Source: Lachnospiraceae bacterium
Lineage (GTDB): Bacteria; Bacillota; Clostridia; Lachnospirales; Lachnospiraceae
DNA: 64,000 bases
Direction of reading: 5' to 3'
NCBI GenBank assembly: GCA_024403455.1
Contig: JAKSRR010000001.1
Span: 107,646 to 171,645, forward strand
A model generated the notes under the pieces. The model was not told the origin of the DNA. It searched no databases and saw only the letters and a list, made by a program, of their open reading frames with translations. Positions 1-64,000 of this stretch are shown here, in pieces. Made by a program: the position numbers and the translations under genes. Numbering within the stretch: position 1 is the stretch's first letter; each line of letters begins with the position of its first letter.

Positions 1-13
1 GCCATACATAGCA

Positions 14-1825
14 TCATAGTGGGTTAGAAACAGTATTTTCATGTGTTGTTTCTAGTACCTCCCGGAGTACTTCCTCTTTATCACGAAGGGTTGCCTTTCC
101 ATCCTTAATCTCGTAGATTCTGTCACAGTTCCGAATGGTTGTCAGTCTGTGGGCAACAATAATTAAGGTCTTACTTCCATGTAGGGAATCAATGGATTCC
201 ATTACCGCATTCTCTGTCTCTGTATCTAATGCGCTAGTTGCTTCATCTAAAACTAGAATCTCTGGATTATTATAAAGCGCTCTGGCAATAGCAATTCTCT
301 GACGCTGACCACCGGAAAGTCTAACGCCTTGCTCTCCTACCATTGTATCAAGGCCCTCAGGTAACGACTTTATAAAATCATCTAACTGTGCTTCTCTTAA
401 TGCTCGCCAAATCTTTTCTTCATCCAGTTCTTCCGCAGGTAAGCCAAATGCTATGTTCCCACGAATGGTATCATCCACCAAGAATACTGTCTGAGGCACA
501 TGGCCAATCACTTTTGCCCAGCCTGGAAGATTCTCATACACATCCTGTCCATCTAACAGAATGCGTCCTGCTTGGGGCTCCAGTAGTCCCAAAATTACAT
601 CCGCAAGCGTTGTCTTTCCTGCGCCGGAAGGCCCAATTAAAGCAATGGACTCCCCTTTCTTTAATTCCATGGAAAGATTCTCAAATACAGGATGCTCTCC
701 TGCAGGATACTGGTACGTTACCTGTTCAACTTTTAAGTCTTTTGTGAACGCTAACGCCTCCGAAGACTGCTTATCGCAAACATTCTGATAATGTTTCTCT
801 CCTTCAATGGACTGCACCATTTCATACATGGAATTCAGTCTGGGACGATTATAAACGATACTATTCATATCCGTGTTTAATCTTCCTACAGAGGGAAACA
901 GCCGGAAAGCCGCCACTGCCACCACTGCAAGTTTTGTCGCAAAAGCAGCCATATCATCAACCATATGTAATCTGAATACAACCACCCCAATCAAACTGCA
1001 AAGACATACCATCTCATACAAGTATTTAGGAATAGCATCTGTGAAATTACTCTTCTTTAGGTTGGTTGCATTTTCTGAACAATATTTCGAAAAGTCCCTT
1101 GTGAAATATTCCTGGCGATTCATCACCATAATATCCTTAATTCCGTTAAAGGACTGGGTCAGATGCTGTAGCTGCTTTCCTTCTACACGCTGCCCAATTT
1201 TTCCGTAACGTTTCATTTTATTTTTTAAAACGGTAAAGACAACGAAAATACTAATTCCAAGAAGTCCCACCAAACATAATGCCATCAAAGGATCTAGCAC
1301 AACAATATAAATACCTATAGCAATACAAGGGAGCACTTCGGCAATCACTCGAAAGATATGATATAAAACATTAAATACACCAATTACGTCCTGGTTGATA
1401 CTACGAATCAAAATGGAGGAATTGGTATTTAAATGGAATGGATAAGGGCTGCGAATACATACGTTATATACACGAATAGAAAGATCCCTCTGTACCACGG
1501 AAGAATACCAGTTCTGCAAGTAGGATGAATAAATCAGAAACAGATTCTTAAAGACATAAATCAGCACGATAGCCACACCCATGATAGTAACTAAGGAGAT
1601 ATTGGACTTTGGATGGAAAATATTCACCACAATATCATAGTACCATTTCCCCTCTAATTCCTCGGGGGTCATAATAGCTTCGATAAAGGGAAGCACCGCT
1701 GTAACGCCAAGGAGTTCTAGTAATGAGCCTAATAGTGCAACAAAAGCAACTACAAAATACAACCGCTTCTGCTTATCACTAATAAGGTAACTCAATTTTT
1801 TTATAATATCTTTAAAGGCTCCCAT
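14..1825 (-). CDS. ABC transporter, fused permease/ATPase (PglK-like glycan flippase)
   Basis: This is a 603-residue half-transporter of the ABC exporter type. The N-terminal part (about residues 1-320) is hydrophobic, with several membrane segments beginning near residue 22. The C-terminal part is a complete ATPase: Walker A GPSGAGKTT near residue 400, signature LSGGQRQR near 505 and Walker B LVLDEATSALD near 525. Exporters of this shape move lipid-linked oligosaccharides, lipids or peptides across the membrane as dimers. The five glycosyltransferase genes that follow it on the same strand make a lipid-linked glycan flippase (PglK/MsbA-like) the best guess, but the substrate is inferred from context only. 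The next gene upstream lies 3 bases away, so the genes are co-transcribed. The protein is complete. Confidence 0.85.
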   Translation of the reverse strand: MGAFKDIIKKLSYLISDKQKRLYFVVAFVALLGSLLELLGVTAVLPFIEAIMTPEELEGKWYYDIVVNIFHPKSNISLVTIMGVAIVLIYVFKNLFLIYSSYLQNWYSSVVQRDLSIRVYNVCIRSPYPFHLNTNSSILIRSINQDVIGVFNVLYHIFRVIAEVLPCIAIGIYIVVLDPLMALCLVGLLGISIFVVFTVLKNKMKRYGKIGQRVEGKQLQHLTQSFNGIKDIMVMNRQEYFTRDFSKYCSENATNLKKSNFTDAIPKYLYEMVCLCSLIGVVVFRLHMVDDMAAFATKLAVVAVAAFRLFPSVGRLNTDMNSIVYNRPRLNSMYEMVQSIEGEKHYQNVCDKQSSEALAFTKDLKVEQVTYQYPAGEHPVFENLSMELKKGESIALIGPSGAGKTTLADVILGLLEPQAGRILLDGQDVYENLPGWAKVIGHVPQTVFLVDDTIRGNIAFGLPAEELDEEKIWRALREAQLDDFIKSLPEGLDTMVGEQGVRLSGGQRQRIAIARALYNNPEILVLDEATSALDTETENAVMESIDSLHGSKTLIIVAHRLTTIRNCDRIYEIKDGKATLRDKEEVLREVLETTHENTVSNPL

Positions 1826-1828
1826 GAA

Positions 1829-2782
1829 CTACTTGTTTTCCATTTCCTGTAATTTCTTCTGATACTCCTGATGCAGCTGTCCTAATTTCCACTCAAAATC
1901 GCGACGATTTTTAGTAACCATATCAGATAGAATCATTCCTGAGAAGAAGGCCTGCAACGCACCTAACTCTACACATCCACTCACCACCAGAGTGGGAATG
2001 TTCTCTACCAAATGAGTGTTTAGAAATTTTGCAAAGACAAAAATGAACATCGCTAGTGCCGCTACCGTCATAAACGCTGCAATGATAGAGAAGAACGAAA
2101 AGGGCTTATAATTTTTGTATAATTTAAGCATTGTTCCAATAACACGCATACCATCTGAATACGTATTTAATTTGGAATCGCTTCCCTCTGGGCGGTCACG
2201 GTATTGTACTTGCACATTTTCTATACGCATCCTGTTAAATACAGCATGAATGGTCATTTCCGTTTCGATTTCAAAACCTTTAGACAGTACAGGATAGCTT
2301 TTTACAAATCCATAAGATAATGCCCTGTAGCCAGTCAGGATATCTTTAATGTTACAGCCAAATAAACGGTTAATCGTTTTTCTAACCATGGTATTACCGG
2401 CATTATGGAATTTTCTTTTATTTTCTGTAAAGTACGTGGAGGAAAGACGATCTCCAATGACCATATCCGCATCTTCCTTTAGTACTTTATCCGCCATCTC
2501 CCTAGCATGCTCCATCGGGTAGGTATCATCTCCATCAACCATGATATAACACATGGAATCAATCTCACGAAACATTCTTCGAAGCACGTTGCCCTTTCCC
2601 TGCTCCCGTTCAAAGCGGACAACAGCTCCCGCCTCCCTGGCAAGTTCCGGCGTACCATCGGTGGAGTTATTATCATACACATAAATTACTGCCTCCGGCA
2701 GGGCTGCCTTGGCATCTTTCACTACTTTTGCAATTGTCTGGGCCTCATTATAGCAAGGAATGAGGACAGCGATTTTATCCAT
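1829..2782 (-). CDS. Glycosyltransferase family 2, membrane-anchored
   Basis: A 317-residue family 2 (GT-A fold) glycosyltransferase. The start reads AVLIPCYNEAQTI, typical of polyprenyl-phosphate sugar transferases, and VDGDDTYP near residue 80 is the metal/nucleotide-sugar DxD motif. Two hydrophobic segments near residues 235-257 and 272-292 anchor it in the membrane. The layout matches DPM1/GtrB-like enzymes that transfer a sugar to undecaprenyl phosphate, but donor and acceptor cannot be read from sequence. The C-terminus (about 295-317) is charged and probably helical. It sits between the ABC flippase and another GT2 of similar layout, consistent with one surface-glycan pathway. Confidence 0.85.
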   Translation of the reverse strand: MDKIAVLIPCYNEAQTIAKVVKDAKAALPEAVIYVYDNNSTDGTPELAREAGAVVRFEREQGKGNVLRRMFREIDSMCYIMVDGDDTYPMEHAREMADKVLKEDADMVIGDRLSSTYFTENKRKFHNAGNTMVRKTINRLFGCNIKDILTGYRALSYGFVKSYPVLSKGFEIETEMTIHAVFNRMRIENVQVQYRDRPEGSDSKLNTYSDGMRVIGTMLKLYKNYKPFSFFSIIAAFMTVAALAMFIFVFAKFLNTHLVENIPTLVVSGCVELGALQAFFSGMILSDMVTKNRRDFEWKLGQLHQEYQKKLQEMENK

Positions 2783-2803
2783 TCTCTTTTTACCTAAACT
2801 GTC

Positions 2804-3850
2804 TTATGCATTCTTCTCTTCGTTTGTTGATGCCTTCTCTAAATCTGGCCTAGCATTCTGATTTGTATCCACAATCGTGGTTGCTGCCTCCTGCCAAACT
2901 GTAGCATCCGTCTTGTCATAGAGAAGTTTTCGAACATGATACTGGGTGTCTTCCATAATCTTTCGGTTGGCTGACAAAACATCTGCTAGCATTCCAATAA
3001 CAAACGTCATGAATCCGATAATTAATAGTGTACAAGCTAAAATCAATGACTGGATGTGACCTTCCGTTCGTCCATTGAAATAATATATCAGGAAGCGAAT
3101 ACCAATTCCCAGTCCCACAAGGAAAGGAATCAAACCGACAACACCCATGACAAACATGGACTTGTACATGAGTAGTGCCCGCAGAATTGTCACCATAGAC
3201 TTCTTCACATAAGAACGCATACTGTGGAACAGTCTAGACTTACGAAGTTCTGGATTGGTACGAATGGGCACTGACATGATAGCCATTTTATTTCGACCTG
3301 CCTGCACAATCGTTTCCAGCGTATAGGTATATTCGTTAATAACATTCATATGCATGGCTGCTTCTCTGGAAAATGCTCGGAAACCAGAGGGGGCATCGGG
3401 AATATTCGTCTTAGAAGCTTTTCTCACAACCCAGCTTCCAAAATGCTGCAATTTCTTTTTTAGCCATGAAAAATGCTCTGTCTGGTCAATAGGGCGTTCT
3501 CCAATGACAATATCTGCTTTGCCTTCAATGATCGGACGCACAATGGTCTCAATATCTTCACCGCAGTATTGGTTATCAGCATCTGTATTTACAATAATGT
3601 CTGCACCATAGGAAAGACAGGCTTCTAAACCGGCCATAAAACCTTTTGCCAGACCTTTATTGCGAGAGAAGCTTACCACATGGTGTACCCCCCAGTTCAC
3701 AGCCACTTCTACTGTCTTGTCTGTAGAGCCGTCATTGATAATTAAATACTCAATCTCGTCAATACCATCAATATGTTTTGGCAAATCATTTAATGCAATT
3801 TCCAAGGTCTCTGCTTCGTTATAGCAGGGAATCTGAATAATCAGTTTCAT
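2804..3850 (-). CDS. Glycosyltransferase family 2, membrane-anchored
   Basis: A 348-residue GT2 enzyme. IIQIPCYNEAETL opens the nucleotide-binding fold, INDGSTD follows near residue 39, and NTDADNQ near residue 90 is the DxD motif. Two hydrophobic segments near 232-255 and 268-290 form a membrane anchor, followed by a hydrophilic tail of about 50 residues. The layout resembles dolichyl/undecaprenyl-phosphate glucosyl- or mannosyltransferases. It is related in plan to the preceding GT2 but different enough to have a separate substrate. It is 21 bases upstream of that gene and 24 bases downstream of a GT4 gene on the same strand, so they are probably one operon. Confidence 0.84.
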   Translation of the reverse strand: MKLIIQIPCYNEAETLEIALNDLPKHIDGIDEIEYLIINDGSTDKTVEVAVNWGVHHVVSFSRNKGLAKGFMAGLEACLSYGADIIVNTDADNQYCGEDIETIVRPIIEGKADIVIGERPIDQTEHFSWLKKKLQHFGSWVVRKASKTNIPDAPSGFRAFSREAAMHMNVINEYTYTLETIVQAGRNKMAIMSVPIRTNPELRKSRLFHSMRSYVKKSMVTILRALLMYKSMFVMGVVGLIPFLVGLGIGIRFLIYYFNGRTEGHIQSLILACTLLIIGFMTFVIGMLADVLSANRKIMEDTQYHVRKLLYDKTDATVWQEAATTIVDTNQNARPDLEKASTNEEKNA

Positions 3851-3874
3851 AAAGAAATCTTTCTCCTTGCATTT

Positions 3875-5059
3875 CTATTTCATCAGTTGGTCATAAATAC
3901 CAATAATACCCTTTATGGTTTCCTCACTGGTAAATCGCTTTTCTGGAATTCTGGTAAACGCAGATTCCCCTTTTTGAATTACCTCTAACAGTTTATTCTT
4001 TAAGTCCATCGCGTCACCATTCGTAAAGGAAAGACACTGTCCATATACTACTTCAGGAAGCGCTCCACCATCCGAGTGCACTAGTGGTCTGCCCAGAAGG
4101 CAAGCTTCTAATGCGGAGAATCCAAATCCTTCCGTGAGTGATGGAACAACCACGGTATTCGCCTGCATAATTGCTGCTGCCAGTTTCGACCGGTCTAGGG
4201 ATGGCCTAATTAACACACGATCTGATAGCCCAGCTTTCTGAATCTGCTCTTCAAAAATCTTTCGAAGATCTGCAGGCTCTTTTCCCAGAATAAAGCAGAA
4301 CTTAATATTTTCTGGTAGCGAATTCTCTTTCATCAAAGAAATTAGCGCATCTCGGTATACATCAATTCCCTTGGTTTTTCCAGGTCTTCCATAGTATAGA
4401 AAAATATTGCTATCCTTTTTAATACCAAAATACTCTCTTACATCAAAATCCGGATCCGCTTCCGATGCATCGAATTCATTACAGTTATATACCCGAACAA
4501 CATTTTTTCGTTTCGTATAACGTTCGGTGTCTCGCTTACTGGCATCGGATACTGCATGGTATACCGAAAATTTTTTCTTCACCGTAACCTGCTCCACCAT
4601 CCAGAAAATAAGAGCTCTTATGAAGGTATCTGCCTTGAACCACATTGGTCCTCGCACTTCATGAATCGTAATCACCGAAGGCTTCTTATACTTTCTCGCC
4701 AGTTTGCTGACGATGGGCGTAGTGGTATAGGTGGACGTATGCGCAATATCACACCATGCAATGTGAGGTTCAATATCTCTTCGCTTTGGAAAAGGATGTC
4801 CAAACGCACTCTTCCAAGGGCAATACCAAATCTTAATGCCTTCGATTTCTTTATAGCCACTATGCTCTTCATCTACCATTTCAGCTACCACATGAACATC
4901 ATGGCCCTCTTTTACTAAACCTTTTGCAATCTCATAAAAGAGTTTCTCTCCACCTCCCACATAAGGATGGAAATGTGGCAGAATCATGGCAATTCTATAC
5001 TTTCCTTCCGGAAGAGGCTGTCTATCATCATTAATATCTTTTAATAACTTCGTGCACAA
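3875..5059 (-). CDS. Glycosyltransferase family 4
   Basis: A 394-residue retaining GT-B glycosyltransferase. The N-terminal half has the acceptor-side signature IAMILPHFHPYVGGGEKLFYE (residues about 23-43). The C-terminal half has the GT4 donor-site motif EGFGFSALEACLLGRP near residue 312, with the E-x7-E spacing. No membrane segment is evident, so it is probably a cytoplasmic or peripheral enzyme adding a hexose to a lipid-linked glycan. The start used here is a TTG preceded by AAAGGA at a suitable distance. A later start would still keep the catalytic core. It lies in a continuous run of glycan genes. Confidence 0.85.
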   Translation of the reverse strand: MCTKLLKDINDDRQPLPEGKYRIAMILPHFHPYVGGGEKLFYEIAKGLVKEGHDVHVVAEMVDEEHSGYKEIEGIKIWYCPWKSAFGHPFPKRRDIEPHIAWCDIAHTSTYTTTPIVSKLARKYKKPSVITIHEVRGPMWFKADTFIRALIFWMVEQVTVKKKFSVYHAVSDASKRDTERYTKRKNVVRVYNCNEFDASEADPDFDVREYFGIKKDSNIFLYYGRPGKTKGIDVYRDALISLMKENSLPENIKFCFILGKEPADLRKIFEEQIQKAGLSDRVLIRPSLDRSKLAAAIMQANTVVVPSLTEGFGFSALEACLLGRPLVHSDGGALPEVVYGQCLSFTNGDAMDLKNKLLEVIQKGESAFTRIPEKRFTSEETIKGIIGIYDQLMK

Positions 5060-5084
5060 TTTATTAATTCCTTTGCAGGGCTTT

Positions 5085-6155
5085 TTATTGTATATTCTTA
5101 AAGATTTTTATCAGATTTTCCTGTAACCCATTCTGGCTATATACTGTTTCACGCAGTCTTCGAAGCCCCTCATAATACTTTTCCGTATCTCCCACAAAGT
5201 CTTCTTTGGTAAGATTCGAAAAATCTTTAAATGTAATTCCTTCTACCCCGTTTTCCCGAAGCACTGTCTCGTAGCCTACCGGAATTGTTCCAACAAAAAC
5301 GGCTTCCTGCAGTACACCGCTGGTCTGGGTTGCATACTTTTTCGGTGCGTAGGGAAGAAGCACAAATGCACTTTCACCAAGTAGCGTAAGATACTCTTCT
5401 TCTGTTAGGTAAGCATCCCGGAAAGTAATATTCTCCCCCGCCATCTCCTGTAGCCGTCCCAATCGTTCCTTATCATGGAATCTGCCTGCTAAAGTGAGCG
5501 GAAGTCCTAACTTGGTAAATACTTCCACCGCCTGTTCCAATTCTTTTTCTTTCCCCATGGTTCCTAACACCACGGTTTGCCCATTCTTCTCCGTCTTTCT
5601 GTAAGGAGCATATTTTTTCTCCTCACATCCGTAATCTGGAAGAAACTGGAAAGGAACATTCTTAAAGGTTAACTGTGGGCCTGTTGCAATAATATAGGCC
5701 ATCTTCTTTTGGGCTTTTTCAAAAATCTTCTGTTTAATTTTAGCGGCAGTCCCGCCATGATAACCATCCAGAAACAGTGTGCATACCACTGGCTTCTTGG
5801 GCTTTTTGTGAAGCCATAGATACAGCATCAAGTAAAATTCCACATTGAAAAACCATAGGACATCGCCATCCGCATGCTTTAATGCACTCCGGATATTCTT
5901 AAACATTCCCAATTTCTCACGAATACGCAGAAAGACACTTTTACCGCCTTTCATAACAATCTGTCTAGGAAGAATTTTCGCCTGTCCCTGAAACTTTTTC
6001 CCAGCGGCTTTTAAAACCGCTTTAGGCGCAAATACTTCTATGTCCAGTTCTTTTTCCAGAAGAGCCTTATAGTCTCCTAGTACTTTGGGAGCATGACCAA
6101 CCGCCTGCCCTTCCTCGTCCACTCTTCCCTGGTATTCAATCATGGATATTTTCAT
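5085..6155 (-). CDS. Glycosyltransferase, GT-B fold (GT4-like)
   Basis: A 356-residue protein with GT-B architecture. The N-terminal acceptor domain contains a CTLFLDGYHGG segment near residue 130. The C-terminal domain has VLGTMGKEKELEQAVEVF near 197 and a donor-side loop TSGVLQEAVFVGTIPVGYE near 282, similar to GT4 and related enzymes. The family assignment is by fold pattern rather than a diagnostic motif. Its start overlaps the stop of the upstream GT2 gene by 4 bases (ATGA), so the two are translationally coupled. It belongs to the surface-glycan cluster, and the sugar is unknown. Confidence 0.72.
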   Translation of the reverse strand: MKISMIEYQGRVDEEGQAVGHAPKVLGDYKALLEKELDIEVFAPKAVLKAAGKKFQGQAKILPRQIVMKGGKSVFLRIREKLGMFKNIRSALKHADGDVLWFFNVEFYLMLYLWLHKKPKKPVVCTLFLDGYHGGTAAKIKQKIFEKAQKKMAYIIATGPQLTFKNVPFQFLPDYGCEEKKYAPYRKTEKNGQTVVLGTMGKEKELEQAVEVFTKLGLPLTLAGRFHDKERLGRLQEMAGENITFRDAYLTEEEYLTLLGESAFVLLPYAPKKYATQTSGVLQEAVFVGTIPVGYETVLRENGVEGITFKDFSNLTKEDFVGDTEKYYEGLRRLRETVYSQNGLQENLIKIFKNIQ

Positions 6156-7120
6156 AGCTTACTTTTTTCTTTTTTGTAATACACTTCTAAAAACTTGTGT
6201 AATGCCGGAATACTAAACTTTGCCAGTCTTGCCGCAAATCGATTCTTCTTTCTGGCTTTTTTGTCTTTCCTGACCACAGGGGCTGTCTTTTTTATATTTC
6301 TATAAATTCGTTCAACAAATTTTGCAGTCTCTTTCGTTCTCTTAGTTTCAGAAAGAATCTGACAACATGCGGAGAAATGTCTATGAGCCGCCGCTTTTAA
6401 AATCTGCGGTTCGTGTTCTTTAATGAAATGCACCATCTCAACAGAATGCTTGTAATAATGCTGGTTACGCTCGGATGCCGTCGAAAACACCGTATTGGTT
6501 GCTCTCTGCACATAAGCATAGTGTGCTGCATGTCCTTTAACCACCTTACCTGCCTGCAAGAACAGACGATAAATAGTTCCCATATCTTCTGCCTGCGTTC
6601 CCTCCGGAAAGGACACCTCTTCCCATAACGTTTTTCTTGAAATCATCCCCCAAGGGACACTAATAAAGCCATCCTGATAGAGGAGAGCCTCGCAGGCCTC
6701 CTTTCCTGTAAAGACAGTTGGCTCCTTCTCTGCATTCTCGCAGGGAGCTTCCTCTCCTGGAAGAGTCTTCTTATAATCACAAACGGCGATATCCGCATTT
6801 TCCTTTTCACACAATGCATTCAAAAAAGCCAAATAGGATGTGCTTACCAAATCGTCGCTGTCCACAAAGGCAATATACTCTCCCTTTGCCTGCCTTACTC
6901 CCCGGTTCCTAGCAGCTGCCGCTCCCTGATTCTCCTGATGAAAAACACGAATCTCAGGATTCTTCTCACAAAGCGCATCACAAAGTTCGCTGCTGCCATC
7001 GGTAGAACCATCATCCACCAAAAGGATTTCATACTCTTTATAAGTATTATTGCAAATACTGGTGATGGTATCTTCCAGTGTTTCCTTAGCATTGTAAACA
7101 GGAATAATTACAGAAATCAT
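6152..7120 (-). CDS. Glycosyltransferase family 2
   Basis: A 322-residue GT2 enzyme. SVIIPVYNAKETL at the N-terminus, LVDDGSTDGS near residue 35 and AFVDSDD near residue 88 are the standard nucleotide-sugar and metal motifs. Unlike the two GT2 enzymes nearer the ABC transporter it has no C-terminal membrane segments. The tail (about 280-322) is strongly basic, suggesting peripheral membrane association. Enzymes of this type elongate polysaccharide or teichoic acid repeats. It is the first gene of the glycan block, lying 9 bases after the trkH stop, so it may be read from the trk transcript. Confidence 0.84.
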   Translation of the reverse strand: MISVIIPVYNAKETLEDTITSICNNTYKEYEILLVDDGSTDGSSELCDALCEKNPEIRVFHQENQGAAAARNRGVRQAKGEYIAFVDSDDLVSTSYLAFLNALCEKENADIAVCDYKKTLPGEEAPCENAEKEPTVFTGKEACEALLYQDGFISVPWGMISRKTLWEEVSFPEGTQAEDMGTIYRLFLQAGKVVKGHAAHYAYVQRATNTVFSTASERNQHYYKHSVEMVHFIKEHEPQILKAAAHRHFSACCQILSETKRTKETAKFVERIYRNIKKTAPVVRKDKKARKKNRFAARLAKFSIPALHKFLEVYYKKEKSKL

Positions 7121-7129
7121 AATTTCACC

Positions 7130-8581
7130 TTAGGAATTCTTCTTCCACATTCTGGGGGCAAACAATACTAACAGGGGATATAGCTCCAAACGACCTGCCA
7201 GCATATCGAACATAAATACAAATTTAGAAAGCACACTAAAGGATGCATAGTTACCCGTTGGTCCGCAAATTTCCAAACCAGGTCCGATATTGTTTATAGT
7301 TGCCGTGACAGAAGTAAATGTTGTTGTAAAGCTAAATCCATCAATAGCAATGAGCAACATGGATACTATAAATAACACTGAGAAGGTACAGATGTACACA
7401 CTGACACCTCTTAAGGTATCTTTTTCCACCGGTTTCCCATCTAACGTGATGGTTTTTACACTGCGAGGATGAATAAAAGATCGTATCTCCTGACGAACCA
7501 TTTTAAATACTAGAACAATACGGGAAACTTTTATACCACCACCTGTAGATCCCGCACAGGCACCTAAAAACATATATGCCACCAGGATCGTCTTTGACAG
7601 AGTCGGCCACAAATCAAAGTCTTCCGTTGCAAAACCGGTAGTGGTCATTACCGTTGCTACAGAGAAGGAAGCATGTCTGATAGACTCAGAATAACTGCCC
7701 ATCATAGATAGTATATTTACGGAAATGACAACCGATGCCAGGATAAAAAGACCGATATACCATCTGACTTCTTCCATCTTAAATGCATTCTTTTTATTTC
7801 TTCCCTTGCCTAACAGCAGGAAGAAATAGAAGTTGAAGTTAACGCCAAACAGCACCATGAAAATGGTCACTATCCATTGAATGAGCGGTGAGTAGCTGGC
7901 CATAGAATCGCCCTTGATACCAAAACCTCCGGTGCCAGCTGTACCAACTGCCGTACAGATTGCATCGAATACTGGCATCTTGGCAATGATTAAAATAATC
8001 ATCATTAAGACCGTCAAGCCAAAATAAATCAGGTACAGAATCTTTGCCGTATCTCTTACCTTCGGAACCAACTTCCCCACAGAAGGACCTGGGCTTTCTG
8101 CACGCATAATGTGCATATTGTAGCCACCTACCATAGGGAGTACTGCTAACAGAAAAACAAAGACACCCATACCACCAATCCAGTGCGTAAAGGATCGCCA
8201 TAAAAGGCTGGCATGGCATAATGCCTCCACATCTGTCAAAATACTTGCTCCCGTTGTTGTAAAACCAGACACAGATTCAAAAAGTGCATCTACATAGAAC
8301 GGGATATCTCCGCAAAGCGTAAATGGCAATGCGGCAATCATACTCATTACAATCCAAGAAGATCCAACCATAAGCAGACCTTCTCTAGCAAAAAACTGAT
8401 GATTCTTAGGCTTTTTTCGTGTAATCAAAAAACCTATTAAGAGAGCAGACAAAGCTACAATCATATAATAAATTCCCTGCTGTTCCTGATATATCGCTGC
8501 ACAAATACAAGGAAGCGTCATGAAGCTTCCCGTTAAGAATACAACCCAGCCTAAAATGTAAATAATAATTCCATAATTCAT
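7130..8581 (-). CDS. trkH: Potassium uptake protein TrkH/KtrB family
   Basis: A 483-residue integral membrane K+ translocation subunit. The four selectivity-filter loops of the family are recognisable: SGFTTTGAS (near residue 105), GTAGTGGFG (near 218), VMTTTGFATED (near 313) and TINNIGPG (near 430). The conserved glycines are kept in all four. Length matches TrkH. The gene directly follows trkA on the same strand, giving a complete K+ uptake system gated by the cytosolic regulator. K+ uptake by this family is a known target of c-di-AMP control in Firmicutes, and a c-di-AMP phosphodiesterase gene (gdpP) lies elsewhere in this window. That link is inference. Confidence 0.93.
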   Translation of the reverse strand: MNYGIIIYILGWVVFLTGSFMTLPCICAAIYQEQQGIYYMIVALSALLIGFLITRKKPKNHQFFAREGLLMVGSSWIVMSMIAALPFTLCGDIPFYVDALFESVSGFTTTGASILTDVEALCHASLLWRSFTHWIGGMGVFVFLLAVLPMVGGYNMHIMRAESPGPSVGKLVPKVRDTAKILYLIYFGLTVLMMIILIIAKMPVFDAICTAVGTAGTGGFGIKGDSMASYSPLIQWIVTIFMVLFGVNFNFYFFLLLGKGRNKKNAFKMEEVRWYIGLFILASVVISVNILSMMGSYSESIRHASFSVATVMTTTGFATEDFDLWPTLSKTILVAYMFLGACAGSTGGGIKVSRIVLVFKMVRQEIRSFIHPRSVKTITLDGKPVEKDTLRGVSVYICTFSVLFIVSMLLIAIDGFSFTTTFTSVTATINNIGPGLEICGPTGNYASFSVLSKFVFMFDMLAGRLELYPLLVLFAPRMWKKNS

Positions 8582-8592
8582 ATCATATGCTC

Positions 8593-9966
8593 TTAGCCTT
8601 CTAGCACATCCTGAATATCAGAGAATCCACTGGTTGTTGTAATGATAACAACCGTATCTCCCTCGTGAATAACAGAACGACCATTGGGGATTTCAATCCT
8701 TCCTCTATGGTTTATGCAGGCAATTAATACATCTTTCTTGAGCTTTAACTCCATCAGCGGAATTCCTGCTACTGGAGAATTCTTTCGAATGGAAAACTCT
8801 AGTGTCTCCACTCTTCCATCCATGAGTCTGTATAATGTTTCAACGTTACTGCCAATACTATTGGACTTGGCACGTACATAACGAACAATATAATCCGCAG
8901 TAATACTCTTCGGATAAATAATCGATCCTGGATTAAATTCTTCAATAATGTCATCGAAAGAAATTCTGTTTACCTTGGTAATTACCTTCGCTTTGGATAC
9001 TCGTTTTGCAAACAGTGAGAGGAAAATATTCGTTTCATCTATACCAGTTAAGGATACAAAACCATCAACCGTTCGAATCCCTTCCTCAAAGAGAACATCT
9101 TGATTCGATGCATCGCCGCAAATAATGGCTGCTTCCGGCATACGATCAGAAAGTTCTTCACACTTCTCACGATTCCAGTCAACAATCTTTACAGTAATTC
9201 CACTCTTTAAAAGTTCCTCTGCGAGATAGATGGCAATGGTACCACCGCCAATAATCATGACGTTCTTTGCACCCTTTACAGCTAGTCCTACCTTATGAAA
9301 GAAATGTCTGGCTATCTCGGGGGTTGCAATCAAGGAAATTCTATCTCCGGGCATCAGCACAAAATTACCACGGGGAATTACAACCTCTTCCCCTCTCTCC
9401 ACAATACCAATCAATACTGGCATAGAATACTTCTTACCAATATCAATAAGACTGAGGCCATTCAGCGGAGAATTCTCCGGAATCTCCATCTTAACGAGTT
9501 CAACTTTTCCCTTCGCAAAAGTATCCACCTTGCTTGCAGAAGGGAAACGAATCAGTCTAGAAATCTCCATGGCTGCAGCGTACTCTGGATTAATCGTAGT
9601 TGCTAATCCAAGTTCTTCTTTGATATATGCAACTTCTTTGCTGTAAAGCGGATTACGAACACGCGCAATAGTCGCAAAGTCAGGGTTATTGGAACCGCCA
9701 ACTTTCTTTGCCACCAGACAGGCAAGCATATTCACTTCATCCGAGTCTGTGACCGCAATTAATAGATTCGCCTCTTCAATACCCGTTTCCTGTAAAAGTT
9801 CATAACTGGCACCATTTCCGACAACTCCCATAACATCATAGGTATTGGAAATATCAGAGACAACATCTGCATTACGATCCACAATCGTAATTTCATGCTT
9901 CTCTTTGCTCAGCTGATCCACCAAGCTGGAGCCCACTTTTCCACATCCAACAATTATGATCTTCAT
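8593..9966 (-). CDS. trkA: Trk system potassium uptake regulator TrkA
   Basis: A 457-residue cytosolic protein with two tandem RCK modules, each an RCK_N followed by an RCK_C subdomain. The first Rossmann fold starts IIIVGCGKVGSSL at residue 3. The second starts NVMIIGGGTIAIYL near residue 230 and is the looser match to GxGxxG. Each is followed by a C-terminal ligand-binding subdomain. It forms the nucleotide-sensing ring that gates TrkH, whose gene follows 11 bases later. Its start overlaps the stop of the NYN-LOTUS gene by 4 bases (ATGA), so the three genes form one operon with translational coupling at this junction. Confidence 0.93.
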   Translation of the reverse strand: MKIIIVGCGKVGSSLVDQLSKEKHEITIVDRNADVVSDISNTYDVMGVVGNGASYELLQETGIEEANLLIAVTDSDEVNMLACLVAKKVGGSNNPDFATIARVRNPLYSKEVAYIKEELGLATTINPEYAAAMEISRLIRFPSASKVDTFAKGKVELVKMEIPENSPLNGLSLIDIGKKYSMPVLIGIVERGEEVVIPRGNFVLMPGDRISLIATPEIARHFFHKVGLAVKGAKNVMIIGGGTIAIYLAEELLKSGITVKIVDWNREKCEELSDRMPEAAIICGDASNQDVLFEEGIRTVDGFVSLTGIDETNIFLSLFAKRVSKAKVITKVNRISFDDIIEEFNPGSIIYPKSITADYIVRYVRAKSNSIGSNVETLYRLMDGRVETLEFSIRKNSPVAGIPLMELKLKKDVLIACINHRGRIEIPNGRSVIHEGDTVVIITTTSGFSDIQDVLEG

Positions 9967-10895
9967 GCTTTTAGTTTCACCTCATTATTGTCGATTTCAA
10001 ACAGTTCCGGGAATGATGCAAGGAAATTCACAAATTTGCTGTATCCAAAACGTTTCGCAGAGAATCTCGCATTCCACTCCTTTAATCCTTCATTAAGAAC
10101 AGCCATATTGTTAATATAACCATCATGCTCTTTTAGAATGCGAATAATCTCCTCTAAAACGTCCTCCTTGCTAAGGGTTTCCCGCACTACAGATACTAAC
10201 GTTGTGGAGTTCTTCTTTGACAGGGAAATATTTTCCATCTTATCTTCTAAGAGCGTAGACAATTTTGTACAGCCATAGTTTCTAACATCAAAGTCATTGA
10301 ACTTATTGGCAAGTTTAGATCCAACCTCCCCAATATATGTATCTTTTCCTTTGTTGTCATTTTCTTCAATAATCTTGTATACAGCTTTCTTAATCTCTTT
10401 TATATCTGTAATTTTAAGAGATTCCTTACTGGGACTCTTGGTATTCTCTGTGTCTCCGTAAATAACTTCCAAAAGTTTAAAGCTATTGCACGCACTACGA
10501 AAAGCCTGTGGTGTCTTTCCCTCACCAAAGCCAATCACATGCTTACCAGCTTCTCTGAGTCTTGCTGCCAATCTTGTAAAATCGCTGTCACTGCTTACCA
10601 AGCAGAAGCCATCCACATCACCTGTATACAAAATATCCATGGCATCAATAATCATGGCAGAATCCGTAGCATTCTTTCCCGTGGTATAGCTATACTGCTG
10701 TACCGGCATAACAGAATGCTCTAAAATTACTTTCTTCCAGCTATCACGATTGCTACCGGTCCAGTCACTATATATTCTTTTATAAGTTGCCTCTCCCAAG
10801 TCCGCAATTTCTTCCAAAATTGCTTTTAAATACTTTGGGGCAACATTGTCTCCATCAATCAACACTGCATATTTCATTACTGCACTTGCGCTCAT
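9963..10895 (-). CDS. NYN (PIN-like) domain protein with two LOTUS/OST-HTH domains
   Basis: A 310-residue predicted RNA-processing protein. Residues about 8-145 form a NYN domain of the PIN nuclease superfamily, with the acidic residues in AVLIDGDNVAPKY and LVSSDSDFTRLAARLREAGK. The rest contains two winged-helix LOTUS/OST-HTH segments (about 160-215 and 240-305), the second ending RFGYSKFVNFLASFPELFEI. LOTUS domains bind RNA, and NYN-LOTUS proteins are thought to act on RNA, but substrates are unknown for bacterial members. The start is supported by GAGGAG seven bases upstream. The gene leads the trk operon and overlaps trkA by 4 bases. Confidence 0.86.
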   Translation of the reverse strand: MSASAVMKYAVLIDGDNVAPKYLKAILEEIADLGEATYKRIYSDWTGSNRDSWKKVILEHSVMPVQQYSYTTGKNATDSAMIIDAMDILYTGDVDGFCLVSSDSDFTRLAARLREAGKHVIGFGEGKTPQAFRSACNSFKLLEVIYGDTENTKSPSKESLKITDIKEIKKAVYKIIEENDNKGKDTYIGEVGSKLANKFNDFDVRNYGCTKLSTLLEDKMENISLSKKNSTTLVSVVRETLSKEDVLEEIIRILKEHDGYINNMAVLNEGLKEWNARFSAKRFGYSKFVNFLASFPELFEIDNNEVKLKA

Positions 10896-10957
10896 GAGTT
10901 TTCTCCTCGCCTAGGCAATAGGAATCATCATCCAAAATCCACAGATATACATAGTAA

Positions 10958-10986
10958 ATTATACCATATATAGGACAGTATCAAAA
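10958..10986 (-). promoter_or_regulatory. Probable sigma-A promoter for the NYN-trkA-trkH operon
   Basis: On the minus strand the spacer holds TATAAT (10958-10963) preceded by TGG, which makes an extended -10 (TGGTATAAT). A weak -35 TTTTGA lies 17 bases further upstream (10981-10986). An alternative -35, TTGATA, would have only 15 bases of spacing. The site is about 60 bases upstream of the NYN start. The preceding gene ends at 11020, so the whole 124-base spacer serves as leader and promoter. Confidence 0.55.
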
Positions 10987-11019
10987 AATGCGTCCTAAAC
11001 CATTCCTATAAAGGTTATT

Positions 11020-12183
11020 CTATTTAGGGATATATAAAAATTTATAGATATGGTCTACGATGGCCCTAACTCCTTTTTCTGTTAGTCCGGTACCGTCTTC
11101 CGTTAAAAATCCTTCGTAATTATCACAGTTAAATCCTGCGCCGAAATAATTATCCACGAAACAACTATTGGTAGCAGACGTTGCAGCCCCCATACCACCG
11201 ATATAGTCTCCAAGAGTCCCCCCAAGATTCTTCTGCAAGTCAGCGCCAATCATACCATCTTCACTTTCTACAAAGAAAAAATTAGGGGAAGAAACAACAA
11301 TCTGCTTCTCTGGATATCTTGCCTTTAATATTTTAATTGCATTATAAAGTGCACCATCCACTCCCGTTGCTGTGCCATAAGGCGTCTCTTCTGTTGCAAA
11401 TCCATCCAATGTTGGCCTGTTCTGCAAAAAGTCATATGTTCCATACGCAATAAGAATAGTATCTATAGATTCCATGTCTAGGCTTTTTAGCTTTTCTATG
11501 TAAGCAGTGTATATTTCTGAATCCTTCATATACGTAGCTGCTTCTTCTTGCATGGCATAATTGGGTACCTCTGCAATAGCCATAGAATACACAATACCAT
11601 AAAGAGCAAACGCATCTGTAGGATCATCAAGGGAGTAATTAACATTTTTAAAGGAAAGGGCTGTATCTGGAAGCGATAATGATATGACATTGGCTCCTGT
11701 CTTGTCTTTTAATTGCCCCGCAATTCCCTTCTTCTCATCTTCCCCATATATACTGCAGTCTCCCAAAATTAGTATATCCCAGCTTCCATCATAGCAATAT
11801 CCGTCTACGCGTGTAGGATCAAAGTACTCAACATAATCCATACTCTCTGTAGTATAGTCCTCCGTTAAGCTATCTGGGTCTATCACTAATTTTTTCCCCT
11901 TCTGCCATTTCATAACACGCAAAAATCCCATTACAATGAGCACCACCACAACCAGCGCAATAACTAACTGGGCGATTTTCAGCTTGCTATGCTTCTTTTT
12001 AGGCTCTTCTGTTTCTATTTCTTCATACTCGTCTTCTGTATTTTCTTCTTCCATAGCATCTTCATCTACTGAAAGATCCACGAAAACCAAATCATCCTGC
12101 GGCTCGGACGCTTCCTCATATTCTTCGTAGGGTTCATATTCTTCATAGGAATCCACTAAGTCTTCTTCATACTTTTTCTTCAT
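11020..12183 (-). CDS. Membrane-anchored SGNH/GDSL-like protein with acidic N-terminus
   Basis: About 387 residues. The first 65 are strongly acidic and rich in Glu, Asp and Tyr, followed by a basic patch (EPKKKHSK) and one membrane segment (about residues 72-91). The extracellular part resembles an SGNH hydrolase: a block I-like strand ILILGDCSIYG near residue 142, a block III-like IAYGTYDF near 248 and a C-terminal helix GLTEKGVRAIVDHI. The canonical GDS order and the C-terminal catalytic His are not clear, so it may be a degenerate or divergent member. The start at 12183 (MKKKYEED) is preferred over 12189 because GGGAGG lies 8 bases upstream of it. It follows murD by 20 bases. Confidence 0.62.
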   Translation of the reverse strand: MKKKYEEDLVDSYEEYEPYEEYEEASEPQDDLVFVDLSVDEDAMEEENTEDEYEEIETEEPKKKHSKLKIAQLVIALVVVVLIVMGFLRVMKWQKGKKLVIDPDSLTEDYTTESMDYVEYFDPTRVDGYCYDGSWDILILGDCSIYGEDEKKGIAGQLKDKTGANVISLSLPDTALSFKNVNYSLDDPTDAFALYGIVYSMAIAEVPNYAMQEEAATYMKDSEIYTAYIEKLKSLDMESIDTILIAYGTYDFLQNRPTLDGFATEETPYGTATGVDGALYNAIKILKARYPEKQIVVSSPNFFFVESEDGMIGADLQKNLGGTLGDYIGGMGAATSATNSCFVDNYFGAGFNCDNYEGFLTEDGTGLTEKGVRAIVDHIYKFLYIPK

Positions 12184-12203
12184 AGACATTGCCTCCCAGA
12201 GTT

Positions 12204-13430
12204 CTAATCATTTGCTCTGACAAGTTCTTTAAACACCTCGCCGCGTTCTTCAAAGTTTTTAAAATATCCATAGGATGCAGCCGCAGGTGATAACACCACA
12301 GCCCCCTCTTTGGTAATCTCTTTTGCAACTTTGACCGCCTCTCGCAAATCAGCAACAAGCCAAACATTTTCTTTTTCAGCCAAGCTTTCGTAGATTCTTT
12401 TCCCAGTTTCATACATCAGAACAAAACGTAAATCCTGTCGCTGCTGTATAAAAGTTACCAACAGGCTATAGTCAATTCCTCGATCCATGCCGCCCACTAG
12501 AAAAGTACCTGCATCTGGAATACTCTCTGATGCCTGAATGGTTGCCTGTGGAATGGTCGAAATAGAATCATCATAATACTTCACGCCATCCACCGTCGTA
12601 AAATATTGCAGTCTGTGGGGCAGCCCCTCAAAAGATTCTATACTTTCTCTGGCAGCCGTCAGATTGGTTCCTTCCACTAATGCCGCTGCCTTAAATACAA
12701 ACTCTGCATTCAGCTTATTGTGCTCTCCTGGAATAGATAGTTGATAATTCCTGGAAGGTTTCTGCAGTTTAATTACAATTGCCTCCGTAGAAAGTTCTGG
12801 GACATTCTCGCCTACTAGCAAGTAATCCCCCGGGACCTGTGCTGTGGCAATATGACTTTTTGCTGCAAAATAATGTTCCATATCACCGTAGTAATCTAAA
12901 TGCTCCTCAAATAGATTTAAAAAGATACTGATATGCGGTGCTCTTGTAATGTGCAACAGCTGGTGACAGGATAATTCAAAAACAATACGATTTTCTGACT
13001 TAATATCTGCTGCATAATCAAAACAAGGCAAACCAATATTCCCAAGAAGAATTGCATCTCCTTCATAACATTCATGAAGCACCTTATACAGCATAGAGGC
13101 AGTAGTACTTTTTCCTTTGGTTCCCGTAACACCTATCGTCTGATGACCAAACGCATTCAAAAACAGTTCTGTCTGGGAAGTAAACTTTTCTCTGCGTTCT
13201 AGCATAACAATTCCAGGACTCTTCATAATGACATCATAAGCATTCGTGTCAATATCTTCTACTTTTCCCTCAAAAACATCTACTGTTTCTGGCATACAGT
13301 GATTCTTCAAGAAGTTTTCTGTAGACTTCCCCTCCCTACCGTAGCCAAAAATCAATACTCTTTTTCCGCGAAAAGTCTCCTGTAAATAGGCAAGTCCCGT
13401 ATTCGTTGTTTCCATCATTCGCTGATCCAT
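12204..13430 (-). CDS. murD: UDP-N-acetylmuramoylalanine--D-glutamate ligase (MurD)
   Basis: A 408-residue Mur ligase. It adds D-glutamate to UDP-MurNAc-L-Ala in the cytoplasm during peptidoglycan precursor synthesis. Visible features are the N-terminal Rossmann-like domain (RVLIFGYGREGKST), the ATP-binding P-loop TGTKGKSTTAS near residue 102, the central motif FLNLFEEHLDYYGDMEHYFAAK near 189 and the C-terminal domain with SPAAASYGYFKNFEERGEVF, where the usual SPACAS is SPAAAS. It is slightly shorter than typical MurD (about 440). It is followed by the SGNH-like membrane protein and is not within a large mur/fts cluster. An extended -10 element lies upstream. Confidence 0.87.
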   Translation of the reverse strand: MDQRMMETTNTGLAYLQETFRGKRVLIFGYGREGKSTENFLKNHCMPETVDVFEGKVEDIDTNAYDVIMKSPGIVMLERREKFTSQTELFLNAFGHQTIGVTGTKGKSTTASMLYKVLHECYEGDAILLGNIGLPCFDYAADIKSENRIVFELSCHQLLHITRAPHISIFLNLFEEHLDYYGDMEHYFAAKSHIATAQVPGDYLLVGENVPELSTEAIVIKLQKPSRNYQLSIPGEHNKLNAEFVFKAAALVEGTNLTAARESIESFEGLPHRLQYFTTVDGVKYYDDSISTIPQATIQASESIPDAGTFLVGGMDRGIDYSLLVTFIQQRQDLRFVLMYETGKRIYESLAEKENVWLVADLREAVKVAKEITKEGAVVLSPAAASYGYFKNFEERGEVFKELVRAND

Positions 13431-13491
13431 ATTATTCTCTGCTTTACTTACAATTTAGAGCATTCCATAAAACGCCCAATATACCATGATT

Positions 13492-13500
13492 ATTATACCA
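13492..13500 (-). promoter_or_regulatory. Extended -10 promoter element upstream of murD
   Basis: The minus strand reads TGGTATAAT (-10 at 13492-13497), 62 bases before the murD start. No good -35 is visible at 17 bases, which is acceptable for an extended -10 promoter. The same TGGTATAAT string also precedes the NYN gene, pflA and gdpP in this window. Confidence 0.45.
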
Positions 13501-13540
13501 TATTATGTAAACAAACTCTCTTTTGCGACAATGTTTTTTC

Positions 13541-13575
13541 ACAAAAAAAGCCCCAGGAAAACCTGGGGCTTTTCA
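13541..13575 (-). terminator. Rho-independent terminator after gdhA
   Basis: A perfect stem AAGCCCCAGG / CCTGGGGCTT with an AAAA loop is followed, on the minus strand, by seven T residues. It lies 18 bases past the gdhA stop codon and ends the nfn-gdhA region transcript. Confidence 0.9.
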
Positions 13576-13592
13576 TACTTAATTAGTTCTAA

Positions 13593-14966
<1,374 letters not shown>

Positions 14967-14978
14967 TCATGGATACAC

Positions 14979-15046
14979 TTCCCTATCGGGAAAAATTAAT
15001 TATTAGCGCCAGCGGCGTTGTTTATTATATACGCCGCTAGAGGCGT
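14979..15046 (-). promoter_or_regulatory. Hairpin-rich leader between nfnB and gdhA
   Basis: Two inverted repeats occupy the 104-base spacer. The larger (about 15006-15046) pairs AGCGGCGT with ACGCCGCT around an AT-rich 12-base loop, with further outer CGCC/GGCG pairing. The smaller (14979-14992) is TTCCC-TATC-GGGAA, about 30 bases before the gdhA start. Only a short T stretch follows the large stem, so it could be a weak terminator or attenuator letting gdhA be expressed separately from nfnBA. No clear -10/-35 pair was seen. Confidence 0.4.
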
Positions 15047-15055
15047 TTATAATCT

Positions 15056-16453
15056 TTATTTCTGGCTTAAGAATTCGTGAATACCCTTTGCGCCTGCTTT
15101 TCCTGCACCCATTGCAAGAATTACAGTTGCTGCGCCTGTAACGGCATCACCACCAGCATATACAGCAGCCTTGCTAGTCTGTCCATTGGACTCCTCAGCA
15201 ACGATACATTTACGCTTGTTAATCTCAAGACCCTTTGTGGTAGAAGAAATGAGAGGGTTAGGGCTGGTACCAAGAGACATGATGACTGCATCAACATCAA
15301 TGACAAACTCACTACCAGGAACTTCTACAGGACTTCTTCTGCCGGAAGCATCAGGCTCACCAAGTTCCATCTTAATGCACTTAATGCCATTTACCCAACC
15401 CTTATCATCGGTAAGAATCTCAACAGGATTGGTTAATAAATCGAAGATAATTCCTTCTTCTTTTGCATGATGAACTTCTTCCACACGAGCAGGAAGTTCT
15501 TCTTCACTACGACGATATACGATATGGGTTTCTGCGCCAAGACGAAGTGCTGTTCTTGCCGCATCCATTGCTACGTTACCACCACCAACGACAGCAACCT
15601 TCTTTGCACGCATGATAGGCGTGGTAGAATTCTCATCAAATGCCTTCATTAGATTGCTTCTGGTTAAGTATTCATTTGCAGAGAATACACCATTTGCATT
15701 CTCGCCGGGAATTCCCATGAACTTAGGAAGGCCTGCGCCAGAGCCAATAAATACAGCATCAAAACCTTCTTCTGTAAGAAGCTCATCAATAGATAAACTC
15801 TTTCCAATGATAACGTCAGTTTCAATCTTAACGCCAAGGCTCTTAACGTTCTCGATTTCCTTTGCAACTACTCTTTCCTTAGGAAGACGGAACTCAGGAA
15901 TACCGTATACAAGTACACCACCAGCCTTGTGAAGTGCTTCGAAAATTGTTACATCATAACCAAGTTTTGCAAGATCTCCTGCGCAAGTAAGACCTGCAGG
16001 GCCAGAACCAATTACTGCAACCTTCTTACCATTCTTTTCAGAGGGAGCTTCAGGCTTAATGCCCATTTCTCTTGCTGTATCAGCAACATATCTCTCTAAT
16101 TTACCAATGGAGATTGCTTCTCCTTTGATACCACGAATACACTTTCCTTCACACTGACTTTCCTGAGGGCAAACACGTCCACATACTGCAGGAAGCGCAG
16201 ATGATTCAGAAATAATCTTATATGCCGCCTCAACGTTGCCTTCCTTCACTTCCTTTACGAAGCCAGGAATGTTGATTCCAACAGGGCAGCCCTTGATACA
16301 CATAGCTCGATCAACGGGGCAACCGATACAACGGCTTGCTTCTGCCTCTGCCTCTTCTTTATTGTAACCTTTACATACTTCTTCAAAGTTCGTAGCACGA
16401 ACAGCGGGTTCCTGCTCACGAACGGGAATTTTCTTTAATACATCAACTTCCAT
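15056..16453 (-). CDS. nfnB: NADH-dependent ferredoxin:NADP+ oxidoreductase, large subunit (NfnB)
   Basis: A 465-residue iron-sulfur flavoprotein. The N-terminal domain has the cysteine motifs CIGCPVDRAMCIKGCPVG (near residue 42) and CPQESQCEGKC (near 95) for two [4Fe-4S] clusters. VIGSGPAGLTCAGDLAKLG near 149 binds FAD and VVGGGNVAMDAARTALRLG near 284 binds NADPH. Together with NfnA it forms the electron-bifurcating transhydrogenase linking NADH, NADPH and ferredoxin. The same fold serves as the small subunit of glutamate synthase (GltD), but no large gltB-type subunit is present and the partner gene is NfnA-like. GGAG lies 7 bases before the start. The spacing to nfnA is 25 bases. Confidence 0.9.
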   Translation of the reverse strand: MEVDVLKKIPVREQEPAVRATNFEEVCKGYNKEEAEAEASRCIGCPVDRAMCIKGCPVGINIPGFVKEVKEGNVEAAYKIISESSALPAVCGRVCPQESQCEGKCIRGIKGEAISIGKLERYVADTAREMGIKPEAPSEKNGKKVAVIGSGPAGLTCAGDLAKLGYDVTIFEALHKAGGVLVYGIPEFRLPKERVVAKEIENVKSLGVKIETDVIIGKSLSIDELLTEEGFDAVFIGSGAGLPKFMGIPGENANGVFSANEYLTRSNLMKAFDENSTTPIMRAKKVAVVGGGNVAMDAARTALRLGAETHIVYRRSEEELPARVEEVHHAKEEGIIFDLLTNPVEILTDDKGWVNGIKCIKMELGEPDASGRRSPVEVPGSEFVIDVDAVIMSLGTSPNPLISSTTKGLEINKRKCIVAEESNGQTSKAAVYAGGDAVTGAATVILAMGAGKAGAKGIHEFLSQK

Positions 16454-16478
16454 TTTATATCTCCATTCTGAATTCTAC

Positions 16479-17360
16479 TTATTCGCAGTGACCACAGCCG
16501 CCATGATGGGTATCGCCTTCTTCAAGGGCAAGCATTGCTCTACCTTCAGCGGTCTTATATAACTGCTGACGACGCATTGCTTCATCGAAGTTTACCTTGT
16601 GTCCATCGAATTCAGGACCATCTACGCATGCAAATTTCACTTCGTCACCTACCGTTAAACGGCAAGCACCACACATACCAGTACCATCTACCATAATAGG
16701 GTTCATACTAACAATGGTAGGGATACCAAGTTCCTTCGTGGTAAGGCAGCAGAACTTCATCATGATCATAGGGCCAATGGCAACGCACACATCGTACTGT
16801 TTGCCTTCTTCCTTTACAAGATCAGTAATGCACTTTGTTACCATACCGCTTCTTCCGTAGGAGCCATCATCTGTAGTGATGTAGAGATTCTCTGCAACAG
16901 CCTTCATCTCCTCTTCCAGAATCAGAATGTCTTTTGTTTTAGCACCAACGATTACATCACTGGGAACACCCTGTTCCCTTAACCACTTAACCTGAGGATA
17001 TACCGGTGCAGTACCTACACCACCAGCGATGAATACGATTTTCTTCTTCTTTAACTCTTCAATATCTTCTTCGCAGAATTCAGAAGGACGACCAAGAGGA
17101 CCAACAAAATCTGCAAAGCTATCTCCAGCTTTCATACCGCTCATAATCTTGGTACCAGCCCCAACGATTTGAAATACGATGGTGATGGTTCCCTTCGCAC
17201 GGTCATAATCGCAAATTGTTAAGGGAATTCTTTCAGACTCGTCATCGGTACGAACGATAACGAACTGGCCGGGTAAGCAATTTTTTGCTACACGGGGAGC
17301 TTCAACAACCATACGAAAGATGTTCGCTGTAAGCTCGGATGATTCTAGAATCTTGAACAT
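16479..17360 (-). CDS. nfnA: NADH-dependent ferredoxin:NADP+ oxidoreductase, small subunit (NfnA)
   Basis: A 293-residue FAD- and [2Fe-2S]-containing subunit of the dihydroorotate dehydrogenase electron-transfer (PyrK-like) family. RIPLTICDYD near residue 49 is the flavin-binding RxxS/T-type motif and FIAGGVGTAPVYPQV near 105 is the NAD-binding loop. VDGTGMCGACRLTVGDEVKFAC near 221 gives three Cys plus an upstream Asp, the Asp/3Cys ligand set reported for NfnA in Thermotoga. The C-terminus ends in an extra CGHC. The start at 17360 is chosen over 17378 because AGGAG lies 9 bases upstream. It is the first gene of the nfnA-nfnB-gdhA series and has its own promoter. Confidence 0.9.
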   Translation of the reverse strand: MFKILESSELTANIFRMVVEAPRVAKNCLPGQFVIVRTDDESERIPLTICDYDRAKGTITIVFQIVGAGTKIMSGMKAGDSFADFVGPLGRPSEFCEEDIEELKKKKIVFIAGGVGTAPVYPQVKWLREQGVPSDVIVGAKTKDILILEEEMKAVAENLYITTDDGSYGRSGMVTKCITDLVKEEGKQYDVCVAIGPMIMMKFCCLTTKELGIPTIVSMNPIMVDGTGMCGACRLTVGDEVKFACVDGPEFDGHKVNFDEAMRRQQLYKTAEGRAMLALEEGDTHHGGCGHCE

Positions 17361-17427
17361 TTCTTTTCTCCTATACATATGTATCTTTTTTGAGAAATAA
17401 GTGTAATACTACTTAATTCCACTCTTA

Positions 17428-17456
17428 AGTATATCGTTTCCATCCATTTTTCTCAA
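17428..17456 (-). promoter_or_regulatory. Sigma-A promoter for nfnA-nfnB
   Basis: On the minus strand TTGAGA (17451-17456) and TATACT (17428-17433) are separated by exactly 17 bases, about 70 bases upstream of the nfnA start. The leader is AT-rich and ends in AGGAGAAAAGAA before ATG. Confidence 0.7.
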
Positions 17457-17474
17457 TGGACCACTTTTTTCTCT

Positions 17475-17505
17475 GGCAAAACCCTTTATTTAAGGGACTT
17501 TTGCC
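17475..17505. repeat. Inverted repeat upstream of the nfn promoter
   Basis: GGCAAAA-CCCTT and AAGGG-AC-TTTTGCC flank a TATTT loop, giving a 12-bp stem with a two-base bulge. It lies about 20 bases upstream of the nfnA -35 box. No T-run follows on the minus strand, so it is more likely a regulator site or part of an untranslated spacer than a terminator. Confidence 0.45.
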
Positions 17506-17553
17506 GGCGCGCGATATTATAGTAGCATGTAATAATATTCCCAGACAAGAAAA

Positions 17554-17592
17554 GCATAAACTTGGTACCAAGATTTGGTACCAAGTTTATGC
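17554..17592. repeat. Perfect 18-bp inverted repeat built from two TTGGTACCAA palindromes
   Basis: GCATAAACTTGGTACCAA, a GAT spacer and its exact reverse complement. Each arm also contains TTGGTACCAA, which is itself a palindrome, so the site reads as two nested dyads. It begins 28 bases past the stop of the ABC permease gene. On the minus strand it is followed by TTTTCTTGT, so it can act as a terminator for the long operon. The double-palindrome form also looks like a repressor operator, and sequence alone does not decide. Confidence 0.6.
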
Positions 17593-17620
17593 CCTATTTT
17601 TAAGACTTTGCCCTCATAAG

Positions 17621-20356
17621 TTAGTCTACGCTCTTTAAACTCTCTGTCATATTTACCCGGTCCAGTTTTCCGCCCATAGAAAAATTCACAAGCGCAGCAA
17701 AAACAACCGTAAACAAAAATGCAAAGATGTAACTAATCGGCTTAACATACACAGCAAAGGTAATTAAATCTACACGAATATTAGCCATGATAAATGCATG
17801 CAGCAGTTTTCCTAAAGGAAGGCCTACAAAAGCACCTATTACTGCCAAAATTAGATTTTCTCTAAACACATATGCACAGGTCTCTCGCTGGAAGAAGCCA
17901 AGCACCTTTATGGTTGCTATCTCACGAATTCGCTCTGTAATATTAATATTTGTCAGGTTGTATAATACAACAAATGCTAGCGCGGCAGCACAGGCAATGA
18001 CAATATACACGATGATATTCATACTCACCATCATCGTATTAATTCGTTCTCTCGTTTCCTCATTGACGGAAACTGTCGCCACATCCTCGCTTTCTAAAAT
18101 GGAAGCGGACACTTCCCGTACATCCTCGCCCTCGTGCGCCTTCAAATAAATATTCTTCCGCTGCGGTGCCTTACCCAATGTATCCACATATGTTTCCTCT
18201 GCAATATACACATAGTTATATACAAAGTTCTCATTAATTCCTGAAATCGTCACAGGAATTTCCTGCAGTGCATCGGTTCGAAGAATGACCTGATCTCCTA
18301 CAGAAAGATGGAATTGTTCTGCCATACGACAGTTCACTACTGCCTCTCCCTTTTTCGGAAATGCAATCGGTTCCTGTTTTAGCGTATGCAGGCTATAAAA
18401 CTGATCAAATTTATCTTCCGTGAGTGTTGCGACATAAAGACTTTTACTGCCCTCCTCTGTAACCAGATCCATGGAATTCTCAGCAAAAACGAAGTAATCA
18501 TCCCTTGTATATCCCATTTCCTGCAAAAGCGGAAACTCATTCTCCACCTCGTCCTTTGTTGTTATTCCCATATCATAAATGGCAACCCGGTCATACTGCA
18601 TATTGGCTACACCAGCAATGGAGTCTTTGATTCCAAAACCAGCAATTAAAAGTGCAGTACATCCACTAATGCCCAGTACCATCATAAAGAAACGTCTTTT
18701 ATACCTAAAGATGTTACGGAAAGATACCTTCTTCAGGAATCCAATATGATTCCAAAGGAATGGAATGTATTCCAGGAATATTCTCTTCCCTGCCTTCGGC
18801 GCTTTCGGGCGCATCAACATCGCTGCTCTTTCTGTAAGCTGAACACGACAGGACAGGAATGTAATCCCCATGGAGCAAAGCATAGCAACCACCAAACTAA
18901 TGACCGCCAGTTTCCACGAGAATACAAAAACAAGAGGGCCTGCATTATACATCATTCCATAGGCATACCAGATTGCCTTAGGAAACATCCATGTTCCCAA
19001 GCAATATCCCCCCACACAGCCAATTAGTGCCGCACTCCCTGCATAGAAGAGATATTTGAATAAAATCGCACCATCTCCATACCCTAGTGCTTTTAGTACA
19101 CCAATCTGCGTTCTCTGTTCTTCCACCATACGATTCATGGTAGTAACGCATACGAGAGCTGCTACCGCGAAAAAGAAAATAGGAAATACATTGGCAATAC
19201 CATCTACGATTCCAGAATCACTTTCAAAGCACACGTATCCGATATTGGTATCTCTGCCGAGAACATAAGCCTGAGGCTCTTCAAAATATTCCAGCTCATC
19301 CACTTCTTTTGCTTCCTCAGGAAGCTCGGGAATCTCCGGAAGTTCTGGTGTTTCTGGCAGTTGCTCTAATGCAGTAAACACCGCCATCTGCTCAGGAGGT
19401 AATGGATACCCCATATCTAAGTATGGCTGCAGTTTTGCTGCTGCCTCTTCTAATTCTGCTCTTGTTTTTTCCAGTTCTTCTATCTGTTTTTTCGCTTCTT
19501 CAATCTGTGCCTTTGCATCTTCAATTTGTGTTCTGGCATCTTCTACTTCCTGCTTTGCCTCTCGAATTTCATCATTGAAACGATCTGTTCTCTCCTGTGC
19601 AAGCGTGAGTGCTGCAGACTTATATGTTTCTTCATATTCATCAACATAATTTTTATATGCATCGTCATAGAGTTCAAAATTCTGATTCAGTTTAACATCG
19701 ATTTCCGTATAATAATCCATGTCAAAAGCATCTTCCGGAATAAGCATATAGGCATCAACGACACCACGTCCTAAAGGAGTATTCCCACGCTCATACTGAA
19801 TGTATACTGGCGAAGTAACCATTCCTACAACCGTGAAACTGTCATAAACAAATTTCTCTAAGAGTTCTTCTTCATTGTTTTCTGCCAGAACAATCGTCTG
19901 TCCTAGCATCTCATCAGAAAACACATAAGAATCCAGCACGCACTCATTGGGGTTTTGCGGATATCTTCCTGCCACAAGTTCCAGTGCATCTACCGTCTCT
20001 GTGAGACTATGCACCTTCATCACAATGCCTCTGCCCTCTTCTAACGTGACTAACGCATCTAAGACAATGCTTCCGCAAGCTGCATTACACTCTGGTAGCT
20101 GCGCAATCGCATCCACACTCTCTTTATCAAAGCCAATGGTGGACACCAAACGATAATCATGAAAATTTGTCTTTTCATAAAAATGCTTAATGGTTGCAAG
20201 CATGTCCGGCTGGGTATTTTTTAGTCCAGCAAAAAAACCTACACCGATGGCAATAATAGCCATAATTGCGATGTAGCGACCTAAGCTATTGCGTATCTCA
20301 CGCAATGTCGATTGTAATAAACGTTTACTCATCCTACCAGTCAATATCTTCCACAT
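17621..20356 (-). CDS. ABC transporter permease, FtsX/MacB superfamily, with coiled coil
   Basis: A 911-residue membrane protein. One membrane segment near residues 28-48 is followed by a large extracellular region containing a coiled coil (about 262-320, rich in IEDAKAQIEEAKKQIEELEK). A cluster of three membrane segments (about 390-500) follows, then a second extracellular domain after a segment near 560, and finally three C-terminal segments (about 780-900). This is the two-FtsX-domain layout of large Firmicute permeases such as those exporting lipoproteins or peptides. It overlaps the ATPase gene by 23 bases, so the two make one transporter. It is the last gene of the long operon. The substrate is unknown. 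Confidence 0.85.
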   Translation of the reverse strand: MWKILTGRMSKRLLQSTLREIRNSLGRYIAIMAIIAIGVGFFAGLKNTQPDMLATIKHFYEKTNFHDYRLVSTIGFDKESVDAIAQLPECNAACGSIVLDALVTLEEGRGIVMKVHSLTETVDALELVAGRYPQNPNECVLDSYVFSDEMLGQTIVLAENNEEELLEKFVYDSFTVVGMVTSPVYIQYERGNTPLGRGVVDAYMLIPEDAFDMDYYTEIDVKLNQNFELYDDAYKNYVDEYEETYKSAALTLAQERTDRFNDEIREAKQEVEDARTQIEDAKAQIEEAKKQIEELEKTRAELEEAAAKLQPYLDMGYPLPPEQMAVFTALEQLPETPELPEIPELPEEAKEVDELEYFEEPQAYVLGRDTNIGYVCFESDSGIVDGIANVFPIFFFAVAALVCVTTMNRMVEEQRTQIGVLKALGYGDGAILFKYLFYAGSAALIGCVGGYCLGTWMFPKAIWYAYGMMYNAGPLVFVFSWKLAVISLVVAMLCSMGITFLSCRVQLTERAAMLMRPKAPKAGKRIFLEYIPFLWNHIGFLKKVSFRNIFRYKRRFFMMVLGISGCTALLIAGFGIKDSIAGVANMQYDRVAIYDMGITTKDEVENEFPLLQEMGYTRDDYFVFAENSMDLVTEEGSKSLYVATLTEDKFDQFYSLHTLKQEPIAFPKKGEAVVNCRMAEQFHLSVGDQVILRTDALQEIPVTISGINENFVYNYVYIAEETYVDTLGKAPQRKNIYLKAHEGEDVREVSASILESEDVATVSVNEETRERINTMMVSMNIIVYIVIACAAALAFVVLYNLTNINITERIREIATIKVLGFFQRETCAYVFRENLILAVIGAFVGLPLGKLLHAFIMANIRVDLITFAVYVKPISYIFAFLFTVVFAALVNFSMGGKLDRVNMTESLKSVD

Positions 20357-21035
20357 CTACGATGGAAGCATTCTTTCTCATATCTGTAATCGTGCCGCTC
20401 TTCACGGTAATAATACGATCTGCCATGGCTGTAAGAGCCTGATTATGAGTAATAACAATGACTGTCTTACCCTTTTTTCTGCAGGTATCCTGCAATAACT
20501 TTAGAACCGCCTTACCAGTCACATAATCTAGTGCACCGGTAGGCTCATCGCACAAAAGAATCTTTGGATTCTTTGCAAGCGCTCTTGCAATTGCAACTCG
20601 CTGCTGTTCACCACCCGAAAGCTGGGAGGGGAAATTATTCATTCGCTCAGAAAGTCCTACCTCTTTCAGGACTTCCTCCGCAGGCAGGGGATTTTTGCAA
20701 ATCTGAGCCGCCAGTTCTACATTTTCCTTCGCCGTCAGATTCTGCACCAAGTTATAAAACTGGAATACAAACCCAACATCATACCGTCTATAGCCCGTAA
20801 GCTGTTTCTTTTTGTATGAGGAAATTTCATTCCCATCTAAAAACACTTTTCCCTCTGAGACAGTATCCATACCACCCAAAATATTCAGTATTGTGGTTTT
20901 TCCTGCACCGGAGGCACCAACAATAATACAAAACTCTCCCTGCTCTACGGAGAAATTCACATCATTCAATGCCTTTATATCCACTTCTCCAGTATGGTAT
21001 GTTTTACCAACATGTTCAAAACTGACAAAACTCAT
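20334..21035 (-). CDS. ABC transporter ATP-binding protein, MacB/LolD type
   Basis: A 233-residue ATPase with Walker [10 protein letters not shown] near residue 39, Q-loop FVFQFYNLV near 91, signature LSGGEQQR near 140 and Walker [13 protein letters not shown] near 160. The short length and the [19 protein letters not shown] sequence are typical of the LolD/MacB family, which powers FtsX-like permeases by mechanotransmission rather than direct transport. Its partner is the 911-residue permease it overlaps. It follows the giant VWA gene by 18 bases and is probably co-transcribed with the MoxR/DUF58 set. Confidence 0.92.
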
Positions 21036-21053
21036 GTTTTACTCCCTTAGCAT

Positions 21054-24000
21054 CTACATATTTCGCTCATCTTTTTTCTTCAGAAGAGAGGAAACATCCA
21101 AAAGGTCTGACTCCTGTGCTTTCACTTTCTTCGGCTTCGCAGGTCTCCCTGTACCAATGTTAGTAATAACATTCTGTACATTCACGGAACCGTTTGCAGA
21201 GGTTGTCTGCACCTGCACCACCTGATTTACTGCAGGGGCATCCACTTTCTTTTCCGTTCCACCCAACGAAGGATTGTTTCGCTTCTGCAGTACGCCTTCA
21301 ATCTGAGATGCCAAATCTTCATTTGCTGTGCCCTTTTTCCTTGCCGGCTCCATACCAGCATCTTCTCTTACAACCTTTCTCTTTCCGGATGGCTGCGCTG
21401 CATTCTCAATGGATACCACAGTCTCTCCAGCCATGGCCGGAACATAGGAAGCTTTCTTCCTTCTTCCCGGTGTAATTTGTAACCTTCTCAGTGCCACATC
21501 AATGACAAACAGAACTAATGCCGCTATCATTAAAATGTTTGTCAGATCGGTCTTCTCTCTAACGCTCTCTACTCTCGTCTTCCAAACATTATCCTTTTCG
21601 GTAATCATTGCACCATTCTTCTGCACAAAAATCTTGCAGGCATCATTGGTGTTTTCAAAGCGATACTCATCTGCATACTGCACAACAGTAGAAGCTGTAA
21701 CCGCATTAATTACCTCATCGCCTTCACTTCGCCGCACGTTAAACTGATATACACCCGTCTTTGCTGTTTCCACATAACTCTCATATACACCGGGAGCTGT
21801 AGCATACAGCTTTATCTCCTGCACCTCACCCTTTTGATCAACATAGTACGCCGTTACAGAAGTCTGCCCTGTATACTCGTTTGCATGATAGGTAATTTTC
21901 GTCTGTGAACCTTCCTGCTCCACACGAAGTGTATCCTCGCCAAGTCCACTAACACCCGCACAGTAATCCGTGATACGTTTCCACAAAAGAGCATAGTCAT
22001 CTTCACTACTATATCCGCCAGTCCATAGTCCTTCCGTATCACTAGCAAAGGCACAGGTTATACCCAAACCATACTGCCATACAGTTAATAGCGGATCATT
22101 CTGATCTGAGATTAAAAGTTTTCTGGATCCAGGCTTTGCCTTCGTGTTGATATAACCAAATAACGTCGGCCATCCATTCGGGAACAGTCCATCCGTAATC
22201 TCGCTGGATCCGGTGGGGGTTACCACAAAATTACCATTCTGAATATAGCTGTCTCCACTTAAAAATACTTCTTGTGTGAAAATCTTTGGAACATTGCTGG
22301 CAGCGGTAGCATGGTAATATCTTCCGCCCACATAATTTGCCATGCTCTCCATCAGCTGTTCATCTGACCAGTCACCAATAGATACAGTAGATAACGTAAT
22401 CCCTGACTGAATATATTTATCCAGTGTCTGCTGATAATCTTTCACATCATAATATTCGCCATATCCGTCCGTTAAAAGTACCACATGCTTCACAGCAGCA
22501 TCTATATTGTTTAATGCTTCAAATGCATCCTGCAACGCTGGGTCAATCACCGTACCACCACCATCAGTGATGGTCTTCACTCCCTCAATCGCAGCTTTTC
22601 CATCTCCCACTAACTGTAGTGGCACATTCCATGTATTTCCATCATCGAAGGATAAAACACCCACGTAGTCGCTGGCTCGCATGACAGAGATTGCTTCAAT
22701 CGTTGCAGTAATGGCAACATCTAAATAGGTTGCTCTGGCACCATCGTCATACGTGGACATAGAACCCGAATGATCCACAACAAAGACCATCGCTGTCTTC
22801 ACTACATCTAGCGTACCATCAATTTCCATTTGTACCGGTAGCACATCTTCTAACACTGTATTTCGATAGCCACCCATGGCGTAGCTCTGTTCACCGCCCA
22901 CGCAGATAAGTCCGCCGCCATAGTCTTTTACATAAGATTCAACTTTATCTAAGAAGGCATCAGGAAGATCATAGATGAATACATTGTCTAATATAATCTC
23001 CTTATAATTCAGGAAGTCTGCCATCGTCTTCGGCGCTGCTTTTGCCTCTACCATCTCATAGTCTGCACCAGCCGCATCTAATACTTTCCGGAAAGCAATT
23101 CCGTCAACAGTATTTCCTAAGATAACCAAAGTTTTAGGTGCAGCCTCAACAGAACAACTGCTCATGTAGCCATCATTCTGCTCACATCCATCCCCTAAAG
23201 CTTCTACCTCTACCACAAAATTTTCTGCACTATCTAATCCTGCGACTCTAGTAAACGCAAAGCGATTGGTACCGACCGAAAGATTTACCTCTCTAGAATC
23301 CGTTGCCGGCAAGATTTTCTGTCCCTTCTCATCCATTGCATAGACATAGAGTGTAGCAGGTGTCTCATAGTTACTGTTTACCGTAACCGTGATTGTATAT
23401 TCATCTCCCGGATGTAAATAGGATGGCGTTTCCACGTCATCAATATAAGCATCCTGCGCGCTGGTCGTATTTTCATAAAGAAGACAAAGCAATTCGATAT
23501 TGCTACTCTGAATCATAGAAACAGTATTCTCTATGTTCCCCATCGTCTGCTTTCCATCTGTCAGCAGAACAATACGGCCTGCTGCATCAGAAGGAAGCAT
23601 CGCAGCACCTCGATAAATAGCATCTTCTAAGTCTGTGGCATTAGCATCCACACTACTCATGAATCCCCCCACGGAGTGCTTTTCTGTCAGGAACTGTTCG
23701 ACCTTAGCATCCTTTCCAAAACAAACAATTCCATACTGATTGTTCGCAGGCATCTTTTCTACCATGTCTGCAATGTAGTTTTCCATCTCTGAGAATCTGG
23801 ATTCATTACTATAGGAAAGGTCGGCCACAAATACGGTTACACCGGATTTGGTAAACTTCGGAATGGAAATACCAATGAGTGCAAGCACAAGCAGTGCCGC
23901 CGTAATGATATGGGTAATCAGATAGAACTTCCCACGATAACGCATCTGACGCACATAGATAATCCACTCAACTAACAGAATGACAAGAGCCGCAATGATG

Positions 24001-25718
24001 AAGATATTACGTAAAGCGCGCTTAACAATAGCTGTCTTAACCTGATTCTTTCCACTGGTAATATCTTCCGCATCAACAAATGTGTTGGATTCTGTTGCCG
24101 TTCGAAGACGTACCGCATAAAAGGCAGGTTCCTCCGTTGTACCGATATTGTAAAGCCCTGGATTCTGGGTCGTAAACTGAACATATTTGCTCTGGTCAAC
24201 ACCAGGCTCAAAAGTGAGGGGTTCTCCTACAAAATAGATTGTGTCATCTAAAATCTCAGTTCCTGCTAAATAGGAAAGAGTATTGGCCATAAACACTGGG
24301 AATTCTGCTAACAGCGCAAAGTCTGTCTCTCGAATATCAAAACCAATGACAACATCCCTAACACCATCATGTTCACCATAGTAAGCCACCACCTGGTCAT
24401 CATAAGTCATAAAAGGCTTTGCCCATGTCGGAAGTTCATAGAGTCTGACTTCATTTACGCCTAAGCTAAATCCCTTCATTCCCTTTGTTAAAGGTGTGTC
24501 CTCAAAGTTTATTTTTACACGACTGGCTGTGTCTTTATAGTCTTCACCATCGAATATAATACGTCCAGTCACCGTCCCATAATCATCAGACTCCTGGAAC
24601 GTTCCTTTGTCAAAAATCAAAGTAGTATAGGTGCCTCGATAAGCAGATCTAGCGTTATCTAAAACTACTGGCGTTGTTCCACTAATAACAGAAACAGCCT
24701 TTTCTAAATATGTGTTTCCACCACCAACTAGTGCTGCATTGATCTGCGTAGAAAGACTGGCTACACCATAGGACTTATTATCAGCAGGTAAACTATCCGA
24801 TGCTTTTCCATCGAAACGGATACCACTTAATTCACTATAAAATCCACTAGCCTGTGTATCTACATCTTCTACGAAGCACATAGCAGACTGTCCTGGCGCA
24901 ATTTTTAACGGAGATACTGCCAGAATATTACCTGCATTATCAAAAATCGTAACATCGGTCTGTGCATCCACATCACTATAGTTTGTTACACTCACCATAA
25001 TGTCATATCCATTGGTACCAGCTGAACAAACCGTATAATCATTGGATAGATTATAGGATGCCTCTCCACAAATCATGACATCTGCACCATAACGATCGGC
25101 ATAGACTTTCGCATCCTGCAAACCATTACCATCCGTAAAGATAATAATCTTCGCGTTTTTCTCTCCATTTTCATCAATCATTAATGATTCAATGGTATCG
25201 GCTACGCCCACCAAGTCTCCCTTATCCATAGAGGGGGTGATGTTCTCTAGCACTGGAGTGACACTCTTCGCATCCGTTGCACCAACAGCTAAAATCTGTG
25301 TATTACCAGCATTTCTTGCAAGAATGGTATAGGTCGTATTCGTACTACCTTTGATATAACCTTTTGCATCGGAGATTGCTTCCTCTAGACGCGTTTCTCC
25401 TTTTCCATTCTCCGTTTGCATACTGTAGGAGGTGTCAAAAAGAAGAATGACATTGTCATTCACAACGCCTTCTGTTTTGATAAATGGACTCATGAGTGCA
25501 AATACAAGAAGAAGTGTCAGAAGAATCTGCACAAACATGAGTATATTCTTAACAAATTTTTCAAAGGTGGTTTTGGCTGCTCTATTCTTTACCAAAAGAC
25601 TCCAAAGAAGATTGGACGAATTTCTTCGCTCCACTCCCTTTGGTCTAAGAATATATAAAATGATGATGATTGGCACTGCAATTAGAAACAGCAGTGGCCA
25701 CATATTTTCAAATGTCAT
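21054..25718 (-). CDS. Giant multi-domain von Willebrand factor A membrane protein (BatA-like)
   Basis: A 1554-residue protein. Residues 1-85 have the BatA layout, with two membrane segments at about 8-25 and 58-80. The first VWA domain has the MIDAS-like LLFDTSYSM near 93. Two more membrane segments follow (about 570-592 and 604-625). The second VWA-like domain has VADLSYS near 627 and LLTDGK near 718. A glutamine-amidotransferase-like region (about 860-960, GGGLICVGGEQSYAMGGY) precedes the third VWA domain with VVDHSGSMS near 983 and LLTDGYGEY. A membrane segment near 1395-1415 leads to a cytoplasmic tail of about 140 residues. VWA proteins bind divalent metals and partner proteins and are commonly served by MoxR ATPases, whose gene is two positions upstream. 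The function is unknown, and three VWA units in one chain is unusual. Confidence 0.8.
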   Translation of the reverse strand: MTFENMWPLLFLIAVPIIIILYILRPKGVERRNSSNLLWSLLVKNRAAKTTFEKFVKNILMFVQILLTLLLVFALMSPFIKTEGVVNDNVILLFDTSYSMQTENGKGETRLEEAISDAKGYIKGSTNTTYTILARNAGNTQILAVGATDAKSVTPVLENITPSMDKGDLVGVADTIESLMIDENGEKNAKIIIFTDGNGLQDAKVYADRYGADVMICGEASYNLSNDYTVCSAGTNGYDIMVSVTNYSDVDAQTDVTIFDNAGNILAVSPLKIAPGQSAMCFVEDVDTQASGFYSELSGIRFDGKASDSLPADNKSYGVASLSTQINAALVGGGNTYLEKAVSVISGTTPVVLDNARSAYRGTYTTLIFDKGTFQESDDYGTVTGRIIFDGEDYKDTASRVKINFEDTPLTKGMKGFSLGVNEVRLYELPTWAKPFMTYDDQVVAYYGEHDGVRDVVIGFDIRETDFALLAEFPVFMANTLSYLAGTEILDDTIYFVGEPLTFEPGVDQSKYVQFTTQNPGLYNIGTTEEPAFYAVRLRTATESNTFVDAEDITSGKNQVKTAIVKRALRNIFIIAALVILLVEWIIYVRQMRYRGKFYLITHIITAALLVLALIGISIPKFTKSGVTVFVADLSYSNESRFSEMENYIADMVEKMPANNQYGIVCFGKDAKVEQFLTEKHSVGGFMSSVDANATDLEDAIYRGAAMLPSDAAGRIVLLTDGKQTMGNIENTVSMIQSSNIELLCLLYENTTSAQDAYIDDVETPSYLHPGDEYTITVTVNSNYETPATLYVYAMDEKGQKILPATDSREVNLSVGTNRFAFTRVAGLDSAENFVVEVEALGDGCEQNDGYMSSCSVEAAPKTLVILGNTVDGIAFRKVLDAAGADYEMVEAKAAPKTMADFLNYKEIILDNVFIYDLPDAFLDKVESYVKDYGGGLICVGGEQSYAMGGYRNTVLEDVLPVQMEIDGTLDVVKTAMVFVVDHSGSMSTYDDGARATYLDVAITATIEAISVMRASDYVGVLSFDDGNTWNVPLQLVGDGKAAIEGVKTITDGGGTVIDPALQDAFEALNNIDAAVKHVVLLTDGYGEYYDVKDYQQTLDKYIQSGITLSTVSIGDWSDEQLMESMANYVGGRYYHATAASNVPKIFTQEVFLSGDSYIQNGNFVVTPTGSSEITDGLFPNGWPTLFGYINTKAKPGSRKLLISDQNDPLLTVWQYGLGITCAFASDTEGLWTGGYSSEDDYALLWKRITDYCAGVSGLGEDTLRVEQEGSQTKITYHANEYTGQTSVTAYYVDQKGEVQEIKLYATAPGVYESYVETAKTGVYQFNVRRSEGDEVINAVTASTVVQYADEYRFENTNDACKIFVQKNGAMITEKDNVWKTRVESVREKTDLTNILMIAALVLFVIDVALRRLQITPGRRKKASYVPAMAGETVVSIENAAQPSGKRKVVREDAGMEPARKKGTANEDLASQIEGVLQKRNNPSLGGTEKKVDAPAVNQVVQVQTTSANGSVNVQNVITNIGTGRPAKPKKVKAQESDLLDVSSLLKKKDERNM

Positions 25719-25739
25719 AATCGTTCCTGTCTATAAAAA

Positions 25740-26621
25740 CTACAGTTCGTATATTTCCTTCAAATCTTCAAACAGAATGGTTCGAAGTTCCTTGCCTCCA
25801 TCTACCAGCACATAGCCTGCTCCTGCTGCTTTCGCAGTCTGCGCTAAGCCCTCAGTAAACCCTTTCACGGCGCTTTCATACCCAGTGATAGATGCATTGT
25901 CCATGGTTACGCGCAGTTTACTTCCATCTTCGCTATCGATGAGATAGTACGTTCCGGTTAAATCAACCCGCAGTTCTTCCTCTGTAAGTACCTGCAAAAG
26001 ATAAACCTGTTGCTTTCGGTAGCGCAAATACGCTAAAGACTTCTGCAGTGCACCTCTTCCGCTTTCTTCTACTAAATCTTCTTCTAGGAAATCACTTAGT
26101 AGAACGGTAACGCCAATGGCGGATGGTTCCAACTTACGAATACTTTCAGAAACATCTACGGTTCCTGAGAAAACTACATCCTCCATCCATTCTTTGACCT
26201 TCATAATCATCTTACGTCCACCACTGACGGGATAGGGACGGTCGGGATGTTTTAGGTCCACAAGAATGACACGGTCGCTGGAGGAAAGTGCAAGATAGGC
26301 TAACGCCTCTACCAGGTCTGCTGTCAAAGCTGCCTTACTTTTCTCACCAAAATTCATAGAAGCAGAACTGTCCACCAAAATGGTTAGCACAGTTTCTTTT
26401 TCTTCAGCATACTCTTTGACAAAAAGACGCTCCGTTCTTGCATAGGCATTCCAGTCAATACGCCGAACGTCATCCCCCGCCTGGTACTCTCTAAAGTCTG
26501 AAAACTCTGTAGAGGAACCTTTCTGCGTTGACTTTCTATTTCCTGCTGTATTTTGATTTGCTTTATAGCGCATAGCTAAACGAAATCTAGCAAGGCGCTC
26601 ATATTCCTTCGCGGTAAGCAT
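25740..26621 (-). CDS. DUF58 domain protein
   Basis: A 293-residue cytoplasmic protein of the DUF58 family. The signature REYQAGDDVRRIDWNAYARTERLFVKEYAEE spans residues 45-75, followed by a VWA-like fold beginning VLTILVDSSASMNFG near 79. DUF58 proteins almost always sit beside MoxR ATPases and membrane VWA proteins, as here, and are thought to be part of an ATPase-driven assembly or signalling complex. Their biochemical function is not settled. The gene is 10 bases after moxR and 21 bases before the giant VWA gene. Confidence 0.92.
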   Translation of the reverse strand: MLTAKEYERLARFRLAMRYKANQNTAGNRKSTQKGSSTEFSDFREYQAGDDVRRIDWNAYARTERLFVKEYAEEKETVLTILVDSSASMNFGEKSKAALTADLVEALAYLALSSSDRVILVDLKHPDRPYPVSGGRKMIMKVKEWMEDVVFSGTVDVSESIRKLEPSAIGVTVLLSDFLEEDLVEESGRGALQKSLAYLRYRKQQVYLLQVLTEEELRVDLTGTYYLIDSEDGSKLRVTMDNASITGYESAVKGFTEGLAQTAKAAGAGYVLVDGGKELRTILFEDLKEIYEL

Positions 26622-26631
26622 ATCTGCCCTC

Positions 26632-27576
26632 TTACTTGGTTATCTTAGCAATGATTCCAGCCACTACCTGATCCTCTGTTACACCCTCCGAAATAGCATC
26701 AAAATTCAAAATAATTCTATGACGAAGTACTGGATAAGCCGCATAAGCCACATCATCAAAGGATGCATTAATGCGGCCTTCCATAAAGGCTTTCGCCTTC
26801 GCAGCACGAACAAGTGCCTGCGCAGCACGGGGAGAAGCACCTTCTCTGATATATCCACCCTTTTCATGGGTTGCTGCAACCAGATTTAAAATGAAATCAA
26901 TGACAGGATCTGCAATTGGAATCTGATTGATTAACGCCTTCGTTTCCATAAGTTCCTCTGCAGTCATAACAGTCTTCGGCTCTTCCATAACACTGCCTTC
27001 GGTCAGATTCAGAATACCTTTCAGTTCTTCCTTTGTAGGGAATCCAACCAGAATCTTAAACATAAAACGGTCTAACTGCGCTTCCGGAAGCGGATAAGTT
27101 CCTTCCTGCTCAATAGGGTTCTGGGTTGCAAGAACCATAAAAGGTTCCGGCATCTTATAGGTATCGGTACCCACAGTAACGGTGTGTTCCTGCATGGCCT
27201 CTAATAACGCAGACTGGGTCTTCGGAGTTGCACGGTTAATTTCATCCGCAAGAACTAAACTAGAAAAGATAGGGCCTGGTTCAAAACGGAAGCCTGTTTC
27301 CTCTCCCTTTTTCACAATGATTTTGGTACCCGTAACATCGCCAGGCATTAAGTCTGGAGTGAACTGAATTCTCTTGAAGGGTAAATCAAACACCTTCGAA
27401 ATAGTACGAACCAGGTGGGTTTTGCCTAGTCCTGGCATTCCTTCTAATAAAACGTTTCCGCCGGATAGCATTGCAAGCAACGTCTGTCTGACAATCTCTG
27501 TTTGGCCAATTAATCCTTTTCCGATTTCAGCCTGCGCTTCCATCACCTTTTGCTGGAAATATGCAACATCACTCAT
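26632..27576 (-). CDS. MoxR family AAA+ ATPase
   Basis: A 314-residue AAA+ protein with Walker A GMPGLGKTH near residue 47, Walker B SSLVLADEINRATPKTQ near 103 and sensor 1 LATQNPIEQEGTYPLPEAQLDRF near 147. A C-terminal lid with PVLRHRIILNFDA completes it. MoxR ATPases act as chaperones that activate or insert metal cofactors into VWA-containing partners. The start at 27576 (MSDVAYF) is preferred because AAGGAG lies just upstream. The longer reading from 27594 has no such site. It is followed by the DUF58 and VWA genes. Confidence 0.94.
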   Translation of the reverse strand: MSDVAYFQQKVMEAQAEIGKGLIGQTEIVRQTLLAMLSGGNVLLEGMPGLGKTHLVRTISKVFDLPFKRIQFTPDLMPGDVTGTKIIVKKGEETGFRFEPGPIFSSLVLADEINRATPKTQSALLEAMQEHTVTVGTDTYKMPEPFMVLATQNPIEQEGTYPLPEAQLDRFMFKILVGFPTKEELKGILNLTEGSVMEEPKTVMTAEELMETKALINQIPIADPVIDFILNLVAATHEKGGYIREGASPRAAQALVRAAKAKAFMEGRINASFDDVAYAAYPVLRHRIILNFDAISEGVTEDQVVAGIIAKITK

Positions 27577-27599
27577 ACCAATTCTCCTTATCAATCAAC

Positions 27600-28886
27600 T
27601 TATTCAAATGAACTGAAATAATCTTTTATGATATCTTCCATACCAGCAGGATACTCTCCTCTAGAGATTCCTTCGTATGCCTGCTGCGTATAGGAGCCTA
27701 TTACCTGTTGATAATCTACGTGGGTACCAGACCAACTCATACCATTCTCTCCCACATAGGTTTCTGTCGTTCCGGACTCTGTGTTCTGTCCCACAAGTGC
27801 TTCATCATCCCCAACACCAGTATCCACAGAAACATAATCGTGTTCGTTGTCTGCATGTCCAGTACCAGCCTGTTGACCACCTTGGCCACCCTGCTGACCG
27901 CCTTGTTGGCCTCCTTGCTGACCACCCTGCTGACCGCCTTGTTGGCCGCCCTGCTGGCCTCCTTGTTGACCGCCCTGCTGGCCTCCTTGCTGACCGCCCT
28001 GCTGGCCTCCTTGTTGGCCTCCTTGGGCTACTTGCTGACCGCCCTGTTGACCGCCCTGCTGACCGCCACCTTGTTGACCAGACATTTGGTTGGCAACCTG
28101 TGTCAGTTGTTCAGATACTCCTGAATTTTGATTTTGTCCACTCTGCGCCATGTTATGAAGCTGCATTTCAATCTCATTCTCTTTATAATCTTCACGCTGC
28201 TTTGCTTCATTAAACTCATCTCGATTCACAACCTGACTATACTCGTCCATGGAGTTCCGAAGAGATTCCTGCATCTCTTCAATGGCTTTTCTATCCTCTT
28301 CCGATAACTTTTCTTTCTCAATATTCTCCAGAGCTTCTATTTTTTCCTGAATGCCCTGTTTTGCATCTGCAACTTCCTGCTGCAATTCGTGCTGTTCACT
28401 AGCTCTCTGCTTCGCTGGGGAAACCATGTTCGCAAAGAAAATTGCTAAAGCAACACACCCCACCAGCGCAACGATCTGCCACCAAGGGATCTTCTTTTTC
28501 ACTTTAACATAACCCTCGTTACCACGCAGTGCTCCAATCGCGTTGACGCGCTGCGCTTCCAGCATGTCCCCTTCCTTATCCCTGTTCTCATAAGCAGTAA
28601 TGATTCTTTCTTCAAAACCACAGGAATCAATCTGCATGGCAGCGTCTTTCATGGAATGCCTTCTAAAAAAACAGAGGATTACCCCTGTTACCAGAGCCAA
28701 TCCCACTGCAATCAATGCAAAAATATGAACATTATAAAATGGAACAAACAAGGCCACACCTTCCAGTACAGCCACCACAATCGCACCCACCATAAGCGCA
28801 AAGAGAAGCTTCTTAAGACTCTCAACCCGGTTCATGCGGTTTCTTATTTTTCCAATAAAAGATAGTAAATCTTCTTTTGACTGCAT
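27600..28886 (-). CDS. Membrane protein with coiled coil and GGQQ tandem repeats
   Basis: A 428-residue protein without a recognised family. Two membrane segments (about residues 24-45 and 49-70) and a third (about 138-156) anchor it. Residues about 165-250 are helical and charged, a likely coiled coil. Residues about 267-340 are a low-complexity GGQQ repeat. The C-terminal 85 residues are non-repetitive and end in a conserved-looking YEGISRGEYPAGMEDIIKDYF segment, as in proteins found beside MoxR/DUF58 genes. The position between the ABC permease and moxR suggests a structural component of the same system. The repeat tract could vary in length between strains. Confidence 0.7.
   Translation of the reverse strand: MQSKEDLLSFIGKIRNRMNRVESLKKLLFALMVGAIVVAVLEGVALFVPFYNVHIFALIAVGLALVTGVILCFFRRHSMKDAAMQIDSCGFEERIITAYENRDKEGDMLEAQRVNAIGALRGNEGYVKVKKKIPWWQIVALVGCVALAIFFANMVSPAKQRASEQHELQQEVADAKQGIQEKIEALENIEKEKLSEEDRKAIEEMQESLRNSMDEYSQVVNRDEFNEAKQREDYKENEIEMQLHNMAQSGQNQNSGVSEQLTQVANQMSGQQGGGQQGGQQGGQQVAQGGQQGGQQGGQQGGQQGGQQGGQQGGQQGGQQGGQQGGQQGGQQGGQGGQQAGTGHADNEHDYVSVDTGVGDDEALVGQNTESGTTETYVGENGMSWSGTHVDYQQVIGSYTQQAYEGISRGEYPAGMEDIIKDYFSSFE
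27877..28080. repeat. 12-bp tandem repeat coding for GGQQ
   Basis: About 200 bases of near-perfect 12-base repeats on the plus strand (variants of CCTTGTTGGCCT / CCCTGCTGACCG) encode Gly-Gly-Gln-Gln on the minus strand. Only third-position changes separate most copies. The tract stays in frame within the membrane-protein gene and is a likely hotspot for length change. Confidence 0.9.
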
Positions 28887-28901
28887 ATAATTCTCCTATT
28901 T

Positions 28902-30233
28902 CTACTTGGTAATAATACCGCCTGGGATGGTCTGATTCTCATTCACTGCGTTTGTCTCCTGCATAGGAGGAGCAAATCTGCTATCCCCAGGTGCAACTGG
29001 AGTAGGAACCTCTGGTGTCTGCTGATTCATCATAGCCGGATTCATCATCTGCCCTTGCATAGACTGTCCCATCATAGCCTGGTTCATCATCTGTCCCTGC
29101 ATGGGCTGTCCCATCATAGCCTGGTTCATCATCTGTCCCTGCATAGGCTGTCCCATCATAGCCGAATTCATCATCTGTCCCTGCATAGGCTGTCCCATCA
29201 TAGCCTGGTTCATCATCTGTCCCTGCACAAACTGTCCGCCATAAAGTGGTTGTCCCATCATGGGCGCCTGCATAGGCTGCATAAGCGGACCCGGTGCCAT
29301 TTGCATCTGCATCGGCTGATTCATTGCATTCATTTTTGCAAAACGTTTCTCCTGTCGTTTGCTGGAACGAACCGGATCAATGCGACGTGCGGAAAGTTTC
29401 ATCATCAAGATGCTAATACCAATTAAGCCTAGAATATTGAAGATAATCATTACATTCTTCTGTAATACGAAGGAGGAAACTGGTCCCATCACATCCATTC
29501 GATCAGAAAAATCACCAAATTCGGCGCTAATTCCTTCTCCCGTCATTGCCCAGTAGAAGAACTCCAGGAATATCAGTACAGGGTTTGTCATCATAAATAA
29601 TGGCATTTCCCACACATAATCAAAATCACTCGCCAACAAGAATACGAAGTTTGGCACAATCGCTATCACTGCGAGAACTGCATAAAAGCCAAACGCTAAC
29701 AATACGCAAAGAATCGCTTTTCTGGAAATGGTAGAACAAAAGATTCCAATGGATCCCAGAAAGAACGCATACACAATACATAGAAGAATGAACAGGAATA
29801 GTACTCCCCAGGACATTCCACCATAGGTAAAGGAGATTGCCATAATCGGAACAGAACCGATTACGAAAAACATAACCCTAACTACAGCCGTGGTTACCTT
29901 TCCGAAAACAATGCGAAAAGGAGAAAGCGGCGTCATTAGAAGAATATCAAAGGTCTGTCTCTCACGTTCCCCCGAGATGCTGCTAGCAGTAACAATCGGT
30001 ACCACTAACGCGATAATTCCCAACTGTGCAATTGCAATAATAGGGAACAGGCTAACGACGCTCTTATAGTCACTACCTGAAACTTCACTAATGACAGCCA
30101 TAGACAAAGCAAAAATAACTGCCAAAACCATCTCATATGCAAAAAGACTCCAAGCAAACTTCATGCTTCTTGCCTGAATTTTTACATCCTTACGAAGAAT
30201 TGGATTAATTAGTTTTCTACTGAATGACGGCAT
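28902..30233 (-). CDS. ABC-2 type transporter permease with Met/Gln-rich C-terminal repeats
   Basis: A 443-residue permease. Residues about 25-290 contain at least six membrane segments and the ABC-2 hallmark ISGERERQTFDILLMTPLSPFRIVFGK near residue 87, the coupling region of this family. After the last membrane segment comes a cytoplasmic tail with five copies of a 14-residue unit of the form MGQPMQGQMMNQAM, then a proline-rich end. The tail is not part of the standard family. It overlaps the ATPase gene by 17 bases, so the two form the transporter. Its substrate is unknown. Confidence 0.85.
   Translation of the reverse strand: MPSFSRKLINPILRKDVKIQARSMKFAWSLFAYEMVLAVIFALSMAVISEVSGSDYKSVVSLFPIIAIAQLGIIALVVPIVTASSISGERERQTFDILLMTPLSPFRIVFGKVTTAVVRVMFFVIGSVPIMAISFTYGGMSWGVLFLFILLCIVYAFFLGSIGIFCSTISRKAILCVLLAFGFYAVLAVIAIVPNFVFLLASDFDYVWEMPLFMMTNPVLIFLEFFYWAMTGEGISAEFGDFSDRMDVMGPVSSFVLQKNVMIIFNILGLIGISILMMKLSARRIDPVRSSKRQEKRFAKMNAMNQPMQMQMAPGPLMQPMQAPMMGQPLYGGQFVQGQMMNQAMMGQPMQGQMMNSAMMGQPMQGQMMNQAMMGQPMQGQMMNQAMMGQSMQGQMMNPAMMNQQTPEVPTPVAPGDSRFAPPMQETNAVNENQTIPGGIITK
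29029..29235. repeat. 42-bp tandem repeat coding for a Met/Gln-rich 14-residue unit
   Basis: Four complete 42-base units begin at 29041, 29083, 29125 and 29167, followed by a partial fifth. The units differ by a few bases (for example Gln or Ser at one position). They encode the C-terminal tail of the ABC-2 permease and stay in frame. Confidence 0.9.
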
Positions 30234-31164
30234 TGGTTACCCCCTTTCTCTCTTCGGTAATACGCATAAAGAGACTTTCCAGATTTTCCTCCTGCTTATG
30301 GAACTCAGATACCATGACTCCAGCCCCAATCAATCTTCCAAGCAGCGCATTAAGTGTTTCATCATCTGCATCGTAGGAAATAATGATGCCATGCTCCATA
30401 ACAGACTGAATCTTCAAATCAGGTACTTCCTTGAGAATTTCTGTTGCCTTCTCAACACCACGGGAAATACCAATCTGAATCCTATGATCCTGGTTCATAC
30501 TCTTTCGAATATCTTCCAACAGTCCCGCTGTCACAAGCTGACCATGATCCATAACACCAATACTGGTACACATCTCTGCCAACTCGGATAAAATATGGGA
30601 GCTGATAATAATCGTCTTTCCTAGGGAGTTTAGATTCAAAAGTAGTTCCTTCATCTCCACTCTGGCTCTTGGATCCAGTCCAGAGGAAGGCTCATCTAGA
30701 ACCAAAAGTTTCGGATTATGCATCAGGGCTCTGGCAACGCAAAGTCTCTGCTTCATACCTCTGGAAAGCAAATCTACATAGTCCTCAGATTTATCTGATA
30801 AATTTACCAGTTCCAGCAAATCTCCAGAAAGCTTCTTAATTGCTACAGGATCTAACCCATAGAGAGAACCATAAAATTCCAGATACTCTTTTACCTTAAA
30901 GTTCTCATACACACCAAAAAAGTCCGGCACATATCCAATGAATCGTTTAATGGTCTTCCGATTTGCAAAAGCATCCTGACCATTAATATATACGGAACCA
31001 GAGGTAGCCGGCAAAAGGCCACACACGATACGAATCGTTGTCGTTTTCCCCGCACCATTAGGTCCTACGAAACCGAAGAAATCCCCTTCAGGAATATGCA
31101 GGGATAAATTATTTACAGCCAGAAATTTGTTATAACTTTTAAACAAATGATTGATTTGTAACAT
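30217..31164 (-). CDS. ABC transporter ATP-binding protein (ABC-2 partner)
   Basis: A 315-residue ATPase with Walker A GPNGAGKTTT near residue 35, signature LSRGMKQRL near 133 and Walker B LLVLDEPSSGLDP near 152. A C-terminal extension of about 90 residues is typical of ATPases paired with ABC-2 permeases (drug, lipid or sodium exporters, and gliding GldA). Its partner is the overlapping 443-residue permease. It starts 12 bases after the stop of the upstream membrane protein and has GGGGGG a few bases before the ATG. Confidence 0.93.
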   Translation of the reverse strand: MLQINHLFKSYNKFLAVNNLSLHIPEGDFFGFVGPNGAGKTTTIRIVCGLLPATSGSVYINGQDAFANRKTIKRFIGYVPDFFGVYENFKVKEYLEFYGSLYGLDPVAIKKLSGDLLELVNLSDKSEDYVDLLSRGMKQRLCVARALMHNPKLLVLDEPSSGLDPRARVEMKELLLNLNSLGKTIIISSHILSELAEMCTSIGVMDHGQLVTAGLLEDIRKSMNQDHRIQIGISRGVEKATEILKEVPDLKIQSVMEHGIIISYDADDETLNALLGRLIGAGVMVSEFHKQEENLESLFMRITEERKGVTNAVIQ

Positions 31165-31176
31165 AACATCCCCCCA

Positions 31177-32550
31177 TTAATCTACTGCATAGTACACTGT
31201 ATAAACAGTTTCTCTAGCCTTGCCTGCGCTAATTTTTTCACCGCTATCCACAATGCCATATACAGCGACAATGCTATCATCGTTCTGCGTCACAAATGTA
31301 TCCGCAATGTTAAATGCAGGACCACCTTCCACTTCGTCAAGCCACCAGCCAGAGTCTCTTCCATATTTCTGGGTATCAATTACCCGCAAGGTATCAAGAT
31401 TAACTGTTGCTCCATTGGATATGCCCTCTAAAATATAGACGCCATCCTCATAAGCAACAAAAAGATACTTAATATCTTTTCCGGTGCTATTGGAAACGGT
31501 TCCGTTAACCTCACCGTGACGATCAACTTCTACATCATTGGCAATGAAGCAGCCGCCTTTCCCAGTGTTCTTTGCCGTTGCCGTTCCATAATATGCTTCA
31601 AAGGTCTCCGTAGGATTTCCAACCATATGGATGTTTCGACCATTATTGACAAACCGCAAATTCGCCTCCCGGTCATCATAATAGTAATAGTAGTAGTTTT
31701 CAGAGCGTCCACCTACAGCAGTAACATCTTCTGCGAATTCTATATCCCAACCGCTAGCCTGCGCATTATAGGCCATAAATGCAACATGGTCATCATGATA
31801 TCCATTGCCGTCAACCATACGCACACTAAGCAGACTAACACCCGTTAATCTAGTATTACCGCCTATCAGGAAAATAAACAAAATAAACAATAAGGAAATA
31901 ACTGGTACAAAAACCCAATACATTTCGCGTTTCTTATTTTTAGCTAGCACAAGATAACCAATGGGACCAGCTAACACAACAAAAAGCAGTACCAGTACAA
32001 TCACCCTTGCCGCGTGAAGTGGATGCGCCTGTCCATTGAATGTATCAAATGGATACTCCATTTCAGAAAGGAAGACACTTCCTCCCAGATTGCGTCCACT
32101 ACTAAGTCCGTATAAAAGATCGGAGTCCTCATCCAGCTCTATGGTATTATCTGCATAATCAACCAACAGAAATCTCACATAACTAATGTCATCCGGCCAA
32201 ACACTTGTCGTTGGCACAGAAAGGGTAAATGTCTTCATACTTCCTGCCGGCAAAGTTAACTCCGTATCATATGCCGTTACATTGTACCGATAACTTGCAG
32301 TATTAAAAATAATCCGGAAGTATCCTTCAAAATCCTGTCCGTTATTCTCAATATCCACCGTAAGGGTCATGGACTCTTCGTCACATTCATCTACAGTTAC
32401 AGAAAAATCAAAATCCTTGGCATCATAATCGCTGTTTTTCTTTGCATTAGCTTTTACGCCACACAGCAAGAAAAAAATCATCCCAAACGACAGGGCAAAT
32501 AAAATGCCCTTTCTCAGGATGACAGAATATTTACGTAAATATGTTTTCAT
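31177..32550 (-). CDS. Membrane-anchored extracytoplasmic protein, first gene of the MoxR/ABC operon
   Basis: About 457 residues. A signal peptide or N-terminal anchor (about residues 10-32) is followed by a beta-rich extracellular domain (about 38-180). Two membrane segments (about 190-240) follow, then a second domain of about 200 residues. I do not recognise a family. The N-terminal domain resembles bacterial immunoglobulin-like modules by its pattern of DxxFxVTVD strands. The start at 32550 is preferred because GGGGAG lies 6 bases upstream, while the ATG at 32556 abuts that site. It opens the nine-gene operon that includes the ABC-2 transporter, MoxR, DUF58 and the giant VWA protein. Confidence 0.65.
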   Translation of the reverse strand: MKTYLRKYSVILRKGILFALSFGMIFFLLCGVKANAKKNSDYDAKDFDFSVTVDECDEESMTLTVDIENNGQDFEGYFRIIFNTASYRYNVTAYDTELTLPAGSMKTFTLSVPTTSVWPDDISYVRFLLVDYADNTIELDEDSDLLYGLSSGRNLGGSVFLSEMEYPFDTFNGQAHPLHAARVIVLVLLFVVLAGPIGYLVLAKNKKREMYWVFVPVISLLFILFIFLIGGNTRLTGVSLLSVRMVDGNGYHDDHVAFMAYNAQASGWDIEFAEDVTAVGGRSENYYYYYYDDREANLRFVNNGRNIHMVGNPTETFEAYYGTATAKNTGKGGCFIANDVEVDRHGEVNGTVSNSTGKDIKYLFVAYEDGVYILEGISNGATVNLDTLRVIDTQKYGRDSGWWLDEVEGGPAFNIADTFVTQNDDSIVAVYGIVDSGEKISAGKARETVYTVYYAVD

Positions 32551-32583
32551 AATCATCTCCCCATGAAACTTTTAAAAACAATG

Positions 32584-32592
32584 TTTATTATA
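32584..32592 (-). promoter_or_regulatory. Extended -10 element for the MoxR/ABC operon
   Basis: The minus strand has TATAAT (32587-32592) preceded by TGT, an extended -10 lying about 37 bases upstream of the first gene's start. No convincing -35 was found. It sits in the 65-base gap between the upstream membrane-protein stop and this operon. Confidence 0.4.
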
Positions 32593-32621
32593 ACACAAAG
32601 CTTGCAAAGCCGCGTGGTGCG

Positions 32622-33821
32622 CTACAAGCTGATGCTTCCATCAAAAATGAAGAAACAACGGAATAAGATTGCCTGCACCATCAACACACCAAGCAGGGCA
32701 ATTCCTGTAAAAATCAGCGGCTCGTGTACGTTTTGTTTGGTAGCAAGCCCTGACAGTCTGCAGCCCCCAACAATGGTGATAGGTGCTACCAAATATAACT
32801 GGTTCATACAGGTAAATAAGTGATTACTGCTGCCAAGCGGTGCTATCAACAATATAACCAACGCGACCAGTCCCAGCAGTCTTTCTTCGCGCTTTACTCC
32901 AGGAATAACTAACATACATATATAAATACAGATGCTAAGCATGATAAACACTACCGCCAAGGGGAATACACAATCAACAGTAGTATATTCCGTGGTGAAT
33001 ACGCCATTATAGGAGTACCAAATCATAAAGAGGACAACCATCGCCACAAAAACGAGGCGTTTGATCCAAATGGCTTTTTCTTTCTTCACCATAAACAAGA
33101 TATTTCCGAAGCCAATTAACGCAATGAGACCTAAAAACCATTTGATATGCTCAAAGTATACCCGGAACACATCCATAAGCATTTTGAAAAAGAACTGCAC
33201 TTCAGAGAACAGTCTTTCCTTGGTAAACAAATGAAGCAGTCCCTCTAGTGTTCCGCGCACATTATCCATTCCCTGGAACAAAATAAAAGCGCCTGTTCCA
33301 ACAAAAATGCCGCCTAAGAATCCACCAAGTAGTAGAAGACTTCTCTTAATCCATTTTTTGTCCTTGTTAAGGATGGAGTCATACCAAATAACCAGAATGA
33401 ACGCAACCTCCGTAAAATTCATAATGCGATTGAAAATATTTGCGCCAAAAAGCACACCTGCTATAGGAATCCAGTACATCTTCTCTCTGGTAATTCCAAA
33501 ATAAAGCAGGAGAATTCCTATCGTCATGAATAAGTAGGATAAATACACATACAAATATGTCGTTGGGCACCAGGAAAAACCAATGGCAACAACATCCCCC
33601 ATAAATAACAGTGGCCAGGGTACATGGGGCTTAAACTGGAAGAATGGAATCAATACGATTGCTGCCAGAATCAATCTGGATAGAATGGTTAACAGAAGGG
33701 TCCGACCATCCTTTATCGTGAATAGTTCCCCATTTAAAATACATCCCACCAAAAGAAGAAAGGGAGCGATGCCAAATGAAATAGATTTTGTTACAACATT
33801 TAAGTTATTGGGCTTCTTCAT
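32622..33821 (-). CDS. Polytopic membrane protein, possible lipid-linked sugar glycosyltransferase
   Basis: About 399 residues with around ten predicted membrane segments and few conserved charged motifs. No family is certain. The overall plan (many short loops, FNRIMNFTEVAF in an early loop, membrane-embedded throughout) is similar to GT-C type or polysaccharide-polymerase proteins. The start at 33821 (MKKPNNLN) is chosen because the longer reading lies inside the GtrA gene and AAGGAACAGGA precedes this ATG. The start overlaps the GtrA stop by 17 bases, so translation is probably coupled. Context (GtrA, acyltransferase, GT2) suggests a surface-glycan role. Confidence 0.6.
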   Translation of the reverse strand: MKKPNNLNVVTKSISFGIAPFLLLVGCILNGELFTIKDGRTLLLTILSRLILAAIVLIPFFQFKPHVPWPLLFMGDVVAIGFSWCPTTYLYVYLSYLFMTIGILLLYFGITREKMYWIPIAGVLFGANIFNRIMNFTEVAFILVIWYDSILNKDKKWIKRSLLLLGGFLGGIFVGTGAFILFQGMDNVRGTLEGLLHLFTKERLFSEVQFFFKMLMDVFRVYFEHIKWFLGLIALIGFGNILFMVKKEKAIWIKRLVFVAMVVLFMIWYSYNGVFTTEYTTVDCVFPLAVVFIMLSICIYICMLVIPGVKREERLLGLVALVILLIAPLGSSNHLFTCMNQLYLVAPITIVGGCRLSGLATKQNVHEPLIFTGIALLGVLMVQAILFRCFFIFDGSISL

Positions 33822-34251
33822 GTTCCTGTTCCTTCTCTTCAAGGAAAATCTTTCGGGTAATAAAATTAAATACCATGACAATAGCTGTCGCAATAATCTT
33901 GCCACCAGCTACGGCTGTTTCCTGTGCAATGGCATCATTCAGGAATCCTTTTCCAATGTACAGAATATCTACACACAAGTAAATAATTAATTCATTGATT
34001 CCCAAGCCGACTACTGAAAGAACCAAGAAAATAATGAAACTCTTCTTGTGATTCATACTTTCCTTGCGTTTAAATACGAATCGAAAGCTGAGCAGATAAT
34101 TCACAATAACAGAGATGATAAAACCTGCCATTGCCGCCACTAAGTGGTTTACCTTTAAAAAGGTAAGCCCCATGGTAATTCCAAAATCAATCAGAAAACA
34201 GATTCCACCCACCAAACCAAATTTGATAATCTGGGCAAATAACTTTTTCAT
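33805..34251 (-). CDS. GtrA family membrane protein
   Basis: About 148 residues with four membrane segments and the GtrA signature near the N-terminus, QIIKFGLVGGICFLIDFGIT. GtrA proteins are small flippase-like partners that help move undecaprenyl-phosphate sugars across the membrane for glycan decoration. The start at 34251 is preferred, because GGAG lies 9 bases upstream. The 662-residue gene just upstream ends in a second GtrA-like domain, so two GtrA units are encoded back to back. Confidence 0.87.
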   Translation of the reverse strand: MKKLFAQIIKFGLVGGICFLIDFGITMGLTFLKVNHLVAAMAGFIISVIVNYLLSFRFVFKRKESMNHKKSFIIFLVLSVVGLGINELIIYLCVDILYIGKGFLNDAIAQETAVAGGKIIATAIVMVFNFITRKIFLEEKEQEHEEAQ

Positions 34252-34263
34252 TTCCAATTACTC

Positions 34264-36252
34264 CTACTTTGCTTCTTTTCCCTCTTTTTTTCGAAAGATA
34301 AAAAGCTTGCTAAAAATATAGTTCATTACGATAACGATAATACCAATCAATAACTTAGAAATCAAATCGTTTGCCTTTAATACCTCTACCATTAAGAACA
34401 TCAATCCCTGTTCAACCGCAAAGGAAAAAATTCTTGCCCCCAGGAAGGCACCAAACTCTTTCAGAACTGCTGCCACACCTCTCGCCTGAGAATGAAATAC
34501 GAAGGTACGATTAACAACATAGGCAAACAGAACCGCCGCAATCCATGCTATGACATTGCTAATCATAATGCGGGCCGTATCTCCTAAAGAGACATAGCGG
34601 AATACCACATAGGCACATAATGCGTAGACAATCCAGTTTACCACCGTAGTCAAACCACCCGCAATAAGATAGTCAAAGGTCTCCTTCAACCTAAAATATA
34701 ATTTTAGCCCCCAATTTATCAGGCGATCCACACCGGTAAACAAAAGACTACGAATCGCATCAATACAGATGCCAATAAGGAACATTCCTCCAACCGTCAG
34801 AACATAATGTAATATGAGGGGACTCTTTCCACCATGCAATGTCAGTGCATTCATCCATTCATAACGAAGCAACAGGTGCTCATGAATCAGATACACACCA
34901 AAGGTAAAGGGTGCAATCCGAACCAGCCCTCTCACTAAGATATTTCCCTTGAGCTTTACATTTCTAACAGAGCAAAATAGGGAAACTGCCATGAGCAGAA
35001 CAAATATAAAGTTATTATGTCTCGGCACAACCAAGGCATACTCCATTTCAGGGTAAGCCTTTACCACTAAACCGATAGCAAGATTCCACAGGAAGGTAAG
35101 CGCTACCGATGCCACAAATAATCCCGGAGCACGATGTTCAATGATTGGAATCCCAAAACGCTTGATATATCCCGCCAGGAGATACAGCACCACGAACCAC
35201 ACAACACTGACACCTGCGTCATCTATCTCAAGCTTGTATGGCGAGAAAGAAATCGCCAAGGAGAATACCCCCACTAAAATCATAAGTACGGTTCTGTACT
35301 GCTTCTTGGACAGCCCATGGACTGCCTTATTTAGAAATGGCGAAATCAAAAGCAGTAGTATATAGGCGGATGCAAACCAGTAGTGTCCAAAAATTCCCGG
35401 CATACACATAAACAGAATGCCTCTAACGTGAAGTACATCTCCCGGTGGCGTAAAGCCTGTTGCAAGGCACACAATCGTAATTCCAACACTATAGAAAATG
35501 ACTTCACACCATAATCTTGCTACTCTGGAAAAATGGAACTTCTTATCCACAAGGAAATAAGATCCTATAAGGACATAAAGATTTACTGCGCAACTGCAAA
35601 GAGATTCCAGAAACCAAGGAATTCGTTCCTTAATGGATATGGTTTCTGTGGTACTCTTTAAAATGCCCCCCTTATCTAAATAATGCAATGTAAGAACCAT
35701 CAGCATTGCAACAACTCGAAGTATTTCAAAAGCAGGTTCTCTACTATTTACACGCGTTGTTTTTTCTGTTTTATGGGTTTCACCACATTTTTTATTACAG
35801 CGAATCCCTTGCGCAGTTACTTCAGTTTCATACCCTCGTGACAGAAATGTATTCTTTAGATAGGCACTATCTTCTCCTAATGTTGCTGATAGTACTATTT
35901 CTTTCTTATCTTCGCCACGCTTCGCCTGGGCCTTACAAAGTTCCTCCTCTAGAAGGGTCAGAATTCGTCTTCCTAGATGCTCTTCTCTATATTCAGGGTC
36001 AACCAGATAACGAACCTCTAATGTATCTTTCTCTCCTGCCTGTACAGTAACAAATCCAACAGGAAGCAAAAAGCTCATAACCACATAAGCCTCCACTCCC
36101 TCTCTTTTTATGAAAGACTCCATCCATGCAGAGCGCTGCGATTCATCTTCCGGCACATCAAAAAAGCCCGCTTCCTGCACGCAAGCTTCCTGATTCCACT
36201 GTATGATTTTTTTAAGGTCAGTCTTTACAACTGTCCGCAAATAATAGCTCAT
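34264..36252 (-). CDS. Three-part fusion: GNAT acetyltransferase, acyltransferase 3 and GtrA
   Basis: A 662-residue protein with three recognisable modules. Residues about 1-150 form a GNAT N-acetyltransferase, with the acetyl-CoA loop region VDPEYREEHLGRRILTLLEEEL near residue 87. Residues about 170-510 form an acyltransferase 3 (OafA/wall-acetylase-like) domain starting EPAFEILRVVAMLMVLTLHYL with about ten membrane segments. Residues about 525-655 are a GtrA domain starting FDYLIAGGLTTVVNWIVYAL. The reading frame is continuous. The likely role is acylation and translocation of a surface-glycan precursor, inferred from the modules. I do not know of this triple arrangement as a standard family. 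The separate GtrA gene follows 6 bases later. Confidence 0.8.
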   Translation of the reverse strand: MSYYLRTVVKTDLKKIIQWNQEACVQEAGFFDVPEDESQRSAWMESFIKREGVEAYVVMSFLLPVGFVTVQAGEKDTLEVRYLVDPEYREEHLGRRILTLLEEELCKAQAKRGEDKKEIVLSATLGEDSAYLKNTFLSRGYETEVTAQGIRCNKKCGETHKTEKTTRVNSREPAFEILRVVAMLMVLTLHYLDKGGILKSTTETISIKERIPWFLESLCSCAVNLYVLIGSYFLVDKKFHFSRVARLWCEVIFYSVGITIVCLATGFTPPGDVLHVRGILFMCMPGIFGHYWFASAYILLLLISPFLNKAVHGLSKKQYRTVLMILVGVFSLAISFSPYKLEIDDAGVSVVWFVVLYLLAGYIKRFGIPIIEHRAPGLFVASVALTFLWNLAIGLVVKAYPEMEYALVVPRHNNFIFVLLMAVSLFCSVRNVKLKGNILVRGLVRIAPFTFGVYLIHEHLLLRYEWMNALTLHGGKSPLILHYVLTVGGMFLIGICIDAIRSLLFTGVDRLINWGLKLYFRLKETFDYLIAGGLTTVVNWIVYALCAYVVFRYVSLGDTARIMISNVIAWIAAVLFAYVVNRTFVFHSQARGVAAVLKEFGAFLGARIFSFAVEQGLMFLMVEVLKANDLISKLLIGIIVIVMNYIFSKLFIFRKKEGKEAK

Positions 36253-36264
36253 ATTCTTTCAGCA

Positions 36265-37296
36265 CTATTTTTCTTTCTTTTTTCGAGCTTTACGATATGC
36301 TACCTGTAACCCGTAATAGCAGAAAAATAACAAGTTGTTCTTTTGATGTAGATTCAGCAGCTTCTTCTCTTCCGCTGAGACCTGCTTCTCATAGTATGCG
36401 TTCTTCGCAAAATCCGGAAGCATTTTCACCACCTCTTTTTGTAACTGCTTCGTATGTTTTGCTTTCCTATGCTTTCCCTCCTGCATATAAGAAAACAATG
36501 TAATCACATAAAAGAGTTGCATTACACGATAGTCTGTTTCTGCCTTATAGACATCATAAAGACCTGCTGCCTGTACATCAGTGAGCAATTTTTTCGCTGT
36601 AACCATGCGATCTAGACAGCGTTGCCACGAGATTCTGTGGGTGGTAGATGCTGGGTCCATACGATAGTAATAGTACGCTTTCTCCACCTTTGCATATTTT
36701 GAATAGAACAGACTCCAATAGGAAGACGCATAATTATCTTCATAGAATACATCTTCCGGGAAACGCAGATGATTCTTTTCTATAACATCTCGCTTATAGA
36801 TTTTCATACACATGGAGCCTGGATTTAAAATATGTAACCCATGTTTCTCCTTCGTTAATTCTCCGCATTGCTCAAGGGAGGTACTCTTCTGATAGTCCCC
36901 AGGTTCCATAGTTTCCTTAGCCACTAGGCTGTAATCACAGCCCACAAAATCAGCCCCGGTCTCCTCTGCCTTCTTAAGGAGATCTCTGTACATGGACGGA
37001 TGCACCCAGTCATCACTATCCACAAATCCTACCCACTCTCCTGTAGCTATAGACAGCCCTTTATTCTTTGCACTTCCCTGCCTATGATTTTCTGGTGAGG
37101 CAATGACTCTGATATGCCCATTTTCTCTTTTCTCATACTCTTTAAGAATGCAAAGAGAATCATCCGTAGATGCATCATCTACTGCGATGATTTCATATTC
37201 TTCTCTGGGAAGTTCCTGTGAGAGCAAACTATCTAAGCAGTAGTTAAGCTTCCCGCCAGCCATATTATAAACAGGTACTATCACTGATAATTTCAT
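36265..37296 (-). CDS. Glycosyltransferase family 2
   Basis: A 343-residue GT2 enzyme: SVIVPVYNMAGGKLNYCLDSL at the N-terminus, AVDDASTDDS near residue 38 and GFVDSDDWV near 91 (DxD). No membrane segment is evident, and the C-terminal 40 residues are strongly basic. It probably adds a sugar to a lipid-linked glycan. The gene follows the terminator behind the PseB-like gene, and no strong ribosome-binding site is visible before its ATG. The stop lies 12 bases before the fusion gene start. Confidence 0.84.
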   Translation of the reverse strand: MKLSVIVPVYNMAGGKLNYCLDSLLSQELPREEYEIIAVDDASTDDSLCILKEYEKRENGHIRVIASPENHRQGSAKNKGLSIATGEWVGFVDSDDWVHPSMYRDLLKKAEETGADFVGCDYSLVAKETMEPGDYQKSTSLEQCGELTKEKHGLHILNPGSMCMKIYKRDVIEKNHLRFPEDVFYEDNYASSYWSLFYSKYAKVEKAYYYYRMDPASTTHRISWQRCLDRMVTAKKLLTDVQAAGLYDVYKAETDYRVMQLFYVITLFSYMQEGKHRKAKHTKQLQKEVVKMLPDFAKNAYYEKQVSAEEKKLLNLHQKNNLLFFCYYGLQVAYRKARKKKEK

Positions 37297-37306
37297 AATC
37301 TATCAA

Positions 37307-37336
37307 GAAAAAGAAGGGGCACTTCTGTATGCCCCT
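37307..37336 (-). terminator. Rho-independent terminator after the PseB-like gene
   Basis: The stem GGGGCA / TGCCCC around a 9-base loop is followed on the minus strand by TTCTTTTTC. It begins only a few bases after the stop codon of the dehydratase gene and would separate it from the GT2 gene downstream. Confidence 0.7.
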
Positions 37337-37341
37337 GTCAT

Positions 37342-38334
37342 TTAATGTGCATCCAAATGCTGTAAGCGCTGTCTGATTTCCTCTACTGACAACCATTCTG
37401 TGTTCGTTCCTGAGGAATAGGAGAATCCTTCCGGCACTTTCTTTCCTGTTGGCTTTGGCATTCTGTCTTTCTGCCATACCATCTGCGGATAGACAATAAA
37501 GTGTTTATCATACTCATACGTGGTCATGGCATCTTCAACCGTAACCATAATTTCATGAAGTTTCTCACCCTCACGAATTCCTACTTCTGGCATTTCGCAT
37601 CCCGGTAGCATTGCTTCTGCGAGATCTGTAATTTTAAAGGAAGGAATCTTGCTAATAAAGGTTTCTCCACCCTTTGCTTCCTCTAAAGCCTTAATCACTA
37701 ACTCCACGCCTTCTGTTAAGGAAATCCAGAATCTTGTCATGCGATAATCCGTGATAGGAAGTTTCTTTTCTCCCTTATCAATAATATTCTGGAAGAACGG
37801 AATCACAGACCCACGACTACCAGCTACGTTTCCGTAACGTACAATAGAAAAGTTTAAATCACTGGTTCCGGCATAAGCATTGGCCGCAATGAACAATTTA
37901 TCCGATACAAGTTTCGTACCGCCGTAGAGATTGACAGGATTAACCGCCTTATCGGTAGATAACGCAACCACCTTGTGCACACCACAATCCAGGGCTGCAT
38001 CAATAACATTCATAGCACCATGAATATTGGTTTTAATAGCCTCATTAGGATTATACTCACAAGCAGGTACCTGCTTTAATGCTGCAGCATGAACAATGTA
38101 ATCTACATCCTTTAATGCTCTTTTCAGCCTTTCCAAATCTCTCACATCACCGATAAAGAAGCGAAGCTTCTCGCTATACTCCTTCAGCTCGTTCTGCATA
38201 AGAAACTGCTTAAACTCGTCTCTGGAATAAATAATAATCTTCTTTACGTCATAATGATTAAGTACATATTTAGTAAAACATTTACCAAAAGAACCTGTTC
38301 CACCGGTAATTAGGATTGTCTTATTATTTAACAT
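37342..38334 (-). CDS. UDP-N-acetylglucosamine 4,6-dehydratase (PseB/FlaA1-like)
   Basis: A 330-residue short-chain dehydrogenase/reductase. The N-terminal ILITGGTGSFGKCFTKYVL is the NAD(P)-binding loop and NLYGGTKLVSDKLF near residue 136 carries the catalytic Tyr-x3-Lys. VRYGNVAGSRGSVIPFF near 167 is characteristic of the PseB/CapD group. Members convert UDP-GlcNAc to a 4-keto-6-deoxy sugar, the first step to pseudaminic acid or other deoxyamino sugars in surface or flagellar glycans. No pseC-type aminotransferase is next to it, so the final sugar cannot be named. It follows the S41 protease gene by 14 bases. Confidence 0.88.
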   Translation of the reverse strand: MLNNKTILITGGTGSFGKCFTKYVLNHYDVKKIIIYSRDEFKQFLMQNELKEYSEKLRFFIGDVRDLERLKRALKDVDYIVHAAALKQVPACEYNPNEAIKTNIHGAMNVIDAALDCGVHKVVALSTDKAVNPVNLYGGTKLVSDKLFIAANAYAGTSDLNFSIVRYGNVAGSRGSVIPFFQNIIDKGEKKLPITDYRMTRFWISLTEGVELVIKALEEAKGGETFISKIPSFKITDLAEAMLPGCEMPEVGIREGEKLHEIMVTVEDAMTTYEYDKHFIVYPQMVWQKDRMPKPTGKKVPEGFSYSSGTNTEWLSVEEIRQRLQHLDAH

Positions 38335-38348
38335 TGACTCACTCCACT

Positions 38349-39635
38349 TTATTTTATTTCTTCTTTAAGAATCTCAATTGCTCTCTCTAACTGGTTATCA
38401 ACAGAGTCCGCTGGATCTGCTGTGTAGTACGCTTCTCCGTCAAAGGCAAGCACTTCATCCGGTTCAATACCAACCTTGTGAATATCATTTCCAAGAGGTG
38501 TATAGTAATGACTAACCGTCAGTTTAATACCACTACCATCTTTTAACTGTACCAGTCTCTGCACAATTCCCTTACCATAGGTAGTCGTTCCTAACAGCGT
38601 TCCCTTACCATAGTCCTTAATCGCTCCAGCAAGAATCTCTGCCGCTGACGCAGAGCCACCATTCACTAGAACAACCATAGGAATATCTAGTTCCTGATTT
38701 CCCTGGCTAGGATAGTCCTGCCTATAACCATACTTATCAACGGTATATACAACATTTCCTTCCGGAAGAAGCATGCCCGCAATATCTACGACCGCCTGCA
38801 AACTACCACCTGGATTTCCTCGTAAATCTAATACAAGTGCTTTTGCATGCTCTTCTTTCACAGCAGCTAATGCTTCTGCAAACTGATTGACCGTTACTTC
38901 GTCAAACTGGCTAATGGAAATGAGACCAATACCATCCTCTTTCATTTCATACGTAACCGTAGGTGTTTCCACTTTTTGTCTGGTGAGTATTTCCTCAAAT
39001 TCAGTTCCATCAGACTGTCTTATAATGGTCAGTGTAACGTCCGTACCTTCTGGTCCCTTAATTAACTTTACTGCTTCAGACAACTCCATACCGATGATAT
39101 CAACACCATCAACCATTGTGATATAGTCATCTACACGAAGCGTAGAAGCTTCTGCAGGACTATTAGCAATGATGCCTGTAATCTTGGGATATCCATATAG
39201 CAAATCCATCTGAAGGTATGCTCCTATGCCATAGTAAACACCTTCTGTATCCGAAAGCAGCTCGGCAAATTCTTCTGGAGTATAGTATACAGAATAGGGA
39301 TCCCCCAAAGATTCCATGATACCATCGAACAATCCCTCGGCCAGCTGATCTTCCGTGACATCATCAATATATAAATCTTTAATGATGTCCTCAATATCTT
39401 CTAGTTTCCGTTCTACCGAAGAATCATCTAATACATAACCATTATTGTTTTTATTCCCACTTGTAGCAGGCTGCTGCGTTTCTTGCTGCTGTGCCACGCC
39501 ACTTTGAGGTGTACCCTCTGGTTGTTCCTGCGCTTCCTGACCACTTGTCAGCATCTTCCCACAGGATACTGCGCAGAAGAAAAACACGCCCATGAGCAAA
39601 CCACTTAATAACCCTGTTATAAAACCTTTTTTCAT
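38349..39635 (-). CDS. Carboxy-terminal processing protease, S41 family
   Basis: A 428-residue exported serine protease. An N-terminal signal with a possible lipobox ending AVSC (residues about 22-25) is followed by a Gln/Ser linker. A PDZ domain (about 130-215, IANSPAEASTLRVDDYI) precedes the S41 catalytic domain. VNGGSASAAEILAGAIKDYGKG near 325 holds the nucleophilic Ser, and GTTTYGKGIVQ near 347 holds the general-base Lys. It probably processes cell-envelope proteins. The gene lies between the M23 peptidase gene and a sugar dehydratase, in the ftsEX-M23-ctp order common in Clostridia. Confidence 0.92.
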   Translation of the reverse strand: MKKGFITGLLSGLLMGVFFFCAVSCGKMLTSGQEAQEQPEGTPQSGVAQQQETQQPATSGNKNNNGYVLDDSSVERKLEDIEDIIKDLYIDDVTEDQLAEGLFDGIMESLGDPYSVYYTPEEFAELLSDTEGVYYGIGAYLQMDLLYGYPKITGIIANSPAEASTLRVDDYITMVDGVDIIGMELSEAVKLIKGPEGTDVTLTIIRQSDGTEFEEILTRQKVETPTVTYEMKEDGIGLISISQFDEVTVNQFAEALAAVKEEHAKALVLDLRGNPGGSLQAVVDIAGMLLPEGNVVYTVDKYGYRQDYPSQGNQELDIPMVVLVNGGSASAAEILAGAIKDYGKGTLLGTTTYGKGIVQRLVQLKDGSGIKLTVSHYYTPLGNDIHKVGIEPDEVLAFDGEAYYTADPADSVDNQLERAIEILKEEIK

Positions 39636-39677
39636 TGTTCTTCCGCTTTCTAAATCGAAACCTAGCTCTTCCTTGCC

Positions 39678-40958
39678 TTAAGGAGTAAAGTATTCTCTAG
39701 GATTAATATAATTACCATTCAAACGAACTGTAAAATGAAGATGATTGCCCGTACTTCTTCCCGTAGTTCCTACGGCAGCAATATGGTCACCGGCTTTGAC
39801 GCCTTGTCCTTTTGATACATAAAGGGCAGACGCATGCATGTAAATCGTATAAAGTCCGTCACCATGATCAATCATGACATAGTTTCCCATAGCACTGGTA
39901 TAGGAAGCTGCCACAACCGTTCCATCATAAGCAGCATAAATCGGCGTTCCTGCTGCTGCCGCTAAATCGATTCCATTATGAAGCTGGCTTCTTCCTGTAA
40001 CTGGATTTACACGATTTCCAAATTCCGAGGACACACGCTTATATCCAGGACAAGGATGTCTGAAAACGCCACCATCATAATGTCTTCTGGTTGCTTCCGA
40101 AAGAGCCTGCTGATCAGCTTTAATCGCAGCTTCTAATTCCTTAATAATCTGATCCTGCGCCTCTATCTCTTCATCATATTCATTGAGGGCCTGCTGGGTA
40201 TTATTAATCTCATCATTATATGCCTGGATCTCTGCCGTCTTGGTCTCAATGAGTTCATTGATATTGCTCTGCTCTTCCGCAAGCGCTGCCTGTGCTTCCT
40301 CTAAAACAGCCTGCTCATCCTCTAACTGCTCTTTTACCAGCTGACAGTATTCTACTACCAACTGATACTCTTCCAATTTTTGTCTATCGTAAGCCTGCAG
40401 TGCTTCAATATATTCTGCCTTATTCAGCATTTCTGCCAAAGAATTGCTACTTAATAAAAGTTCTAAGGAACTGGTAGAGCCACTTTCATACATGAATCGA
40501 ATGCGCTGCTTCATTGCTGCATAGTAGTCATCCACAGTCTGTTCTGCAGCTCGCACTTCTTCCATTGTCTCCTGCACTTCCAGTTTTTTTGCTTCAATCA
40601 GTGCATTATAACTTTCAATATTGGACTGAAGTGTTGCCACTTCCATATCCAGTTCTTCTACCATGGCATTGATTTCATTACGACTATTTACCAAGGACTC
40701 TTTCAACTTTTGAACATTGGTACGACCAGCCTGAATCTGCTGTTTCTCCTTTTCGAGATCTGACAGTTGCCCCTGCTTCTCAGAAATGCTGTTCTGTAAC
40801 GCTTCAATCTGCTTAGAACCATCATTCTTGTCATCTTTATCGTCATCCTTCGCCATGGTCACTGTACCTAAACAAAGTACAACCATAAGGCCTGCCAAGA
40901 AGCTCGAAAAAAATTTCTTCCCAAATTGAATTTTTCCAAAATAACTAAACATATTCAT
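39678..40958 (-). CDS. Peptidoglycan hydrolase, coiled coil plus M23 (LytM) domain, EnvC-like
   Basis: A 426-residue exported protein. A signal segment (about residues 17-35) is followed by a long coiled coil (about 45-295) and a C-terminal M23 metallopeptidase. The Zn ligands are visible in LHNGIDLAA (near residue 325) and HLHFTVRLNG (near 402), so the domain looks catalytically intact. The plan matches EnvC/PcsB-type hydrolase or activator proteins that contact the FtsX extracellular loop through the coiled coil. The ftsX gene is directly upstream (66 bases), supporting an FtsEX-controlled wall cleavage role in division or growth. Confidence 0.9.
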   Translation of the reverse strand: MNMFSYFGKIQFGKKFFSSFLAGLMVVLCLGTVTMAKDDDKDDKNDGSKQIEALQNSISEKQGQLSDLEKEKQQIQAGRTNVQKLKESLVNSRNEINAMVEELDMEVATLQSNIESYNALIEAKKLEVQETMEEVRAAEQTVDDYYAAMKQRIRFMYESGSTSSLELLLSSNSLAEMLNKAEYIEALQAYDRQKLEEYQLVVEYCQLVKEQLEDEQAVLEEAQAALAEEQSNINELIETKTAEIQAYNDEINNTQQALNEYDEEIEAQDQIIKELEAAIKADQQALSEATRRHYDGGVFRHPCPGYKRVSSEFGNRVNPVTGRSQLHNGIDLAAAAGTPIYAAYDGTVVAASYTSAMGNYVMIDHGDGLYTIYMHASALYVSKGQGVKAGDHIAAVGTTGRSTGNHLHFTVRLNGNYINPREYFTP

Positions 40959-41024
40959 ATACTTATAATGTCTTCCAATGACAAATTAATGCAAGTCGCT
41001 ACAATCTCTCTACATCTCGCAAAA

Positions 41025-41924
41025 CTACACACGCAGATGTTTCTTTACAGTAAGCATACTTCCAATGAAACCGATGCCTACACCAAGACCTAAACTAACG
41101 GGTCCAAGGTAATGGAACAAATCTCCTAGCTTTGTAAAACGGAGAATATTTGTCATAAACGAAAACTTTGTAGCAATAAAAGTGATTACCTTATCGTAAG
41201 TATAATAGAACACCACTAGGGGAATAATGGATCCCAACGTTCCAATCAACACCCCTTCAATGATGAATGGTGACCTAACAAAGAAATCTGTTGCTCCAAT
41301 AAACTTCATGATGGCAATTTCTTCTTTTCTCACAGAAATACCAATCATAACCGTGTTTGAAATCAGGAAGATGGATACTGCTAGCAGGATGAAAATAATA
41401 CCAATAGCAACATAAGTCACCAAAGAGTTCATTCCTGATAAAATATTGGCTGTAATCTGCGAGGAGTTAACCTTCTCTACCCCTGGCAGCGTCTCTACAT
41501 AATCTATGATTTCCTGCTGCTTAGAAATATCGTAAAGGTATACTTCATAGTTATCGGAAGACTCCAGAGGATTCTCTGTAAATCCATCCGCGTATTCTCC
41601 TAAATACTGCTCCTTAAATCCATCCCAGGCCTGTTCAGGAGAAATGTAAACACAGCTGGCAACATCCTCTTTCCGATTCTGCAGACTTTCGCCAATCGCA
41701 TACTTTTCTTCATCGGTAATATCATCTTCAAAGAATACTGTAAAGGACACACCTTCCTGCACATTCTGCAAAGTAGACTGAAGATTTAAGAATACTGCAA
41801 ACACAAGTCCAAACAAAAACAGGCAGGCGGAAATGGTCGCCATAGACGCTAAAGTAAACATTTTATGTTTGAATAAGCTCTTAAATCCCTGTCCAATGAC
41901 GTAGAATAAGGTTCTAATCTTCAT
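41025..41924 (-). CDS. ftsX: Cell division protein FtsX
   Basis: A 299-residue membrane protein of the FtsX family with four membrane segments: one near residues 22-43, then three between about 170 and 290 after an extracellular domain. The domain contains SFTVFFEDDITDEEKYAIGESL near residue 60 as in FtsX. It transmits ATP-driven movement from FtsE to extracellular peptidoglycan hydrolases. Its start overlaps the end of ftsE by 11 bases and the M23 hydrolase gene follows, so the unit is FtsE-FtsX-hydrolase. Confidence 0.93.
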   Translation of the reverse strand: MKIRTLFYVIGQGFKSLFKHKMFTLASMATISACLFLFGLVFAVFLNLQSTLQNVQEGVSFTVFFEDDITDEEKYAIGESLQNRKEDVASCVYISPEQAWDGFKEQYLGEYADGFTENPLESSDNYEVYLYDISKQQEIIDYVETLPGVEKVNSSQITANILSGMNSLVTYVAIGIIFILLAVSIFLISNTVMIGISVRKEEIAIMKFIGATDFFVRSPFIIEGVLIGTLGSIIPLVVFYYTYDKVITFIATKFSFMTNILRFTKLGDLFHYLGPVSLGLGVGIGFIGSMLTVKKHLRV

Positions 41925-42948
41925 CGATATAGCCTCCCTTCTCCTCGTCGCTTACAACAATACCCTTCTTGATGGTAATAACACGCTTCTGCATATCATT
42001 TACAATCTTATCATTATGCGTTACTACAATGACTGTGGTTCCAGCCTCATTGATCTGCTCTAAAAGGGTCATAATTTCAGCTGTATTTTTCGGATCCAAA
42101 TTACCCGTAGGCTCATCTGCTAACAGAATTGGTGGCTTATTCACAAGGGCTCTTGCCAAAGCAACTCTCTGTTGCTCACCACCGGAAAGCTGCTTGGGAC
42201 GGGCATTATATTTGCTGGCAAGTCCAACAATAGAAAGCATATTGGAAACATTGCGCTTAATGGTCCTGCGGGGTGCCTGAATGATACGTTGCGCAAAGGC
42301 AACGTTCTCATATACATCTCTATCCTGTAATAGACGGAAATCCTGGAACACAACGCCCAAACTACGACGCAGTTTAGGAATATTCCAACGGCGCATGCGC
42401 TCCAACTGAAATCCATTCACGGTAATGGATCCACTAGTAGGTACCAATTCTCTAAGAAGCAACTTAATCAAAGTGGATTTTCCAGAACCGGAACCACCAA
42501 CAATGAATACAAACTCTCCCTTTTTAATGTCGATATTGACATTATTAAGTGCCGGAACACCCTTCACATAAGACTTCGTCACGTTCTTTAACGTGATGAT
42601 GGATTCCCCTTTGGATTTCTTCTTTCTTTTCCTTTGGGGTTTTGGAGCCGGTTCAGCAACAACTTCTACTACTTCCTCCGGTTCTTCCTCCTCCATCTCC
42701 TCTTCCAATTCCGTAAGGTTCATCCGAGAAGTATTCTGAAGGGCGTCTGTTAATAATGATTCTGAAACATCACTTTCCAATGCTGCTTCAAAAGCATCTA
42801 AAATCACTTCCCCATCATATTCTTCAAACTCTTCTTCAAGAACAGTCCCATCCTCATCTTCGTAAACAACGCGGCCTTCTTTTTGCATCTTTGCCGTCGT
42901 TAAACTGTCTACTAGTTCTTCGGATTTATCCTTTGTACTATCTCCCAA
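41914..42948 (-). CDS. ftsE: Cell division ATP-binding protein FtsE with acidic N-terminal extension
   Basis: A 344-residue protein. The C-terminal 225 residues are a complete FtsE ATPase: Walker A GGSGSGKST near residue 152, Q-loop VVFQDFRLL near 200, signature LSGGEQQR near 258 and Walker B ILLADEPTGNLDP near 279. It is preceded by an unusual 115-residue extension that is highly acidic (runs such as EEEMEEEEPEEVVEVV) and ends in a basic KPQRKRKKKSKGES stretch. Standard FtsE is about 228 residues. The extension is in frame with no alternative start giving a standard-length protein with a better ribosome-binding site. FtsE drives FtsX. Confidence 0.9.
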   Translation of the reverse strand: MGDSTKDKSEELVDSLTTAKMQKEGRVVYEDEDGTVLEEEFEEYDGEVILDAFEAALESDVSESLLTDALQNTSRMNLTELEEEMEEEEPEEVVEVVAEPAPKPQRKRKKKSKGESIITLKNVTKSYVKGVPALNNVNIDIKKGEFVFIVGGSGSGKSTLIKLLLRELVPTSGSITVNGFQLERMRRWNIPKLRRSLGVVFQDFRLLQDRDVYENVAFAQRIIQAPRRTIKRNVSNMLSIVGLASKYNARPKQLSGGEQQRVALARALVNKPPILLADEPTGNLDPKNTAEIMTLLEQINEAGTTVIVVTHNDKIVNDMQKRVITIKKGIVVSDEEKGGYIDED

Positions 42949-42960
42949 AACTGCCTCTCC

Positions 42961-44052
42961 TTAAAACTCCATGTTTTCCATATTGTTCATATACTTTACT
43001 ACCATGAGTGCAATATGGAACGTAATTGCATCTTCGAATACACGAAGATCCAGTCCGGTATTCTTCTGTAATTTATCAAGACGATATACCAATGTATTTC
43101 TGTGAATATAAAGCTGTCTGCTGGTTTCCGAAACATTTAAGCTATTTTCGAAAAACTTATTTATTGTGGTAATGGTTTCCTCATCAAAATCATCAGGATT
43201 CTTATCTCCAAAGATTTCACGAATAAACATCTTACAAAGTGGCAACGGCAGCTGGTAAATCAAACGGCCAATCCCCAGCTCGCTATACGCAATAATAGGC
43301 TTATCTTCAAAGAAAATCTTTCCAACATCTAATGCCATCTTTGCTTCTTTATAAGAACGGCTCACTTCCTTAATCTCATGAACAATGGTACCAATGGCAA
43401 TGCGCACACCGTGCAGGTTCTGCTTCTCTAAGTGCTTCACAATCTGCTCAGCTTCTTTAGAAAGATCAGAAAGGGCAGGCTTTCCATCCAGTTCTTTTAC
43501 GATGATTACGGAGCTTTCATCAACTGCAGTTACGATTTCATTGTTATTGCCATGGGAAAGATAATCCTTCACCATATCCGTCATATTGACTTCCTTGCTT
43601 TCATTCGCTCTGGCAATAAATACCACACGAGGAAGATCAATCTGCATATGCAACTTCTTTGCTCTAGAGTAAATATCAACCAGAAGCAAGTTATCCAAAA
43701 GAAGATTCTTAATAAAATTGTCTTTATCGAATCTTTCTTTGTAAGCTACCAATAATGCTTCTAACTGAAAAGCTGCCATCTTACCGATAACATGCGCGTT
43801 TTCACCACTGCTGCCCATCACTAAGATGTACTCCAGCTGTTGCTCATCAAAAATCTTAAAGAATAGCTTCTTTCCAATCTCTTGGCTGTCCGCGGGAGAG
43901 TTTACAAAGCCTTCCACTTCTTTTGTGAAATCCTGCTTTGCATTCTCTGTGCTAACTACGCATCTGCCATTGGCATCAGTTACTACCATAGGCACATGGG
44001 CAATTCCGGTAAGTCCATCAATTGTGTTCTGTAAAATCTGGTTTGAAATCAT
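42961..44052 (-). CDS. CdaR/PucR-family transcriptional regulator
   Basis: A 363-residue cytoplasmic regulator. The N-terminal 130 residues form a sugar-diacid recognition-type domain (LQNTIDGLTGIAHVPMVVTD). A central domain with degenerate GGDEF-like features follows. The C-terminus (about 295-355) is a PucR-type helix-turn-helix: FFENSLNVSETSRQLYIHRNTLVYRL. Members regulate sugar-acid, glycerate, purine or other catabolic genes, and the effector here is unknown. It lies 12 bases upstream of ftsE, which is unusual company and may mean that the ftsEX unit shares its promoter. GGGG precedes the start. Confidence 0.85.
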   Translation of the reverse strand: MISNQILQNTIDGLTGIAHVPMVVTDANGRCVVSTENAKQDFTKEVEGFVNSPADSQEIGKKLFFKIFDEQQLEYILVMGSSGENAHVIGKMAAFQLEALLVAYKERFDKDNFIKNLLLDNLLLVDIYSRAKKLHMQIDLPRVVFIARANESKEVNMTDMVKDYLSHGNNNEIVTAVDESSVIIVKELDGKPALSDLSKEAEQIVKHLEKQNLHGVRIAIGTIVHEIKEVSRSYKEAKMALDVGKIFFEDKPIIAYSELGIGRLIYQLPLPLCKMFIREIFGDKNPDDFDEETITTINKFFENSLNVSETSRQLYIHRNTLVYRLDKLQKNTGLDLRVFEDAITFHIALMVVKYMNNMENMEF

Positions 44053-44227
44053 AAGTAACCCCTTTTCAATTCTCCTTCATATACAAAATAGCCAATAAAA
44101 ATGCTTCTTCCTCTTATAATTTGACAACACTCATTTTGTATTTTAATACTTTTTCACAAATATTGCTAGGATTAGCCAATATAAATTTGTGTATTTTTTA
44201 TATTTTGATGGAAAGCAAAAATTTTTC
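44053..44227. other. AT-rich spacer between the CdaR-type gene and the tRNA unit
   Basis: This very AT-rich region separates the minus-strand regulator gene from the plus-strand tRNA unit. It presumably holds the leftward promoter for the CdaR-type gene. I could not find a convincing -35/-10 pair. It contains no open reading frame or stable hairpin I could support. Confidence 0.4.
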
Positions 44228-44256
44228 TTGCATTTTATTTAGGGTTATTATAGAAT
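44228..44256 (+). promoter_or_regulatory. Sigma-A promoter of the tRNA-Gln unit
   Basis: TTGCAT (44228-44233) and TAGAAT (44251-44256) are 17 bases apart. The tRNA begins 18 bases past the -10 box. Confidence 0.75.
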
Positions 44257-44273
44257 AAACAAGTCAGTGACAT

Positions 44274-44346
44274 AGCGCTATAGCCAAACGGTAAGGCAGC
44301 GGATTCTGATTCCGTCATTTTCAAGGTTCGAATCCTTGTAGCGCTG
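44274..44346 (+). tRNA. tRNA-Gln (anticodon CUG)
   Basis: The sequence folds as a 73-base tRNA. The acceptor arm AGCGCTA pairs with TAGCGCT. The D-arm GCC-AAACGGTAA-GGC follows, then the anticodon arm GCGGA-TTCTGAT-TCCGT with anticodon CTG at 44306-44308, and the T arm CAAGG-TTCGAAT-CCTTG. It matches the tRNA-Gln layout and reads CAG codons. The 3' CCA is not encoded. Confidence 0.95.
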
Positions 44347-44351
44347 CGAAT

Positions 44352-44379
44352 CCCCGGTGAAGGCCGGGGGTATTTTTTT
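44352..44379 (+). terminator. Rho-independent terminator after tRNA-Gln
   Basis: The stem CCCCGG / CCGGGG around a TGAAGG loop is followed by TATTTTTTTG. It lies 6 bases past the tRNA and before the cvfB gene, so cvfB needs readthrough or its own promoter. Confidence 0.8.
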
Positions 44380-44415
44380 GTTATTTATTTTAGCACATCT
44401 GAACGGAGGACCATT

Positions 44416-45249
44416 ATGATTACTTTAGGAAAAAAACAGACGCTACGTGCTGTAAAGCAAACCGACTTTGGTTTATATTTCGCAGAGGAGAATGATCCAG
44501 AAAATCGCATCTTACTTCCCAAAAAAGAAATTCCCGAAAGCATCTATGTCGGGGATGATTTGGAAGTCTTTGTCTATTTAGATTCTGAGGATCGCCCCAT
44601 TGCCACCACTACAGAGCCCCTTCTTTCCATGGGAGAGGTGGCGCTACTGAGGGTCGTGAGTGTTTCAAAAATCGGCGCCTTTTTATCCTGGGGACTTCCT
44701 AAAGATCTCTTCCTTCCATTTAAGGAGCAGGCATATAAAGTAAAAGAAGGCGACGAGGTTCTCGTATCTCTCTACAAGGATAAATCTTCTAGGCTTTGTG
44801 CCACAATGAATGTCTATCATAACCTTCGCACCGACAGTCCCTATAAAGAAGGAGATGATGTTTTTGGCCGGCTCTACGAAGAAAGTCCCACCTATGGTTT
44901 ATTTGTTGCCGTAGACGACAAGTATTCTGCTTTAATTCCCCGAAAAGAAGTGGTTGGAGAATACAAAATGGGGAACATGGTTTACGGCCGCGTGATAAAA
45001 GTTAGGGAGGATGGGAAACTGACGCTTGCCGTTCGTGATAAGTCTTACGTACAGATGATTCCTGACGGCGAAACCATCCTAGAGCTTTTGGAATCCTATG
45101 GCGGTGTTCTTCCGTTTTCTGAGAAGGCCGATCCCAGCGTCATTCAAAGAGAAACCGGAATGAGCAAAGCACAGTTCAAACGCGCGATTGGTCATCTTTA
45201 CAAGGAACGAAAAATCACCATTACAGACGGCGTCATTCGCAAAGCATAA
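44416..45249 (+). CDS. cvfB: S1-domain RNA-binding protein, CvfB/YitL family
   Basis: A 277-residue cytoplasmic protein and one of only two protein genes on the plus strand. It has tandem S1-like OB-fold domains (about residues 1-65, 70-130 and 145-210), with the second containing VSKIGAFLSWGLPKDLFLPFKEQ and the third LYEESPTYGLFVAVDDKYSALIPRKE. A winged-helix C-terminus (KAQFKRAIGHLYKERKI) follows. This is the plan of CvfB (YitL), a post-transcriptional regulator of virulence and haemolysin genes in staphylococci. The role here is unknown. GGAGG is seven bases before the ATG. Confidence 0.9.
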   Translation: MITLGKKQTLRAVKQTDFGLYFAEENDPENRILLPKKEIPESIYVGDDLEVFVYLDSEDRPIATTTEPLLSMGEVALLRVVSVSKIGAFLSWGLPKDLFLPFKEQAYKVKEGDEVLVSLYKDKSSRLCATMNVYHNLRTDSPYKEGDDVFGRLYEESPTYGLFVAVDDKYSALIPRKEVVGEYKMGNMVYGRVIKVREDGKLTLAVRDKSYVQMIPDGETILELLESYGGVLPFSEKADPSVIQRETGMSKAQFKRAIGHLYKERKITITDGVIRKA

Positions 45250-45285
45250 AAAAAAGCGGTGGATACATCCACCGCTTTACTTTTT
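45250..45285. terminator. Bidirectional rho-independent terminator between cvfB and the YjfB-like gene
   Basis: The perfect stem AAAGCGGTGGA / TCCACCGCTTT with a TACA loop has A-rich sequence on the left and TTTTTC on the right. It can stop both the rightward cvfB transcript and the leftward YjfB-like transcript, whose stop codon lies 11 bases away. Confidence 0.9.
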
Positions 45286-45295
45286 CTAATAAAGA

Positions 45296-45499
45296 CTACA
45301 CACGCATATCAAAATTGCCACCGATGTGCGGATTTACGCTATTTTCCATCTGGGCTGCACCAGGTGCTTCATTAATCATCTTAAGAACACCAGCACCTTC
45401 TAACTGCTGTGCGTCCAAAGCCTTACTTAACATCTTCATACCAACCTCACTCTGTGTTCTCTGGTTGGCCATATTCATTGATAAACGTCCAATATCCAT
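45296..45499 (-). CDS. YjfB-like putative motility protein
   Basis: A 67-residue protein of the YjfB family, found in Firmicutes and often called a putative motility protein. The sequence begins MDIGRLSMNMANQRTQSEVG and is amphipathic and soluble, with no cysteine. The family is typically under flagellar or sporulation-type sigma control in Bacillus, but here the gene has a normal sigma-A promoter. Its biochemical function is unknown. AGAGGT lies 7 bases before the start. Confidence 0.75.
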   Translation of the reverse strand: MDIGRLSMNMANQRTQSEVGMKMLSKALDAQQLEGAGVLKMINEAPGAAQMENSVNPHIGGNFDMRV

Positions 45500-45553
45500 C
45501 TCTATACCTCTACGATAAGCTCGTAATTATTACAAATTTATTAATATATTTTA

Positions 45554-45582
45554 AAGATATCCTTTTCCCATTTTTTTGTCAA
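45554..45582 (-). promoter_or_regulatory. Sigma-A promoter for the YjfB-like gene
   Basis: On the minus strand TTGACA (45577-45582, perfect consensus) is followed 17 bases later by TATCTT (45554-45559). The site begins 6 bases past the stop of the SGNH gene. The leader is about 50 bases. Confidence 0.8.
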
Positions 45583-45588
45583 GAGTAA

Positions 45589-46332
45589 CTATAAATTACT
45601 TTTGATAAAATTGTAGATTTCTTTGCTAGTTGCACCAGAGTAATGAATACCATCCGAAGATTCAAAGCCAACACTCCATAAATAGGAATTACTATCGATA
45701 ATCCTTACATTAGGAAGAAGCTGCTCCATCATAGCCTCATTAAATTCATCAATCTTTTCATTGGTAACATTATAACCATGAGCCTTTGTTTTGGACTCAT
45801 CCACAGGGTTCACCGTAAGGAAGTATACCTGACAATTAAAGGCCCCTGCCATTTCATTTATCTTGCGAATGTATTTCTCCTGATTTCCTAAATCATTCAC
45901 TCCCATTCCAATAATGAGTGCCGTGTCTGTTGTAATCTCTGCCTGAATCTCCCCTAAATGCTGGCACAGATAGTAATAGCCCTCTCCCACTTCTGCGATA
46001 TAAACATCATTGCTTTCCTTACTCACCGATGACATGCCAACAAACCTAGAGTCGCCAACAAAAATGTATTGTCCATAATTGCCTGGTGTCACAGCATCAC
46101 CCTCTGCCTGATTTTCCGAAACTGCCCCCTCGAAATCAAACACTGGCATCTCTTTTTCCACGATATAGTTTGCGGAAAGCCCTGCAAACTTCGGTGTTTC
46201 CTCCGATAGCAAAATCCTAACGCCCAAAACAATAGCCACAATAGCAGCAACCATAAAAACTGCCGCTAGAATTCGCATCACCTTTGCGCCTGTGCTGTTG
46301 TGCGTTTTCTCATCGTTTCGCATCTTATGCAT
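45589..46332 (-). CDS. Membrane-anchored SGNH/GDSL hydrolase
   Basis: A 247-residue protein with one N-terminal membrane segment (about residues 19-40) and an extracellular SGNH hydrolase domain. All blocks are present: IFVGDSRFVGM near residue 90 (nucleophile Ser), IIGMGVNDLGN near 140 (block III Asn), and SSDGIHYSGATSKEIYNF near the end (catalytic Asp and His). It probably removes or transfers acyl groups on envelope polymers. Its start overlaps the pflA stop by 8 bases with GGAG just upstream, so it is translated from the pflA transcript although it has no evident role in PFL activation. Confidence 0.85.
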   Translation of the reverse strand: MHKMRNDEKTHNSTGAKVMRILAAVFMVAAIVAIVLGVRILLSEETPKFAGLSANYIVEKEMPVFDFEGAVSENQAEGDAVTPGNYGQYIFVGDSRFVGMSSVSKESNDVYIAEVGEGYYYLCQHLGEIQAEITTDTALIIGMGVNDLGNQEKYIRKINEMAGAFNCQVYFLTVNPVDESKTKAHGYNVTNEKIDEFNEAMMEQLLPNVRIIDSNSYLWSVGFESSDGIHYSGATSKEIYNFIKSNL

Positions 46333-47083
46333 TATTCTCCGCTCTTCTGCGCTTTAAACCTTCTAGAATCACTTTCTTCTTTTCTACTACTTTGCCTTTA
46401 TCCATAGCAGGCACATCTTTTAATCTGTATTCAATCCCCAGTTTCTCGTATTTGGGAAGTCCTAGGGTATGATATGGCAGAACATCTAATGCCTTTAAAC
46501 TCTTAAGACCACCAATAAAATATCCTAATTCATCCAGATACTGATCGTCATCGGTCCAGCCTGGTACGACCACGTGTCTAATCCAAATATCCACCCCTTT
46601 GTTGTCGATGTACTCTGCAAATGCCAAGATGCCATCATTGGGCTGCTGTACCAGTTCCAAATGCTTTTCAGGATTAATGTGTTTAATATCCAGCATAATT
46701 AGGTCTGTTACCGTAAGTAGCTTATCTAGTTTTTCTTTAAACACCATATTGTCCGGACGATAGGCTATCCCTGATGTATCAATGGTGGTGTGGATTCCCT
46801 GTGCCTTTGCCAAGGTAAATAAATCAATTAAAAAGTCCACCTGCATGAGAGGCTCGCCTCCCGTTACGGTGAGACCACCATCTTTATAAAAGCCGATATT
46901 CTTCAGCATCCCATCCATAATTTCCTGAGGAGACATCTCCGTACCTCCACCCATGTCCCAAGTATCTGGGTTATGGCAGTAGGCACAGCGCATAGGGCAG
47001 CCCTGCACGAATACTACATAACGTACGCCAGGACCATCAACCGTCCCAAAACTTTCTATGGAGTGAATTCTTCCGTTTGTCAT
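46325..47083 (-). CDS. pflA: Pyruvate formate-lyase activating enzyme (radical SAM)
   Basis: A 252-residue radical SAM enzyme that uses S-adenosylmethionine and a reduced [4Fe-4S] cluster to generate the glycyl radical in PFL. The cluster-binding motif CPMRCAYC is at about residues 29-36 (CxxxCxxC). The glycine-rich SAM motif LTVTGGEPLMQ is near residue 71, and LIMLDIKHINPEKHLEL is near 130. Length and motifs match PflA. It lies 222 bases downstream of the gene for the separate glycyl-radical domain, behind a terminator and its own -10 element. The SGNH gene overlaps its 3' end. Confidence 0.95.
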   Translation of the reverse strand: MTNGRIHSIESFGTVDGPGVRYVVFVQGCPMRCAYCHNPDTWDMGGGTEMSPQEIMDGMLKNIGFYKDGGLTVTGGEPLMQVDFLIDLFTLAKAQGIHTTIDTSGIAYRPDNMVFKEKLDKLLTVTDLIMLDIKHINPEKHLELVQQPNDGILAFAEYIDNKGVDIWIRHVVVPGWTDDDQYLDELGYFIGGLKSLKALDVLPYHTLGLPKYEKLGIEYRLKDVPAMDKGKVVEKKKVILEGLKRRRAENNA

Positions 47084-47179
47084 TTTCTATCCTCCTGCAG
47101 TGCCATTTCATTCATATTACACTGCTCCGCATTTCGTGTTCCCGCAATGCTAAATCTACTCTATTATATGATGCCAGTG

Positions 47180-47239
47180 TCAAAAGGTAGATACACGAGA
47201 TTTCTTTTTGCTTCGCACTCTCGAAATCTCCAAAAACAT
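47180..47239 (-). repeat. Dispersed 60-bp repeat, copy A, with a 19-codon micro-ORF
   Basis: The minus strand reads as an open frame ATG...TGA encoding MFLEISRVRSKKKSRVSTF. A second copy at 60813-60872 has the same length and a closely similar peptide. Between 47187 and 47239 the two DNA copies share about four in five bases with no gap. The copy also contains the inverted pair GAGATTTC / GAAATCTC. It lies in the leader of pflA, just after an extended -10 element. Whether the peptide is made is unknown. Confidence 0.6.
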
Positions 47240-47243
47240 CATT

Positions 47244-47252
47244 ATTATACCA
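47244..47252 (-). promoter_or_regulatory. Extended -10 element for pflA
   Basis: The minus strand has TGGTATAAT (-10 at 47244-47249), just downstream of the terminator of the PFL small-subunit genes. It would start a transcript of about 155 bases of leader through repeat copy A into pflA. No clear -35 is visible because the terminator stem occupies that space. Confidence 0.45.
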
Positions 47253-47284
47253 CAAAAAAATCCCCACCGTTTTGGTGGGGATTC
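47252..47284 (-). terminator. Rho-independent terminator after the glycyl-radical domain gene
   Basis: The perfect stem AATCCCCACC / GGTGGGGATT with a 5-base loop is followed on the minus strand by seven T residues. It separates the PFL structural genes from pflA. Confidence 0.9.
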
Positions 47285-47305
47285 AAATCGCTTTCTTACG
47301 CTATA

Positions 47306-47554
47306 TTAGATTGCCTCATGGAAGGTTCTGGTAATAACGTCGTTCTGCTGTTCAGGAGTTAACTTAATGAAGTTAACTGCATATCCAGATACACGGATGG
47401 TAAGCTGAGGATAGTTCTCAGGATGAGCCTGTGCATCTAATAAAGTCTCTCTATTAAGAACGTTAACATTAAGATGATGACCACCTTTAGTTGCATATCC
47501 GTCTAATAAAGATACAAGATTGTTGATCTGTGCCTGACTTGCTTCTGCTGCCAT
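47306..47554 (-). CDS. Separate glycyl-radical domain of pyruvate formate-lyase (GrcA-like)
   Basis: An 82-residue protein matching the C-terminal domain of ordinary [13 protein letters not shown] is followed by [18 protein letters not shown], and then by the radical loop [13 protein letters not shown] and the PFL C-terminus ITRTF. The Gly in RVSGYAV (about residue 58) is the residue made into a radical by PflA. It is not a rescue copy as in E. coli GrcA/YfiD, because the large PFL chain in this locus stops before this domain. The start has a strong AAGGAGG. The gene lies 32 bases after the middle small gene and 22 bases before a terminator. Confidence 0.93.
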
Positions 47555-47586
47555 TTTATTTTCCTCCTTATAGGATAAGTTTACGC

Positions 47587-47799
47587 TTATGCGTCGATGC
47601 CTTCGTGAAGTGTGGGAACGCTACATGCCATAGGGGCACGGGAACAGTCGGTACATCCCATAGTCTCAACACTCTTCACGCCACTAGCCATTTCGTCAAC
47701 ATTTACGTTCACGTGACCAGTACCACTACCAAAGCCTGCGTCTAGTTGATTTACCAAATCTGCAATCATTTCTTCTTCCGTCATGCCTTCTTTAGCCAC
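47587..47799 (-). CDS. Small Cys-rich protein resembling the first half of the PFL glycyl-radical domain
   Basis: About 70 residues (76 if the GTG at 47817 is used; GGAG lies eight bases before the GTG at 47799). Residues around 15-36 ([11 protein letters not shown]...GHVNVNV) align with NLVSLLDGY...HHLNVNV of the neighbouring glycyl-radical protein. The second half has no RVSGYAV loop. It reads [21 protein letters not shown] instead, with a CxxC plus a later Cys that could bind a metal or Fe-S cluster or form disulfides. It sits between the PFL large chain and the radical-domain gene in one operon. I do not recognise a named family. A role as structural, protective or regulatory subunit of PFL is inference. 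Confidence 0.75.
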
Positions 47800-47890
47800 T
47801 TTAGCTTCTCCTTTCACAAAGAGTTCTCTATCTTACCGAGCAGATATATAACCTACGAAGATTATTTATCTAAGCTGTAAGTTTTCACCG

Positions 47891-47916
47891 GATGGCCGGC
47901 CTAGTAGCCAGCCATC
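47891..47916 (-). repeat. Intercistronic hairpin inside the PFL operon
   Basis: GATGGC-C-GGC and GCC-A-GCCATC pair around a CTAGTA loop (nine pairs, one mismatch). It lies in the 135-base gap between the PFL large-chain stop and the small Cys-rich gene. No T-run follows, so it is more likely an mRNA-processing or stability element that sets subunit ratios than a terminator. Confidence 0.6.
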
Positions 47917-47934
47917 AAGTGAGTTTGTAATTAA

Positions 47935-49989
47935 TTAGTTCTTAGAAAGGTCGATTTCGATGTCGCCAGCGAATACCTGATCTTCCTTACCAAGAGCACC
48001 AGGAATGATGGTGAAGGTATTGGAGATACCGTCCTGAGAATCCATGAAAGGAAGCTTAGAAACGGAGGATAAGGATGCAACTGCACCGTGGGTATCACGA
48101 CCGTGAAGAGGGTTTGCACCAGGTGCAAAAGGCTGTCCCTTCTTACGTCCATCAGGAGTGTTACCAGTTGCCTTACCGTAGGTTACGTTAGAGGTGATGG
48201 TAAGTACGGACATGGTAGGGAAACCATCTCTGTAGCAGTGATGTCTTCTGATCATCTTCATGAACTTAGATACAAGTTCCTGAGCGATGGAGTCAACACG
48301 ATCATCATCGTTACCATACTTAGGGAAGTCACCAGTAGTCTCGAAATCTACGATGATACCATCCTCGTCACGGATAGGCTTAACGGTTGCATACTTAATA
48401 GCGGATAAAGAGTCTGCTACTACGGAAAGACCTGCCATACCAGTTGCGAAGTAACGACGAACATCTCTGTCATGAAGAGCCATCTGTGCTCTCTCATAGC
48501 AGTACTTGTCGTGCATATAGTGAATTACGTTCAGGGTATTTACATAGGTAGCTGCAAGCCACTCCATCATATCCTCGAACATAGGCATAAACTCATCATA
48601 GGTGATTACATCGCCTTCGTACTTTCTGTACTTAGGGCCAACCTGCTTCTTGGATACTTCATCGATACCACCATTTAATGCATAAAGCATACATTTAGCA
48701 AGGTTTGCACGAGCTCCGAAGAACTGCATTTCCTTACCAACTCTCATGGAAGATACGCAGCAAGCGATAGCGTAGTCATCACCGTGGGTTACTCTCATTA
48801 AGTCATCGTTCTCATACTGGATGGAAGAAGACTTGATGGACATCTTAGCGCAGAATGCCTTCCAGTTCTGAGGAAGTCTGGTGGACCAAAGAACGGTTAA
48901 GTTAGGTTCAGGAGATGCACCAAGGTTGTTTAAGGTGTTCAGGTAACGGAAGGAAGACTTGGTTACCATGTGACGGCCATCAACACCAACACCACCAAGA
49001 GACTCGGTTACCCATACAGGGTCACCAGCAAAGATCTGGTTGTACTCAGGAGTACGAGCAAACTTAACAAGACGAAGCTTCATGATGAAGTGATCTACGA
49101 ATTCCTGAATCTGCTCTTCGGTGAAGGTACCATTCTTAAGGTCACGCTCTGCATAGCAGTCGATGAAGGTAGAGGTACGTCCAAGGGACATAGCTGCACC
49201 ATTCTGCTCCTTAACTGCGGAAAGGTATCCGAAGTAGGTAGCCTGGATTGCTTCCTGTACGTTAGAAGCGGGCTTAGAAATATCGCAACCATAGGAAGCT
49301 GCCATTTCCTTCATCATCTTCAGAGCTACCATCTGCTCGGAAAGCTCTTCACGAAGACGGATGGTATCATCAGTCATAATCTTGCCAGTAGATTCCTTCT
49401 GAGCAATCTTATCCTCGATCAGACGATCGATACCGTAAAGTGCGATTCTTCTGTAGTCACCAATGATACGACCACGGCCGTAAGCATCAGGAAGACCAGT
49501 AATTACGTGAGAAGAACGGCATGCACGCATCTCTTCGGTGTAAGCATCGAAGCAACCTGCATTGTGGGTCTTTCTGTGGGTAGAGAAGAACTCAGAGATT
49601 TCAGGATCTACAGTGTAACCATTGTCCTGGCAAGCCTTCTCTGCCATACGGATACCACCGTAAGGCTGCATGGAACGCTTGAAAGGCTTATCGGTCTGGA
49701 AACCAACGATGGTCTCTTTGCTCTTATCAAGATATCCAGGACCATGGGAAGTAATGGTGGAAATAACCTTGGTGTCCATATCAAGAACACCGCCTGCTTC
49801 ACGCTCCTTCTTGGAAAGCTCTAATACCTGGTTCCAAAGATCTGTGGTTGCCTGGGTGGGGCCTGCAAGGAAGGAATCATCTCCATCATAAGGGGTGTAG
49901 TTCTTCTGGATGAAGTCACGAACATTAATCTCGTTCTGCCACTTACCAGCATTGAAGCCTTCCCATTCGGGTCTACTTACTGTACTCAT
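47935..49989 (-). CDS. pflB: Pyruvate formate-lyase catalytic chain, lacking the glycyl-radical domain
   Basis: A 684-residue protein with clear PFL sequence: [40 protein letters not shown] near residue 141 and the active-site Cys-Cys pair in [26 protein letters not shown] near 412. [23 protein letters not shown] is near 635. Ordinary PFL is about 740-760 residues and continues into the glycyl-radical domain. Here it stops after [17 protein letters not shown], exactly before that domain, which is encoded 381 bases downstream as a separate protein. The enzyme converts pyruvate and CoA to acetyl-CoA and formate. The start has AGGAGG. It is not a frameshift, because the downstream piece has its own start and ribosome-binding site and another gene lies between them. 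Confidence 0.95.
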
Positions 49990-50018
49990 TTTCTTGCCTC
50001 CTATAAAATGTTTTATTT

Positions 50019-50037
50019 AGGCGGTGTTTCCACCGTC
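50019..50037 (-). repeat. Small stem-loop in the pflB leader
   Basis: GGCGGTG-TTTC-CACCGTC forms a short, stable hairpin about 30 bases before the pflB start and upstream of the ribosome-binding site. It may stabilise the mRNA 5' end. Confidence 0.45.
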
Positions 50038-50052
50038 ATTTGTCACTTCATT

Positions 50053-50081
50053 ATTATACAGTCAAAAAGGGCATAAAGCAA
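50053..50081 (-). promoter_or_regulatory. Sigma-A promoter of pflB
   Basis: The minus strand has TTGCTT (50076-50081) and TATAAT (50053-50058) with 17 bases between them, about 64 bases upstream of the pflB start. The -35 lies within the 3' arm of the terminator hairpin of the upstream lipoprotein gene. Confidence 0.8.
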
Positions 50082-50129
50082 CCAAAACAAAGATGAAATC
50101 ATCGTGTTTTTTTCGTTGCAAATGCCCTA
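50064..50129 (-). terminator. Hairpin after the lipoprotein gene, overlapping the pflB promoter
   Basis: AGGGCAT with GCAAC pairs with GTTGC and ATGCCCT around a long AT-rich loop. On the minus strand it is followed by TTTTTGAC. It lies 27 bases past the lipoprotein stop and includes the pflB -35 element, so termination and initiation signals overlap. Confidence 0.55.
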
Positions 50130-50155
50130 TTTTACTAGTTATGTTAACCTTTTTG

Positions 50156-51838
50156 TTAGCCTGCGAAGAAGACACCTTCCAAGACTTCCTCTAACTCCAT
50201 GCCACCGATTTTGATTGGCCATCCTGTAGCATCCACTTCCACCATTACTTCTATCGCCTCTGTCTCACCTGTAGGATCAGGCATGTAGAAAAATGCTAAA
50301 TCCATGCCATTCGTTGCAATATAGAGTAGGGGACATCCTGCAGGAATCACTAAGGCACTTCCATCCTCTACCACTGTTGCGGCAATGTCACACTTTGCCT
50401 GCATCATTCTCTGATTTCCCAGAGTGTATCGATCATCTTTCGTCTCTAAAGTTCCATCCACAGTCAAGGCGTAGGTTTTATAACCAGGAATCGTGGAAAT
50501 CAGGTCAGTTCTAGAGGACAGGCACAGGCTGTCAATATTCGTTAAGAACATAATGTCATCGTATGCATAATGTCCTGCTTCAGTATACATATCCTCATCA
50601 TACAGGCAGCTAATCTGTGCAGGTGAATAGTTGCCCACTTCTTCTGTCTGCACCAGTCCATCTTCCGTCAGCTTATAAATAGCCATCTGCGCATAGTCAT
50701 TATCACTGATACTCTTCACAAACAGATAGGAGCAGTCCCCCTGCTTGTTGATATATGCTTCATAGGAGTATCCACCTAGCTCTGTGAGCTTATAATCTTT
50801 TCCTAAATACTCCACACTAGGGCAGATTCGATAATTCTCCGGGTCAACTTCCTGTGCAAAAACTTTCAATGACTCCAGGGTACCATCTCCATCATAATCC
50901 CCCGAATATACTACATTTTCAAAAAGAGGGCTCATCCAGTTGCCACCGGTGGCAGTTCCATAGAACATGTTGGAAAGCACGCTCTCATTTCCCTGATACG
51001 GCACAAAGACAATATGTAGCTGTGCCTTCTCATCCTTCTGCACCGCAGGGGTAACAAACACCGTAATACCATCATCGCCGAGAGCCCAATTTAAGTACTC
51101 GTCGAACTCTTCCCCACTTGCATTCTGTATAATCACATCACGGGTCGCCGCCTTCTGAGCTTCCGTTAAATCCTGCAGTTGATCCAAAACAAGATTTGCA
51201 AAATTTTCGGCCTGATCCTTTTTTAACCAATCCTGTAGCAGAACCTCATTTCCTGTTTCCGTATGATAGTTATAGGCAGAATAAGTCCATGTATCTTCAT
51301 CCATGTATGCATTCTGATAACGGCAAACATAACTGAATATCGTATCAGCACGCAGCACCTGAACCTTCGATTCCACGTAATATCTTTCCGCCTCGTAGCC
51401 ATTATCAATGGTATCTCTATACCATTCTATTTCGCCGGCGATGTACTCTGCTTCTCTATTGTTTAGTTCTTCAAATACCTGCTCCATTCGCTTCTGGCCA
51501 GTTCCAGCTCCATCTTTCACAAAAAATCTTGGAGATGAAAAATTCACATACACATCATTATAAGTATCCCAATAGGAAAAATACTCCACACCTACCGGTA
51601 AAATATTTAGCTGCGCATAATCACCAAGGACAATATTTTCTTCTTCCACTTCCCCTTGGTCCTCACCTTGCGTAGGCTCTACCTCTTCTAGTTCCACAGG
51701 ATTTTCAATCTCCTGGGGCGCCTCTTGGCCATTCTCTGAGATGGTACCTCCATTTATCTCGGGCTGCTTACTGCCACATGCTGTTAATCCAAAAGCAACC
51801 AGGCAGCCTAATGTCACAAGCAAACTCTTTTTTTTCAT
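50156..51838 (-). CDS. Lipoprotein with a DUF3298-like (RsiV/PdaC-type) domain
   Basis: About 560 residues. The N-terminus is a lipoprotein signal ending FGLTAC (lipid-modified Cys at about residue 21). An acidic Glu-rich linker (about 25-70) follows. Residues about 85-270 resemble the DUF4163/DUF3298 module seen in RsiV and PdaC, with SPRFFVKDGAGTGQKRMEQVFEEL and YSAYNYHTETGNEVLLQDWL. The rest (about 290-560) holds an EF-hand-like YSGDYDGDGTLESLKVFAQE and a beta-rich region I cannot name. It is anchored to the outer face of the membrane. The start at 51838 is preferred because GGGAGAGG lies just upstream. It is divergent from the ferredoxin gene. Confidence 0.75.
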   Translation of the reverse strand: MKKKSLLVTLGCLVAFGLTACGSKQPEINGGTISENGQEAPQEIENPVELEEVEPTQGEDQGEVEEENIVLGDYAQLNILPVGVEYFSYWDTYNDVYVNFSSPRFFVKDGAGTGQKRMEQVFEELNNREAEYIAGEIEWYRDTIDNGYEAERYYVESKVQVLRADTIFSYVCRYQNAYMDEDTWTYSAYNYHTETGNEVLLQDWLKKDQAENFANLVLDQLQDLTEAQKAATRDVIIQNASGEEFDEYLNWALGDDGITVFVTPAVQKDEKAQLHIVFVPYQGNESVLSNMFYGTATGGNWMSPLFENVVYSGDYDGDGTLESLKVFAQEVDPENYRICPSVEYLGKDYKLTELGGYSYEAYINKQGDCSYLFVKSISDNDYAQMAIYKLTEDGLVQTEEVGNYSPAQISCLYDEDMYTEAGHYAYDDIMFLTNIDSLCLSSRTDLISTIPGYKTYALTVDGTLETKDDRYTLGNQRMMQAKCDIAATVVEDGSALVIPAGCPLLYIATNGMDLAFFYMPDPTGETEAIEVMVEVDATGWPIKIGGMELEEVLEGVFFAG

Positions 51839-51891
51839 AATCCTCTCCCTCAAAAGCTAATAACTTTTCCAAATTCAAACAACTGCTCTCT

Positions 51892-51920
51892 ATTGTACAT
51901 AGTTTCCTTCCACCTTGCAA
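51892..51920 (-). promoter_or_regulatory. Sigma-A promoter of the lipoprotein gene
   Basis: The minus strand has TTGCAA (51915-51920) and TACAAT (51892-51897), with 17 bases between them. Because TTGCAA is its own reverse complement, the same hexamer also serves the divergent ferredoxin promoter. Confidence 0.7.
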
Positions 51921-51944
51921 TTTACTGCCCAGTTTTGGTAAAAT
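51915..51944 (+). promoter_or_regulatory. Sigma-A promoter of the ferredoxin gene
   Basis: TTGCAA (51915-51920) and TAAAAT (51939-51944) are separated by 18 bases, and TGG before the -10 gives an extended -10. The -35 box is shared with the leftward lipoprotein promoter. Confidence 0.65.
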
Positions 51945-51989
51945 GATGAATATTATATTTATGAGAATTCTACAAAGGAGGACATACAA

Positions 51990-52163
51990 ATGGCATTTCA
52001 GATCGATTCTTCTGCTTGCATCTCTTGTGGTGCTTGTGCAGGTGGTTGCCCTGTAGGAGCAATCTCCGAAGGTGATGGCGCATTCCAGATTGATGCAGCA
52101 GCTTGCATCTCTTGCGGTGCTTGCGCTGGTGGTTGCCCTGTAAGCGCAATCTCCGAGGCTTAA
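51990..52163 (+). CDS. 2[4Fe-4S] ferredoxin, clostridial type
   Basis: A 57-residue protein with two classical cluster motifs CISCGACAGGCP at Cys 10, 13, 16, 20 and Cys 39, 42, 45, 49. It is the low-potential electron carrier of clostridial metabolism, reduced by pyruvate or H2 enzymes and used by oxidoreductases such as NfnAB. The two halves are almost identical: 23 of 26 aligned residues match at an offset of 29 residues, and so do 66 of 78 bases. AAAGGAGGA precedes the ATG. It is the second protein gene on the plus strand and is followed by a terminator, so it is a single-gene unit. Confidence 0.97.
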   Translation: MAFQIDSSACISCGACAGGCPVGAISEGDGAFQIDAAACISCGACAGGCPVSAISEA

Positions 52164-52177
52164 TTTAAAGCAAATGA

Positions 52178-52209
52178 AAAAGAGACAGGTACTGCCTGTC
52201 TCTTTTTTT
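52178..52209 (+). terminator. Rho-independent terminator after ferredoxin
   Basis: The stem AGAGACAGG / CCTGTCTCT around a 5-base loop is followed by a T-run. The A-rich left flank could also let it work for the leftward acyltransferase transcript. Confidence 0.9.
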
Positions 52210-52233
52210 ATGATGGTATCAAATACTTCTTTA

Positions 52234-53223
52234 TTAATTCAACGTTCGATATTTTTGTCGTTTTTCCGAGATTTCATGTTGCACCTTCCGAAGCATGAAT
52301 AAACCCAACACTACTACAACCGTCACCCCCAAAAGAACTATCCAAGAAAAAGTAGCTGGCACTTTTAGCAGAAATCGTAGTTTTCCTGCCACTCGCACAA
52401 TTAGGTAATATTCCACCAAGTATATTCCATAGGAAAGTTCTCCAACGCACTGCACCACATGAAAAATCTTCCACTGTGCCAGCTGTCTGCTAATAAGAAT
52501 AGCCAAAATGGTCATTGTTCCAAAAAACACATTCTGTACCAAGAAATGCGTATTGGGAAAAAAGCTCCATACCCAAAGCATCGTAGCCATCAAAAGGAGA
52601 CACATAAACATTCCCAAAACACCGACTGTCTTTCCCTGCTTCTCCTCGTTCTCTATGCATGCAAAAATCATTCCCAAAGGAAACATTCCACAACAATACC
52701 CCGCATTCTTCCACCAGAATGGGGTCACAATCAGAAGTATTCCCAGAAAGATTATCGAAATAGCTACATGGTATTCTCTTTTACCCCACCGAACAATACA
52801 CCAGAATATCGCATAGAGAAACAAGATATAACTAACATACCACATCGTTGGATCAATCCTATGAACGGGATATATCCCCAACACAGCTAGGCCATCTAGC
52901 ATTCGAAATGAAAACTCCGCCTCGGGGGTGAGTCCTAACAGTAAGACTCCTGGAATTAAAATGATTTGCCAAATCCAATAAGGGATTAGAATTCTAAAAA
53001 AACGTTTCTTCCAAAACCCAAACACACCTTTATAAAGATAAGACTTGTACAAACCATATCCAGATAGAAAGAGAAAACTCGCCATGCCTATTCTGCAGAC
53101 ATTGCTAGTCAGAAATGCTGAAAAATTACCCAGCAGATGCTCCATCCCATTGGCATGAGACAGAATTACTGCAAGGATAGCGAAACCTTTTAATAAATTA
53201 ACTTCTTCTTTTTTGATATGCAT
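52234..53223 (-). CDS. Acyltransferase 3 family membrane protein
   Basis: About 329 residues with around ten membrane segments. The N-terminal signature NLLKGFAILAVILSHANG contains the conserved Arg/Lys-Gly and His of the family. SFLFLSGYGLYKSYLYKGVFGFWKKRFFRILIPYWI follows. These enzymes transfer acetyl or other acyl groups to exported glycans. The ATG at 53223 fits the family N-terminus. A TTG at 53262, inside dnaB, would give 342 residues, and neither start has a strong ribosome-binding site. It overlaps or abuts the dnaB stop, so it is the last gene of the gdpP-rplI-dnaB transcript. Confidence 0.85.
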   Translation of the reverse strand: MHIKKEEVNLLKGFAILAVILSHANGMEHLLGNFSAFLTSNVCRIGMASFLFLSGYGLYKSYLYKGVFGFWKKRFFRILIPYWIWQIILIPGVLLLGLTPEAEFSFRMLDGLAVLGIYPVHRIDPTMWYVSYILFLYAIFWCIVRWGKREYHVAISIIFLGILLIVTPFWWKNAGYCCGMFPLGMIFACIENEEKQGKTVGVLGMFMCLLLMATMLWVWSFFPNTHFLVQNVFFGTMTILAILISRQLAQWKIFHVVQCVGELSYGIYLVEYYLIVRVAGKLRFLLKVPATFSWIVLLGVTVVVVLGLFMLRKVQHEISEKRQKYRTLN

Positions 53224-53248
53224 AACCAAAATATTTGCGCTATGATAT

Positions 53249-54586
53249 TTACATCCTTGCAACGCTCTCGAACTGAGTTCTGCTAGGAATCCAAGTAAGA
53301 TTCACTGTTCCAATGGGACCAGAACGCTGCTTCGCGATAATAAGCTCTGCTTTATTCTTATTGTCATCTTTATCTGGATGATACACTTCATCTCGATAAA
53401 TAAACATAACCATGTCCGCATCCTGCTCAATGGCACCTGACTCACGAAGATCAGAAAGCATAGGGCGCTTATCAGGACGAGATTCCAAAGATCTGGAAAG
53501 CTGCGATAATGCGATTACCGGTACACCGAGCTCCTTTGCCATCAATTTTAAATTACGGGAAATTTCAGAAACTTCCTGCTGACGGGAATCTCTTCCCCCG
53601 CCCGTCATCAACTGTAAGTAGTCAATGACGATTAAATCCAAGCCCTGCTCAATCTTTAATTTTCTACAGATGGAGCGCATCTCCGGAACCGTCGTGGAAC
53701 GATCATCCAGAAAGAGTTTTGCCTTGCTGACTCTGGTACCACTTTCCACTAATGTGCCCCAGTCCCCATCATTTAAATCACCTTTTTTGAACTTCTGGGA
53801 ATCCAGATGAGAATCCATGGAAAGAAGACGGTTCATCAGTTCCACTTTACTCATTTCCAAACTGAACATTGCTACGCACTTATGCTGACGCACTGCCACA
53901 TGATGGGTTAGGCTAAGTACAAAAGAGGTCTTTCCCATGGCGGGACGAGCTGCAATAATCACTAGATTGCCTTCATGCAATCCTGCGGTTTTCATATCTA
54001 AATCCCTAAAGCCAGTCGGAAGACCTGTTACATCGCCACTGGTCTTTGCTGCTTTTTCGATGTTTTCCAAGGCATCTACAACAATATTTGCTACCGGCTC
54101 AATCTCCCCTGTATTACGCCTCTGCACAATATTAAAGACCTTCTTCTCTGTGTTTTCCAAAAGATCATTAACATTTTCTTTGCCAATATAGGCATCCTTC
54201 GTAATATCCTCTGTCACCTTAATGAGTGCTCGCAGCGTTGCCTTTTCTGCCACAATCTCTGCATAATGCTTTACATGCGCAGAGGTGGGCGTATTAAAAA
54301 GAAGGGCATTCATAAATTCGCTACTAGCCACTTCTTCCGGAGCCTTTCCTTCACGCATACGATCTGCTAAAGTAACAGGGTCAATCGCTCTGTTTTCCTT
54401 GAACAAAGAAAGCATAGCATCATAAGCCGCACCATAAGCTGGATTATAAAATAAAGATCCATCTGCTAATACTTCGCTTACCACAGTAATCATGGAAGGA
54501 TCAATTAAAATCCCCCCCAGCACCGACTGCTCCGCCTGCGAGTCGTGAGGCATAATTCTTTTAAAAGCATTTTCTTCTGTAGCCAT
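53249..54586 (-). CDS. dnaB: Replicative DNA helicase DnaB
   Basis: A 445-residue replicative helicase. The N-terminal domain PHDSQAEQSVLGGILIDPSMI is followed by a linker and the RecA-like C-terminal domain with Walker A IIAARPAMGKTSF near residue 215, Walker B LIVIDYLQLM near 319 and GAIEQDADMVMFIYRDEVYH near 385. It unwinds DNA at the replication fork. It follows rplI, the usual gdpP-rplI-dnaB order of Firmicutes. The preceding spacer has a hairpin. Confidence 0.97.
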   Translation of the reverse strand: MATEENAFKRIMPHDSQAEQSVLGGILIDPSMITVVSEVLADGSLFYNPAYGAAYDAMLSLFKENRAIDPVTLADRMREGKAPEEVASSEFMNALLFNTPTSAHVKHYAEIVAEKATLRALIKVTEDITKDAYIGKENVNDLLENTEKKVFNIVQRRNTGEIEPVANIVVDALENIEKAAKTSGDVTGLPTGFRDLDMKTAGLHEGNLVIIAARPAMGKTSFVLSLTHHVAVRQHKCVAMFSLEMSKVELMNRLLSMDSHLDSQKFKKGDLNDGDWGTLVESGTRVSKAKLFLDDRSTTVPEMRSICRKLKIEQGLDLIVIDYLQLMTGGGRDSRQQEVSEISRNLKLMAKELGVPVIALSQLSRSLESRPDKRPMLSDLRESGAIEQDADMVMFIYRDEVYHPDKDDNKNKAELIIAKQRSGPIGTVNLTWIPSRTQFESVARM

Positions 54587-54614
54587 AGAGTCACTCCATA
54601 CTCATTCATTTCTG

Positions 54615-54652
54615 AGAATAAAGGGACGGTGCTCCGTCCCTGCTCTTTATTC
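54615..54652 (-). terminator. Hairpin between rplI and dnaB
   Basis: The stem AGGGACGG / CCGTCCCT with a TGCT loop has an outer GAATAAAG / CTTTATTC pairing that overlaps the rplI stop codon. Few T residues follow on the minus strand, so it is probably a partial terminator or attenuator lowering dnaB expression relative to L9. Confidence 0.6.
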
Positions 54653-55090
54653 TTCCGTAACTTCAACTTTTAACTTTGCGGTTACCTTTGGATGTAGCTT
54701 TACGGTAACTTCGTAGCAACCACCAAACTTTATCGCATCCTTCAACACAATCTTCTTTTTATCAATATCTAAACCATGCTGTTCTTTTGCGCCCTGAGAA
54801 ATCTCCTTGGTGGAAATAGATCCAAAGCTTTTTCCATTTTCTCCCGTCTTCACAGAAAGCTTTACGGACTTGGTTTCAATCACCGCTGCCATGTCCTTTG
54901 CAGCTTGCAACTGTTCTGCAGCCACCTTGTCATCATTGGCTTTCTTCAACTTCATATCATTTAAGTTTGCACCCGTAGCTTCCATCGCCTGCTTCTTAGA
55001 AAGCAGGTTTCTGCCAAAACCATCCTTTACCTCTACGGTTTCTCCCTTTTTTCCAACATTCTTCACATCTTCTGTCAAAATAATTTTCAT
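54647..55090 (-). CDS. rplI: 50S ribosomal protein L9
   Basis: A 147-residue ribosomal protein. It has the N-terminal L9 signature MKIILTEDVKNVGKKGETVEVKDGFGRNLL, the charged central helix (about 40-75) and the C-terminal domain ending KLHPKVTAKLKVEV. It binds 23S rRNA. It is placed between gdpP and dnaB as in most Firmicutes. The ribosome-binding site GAAGGGAGC is just upstream. Confidence 0.97.
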   Translation of the reverse strand: MKIILTEDVKNVGKKGETVEVKDGFGRNLLSKKQAMEATGANLNDMKLKKANDDKVAAEQLQAAKDMAAVIETKSVKLSVKTGENGKSFGSISTKEISQGAKEQHGLDIDKKKIVLKDAIKFGGCYEVTVKLHPKVTAKLKVEVTEE

Positions 55091-55104
55091 AGATATGCTC
55101 CCTT

Positions 55105-57147
55105 CTATATTTCTCCATTATCCAGCATAATGTCCAAAGTCTCTTTCAGTAACAAGAAGGCATCTTCCATTGACATTTCTTCCAACTGGGCACCAGCAAT
55201 GTTCATATGGCCACCGCCACCCATCTTCTCCATAATAATCTGCACATTCACTTCGTCGATACTGCGGGCACTAATATAGATTTTCCCCTGATACTGTACC
55301 AAAACGAAGCTGGCTTTAATACCTTTAATATTCAGCATCTCGTTCGCCGCCTGCGCAGCCACAATACTGGGGCTCTTCAAGCCCTGCGGATCCGTAAAGG
55401 AGATAGCAAAGCCCTGTCTATAAATCTCCGCTCTTCGAACTGAATCTGCTTTTGCTTTATACTCACCGGCATCTTCTCGTAGCATTTTACGAATGCGCGT
55501 TGCATCAGCGCCCATACGACGAAGGTATGCGGCTGCTTCGAAAGTTCTGACGCCAGCCTTCGTTACGAAATTCTGTGTGTCGATAACAATACCAGCATAA
55601 AGACAATCTGCCACTACCGACTTAATCTTCACCCCGCCATTGATGTAGGTAAGAATCTCTGCAACCATTTCACAGGCCGAGGATGCATAAGGTTCCACAT
55701 AAGAGAGGGTAGCGTTCTCTACGACTTCCGTTCCCTGTCTGTGATGATCCAGCACTACAACTGCCTTACACTTCTTGATCAAATCTGGGCACTCCGTAAT
55801 GCTAGGTTTATTTACATCCACAATAACAAGTGCCGTATTTCCAGAGGCAAGTTCTAGCGCTTCCTGGGAAGTTACAATCGCATCCTTGTCCAAATCAGGA
55901 TTACTCTTATACATATCAACTAGCGGCTGCAAAGAAGAAGATACGGAATCTAATACGATATGACACTTCTTCTCCATATTTACGCAAGCCGTACGAATAC
56001 CAACCGCTGCACCAAAGGAGTCTTCATCGGCATTGCGATGTCCCATAACGAAGACTCTATCTCTGACATTAATAATTTCTGCAAGAGCCTGTGCTTTCAC
56101 ACGTGCCTTTACGCGAGTACCTGTCTCTTTCTGCTGGCTCTTTCCTCCGTAATAGGTTACGGCATTCCCTGACTTGATAACCGCCTGATCACCACCACGT
56201 CCTAAAGCAAGATCAATCGCGTTTCTTGCAAACTCTGTATTCTGCGCATAGGAGAGACCATCAATACCAATACCGATAGATAAAGTAACCGCCACTTCAT
56301 TACCAATATTGATTGCCTTAACATCCTCCAATATATGGAACTTATCTTCCTTTAAACTCTGCAAAGCACTCTTTCGAATAATCAGAAGGTATTTATCCTT
56401 CTCAAGTTTTCGCACAATTGCATCAATGTTCACAAAATACTGGCTAATCGTACGTTCGATGAAAGCAGACAAAATACTTCTAGTTACATCCTCCACGGAT
56501 TCCAGCGCCTCATCGTAGTTATCAATATAAATCATACCAATAGCAACGCTCTGGTTATCTAACTCCCGAAGCGCTACTGTAAGTGCAGTCTTGTCAAAGA
56601 AGTATGCTGCAACCAAATACCCATCCATCTTTTCCTGGGTATCTGATGCATACATCGCAATTTCCCGCAGCGCCACTTTCTTCAGCACCACATCATAACA
56701 GCTCTCACCAAAGAGAACCTCAACCTGAACAGGCTCCATCTCCGCAGGCATCACTTCCGTTGTTATTTCGGGAAACAGATTTGCTATATTTTTATTGTAG
56801 GTCTGGTCCTGACCGCAAAGATTCTCAAAAGCATTATTGGCCCAGAGCACCCTACCTGTATCATCCAAAACTGCATGGGGAAGTTCCAGTTCTCTTAATA
56901 GTTCTTTCTGAATCTGCCCGTACTCTGTTGCAAAAGATACCAGCTCCTTCATCAGGCCAGGCTTATTCAGCCAGAAAGCAACTGCCGTGGCCACGAAATA
57001 AATCACTGCAAATACGGAAATGATAATGCCGCACTGCAGATTTACCTGATACATCCAAACATCCAGCGCAAGAAGAAGAACTCCCAGCAAAATGGATACG
57101 ATAAGATAGCTCTTTAGTTTTCCTTTGATTTTCATCTTTTTGCTCAT
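55105..57147 (-). CDS. gdpP: Cyclic-di-AMP phosphodiesterase GdpP
   Basis: A 680-residue membrane protein with two N-terminal membrane segments (about residues 12-60). A PAS-like domain (about 80-150) is followed by a degenerate GGDEF domain (about 170-310) and a DHH-DHHA1 phosphodiesterase module. Catalytic motifs are VFMGHRNADEDSFGAAVGI near 365, VLDHHRQGTE near 470 and GGGGHMNIAGAQL near 645. It hydrolyses c-di-AMP, which controls K+ transport and wall stress. The start follows an AGGA four bases upstream, and a TATAAT box lies only 8 bases upstream of the ATG. It heads the gdpP-rplI-dnaB unit. Confidence 0.95.
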   Translation of the reverse strand: MSKKMKIKGKLKSYLIVSILLGVLLLALDVWMYQVNLQCGIIISVFAVIYFVATAVAFWLNKPGLMKELVSFATEYGQIQKELLRELELPHAVLDDTGRVLWANNAFENLCGQDQTYNKNIANLFPEITTEVMPAEMEPVQVEVLFGESCYDVVLKKVALREIAMYASDTQEKMDGYLVAAYFFDKTALTVALRELDNQSVAIGMIYIDNYDEALESVEDVTRSILSAFIERTISQYFVNIDAIVRKLEKDKYLLIIRKSALQSLKEDKFHILEDVKAINIGNEVAVTLSIGIGIDGLSYAQNTEFARNAIDLALGRGGDQAVIKSGNAVTYYGGKSQQKETGTRVKARVKAQALAEIINVRDRVFVMGHRNADEDSFGAAVGIRTACVNMEKKCHIVLDSVSSSLQPLVDMYKSNPDLDKDAIVTSQEALELASGNTALVIVDVNKPSITECPDLIKKCKAVVVLDHHRQGTEVVENATLSYVEPYASSACEMVAEILTYINGGVKIKSVVADCLYAGIVIDTQNFVTKAGVRTFEAAAYLRRMGADATRIRKMLREDAGEYKAKADSVRRAEIYRQGFAISFTDPQGLKSPSIVAAQAANEMLNIKGIKASFVLVQYQGKIYISARSIDEVNVQIIMEKMGGGGHMNIAGAQLEEMSMEDAFLLLKETLDIMLDNGEI

Positions 57148-57155
57148 AGAATCCT

Positions 57156-57164
57156 ATTATACCA
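57156..57164 (-). promoter_or_regulatory. Extended -10 element immediately upstream of gdpP
   Basis: TGGTATAAT on the minus strand ends 8 bases before the gdpP ATG. If used, transcription would begin at or within one or two bases of the start codon, giving a leaderless or near-leaderless mRNA. The usual ribosome-binding sequence is then missing from the transcript. Confidence 0.4.
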
Positions 57165-57204
57165 TTTTTTCTATAGTTCATCTATCCGGTGCATACCACA
57201 GCGC

Positions 57205-58140
57205 TTAAACGTATTTTTCAAAAAAGCTCCTGAAACCTCGTTTGGTAATATATTGAAACAGATCCAGTTCTGGCGTAACGTTCCCCTCAATGAGTTCAAT
57301 ATCTCCATTCCTAGTAAGGCACACATCCCAACCAAGAAGACGGCACTGCGGCACAACCCTAGCTGCCGTTAGCACCAGTTCCTTCATTTCCTGAAATTTT
57401 GGATTTTGAAATCCCAGGATAGCCGCTCCGCTATTAGGATGAAACTCTGTAACAATCCCACTTTCGGCATTAATTTCCGCATCTGTAACCACACCACTCT
57501 CTACGTCTATTACCGCCCAGATGCCGGTAACATTATCATTATCTACAACGCTCCCTTCAGATCCAAACTGATTGGTCGCCGCAAATACAAAGGGCGTTCC
57601 TTCCCTTGTCATCATTGTACAAAGGCGCACTGTATTTAAAGAACCATCGTATACCTTCGCATAGCGTTCATCCTGCAGAACATATTCCTCTGCCAGATAC
57701 CCTTCCTTTTGTTTACGTAGGAAGTCTTCCCGCAGGTTATCCTCTTCAGAAAGTGCTTCTAGCGTCACCACCAAAGCACCTTGTCCTGCATATCCACAGG
57801 GAGGCTTCACAAAAATTTTCTGATGTTTTTCAAGAAAATTCTTATATTCCTCAAAAGTCATTTCTTCAAACAGCCGAATCTCTCGGTGCACAAATGAGCC
57901 AAAATATTGGTGGAAGATTCGTTTATCATTGAAAATAGGGCGTTTCTCATCCTGGTTGCATTTTCTTTCGAAATCCTCCAGTTCTTCCACCGTTAGGATT
58001 TCGTTACGCTGCTGCGGCGTCATTTCCTGCATGCGATAACAAAGAAATTCATCAAAAGAAAAGCGGCTTTTCAGTCCGCTTTTCTTGTAAGTTCTTTCAT
58101 TTTTTTTGCCATTGTATATTGTTTTGATTCGTTCGAACAT
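57205..58140 (-). CDS. Sugar-transfer-associated ATP-grasp protein
   Basis: A 311-residue ATP-grasp enzyme of the type found beside glycan transferases. KIFVKPPCGYAGQGALVVTLE near residue 108 holds the ATP-binding Lys and glycine loop. VFAATNQFGSEGSVVDNDNVTG near 195 follows, and LLGWDVCLTRNGDIELIEGNVTPELDLFQ near 268 carries the metal-binding Glu and Asn. It is predicted to make an amide or other ATP-dependent bond on a sugar-linked substrate. The substrate is unknown. No clear ribosome-binding site precedes the ATG at 58140. It lies downstream of an inverted-repeat spacer. Confidence 0.8.
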   Translation of the reverse strand: MFERIKTIYNGKKNERTYKKSGLKSRFSFDEFLCYRMQEMTPQQRNEILTVEELEDFERKCNQDEKRPIFNDKRIFHQYFGSFVHREIRLFEEMTFEEYKNFLEKHQKIFVKPPCGYAGQGALVVTLEALSEEDNLREDFLRKQKEGYLAEEYVLQDERYAKVYDGSLNTVRLCTMMTREGTPFVFAATNQFGSEGSVVDNDNVTGIWAVIDVESGVVTDAEINAESGIVTEFHPNSGAAILGFQNPKFQEMKELVLTAARVVPQCRLLGWDVCLTRNGDIELIEGNVTPELDLFQYITKRGFRSFFEKYV

Positions 58141-58153
58141 AACTTTATAGTAC

Positions 58154-58220
58154 GCCCCACCAGGGAATCTGCTCCTCAGTCAATAACATATTCCTTCCTC
58201 GCAGATTCCCCAGTGGGGGC
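58154..58220. repeat. Long inverted repeat between the TPM-domain and ATP-grasp genes
   Basis: GCCCCACCAGGGAATCTGC and GCAGATTCCCCAGTGGGGGC are near-complementary 19-20-base arms around a loop of 28 bases. A second small hairpin (CCCTTT-GGAA-AAAGGG, about 58239-58254) follows. The spacer is GC-rich and unlike its surroundings. The form suggests a dispersed palindromic element or a strong terminator for the TPM-domain gene. Confidence 0.6.
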
Positions 58221-58270
58221 TGCAAGAGTCTTTCTAGTCCCTTTGGAAAAAGGGGGGGCTTCATCCTGTA

Positions 58271-59113
58271 TTAGTGTCCGTGGCCACCACCGCCACCATG
58301 ACCGCCGCCACCATGGCCGTGACCACCATGACCACCGCCGCCACCAGAAGATCGCGGGCTGTATCGTTTATTTCGACGAACAAAATCTGCCCTTGAAGAC
58401 CGGATTCTCACATGGGCTACGGAGCCAAGAACCATCTCTTCCGGATTGTAGCGTTTCAACGTAGACTTACTGCTTACAATCTGATAGCAGACAAAGAGCG
58501 CTACCAAAAGAGCCAGCAGCACGTTACAAATATACTTCATGGGCTGTGCAATCTTTCCACCTTCCAAAACAGTTAACATCTGCTGAAATGCTATTTTTGC
58601 GCCGTCAAAGTAGTACTCATCATAGATATTGTCCGTAATGATTTTAGCCTTGGATTTAGTAATCTGGTTATACAGCGAACCTTCTGCATAAACATAATCC
58701 CAACCATCATAATCCATACCACCATCACTGTAATAATTGGGGTGAGACTTATCGCAGTGTGCAAAAAGAACTACACCATTTACGTTGCTGCCATAATTCT
58801 GACGATAGTAGTTTTTCACAACACTTGCAGTATCCGAGCTACTCCTATAACCGCTCTTTGTTAAGTAAATCGCATTTCCGTAGGCTGTGATGGGTTTTAG
58901 ATATGTCATCAGTATCACTTCTTCTTCATCAGAAAGAAGATCTGCCTGATCATCCACTACTGCTACATAACCGGTTTCCCCATTCTTATAATACGTTTCG
59001 TCTGCAGCTACCGTCTGCAAGGAAACATATGTCCATACAAGGAGTAAAACCAAAGAGGCAGAGAGAATTCTTGTAAGGGCATTTCCTAGTTTTGTACTCT
59101 TAAATACCTTCAT
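58271..59113 (-). CDS. TPM-domain membrane protein with Gly/His-rich C-terminal tail
   Basis: About 280 residues. A signal segment (about residues 13-33) leads to a TPM (YgcG/Psb32-like) domain (about 45-180) starting VAVVDDQADLLSDEEEVIL, followed by one membrane segment (about 200-218). A basic region comes next, and the C-terminus has a 24-residue run of only Gly and His, which could bind metal. Many TPM proteins end in a Gly-rich tail, but a His-rich one is less common. The start at 59113 is preferred because AGGAGG lies 8 bases upstream. It overlaps the upstream zinc-ribbon gene by 14 bases. Confidence 0.78.
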   Translation of the reverse strand: MKVFKSTKLGNALTRILSASLVLLLVWTYVSLQTVAADETYYKNGETGYVAVVDDQADLLSDEEEVILMTYLKPITAYGNAIYLTKSGYRSSSDTASVVKNYYRQNYGSNVNGVVLFAHCDKSHPNYYSDGGMDYDGWDYVYAEGSLYNQITKSKAKIITDNIYDEYYFDGAKIAFQQMLTVLEGGKIAQPMKYICNVLLALLVALFVCYQIVSSKSTLKRYNPEEMVLGSVAHVRIRSSRADFVRRNKRYSPRSSGGGGGHGGHGHGGGGHGGGGGHGH

Positions 59114-60776
59114 TTTCATCTCCTCCTCTCTTTGCAAATTGTCTCGGCATTCTCAGCGCCAGTTTATTATGCAGGCGCACCAGTTCAAAGAACGATATCA
59201 CCACCAGAATCATCACCGCAATGACACCGCCATATAATACCGCATCATTGTACTGGAAGGAGCGATAGAAAAGTAATGCAAATAGACCTAATATAATAGC
59301 AAGAAGCGGTTTAATTAACGTACCTATCTTCTGCTTCATAGGGCATCTGAATACCACCTTCTTGGCTGGCTTCGCTTTACGCGCTTTGCTGTTACCAATT
59401 ACAGCCTGCACAATAACATTGATAAACAAGGCCACACTAACAAAAGCTGCTACCTCCAAAGGCAAACCACTATCTAAGCAGAAATAGGCTATTGCTATCG
59501 TTCCGTAAAACCACAGTGCCCCTGCACCAACAGCTCGGCCAGCACCACTAGTCGCTTTCGGTGTTTTATTATTCATTTCTCGTTTTGCATTCGCCGCATA
59601 ATTTGCAGCCACCTGCTTATCAACTTCTGCATTTCTCGGTCTTCCACCGCGAACGCTTTGCAAGCCCTTATCATTTAAATACCACTGCCTTGTAAACAGC
59701 ATATTCAACTGCTTGTTTGCTTTGCTGTAGCAAATGATAGCAAATATAATGCCAATCACCATAAGCATTGTAGGTGTAAGAACTACATTAATGATATTCA
59801 AAAGCACTGCAATCGGCGCTGCAATTAATAATGCACCCAAAAGGTACTTCCCAAATACAATAGGAATATCTACCGCAATTTTTCCTGTTTGCCCATTGAT
59901 TACGGCATAGCTGACCTTATCTTTATTTCGATTAGCCATAAACCAGACAGGGAAGTAAGATACCTCACTACGTCCAACCTGCATACTTGTATTGCCGCCA
60001 ACAGGTACCATAGACATAGAATATTGCCTAAAAGATGGCTGCAATCGCACTCTTTTCGCAATATCTGTTGTCGCAATTTCCTGAGCTTCCTTCTCATATA
60101 CGCTAGCCTGCACATCTGCAGTATCCGCATAAAATCCGCTTAGATATGCTGCATTAAAGTTTACATTTGCCCGCACATCAAAAGGCGCAATTGCTTCAGA
60201 TAATTCGTCCGCAAAGGAAGCAGAAGCATCAAAGGCGAGTCCTTTATAGGATGCATCCACATCTGCTACCAGATTATAAAAATCAGTAATTTCATAGTCA
60301 CCCTGTCTATAGCTGCGTGTTCCCGGATACGCAATCTCCCCCTCTTTAGAGAAATCATAATTCCAGTAGGGAATATAAATTCCACGCATCTTGCTGATTT
60401 GGGCATCCTCTTTCATATATTTGGGCGCAAACAGTGCACGGCGGACCTTCTTCTTATATTCCGCTTCTGCCATCTCTTTTGTTTTCTGAAAAGGTAAAAC
60501 ATACGAAGGCGCCGCCATCATAACGTCCTTACGTTCCAGCATCACTGACGCACCACAGAACGAACAGAACGTTGCCACGGTATCCTCATCTGCAATCACC
60601 TCTGCACCACAATCTGGGCATGAATACAGCGTACTTTCAAATACACTCTGTCCCTCAATCATACTTGCTTGTGGCACTGTGGATGGCAACACTGTGTTGT
60701 CACAGTGGTCACATTTCATCATTTGGGTCGCCGGATCAAACCGCATTCCAGCGCCACATCCTGGACACTTAACCAT
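59100..60776 (-). CDS. Zinc-ribbon membrane protein
   Basis: A 558-residue protein. Two zinc-ribbon modules sit at the N-terminus: CPGCGAGMRFDPATQMMKCDHC (residues about 4-25) and CPDCGAEVIADEDTVATFCSFC (about 53-74). A soluble domain (about 95-290) with KTKEMAEAEYKKKVRRALFAPKYM follows. Membrane segments lie at about 305-350, 415-465 and 490-535. Related Firmicute proteins carry this TFIIB-like ribbon plus membrane plan, but their function is unknown. The TPM-domain gene overlaps its end, suggesting a two-protein membrane unit. GGGAGG lies eight bases before the start. A dispersed repeat lies just upstream. Confidence 0.75.
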   Translation of the reverse strand: MVKCPGCGAGMRFDPATQMMKCDHCDNTVLPSTVPQASMIEGQSVFESTLYSCPDCGAEVIADEDTVATFCSFCGASVMLERKDVMMAAPSYVLPFQKTKEMAEAEYKKKVRRALFAPKYMKEDAQISKMRGIYIPYWNYDFSKEGEIAYPGTRSYRQGDYEITDFYNLVADVDASYKGLAFDASASFADELSEAIAPFDVRANVNFNAAYLSGFYADTADVQASVYEKEAQEIATTDIAKRVRLQPSFRQYSMSMVPVGGNTSMQVGRSEVSYFPVWFMANRNKDKVSYAVINGQTGKIAVDIPIVFGKYLLGALLIAAPIAVLLNIINVVLTPTMLMVIGIIFAIICYSKANKQLNMLFTRQWYLNDKGLQSVRGGRPRNAEVDKQVAANYAANAKREMNNKTPKATSGAGRAVGAGALWFYGTIAIAYFCLDSGLPLEVAAFVSVALFINVIVQAVIGNSKARKAKPAKKVVFRCPMKQKIGTLIKPLLAIILGLFALLFYRSFQYNDAVLYGGVIAVMILVVISFFELVRLHNKLALRMPRQFAKRGGDENEGI

Positions 60777-60812
60777 CTCTTTCCTCCCTCTTCTTTCTTT
60801 ACTCTCTTATAT

Positions 60813-60872
60813 TTATGATGTAGATACACGAGATTTCGACCTGCTTCGCTCTCTCAAAACTTCTAAAAACAT
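60813..60872 (-). repeat. Dispersed 60-bp repeat, copy B, with a 19-codon micro-ORF
   Basis: The minus strand encodes MFLEVLRERSRSKSRVSTS, then TAA. It has the same length and frame as copy A at 47180-47239, matching 12 of 19 residues with mostly conservative changes. It begins 11 bases past the stop of the upstream membrane glycosyltransferase-like gene and ends 36 bases before the zinc-ribbon start. Confidence 0.6.
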
Positions 60873-60883
60873 TCGAAATCAGA

Positions 60884-62998
60884 TTACTCGTTTTCTCTTG
60901 CCCGCATTACCAAATATTTATTTGGGAAGCACAGCGGGGACTTGGGAATATAGAACGCATTTGTATCTTCTACATCGTAATAGCGAACTTCATTTTCAAT
61001 CTCTTTTATAAGCTCCCATGTGGTCTGCTCCGGGGCATAAAATCCTTCATAGGCTGCTGTCACTAGGTAAATTCGATCATACAGCATTCCTAGTTCAGTT
61101 AGCTGATATTCCTGCAACTCCTTATCATACAGGAAATAGATATCTAATCCCGTAACAGCTTTTAATGGCAGAATCAGCAAGCCCTTTTCTTCATACCCAG
61201 AATCATTAACAATAATTGCACTTCTTTCTTTGGTTATACCGCTTGTTTGATAATCCGTTTCAATAGTATCACAAATTGATTCCAGATTCTCATAGGACAA
61301 ATCTGTCATATCCTGGTATTTCAGTAATGCAGGATTCATCACAAGCGTTACAACAATAATCCCCACAGAAACAGGCACAACAATATATGGTTTTAACTTC
61401 TTCACCATTAGCCCTGCAGCCAAGAAAATGACCGGATAAAGGGGGATCAAATATCGTGCATAATAGTAATAGTAAATAATTTTGTCATACAGTCCTATGC
61501 AGAAAATCAGGAAGAAATATGGAATGAATAAACTACAAACAAGAATTTCCTTTTTATTCTCCTCCACTTTTCGGTGCACAAATAATCCAAGCATGGCCAG
61601 GGGAAGTATGACAAATCCGAGACCTGTAAGGAAATGGGTAATCGGCTCCTCCACCCAAATTTTCCCAACCTCCCTTAAGGAACGATACGCAGCCACGCCA
61701 AAACATGCTACCACGGTCAACAACGACAACCATACACACACAGAGGTCAACTTCCCCTTGTATGCTTTTGCTTCCACTGCAACAATTTGTTTTTTCTTAC
61801 GCAAGGCTAGTAGTAGGAGGACTCCTGCCAACACTTCAAAAAGTACGCCCACACCTAGCACCACATACCGTACATTATGTCTAGACAGAATATTCTTTAA
61901 GAAGTTAAAAAGCAGAGCGAAGTGCTCATCAAAATAAAATGCTGCTACATCTCCTTCCCAGAAAAACGCCGTCACAAGTCCAGGAATCAGCAGGAGCAGA
62001 AAAACAAGATATTGCTTCTTTCTGGTAATGACATACAGCAAAAATCCCAAAATCACCCATATCGGTGCTAAGAAAAATCCTGCAATATGTGTATACATAA
62101 ACGCAGTGAGAGGCATCGCTGCCAGAAAGAAATTTGCTTCTTCCTCCTCTGTAAGAAATGCCAGAAATAACGCCACCATCGTTACTAACATCATTTCTGT
62201 TAGTGTTTGACGCCCCGACCAAATAAGCATGGGACTGGCCGCAAAGATTAGTGTCATACAGCATCTGCCCAACAGAGATACTCTTTTATTGATCAAAGCA
62301 ATGTATAAAAATGCTACAGACAACATGCACAGCCAGCGTACAATCCCTAGCATGTTCCTAAGTCCAAATATTTTTCCCCAAAGCGCTAAAAGCGACGCAA
62401 AAGTAGGAAGACCATAGATCACTCCCGATGGAGACTCATCAAATTCTGCATAGTAGTCTTCTTCATAGTACCAGTCAGGATTGAGGCAATGTATCTCTTC
62501 TATTTTTTGTGCATAGAGCTGTCTTTCGACATCCATTGCAAGTCGATTTGCCTCTGGGAAGTGAATCACCGTATCGTTCTGATCATTCATATAAAACAGC
62601 GCTCTAGCCGGATATATTCCCGAATCCTGAGACATATCATGAAAACCAGATTGTTTTCCTGACAAGAAGAAGGTTACAACTAGCAAAAGAAGGAGTGGAA
62701 TATATTTCTTAACCTCTATAGCACCATCGTTTTTCCATGGAATTTGCTTTTTTCGTGAAACCCCAAATGCTGCTATCCCATAAAGAAGCAAAAGAATAGT
62801 TGTTGCTACAAGTGCCCTTTTAATACTATAGTGTTCCACCCAGAAAAGGAGTCCTGAACAAATCCCGTAAAGAGCATAAAATATGCCTTCACCAAGAAAA
62901 AGCGTCTTGATAACATCTTTCTTTTTATACGAGAAATAGATTCCGGCAAATGCAAGAAGCTGCCCTAAAATCCACAGAAAAACAATCATTTTTTCCAT
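60884..62998 (-). CDS. Large polytopic membrane protein, GT-C glycosyltransferase-like
   Basis: A 704-residue protein with about 13 predicted membrane segments. An early extracellular loop, GFHDMSQDSGIYPARALFYM (about residues 118-137), carries acidic residues in the position where GT-C enzymes (PMT/ArnT-like) have their catalytic Asp. A soluble C-terminal domain (about 570-704) follows the last membrane segment. That plan matches GT-C transferases, which use polyprenyl-phosphate sugars on the outer face of the membrane. No family motif is certain. It lies 32 bases downstream-adjacent to an acyltransferase gene on the same strand. Confidence 0.65.
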   Translation of the reverse strand: MEKMIVFLWILGQLLAFAGIYFSYKKKDVIKTLFLGEGIFYALYGICSGLLFWVEHYSIKRALVATTILLLLYGIAAFGVSRKKQIPWKNDGAIEVKKYIPLLLLLVVTFFLSGKQSGFHDMSQDSGIYPARALFYMNDQNDTVIHFPEANRLAMDVERQLYAQKIEEIHCLNPDWYYEEDYYAEFDESPSGVIYGLPTFASLLALWGKIFGLRNMLGIVRWLCMLSVAFLYIALINKRVSLLGRCCMTLIFAASPMLIWSGRQTLTEMMLVTMVALFLAFLTEEEEANFFLAAMPLTAFMYTHIAGFFLAPIWVILGFLLYVITRKKQYLVFLLLLIPGLVTAFFWEGDVAAFYFDEHFALLFNFLKNILSRHNVRYVVLGVGVLFEVLAGVLLLLALRKKKQIVAVEAKAYKGKLTSVCVWLSLLTVVACFGVAAYRSLREVGKIWVEEPITHFLTGLGFVILPLAMLGLFVHRKVEENKKEILVCSLFIPYFFLIFCIGLYDKIIYYYYYARYLIPLYPVIFLAAGLMVKKLKPYIVVPVSVGIIVVTLVMNPALLKYQDMTDLSYENLESICDTIETDYQTSGITKERSAIIVNDSGYEEKGLLILPLKAVTGLDIYFLYDKELQEYQLTELGMLYDRIYLVTAAYEGFYAPEQTTWELIKEIENEVRYYDVEDTNAFYIPKSPLCFPNKYLVMRARENE

Positions 62999-63029
62999 TC
63001 CTCACTTTATTTCACAAACTTTGCATCCA

Positions 63030-63881
63030 CTATGATTTTTTTCTAGAAAGCAAAGTTCCAAAGATCCAATGCATGATGGCGGCATACAATGGTGTCCCAA
63101 CAATCATAATCCATATAGCAATATACCATCTCGTATTGATTATGCTATTATCCCAAAGCAGTGCACCAATAATCTGTAGTATTCCCAAATGGCATAGGTA
63201 AATATATAAAGACCTCTCCCCTACCCAATTTGCAGCTTTGTTACCGACCTTAAATAGCAGGACCGCACTCACAAAAAACATCGCCAAAAAGATCCCTGCC
63301 AGACTTTTCAAGATGGTACTCCAAAATGCGGCTTTTAACATATTAAATAAGATTCCCATCACACCAAACGCGAGGATGGATACAATCCCCCCCGCTATGT
63401 GCTGTTTCTTTTTTAGTGATAGAATCCGCTGTTCAAAACCGGCAACCAGCATTCCCGCCAGAAAAACCATCAGGCCACTATACCACCTTGGGTTAGCACC
63501 GACTAAAATAAAATAAACAGTCAGACCTATATTTCCAACAAATACCGTTATAAATTCAATATACTTCTTCTTTATCTTGTAGGATAATAGCCACCCCACA
63601 AAAAACAGCAGGTACTCCAGCATAATAGCCAGAACAAACCACTGCATCAGCATGGTCTCTTTAATAATTTGAGCAAAACCCAAAACCGACAGACTTTTTA
63701 TATTGGAGATAACCACACTCAAAAGACATACCAGAAAGGCCGGAATAAACATATTACATATACGTTTTTTCCAAAAGACCATGGTCGGTTTTTTCGAAAA
63801 ATATGATTTCTGAATTCCATACCCACTCACAAAAAAAAAGAGAAGGACCCCCATGCCCCCAAGCACGCCAAGAGGAGCCAA
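63030..63881 (-). pseudogene. Acyltransferase 3 family protein, N-terminus missing
   Basis: The 283-residue frame has the acyltransferase 3 middle and C-terminal part: LLFFFVSGYGIQKSYFSKKPTMVFWKKRICNMFIPAFLV followed by seven or eight membrane segments. The family's first segment (KGIAIL...H, carrying the catalytic His) is absent. The same frame has stop codons within 30 bases upstream of the TTG at 63881, and I could not find the missing segment in the other frames up to the window edge. It is therefore either a truncated, inactive gene or a divergent short member. Compare the intact acyltransferase at 52234-53223. Confidence 0.55.
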
Positions 63882-64000
63882 AATGGACGCTGAAATTTTT
63901 TCGCATCAATGCTAGAGGGCCTGTAATGGTCGCTTCTGCATTTCATTGCTTTTTGCGTATATATACTGATTGACGCCAAAACACGTAGAATTCTGCCATT
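63882..64000. other. Window edge, no gene supported
   Basis: These 119 bases have stop codons in the acyltransferase frame and short open frames elsewhere. No match to a protein, RNA or terminator was seen. They may hold the decayed 5' end of the acyltransferase gene. Confidence 0.4.

Follow-up and report, generated by a model that had tools for sequence, protein, structure and literature searches.

The window under study, a stretch of 64,000 nucleotides from a Lachnospiraceae bacterium, encodes a pyruvate formate-lyase (PFL) that is divided over separate genes (Table 1). This enzyme is central to anaerobic fermentation and is sensitive to oxygen. The initial annotation had described a small Cys-rich open reading frame between two PFL parts, and it was indeed found there: it sits between a PFL core that ends just before the glycyl-radical domain (GRD) and an intact stand-alone GRD. 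Its probable start is a GTG located 8 nt downstream of a GGAG, which gives a protein of 70 residues. The split core matches TIGR01255 with 1093.7 bits over model positions 1-665 of 744, as well as a Pfam PFL-like model. It keeps the active-site Cys pair C410-C411, has a Cys-free tail and, when aligned to E. coli PFL, stops at approximately residue 680; the equivalent of residues 680-758 is supplied by the GRD gene. The product of the latter matches Pfam Gly_radical with an E-value of 7.8e-24 and NCBIfam NF038360 (GrcA3) with 158.9 bits, against a cut-off of 158. In the source genome, which is 82% complete, the split core and this stand-alone GRD account for all Gly_radical matches at E ≤ 1.

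The 129-nt intergenic region between the core and the small gene is predicted to fold with -45.7 kcal/mol (z -6.75). Among 75 such gaps, taken from the window locus and 74 related loci, 34 are at least 45 nt long, and 26 of these have a z-score below -2. A search of Rfam with positions 47200-48000 gave nothing near a gathering score. This hairpin possibly sets the relative amounts of the gene products. Elsewhere in the window, a 57-aa open reading frame with two CxxCxxCxxxC ferredoxin-type motifs in tandem halves looks, by eye, like a small 2[4Fe-4S] ferredoxin.

Table 1. Features of the split PFL locus and one further reading frame of the window
Feature	Position	Strand	Basis or remark
Split PFL core, 684 aa	47935..49989	-	PflB without the GRD
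Strong RNA hairpin in the gap separating core and small gene	47885..47922	-	Predicted fold of the 129-nt intergenic region
Small Cys-bearing GRD mimic, about 70 aa	47587..47799	-	GTG start at 47799; reading frame open to 47817
Stand-alone GRD, 82 aa, intact RVSGYAV (NCBIfam GrcA3)	47306..47554	-	Pfam and NCBIfam
Intrinsic-terminator-like hairpin, 3' of the GRD gene	47258..47284	-	Pattern match
PflA, PFL-activating radical SAM enzyme	46325..47083	-	TIGR02493, 286.2 bits (cut-off 231.75)
57-aa ORF, ferredoxin-like by eye	51990..52163	+	

With regard to the small protein, the C-half carries C-x2-C-x6-C and SVPTLHEG in place of the glycine loop, exactly as first described. The radical glycine is absent, and the RVSGYA loop was found neither in the window protein nor in the family sequences inspected. 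Searches of Pfam, PHROGs and PADLOC with the window protein were negative, and NCBIfam gave only a hit below threshold, to GrcA3 (12.4-12.6 bits over model positions 2-28 of 78, below the cut-off of 158). Pfam Gly_radical (PF01228, gathering score 22.2) matched neither the window protein nor 39 members. The earlier statement that no named family covers it was borne out: searches of the family libraries and of PDB sequences returned none for the small protein, and none for its relatives, divergent or orphan, of which one (P0005) matches GrcA3 at 6.5e-4. The viral contigs searched with the small family contained no relative. In the open-licence PMC literature, as represented by titles and the starts of abstracts, no paper on the small protein was found, and none on GRD-less PFL cores in these bacteria; split PFL may have been published elsewhere.

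The small protein is an unnamed, strongly conserved family. Purifying selection is evident from a median dN/dS of 0.057 over 242 non-independent pairs from 74 related loci. Numbering the window protein from MAKEG, and counting 116 members, among them divergent ones that later profile searches added, D20 is kept in 116, C52 in 115, N31 in 114, H29, C59 and P62 in 113 each, and T63 in 111. The initial annotation had proposed a three-Cys cluster as metal or redox ligands. C52 and C59 are indeed conserved, together with H29 and P62-T63, but the first cysteine, C49, is kept in only 83 of the 116 members and is dispensable, so that the conserved element is a pair; the C-half of the family follows the pattern C-x(4-9)-C-x-[VI]-P-T. 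In a count of 118 sequences, two of them orphan paralogues, each has at least two cysteines; two or three were found in 117 and four in one. The 2,6 spacing occurs in 76 of these sequences and the rest show many others, three having CxxC only. The small proteins of L097-L099, from two genera, stop directly after CxxC (GCTxCxx, then the stop), without the ACxVPT end, and no homologous continuation was found past the stop. By eye, ACSVPT resembles the PFL active-site loop ACCVSS.

The suggested likeness of the N-half to the radical domain proved to be beyond chance. BLASTP of the small protein and the neighbouring GRD, compared alone, gave an E-value of 4e-4. A profile comparison of the small protein had also been proposed, and HHalign links the N-half to the GRD: 116 members against 148 GRDs gave a probability of 95.9 and a score of 48.8, the best of 60 column-shuffled controls reaching 15.3, and earlier alignments of close relatives gave a probability of 74 (E 2.8e-5). 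When small proteins were paired with the GRD of the same locus, 109 of 110 pairs exceeded the best of 110 shuffled scores. In scans with single members (n = 50) at E ≤ 0.5, 45 matched NCBIfam GrcA3 (best E 1.3e-6; window member 0.11), and no other family was matched by more than one member. The homologous stretch comprises the N-half, about 27-30 residues, and corresponds to the start of the GRD; it ends in (H/G)HxNVxV, which we take to be beta-10. The C-half showed no alignment or similarity to the GRD, and a profile search of PDB sequences returned no glycyl radical enzyme or subunit among its matches. From these alignments, the N-half is judged homologous to the N-half of the GRD. Of the proposed origin as a decayed duplicate of the radical domain, the GRD-like N-half and the missing radical site are retained, but the C-half is not visibly a decayed GRD. 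Decay, or a chance reading frame, is in any case an extremely improbable account of the gene: the protein does resemble a truncated GRD, but the dN/dS of 0.057 and the near-invariance of D20, C52, H29 and C59 speak against it, as does the retention of the gene even where it lies away from pfl. A pseudogene is ruled out by the constraint on the sequence.

PFL is in two pieces in many gut and rumen bacteria. A contig scan, whose patterns were derived from the window protein and hence favoured conserved motifs, yielded 74 loci; the PFL core ends before the GRD in all of them and a fused PFL was found in none. The GRD gene is present in 73, the contig of L014 ending first, and it precedes the small gene only in L065. 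Of 40 relatives, 19 carry a stand-alone GRD; 18 of these, and no other relative, also carry the small gene. The exception, G001, has its GRD on a 4.8-kb contig, the first 4 kb of which hold no PFL core. Nine relatives have a fused PFL-type GRD and no stand-alone one; the small gene was found in none of them.

A full-length small protein, defined by E-values up to 1.3e-8 and matches reaching approximately profile position 50, is encoded in at least 99 of the 397 genomes sampled from the same family (G168 was missed and was found by a wider profile). A stand-alone GRD was found in 98 of the 99: in 91 among the matches listed, in six in the fetched loci, and in G058 through an 88-aa frame that adjoins the small gene and shows an N-half match. 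The remaining genome, G044, is 67% complete and has the small protein without a GRD match. Fused GRDs occur in five genomes among the matches listed, none with the small gene. Given that the GRD matches were ranked by E-value and the best 150 listed, GRD counts taken from them are lower bounds. The small gene lies directly before the GRD gene, on the same strand, in 87 genomes, with 22-224 nt (median 46) between the profile matches, and away from both the PFL core and the GRD in G320, G335, G041 and G372. It is also found in other families of the order and class: wider searches gave 17 loci, 16 with the small gene, all of them beside a GRD and 15 with a PFL core, which in L156 is missing at a contig end; the 17th, L162, is an orphan paralogue. 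In L107 and L139, the order is PFL core, pflA-like gene (by eye), GRD, and the small gene is elsewhere in the genome. These genomes are rich in MAGs, some loci repeat species and some counts hang on E-value cut-offs; kinship entered the genome and core associations only through the state changes counted on the tree described below, and L020, L035 and near-identical rows were removed from the sequence set behind alignment A1.

An orphan paralogue family (L079, L080, L081, L084-L089 and L162; for example L084, 2963-3208, plus strand) shares the N-half and ends in a related YHHGRCDxGSPWAxGT; it does not lie beside pfl in the fetched loci. Of 250 family genomes, 30 gave a match, two of them solely through the PFL small protein; among the 28 that have the orphan family, 27, cross-read by hand, also have a match to the PFL small gene. 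A second stand-alone GRD was present in at least 28 genomes among the matches listed, and all 28 have the small gene; no second one was found, at E-values up to 1e-18, in the 26 genomes first scored as lacking the small gene. This pattern, in counts that ignore kinship, fits a damage-control role. In L141-L146, the second GRD lies away from pfl (for example L141, 3362-3658, plus strand), following a Crp/FNR-like gene (by eye) in L141 and L144, and is probably a GrcA-like spare.

The co-occurrence with split pflB that the initial annotation had proposed holds in one direction. The small gene is tightly linked to split PFL (74 of 74 loci, 98 of 99 genomes), but among at least 117 genomes with a listed stand-alone GRD, 26 were first scored as lacking it, and a wider profile recovered an unlinked copy in G168 only, leaving 25 split-PFL genomes in which it was not found. 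The idea that the small gene is required for split PFL was therefore rejected. Such an absence had been named beforehand as counter-evidence; searching these 25 genomes, however, uncovered a Cys tail on the PFL core itself. The wider profile gave weak C-half matches (E 0.001-0.006, in four genomes) at the very end of the core, and in all 25 genomes the core terminates in a Cys tail, for example ELDCPDEACRIPNLMEGLD or DLDCSNGACASPTLFEGLD (the 26 core rows count G282 twice). Tail cysteines were found in none of the 110 cores beside a small gene, which are loci rather than species, some repeating a MAG or species, and in none of four cores with an unlinked small gene. A fifth unlinked case, L201 in G320, has one cysteine at the end of the conserved part (KDCDV) and no tail motif. 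Cores cut by a contig end or lacking a DGISNT-type anchor were dropped from this reading; L201 escaped the anchor.

When scored with the C-half profile, the cis tails reached a median of 18.6 bits, compared with -2.1 (maximum 3.2) for other tails, and 18 of the 25 exceeded all 30 of their own shuffles. The other seven have a shorter cluster, for example DCACCEPN or GCCSP, and did not score better than their shuffles. The cis tails range from spaced Cys pairs to CC and have no beta-10 segment. On a FastTree PFL tree of 119 rows, which does not distinguish gain from loss, the cis/trans state changes at least nine times, five of them forced by starred branches; the distribution therefore does not reduce to a single division between two clades. 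Counter-examples come from virus-labelled contigs that carry a split PFL (L172/L190 and L191; 73-110 kb, core plus separate GRD), which showed no Cys tail, and no small gene in the fetched stretch. In L172/L190, TGA must be read as a residue, and the GRD gene comes first, beside an NrdD-like gene (by eye).

The Cys element is supplied in trans or in cis, and the two states are exclusive in the bacterial loci examined. Nearly every split PFL examined has a Cys pair, either on the small protein or fused to the core. We read this as a link of the gene-fusion type, in which the Cys element is properly a part of the split core, located where the core was severed from the GRD, and the GRD-like N-half is an adaptor of that element when it resides in a separate protein.

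The small protein shares features with known partners of glycyl radical enzymes. GrcA/YfiD and GrcA3 (NF038360) are likewise small and act with a PFL core lacking a working GRD of its own, and the N-half of the small protein is homologous to them; in contrast to these, it has no glycine radical loop and carries a Cys motif instead. BSS/HPAD-type accessory subunits have four cluster-ligating cysteines per cluster, whereas the small family has two or three in nearly all sequences. According to passages of PMC12590467, the beta and gamma subunits of benzylsuccinate synthase (BSS) and the gamma subunit of 4-hydroxyphenylacetate decarboxylase (HPAD) are partners of 7-10 kDa with Cys ligands. They bind [4Fe-4S] clusters, with a HiPIP-like fold in BSS, unlike the small protein with its mostly two or three cysteines and GRD-like N-half, and nothing in those passages describes them as GRD-derived. 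The same passages report that a small glycyl radical enzyme subunit regulates thiyl-radical formation and promotes inactivation, and that most of these enzymes, including PFL, are single-polypeptide homodimers, for which further accessory subunits may be unannotated. In E. coli, passages of PMC8683613 propose that YfiD replaces strand beta-10 in oxygen-damaged PFL; residues 696-733 have to make way, although YfiD binding is detectable only in their presence. After oxygen cleavage, this segment remains on the core and promotes YfiD binding; like the small protein, it offers beta-10 but no functional glycine loop. Unlike the small protein, it is a covalent part of PFL and has no Cys motif.

When AlphaFold was given the core and the small protein as one linker-joined chain, it placed the N-half in the GRD position, in the register predicted from the sequence. 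VIA-align agrees with this placement, the parts being near each other by construction, and AlphaFold may recall PFL from training. The block pLDDT was 25-35 across the Cys half and approximately 41 near the short strand; a model from a shallower alignment (pLDDT 35.7) was discarded. The modelling suggests that the small protein may dock in the GRD site of the core. The place-holder function proposed at the outset fits this model, and the small protein may exchange with the GRD. Sensing of oxygen and competition for the activating enzyme had been put forward as further possibilities.

The explanation that we consider best, with barely better than even confidence, is that the small protein serves the naturally split PFL as a dedicated stand-in subunit that has no radical, completes the open barrel and brings a protective Cys pair. 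Since the core ends before the segment that in E. coli PFL contains barrel strand beta-10 and the glycine loop, its barrel should be open, with nine strands, as long as the GRD is absent. The small protein would offer the same helix-plus-strand segment as the GRD and so fill its docking site whenever the GRD is away, namely in the resting enzyme, during activation by PflA or after oxygen damage. The pair C52/C59 would then replace the glycine loop at the barrel mouth and might serve as a thiol or metal guard, quenching or shielding the exposed active site, until displacement by the real GRD gives the active enzyme. In other lineages, with the Cys element fused to the end of the core, the docking half would not be needed.

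The small protein might instead supply beta-10 in order to help the GRD bind the split core, by analogy with E. coli, where YfiD binding is detectable only if a segment with beta-10, but no functional glycine loop, is present (passages of PMC8683613). The natural core lacks this segment, the small protein would provide it, and its gene directly precedes the GRD gene in the 87 genomes mentioned above. The cis version, however, consists of the Cys tail only, without beta-10, which leaves the Cys element as the one constant part, and we regard such a helper as unlikely. Nor do we expect a metal-cluster accessory subunit at the periphery, like the [4Fe-4S] small subunits of BSS and HPAD, which we consider quite unlikely. 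Small Cys-bearing subunits of glycyl radical enzymes do exist (passages of PMC12590467), and H29 with two or three cysteines could provide ligands, but the number and spacing of the cysteines vary in the family and in the cis tails, and the profile matches to PDB sequences included no subunit of this kind. A strict [4Fe-4S] ligand set was rejected on the Cys counts.

A redox-sensing regulator that acts on PflA, on degradation or on another partner, rather than on the PFL core, appears improbable. Some copies do lie away from pfl, beside genes that look by eye like proB or moxR, and the orphan paralogue family is scattered. The fusion of the Cys element to the core and its exclusivity with the small gene nevertheless argue for action on the core.

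Returning to the stand-in subunit, it is possible, though doubtful, that split PFL is a two-state machine. The core would alternate between a live GRD and either a dummy GRD in trans or a Cys tail in cis, with a redox-active Cys pair at the barrel mouth that stores or quenches the radical site, and the Cys motif (AC-x-VP) would be an obligatory component. Half-site reactivity has been proposed for the PFL dimer, according to the abstract of PMC12338860, and the live domain might therefore reside on one protomer and the dummy on its partner.

If split PFL is such a machine, the AC-x-VP motif would represent a hitherto unknown part that a large class of PFL enzymes requires. The swap between cis and trans amounts to a gene fusion performed by nature; it connects the small protein with the PFL core and opens its role to direct testing. 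Split PFL is also a natural truncated-PFL system for studying how the radical domain docks, leaves and is replaced.
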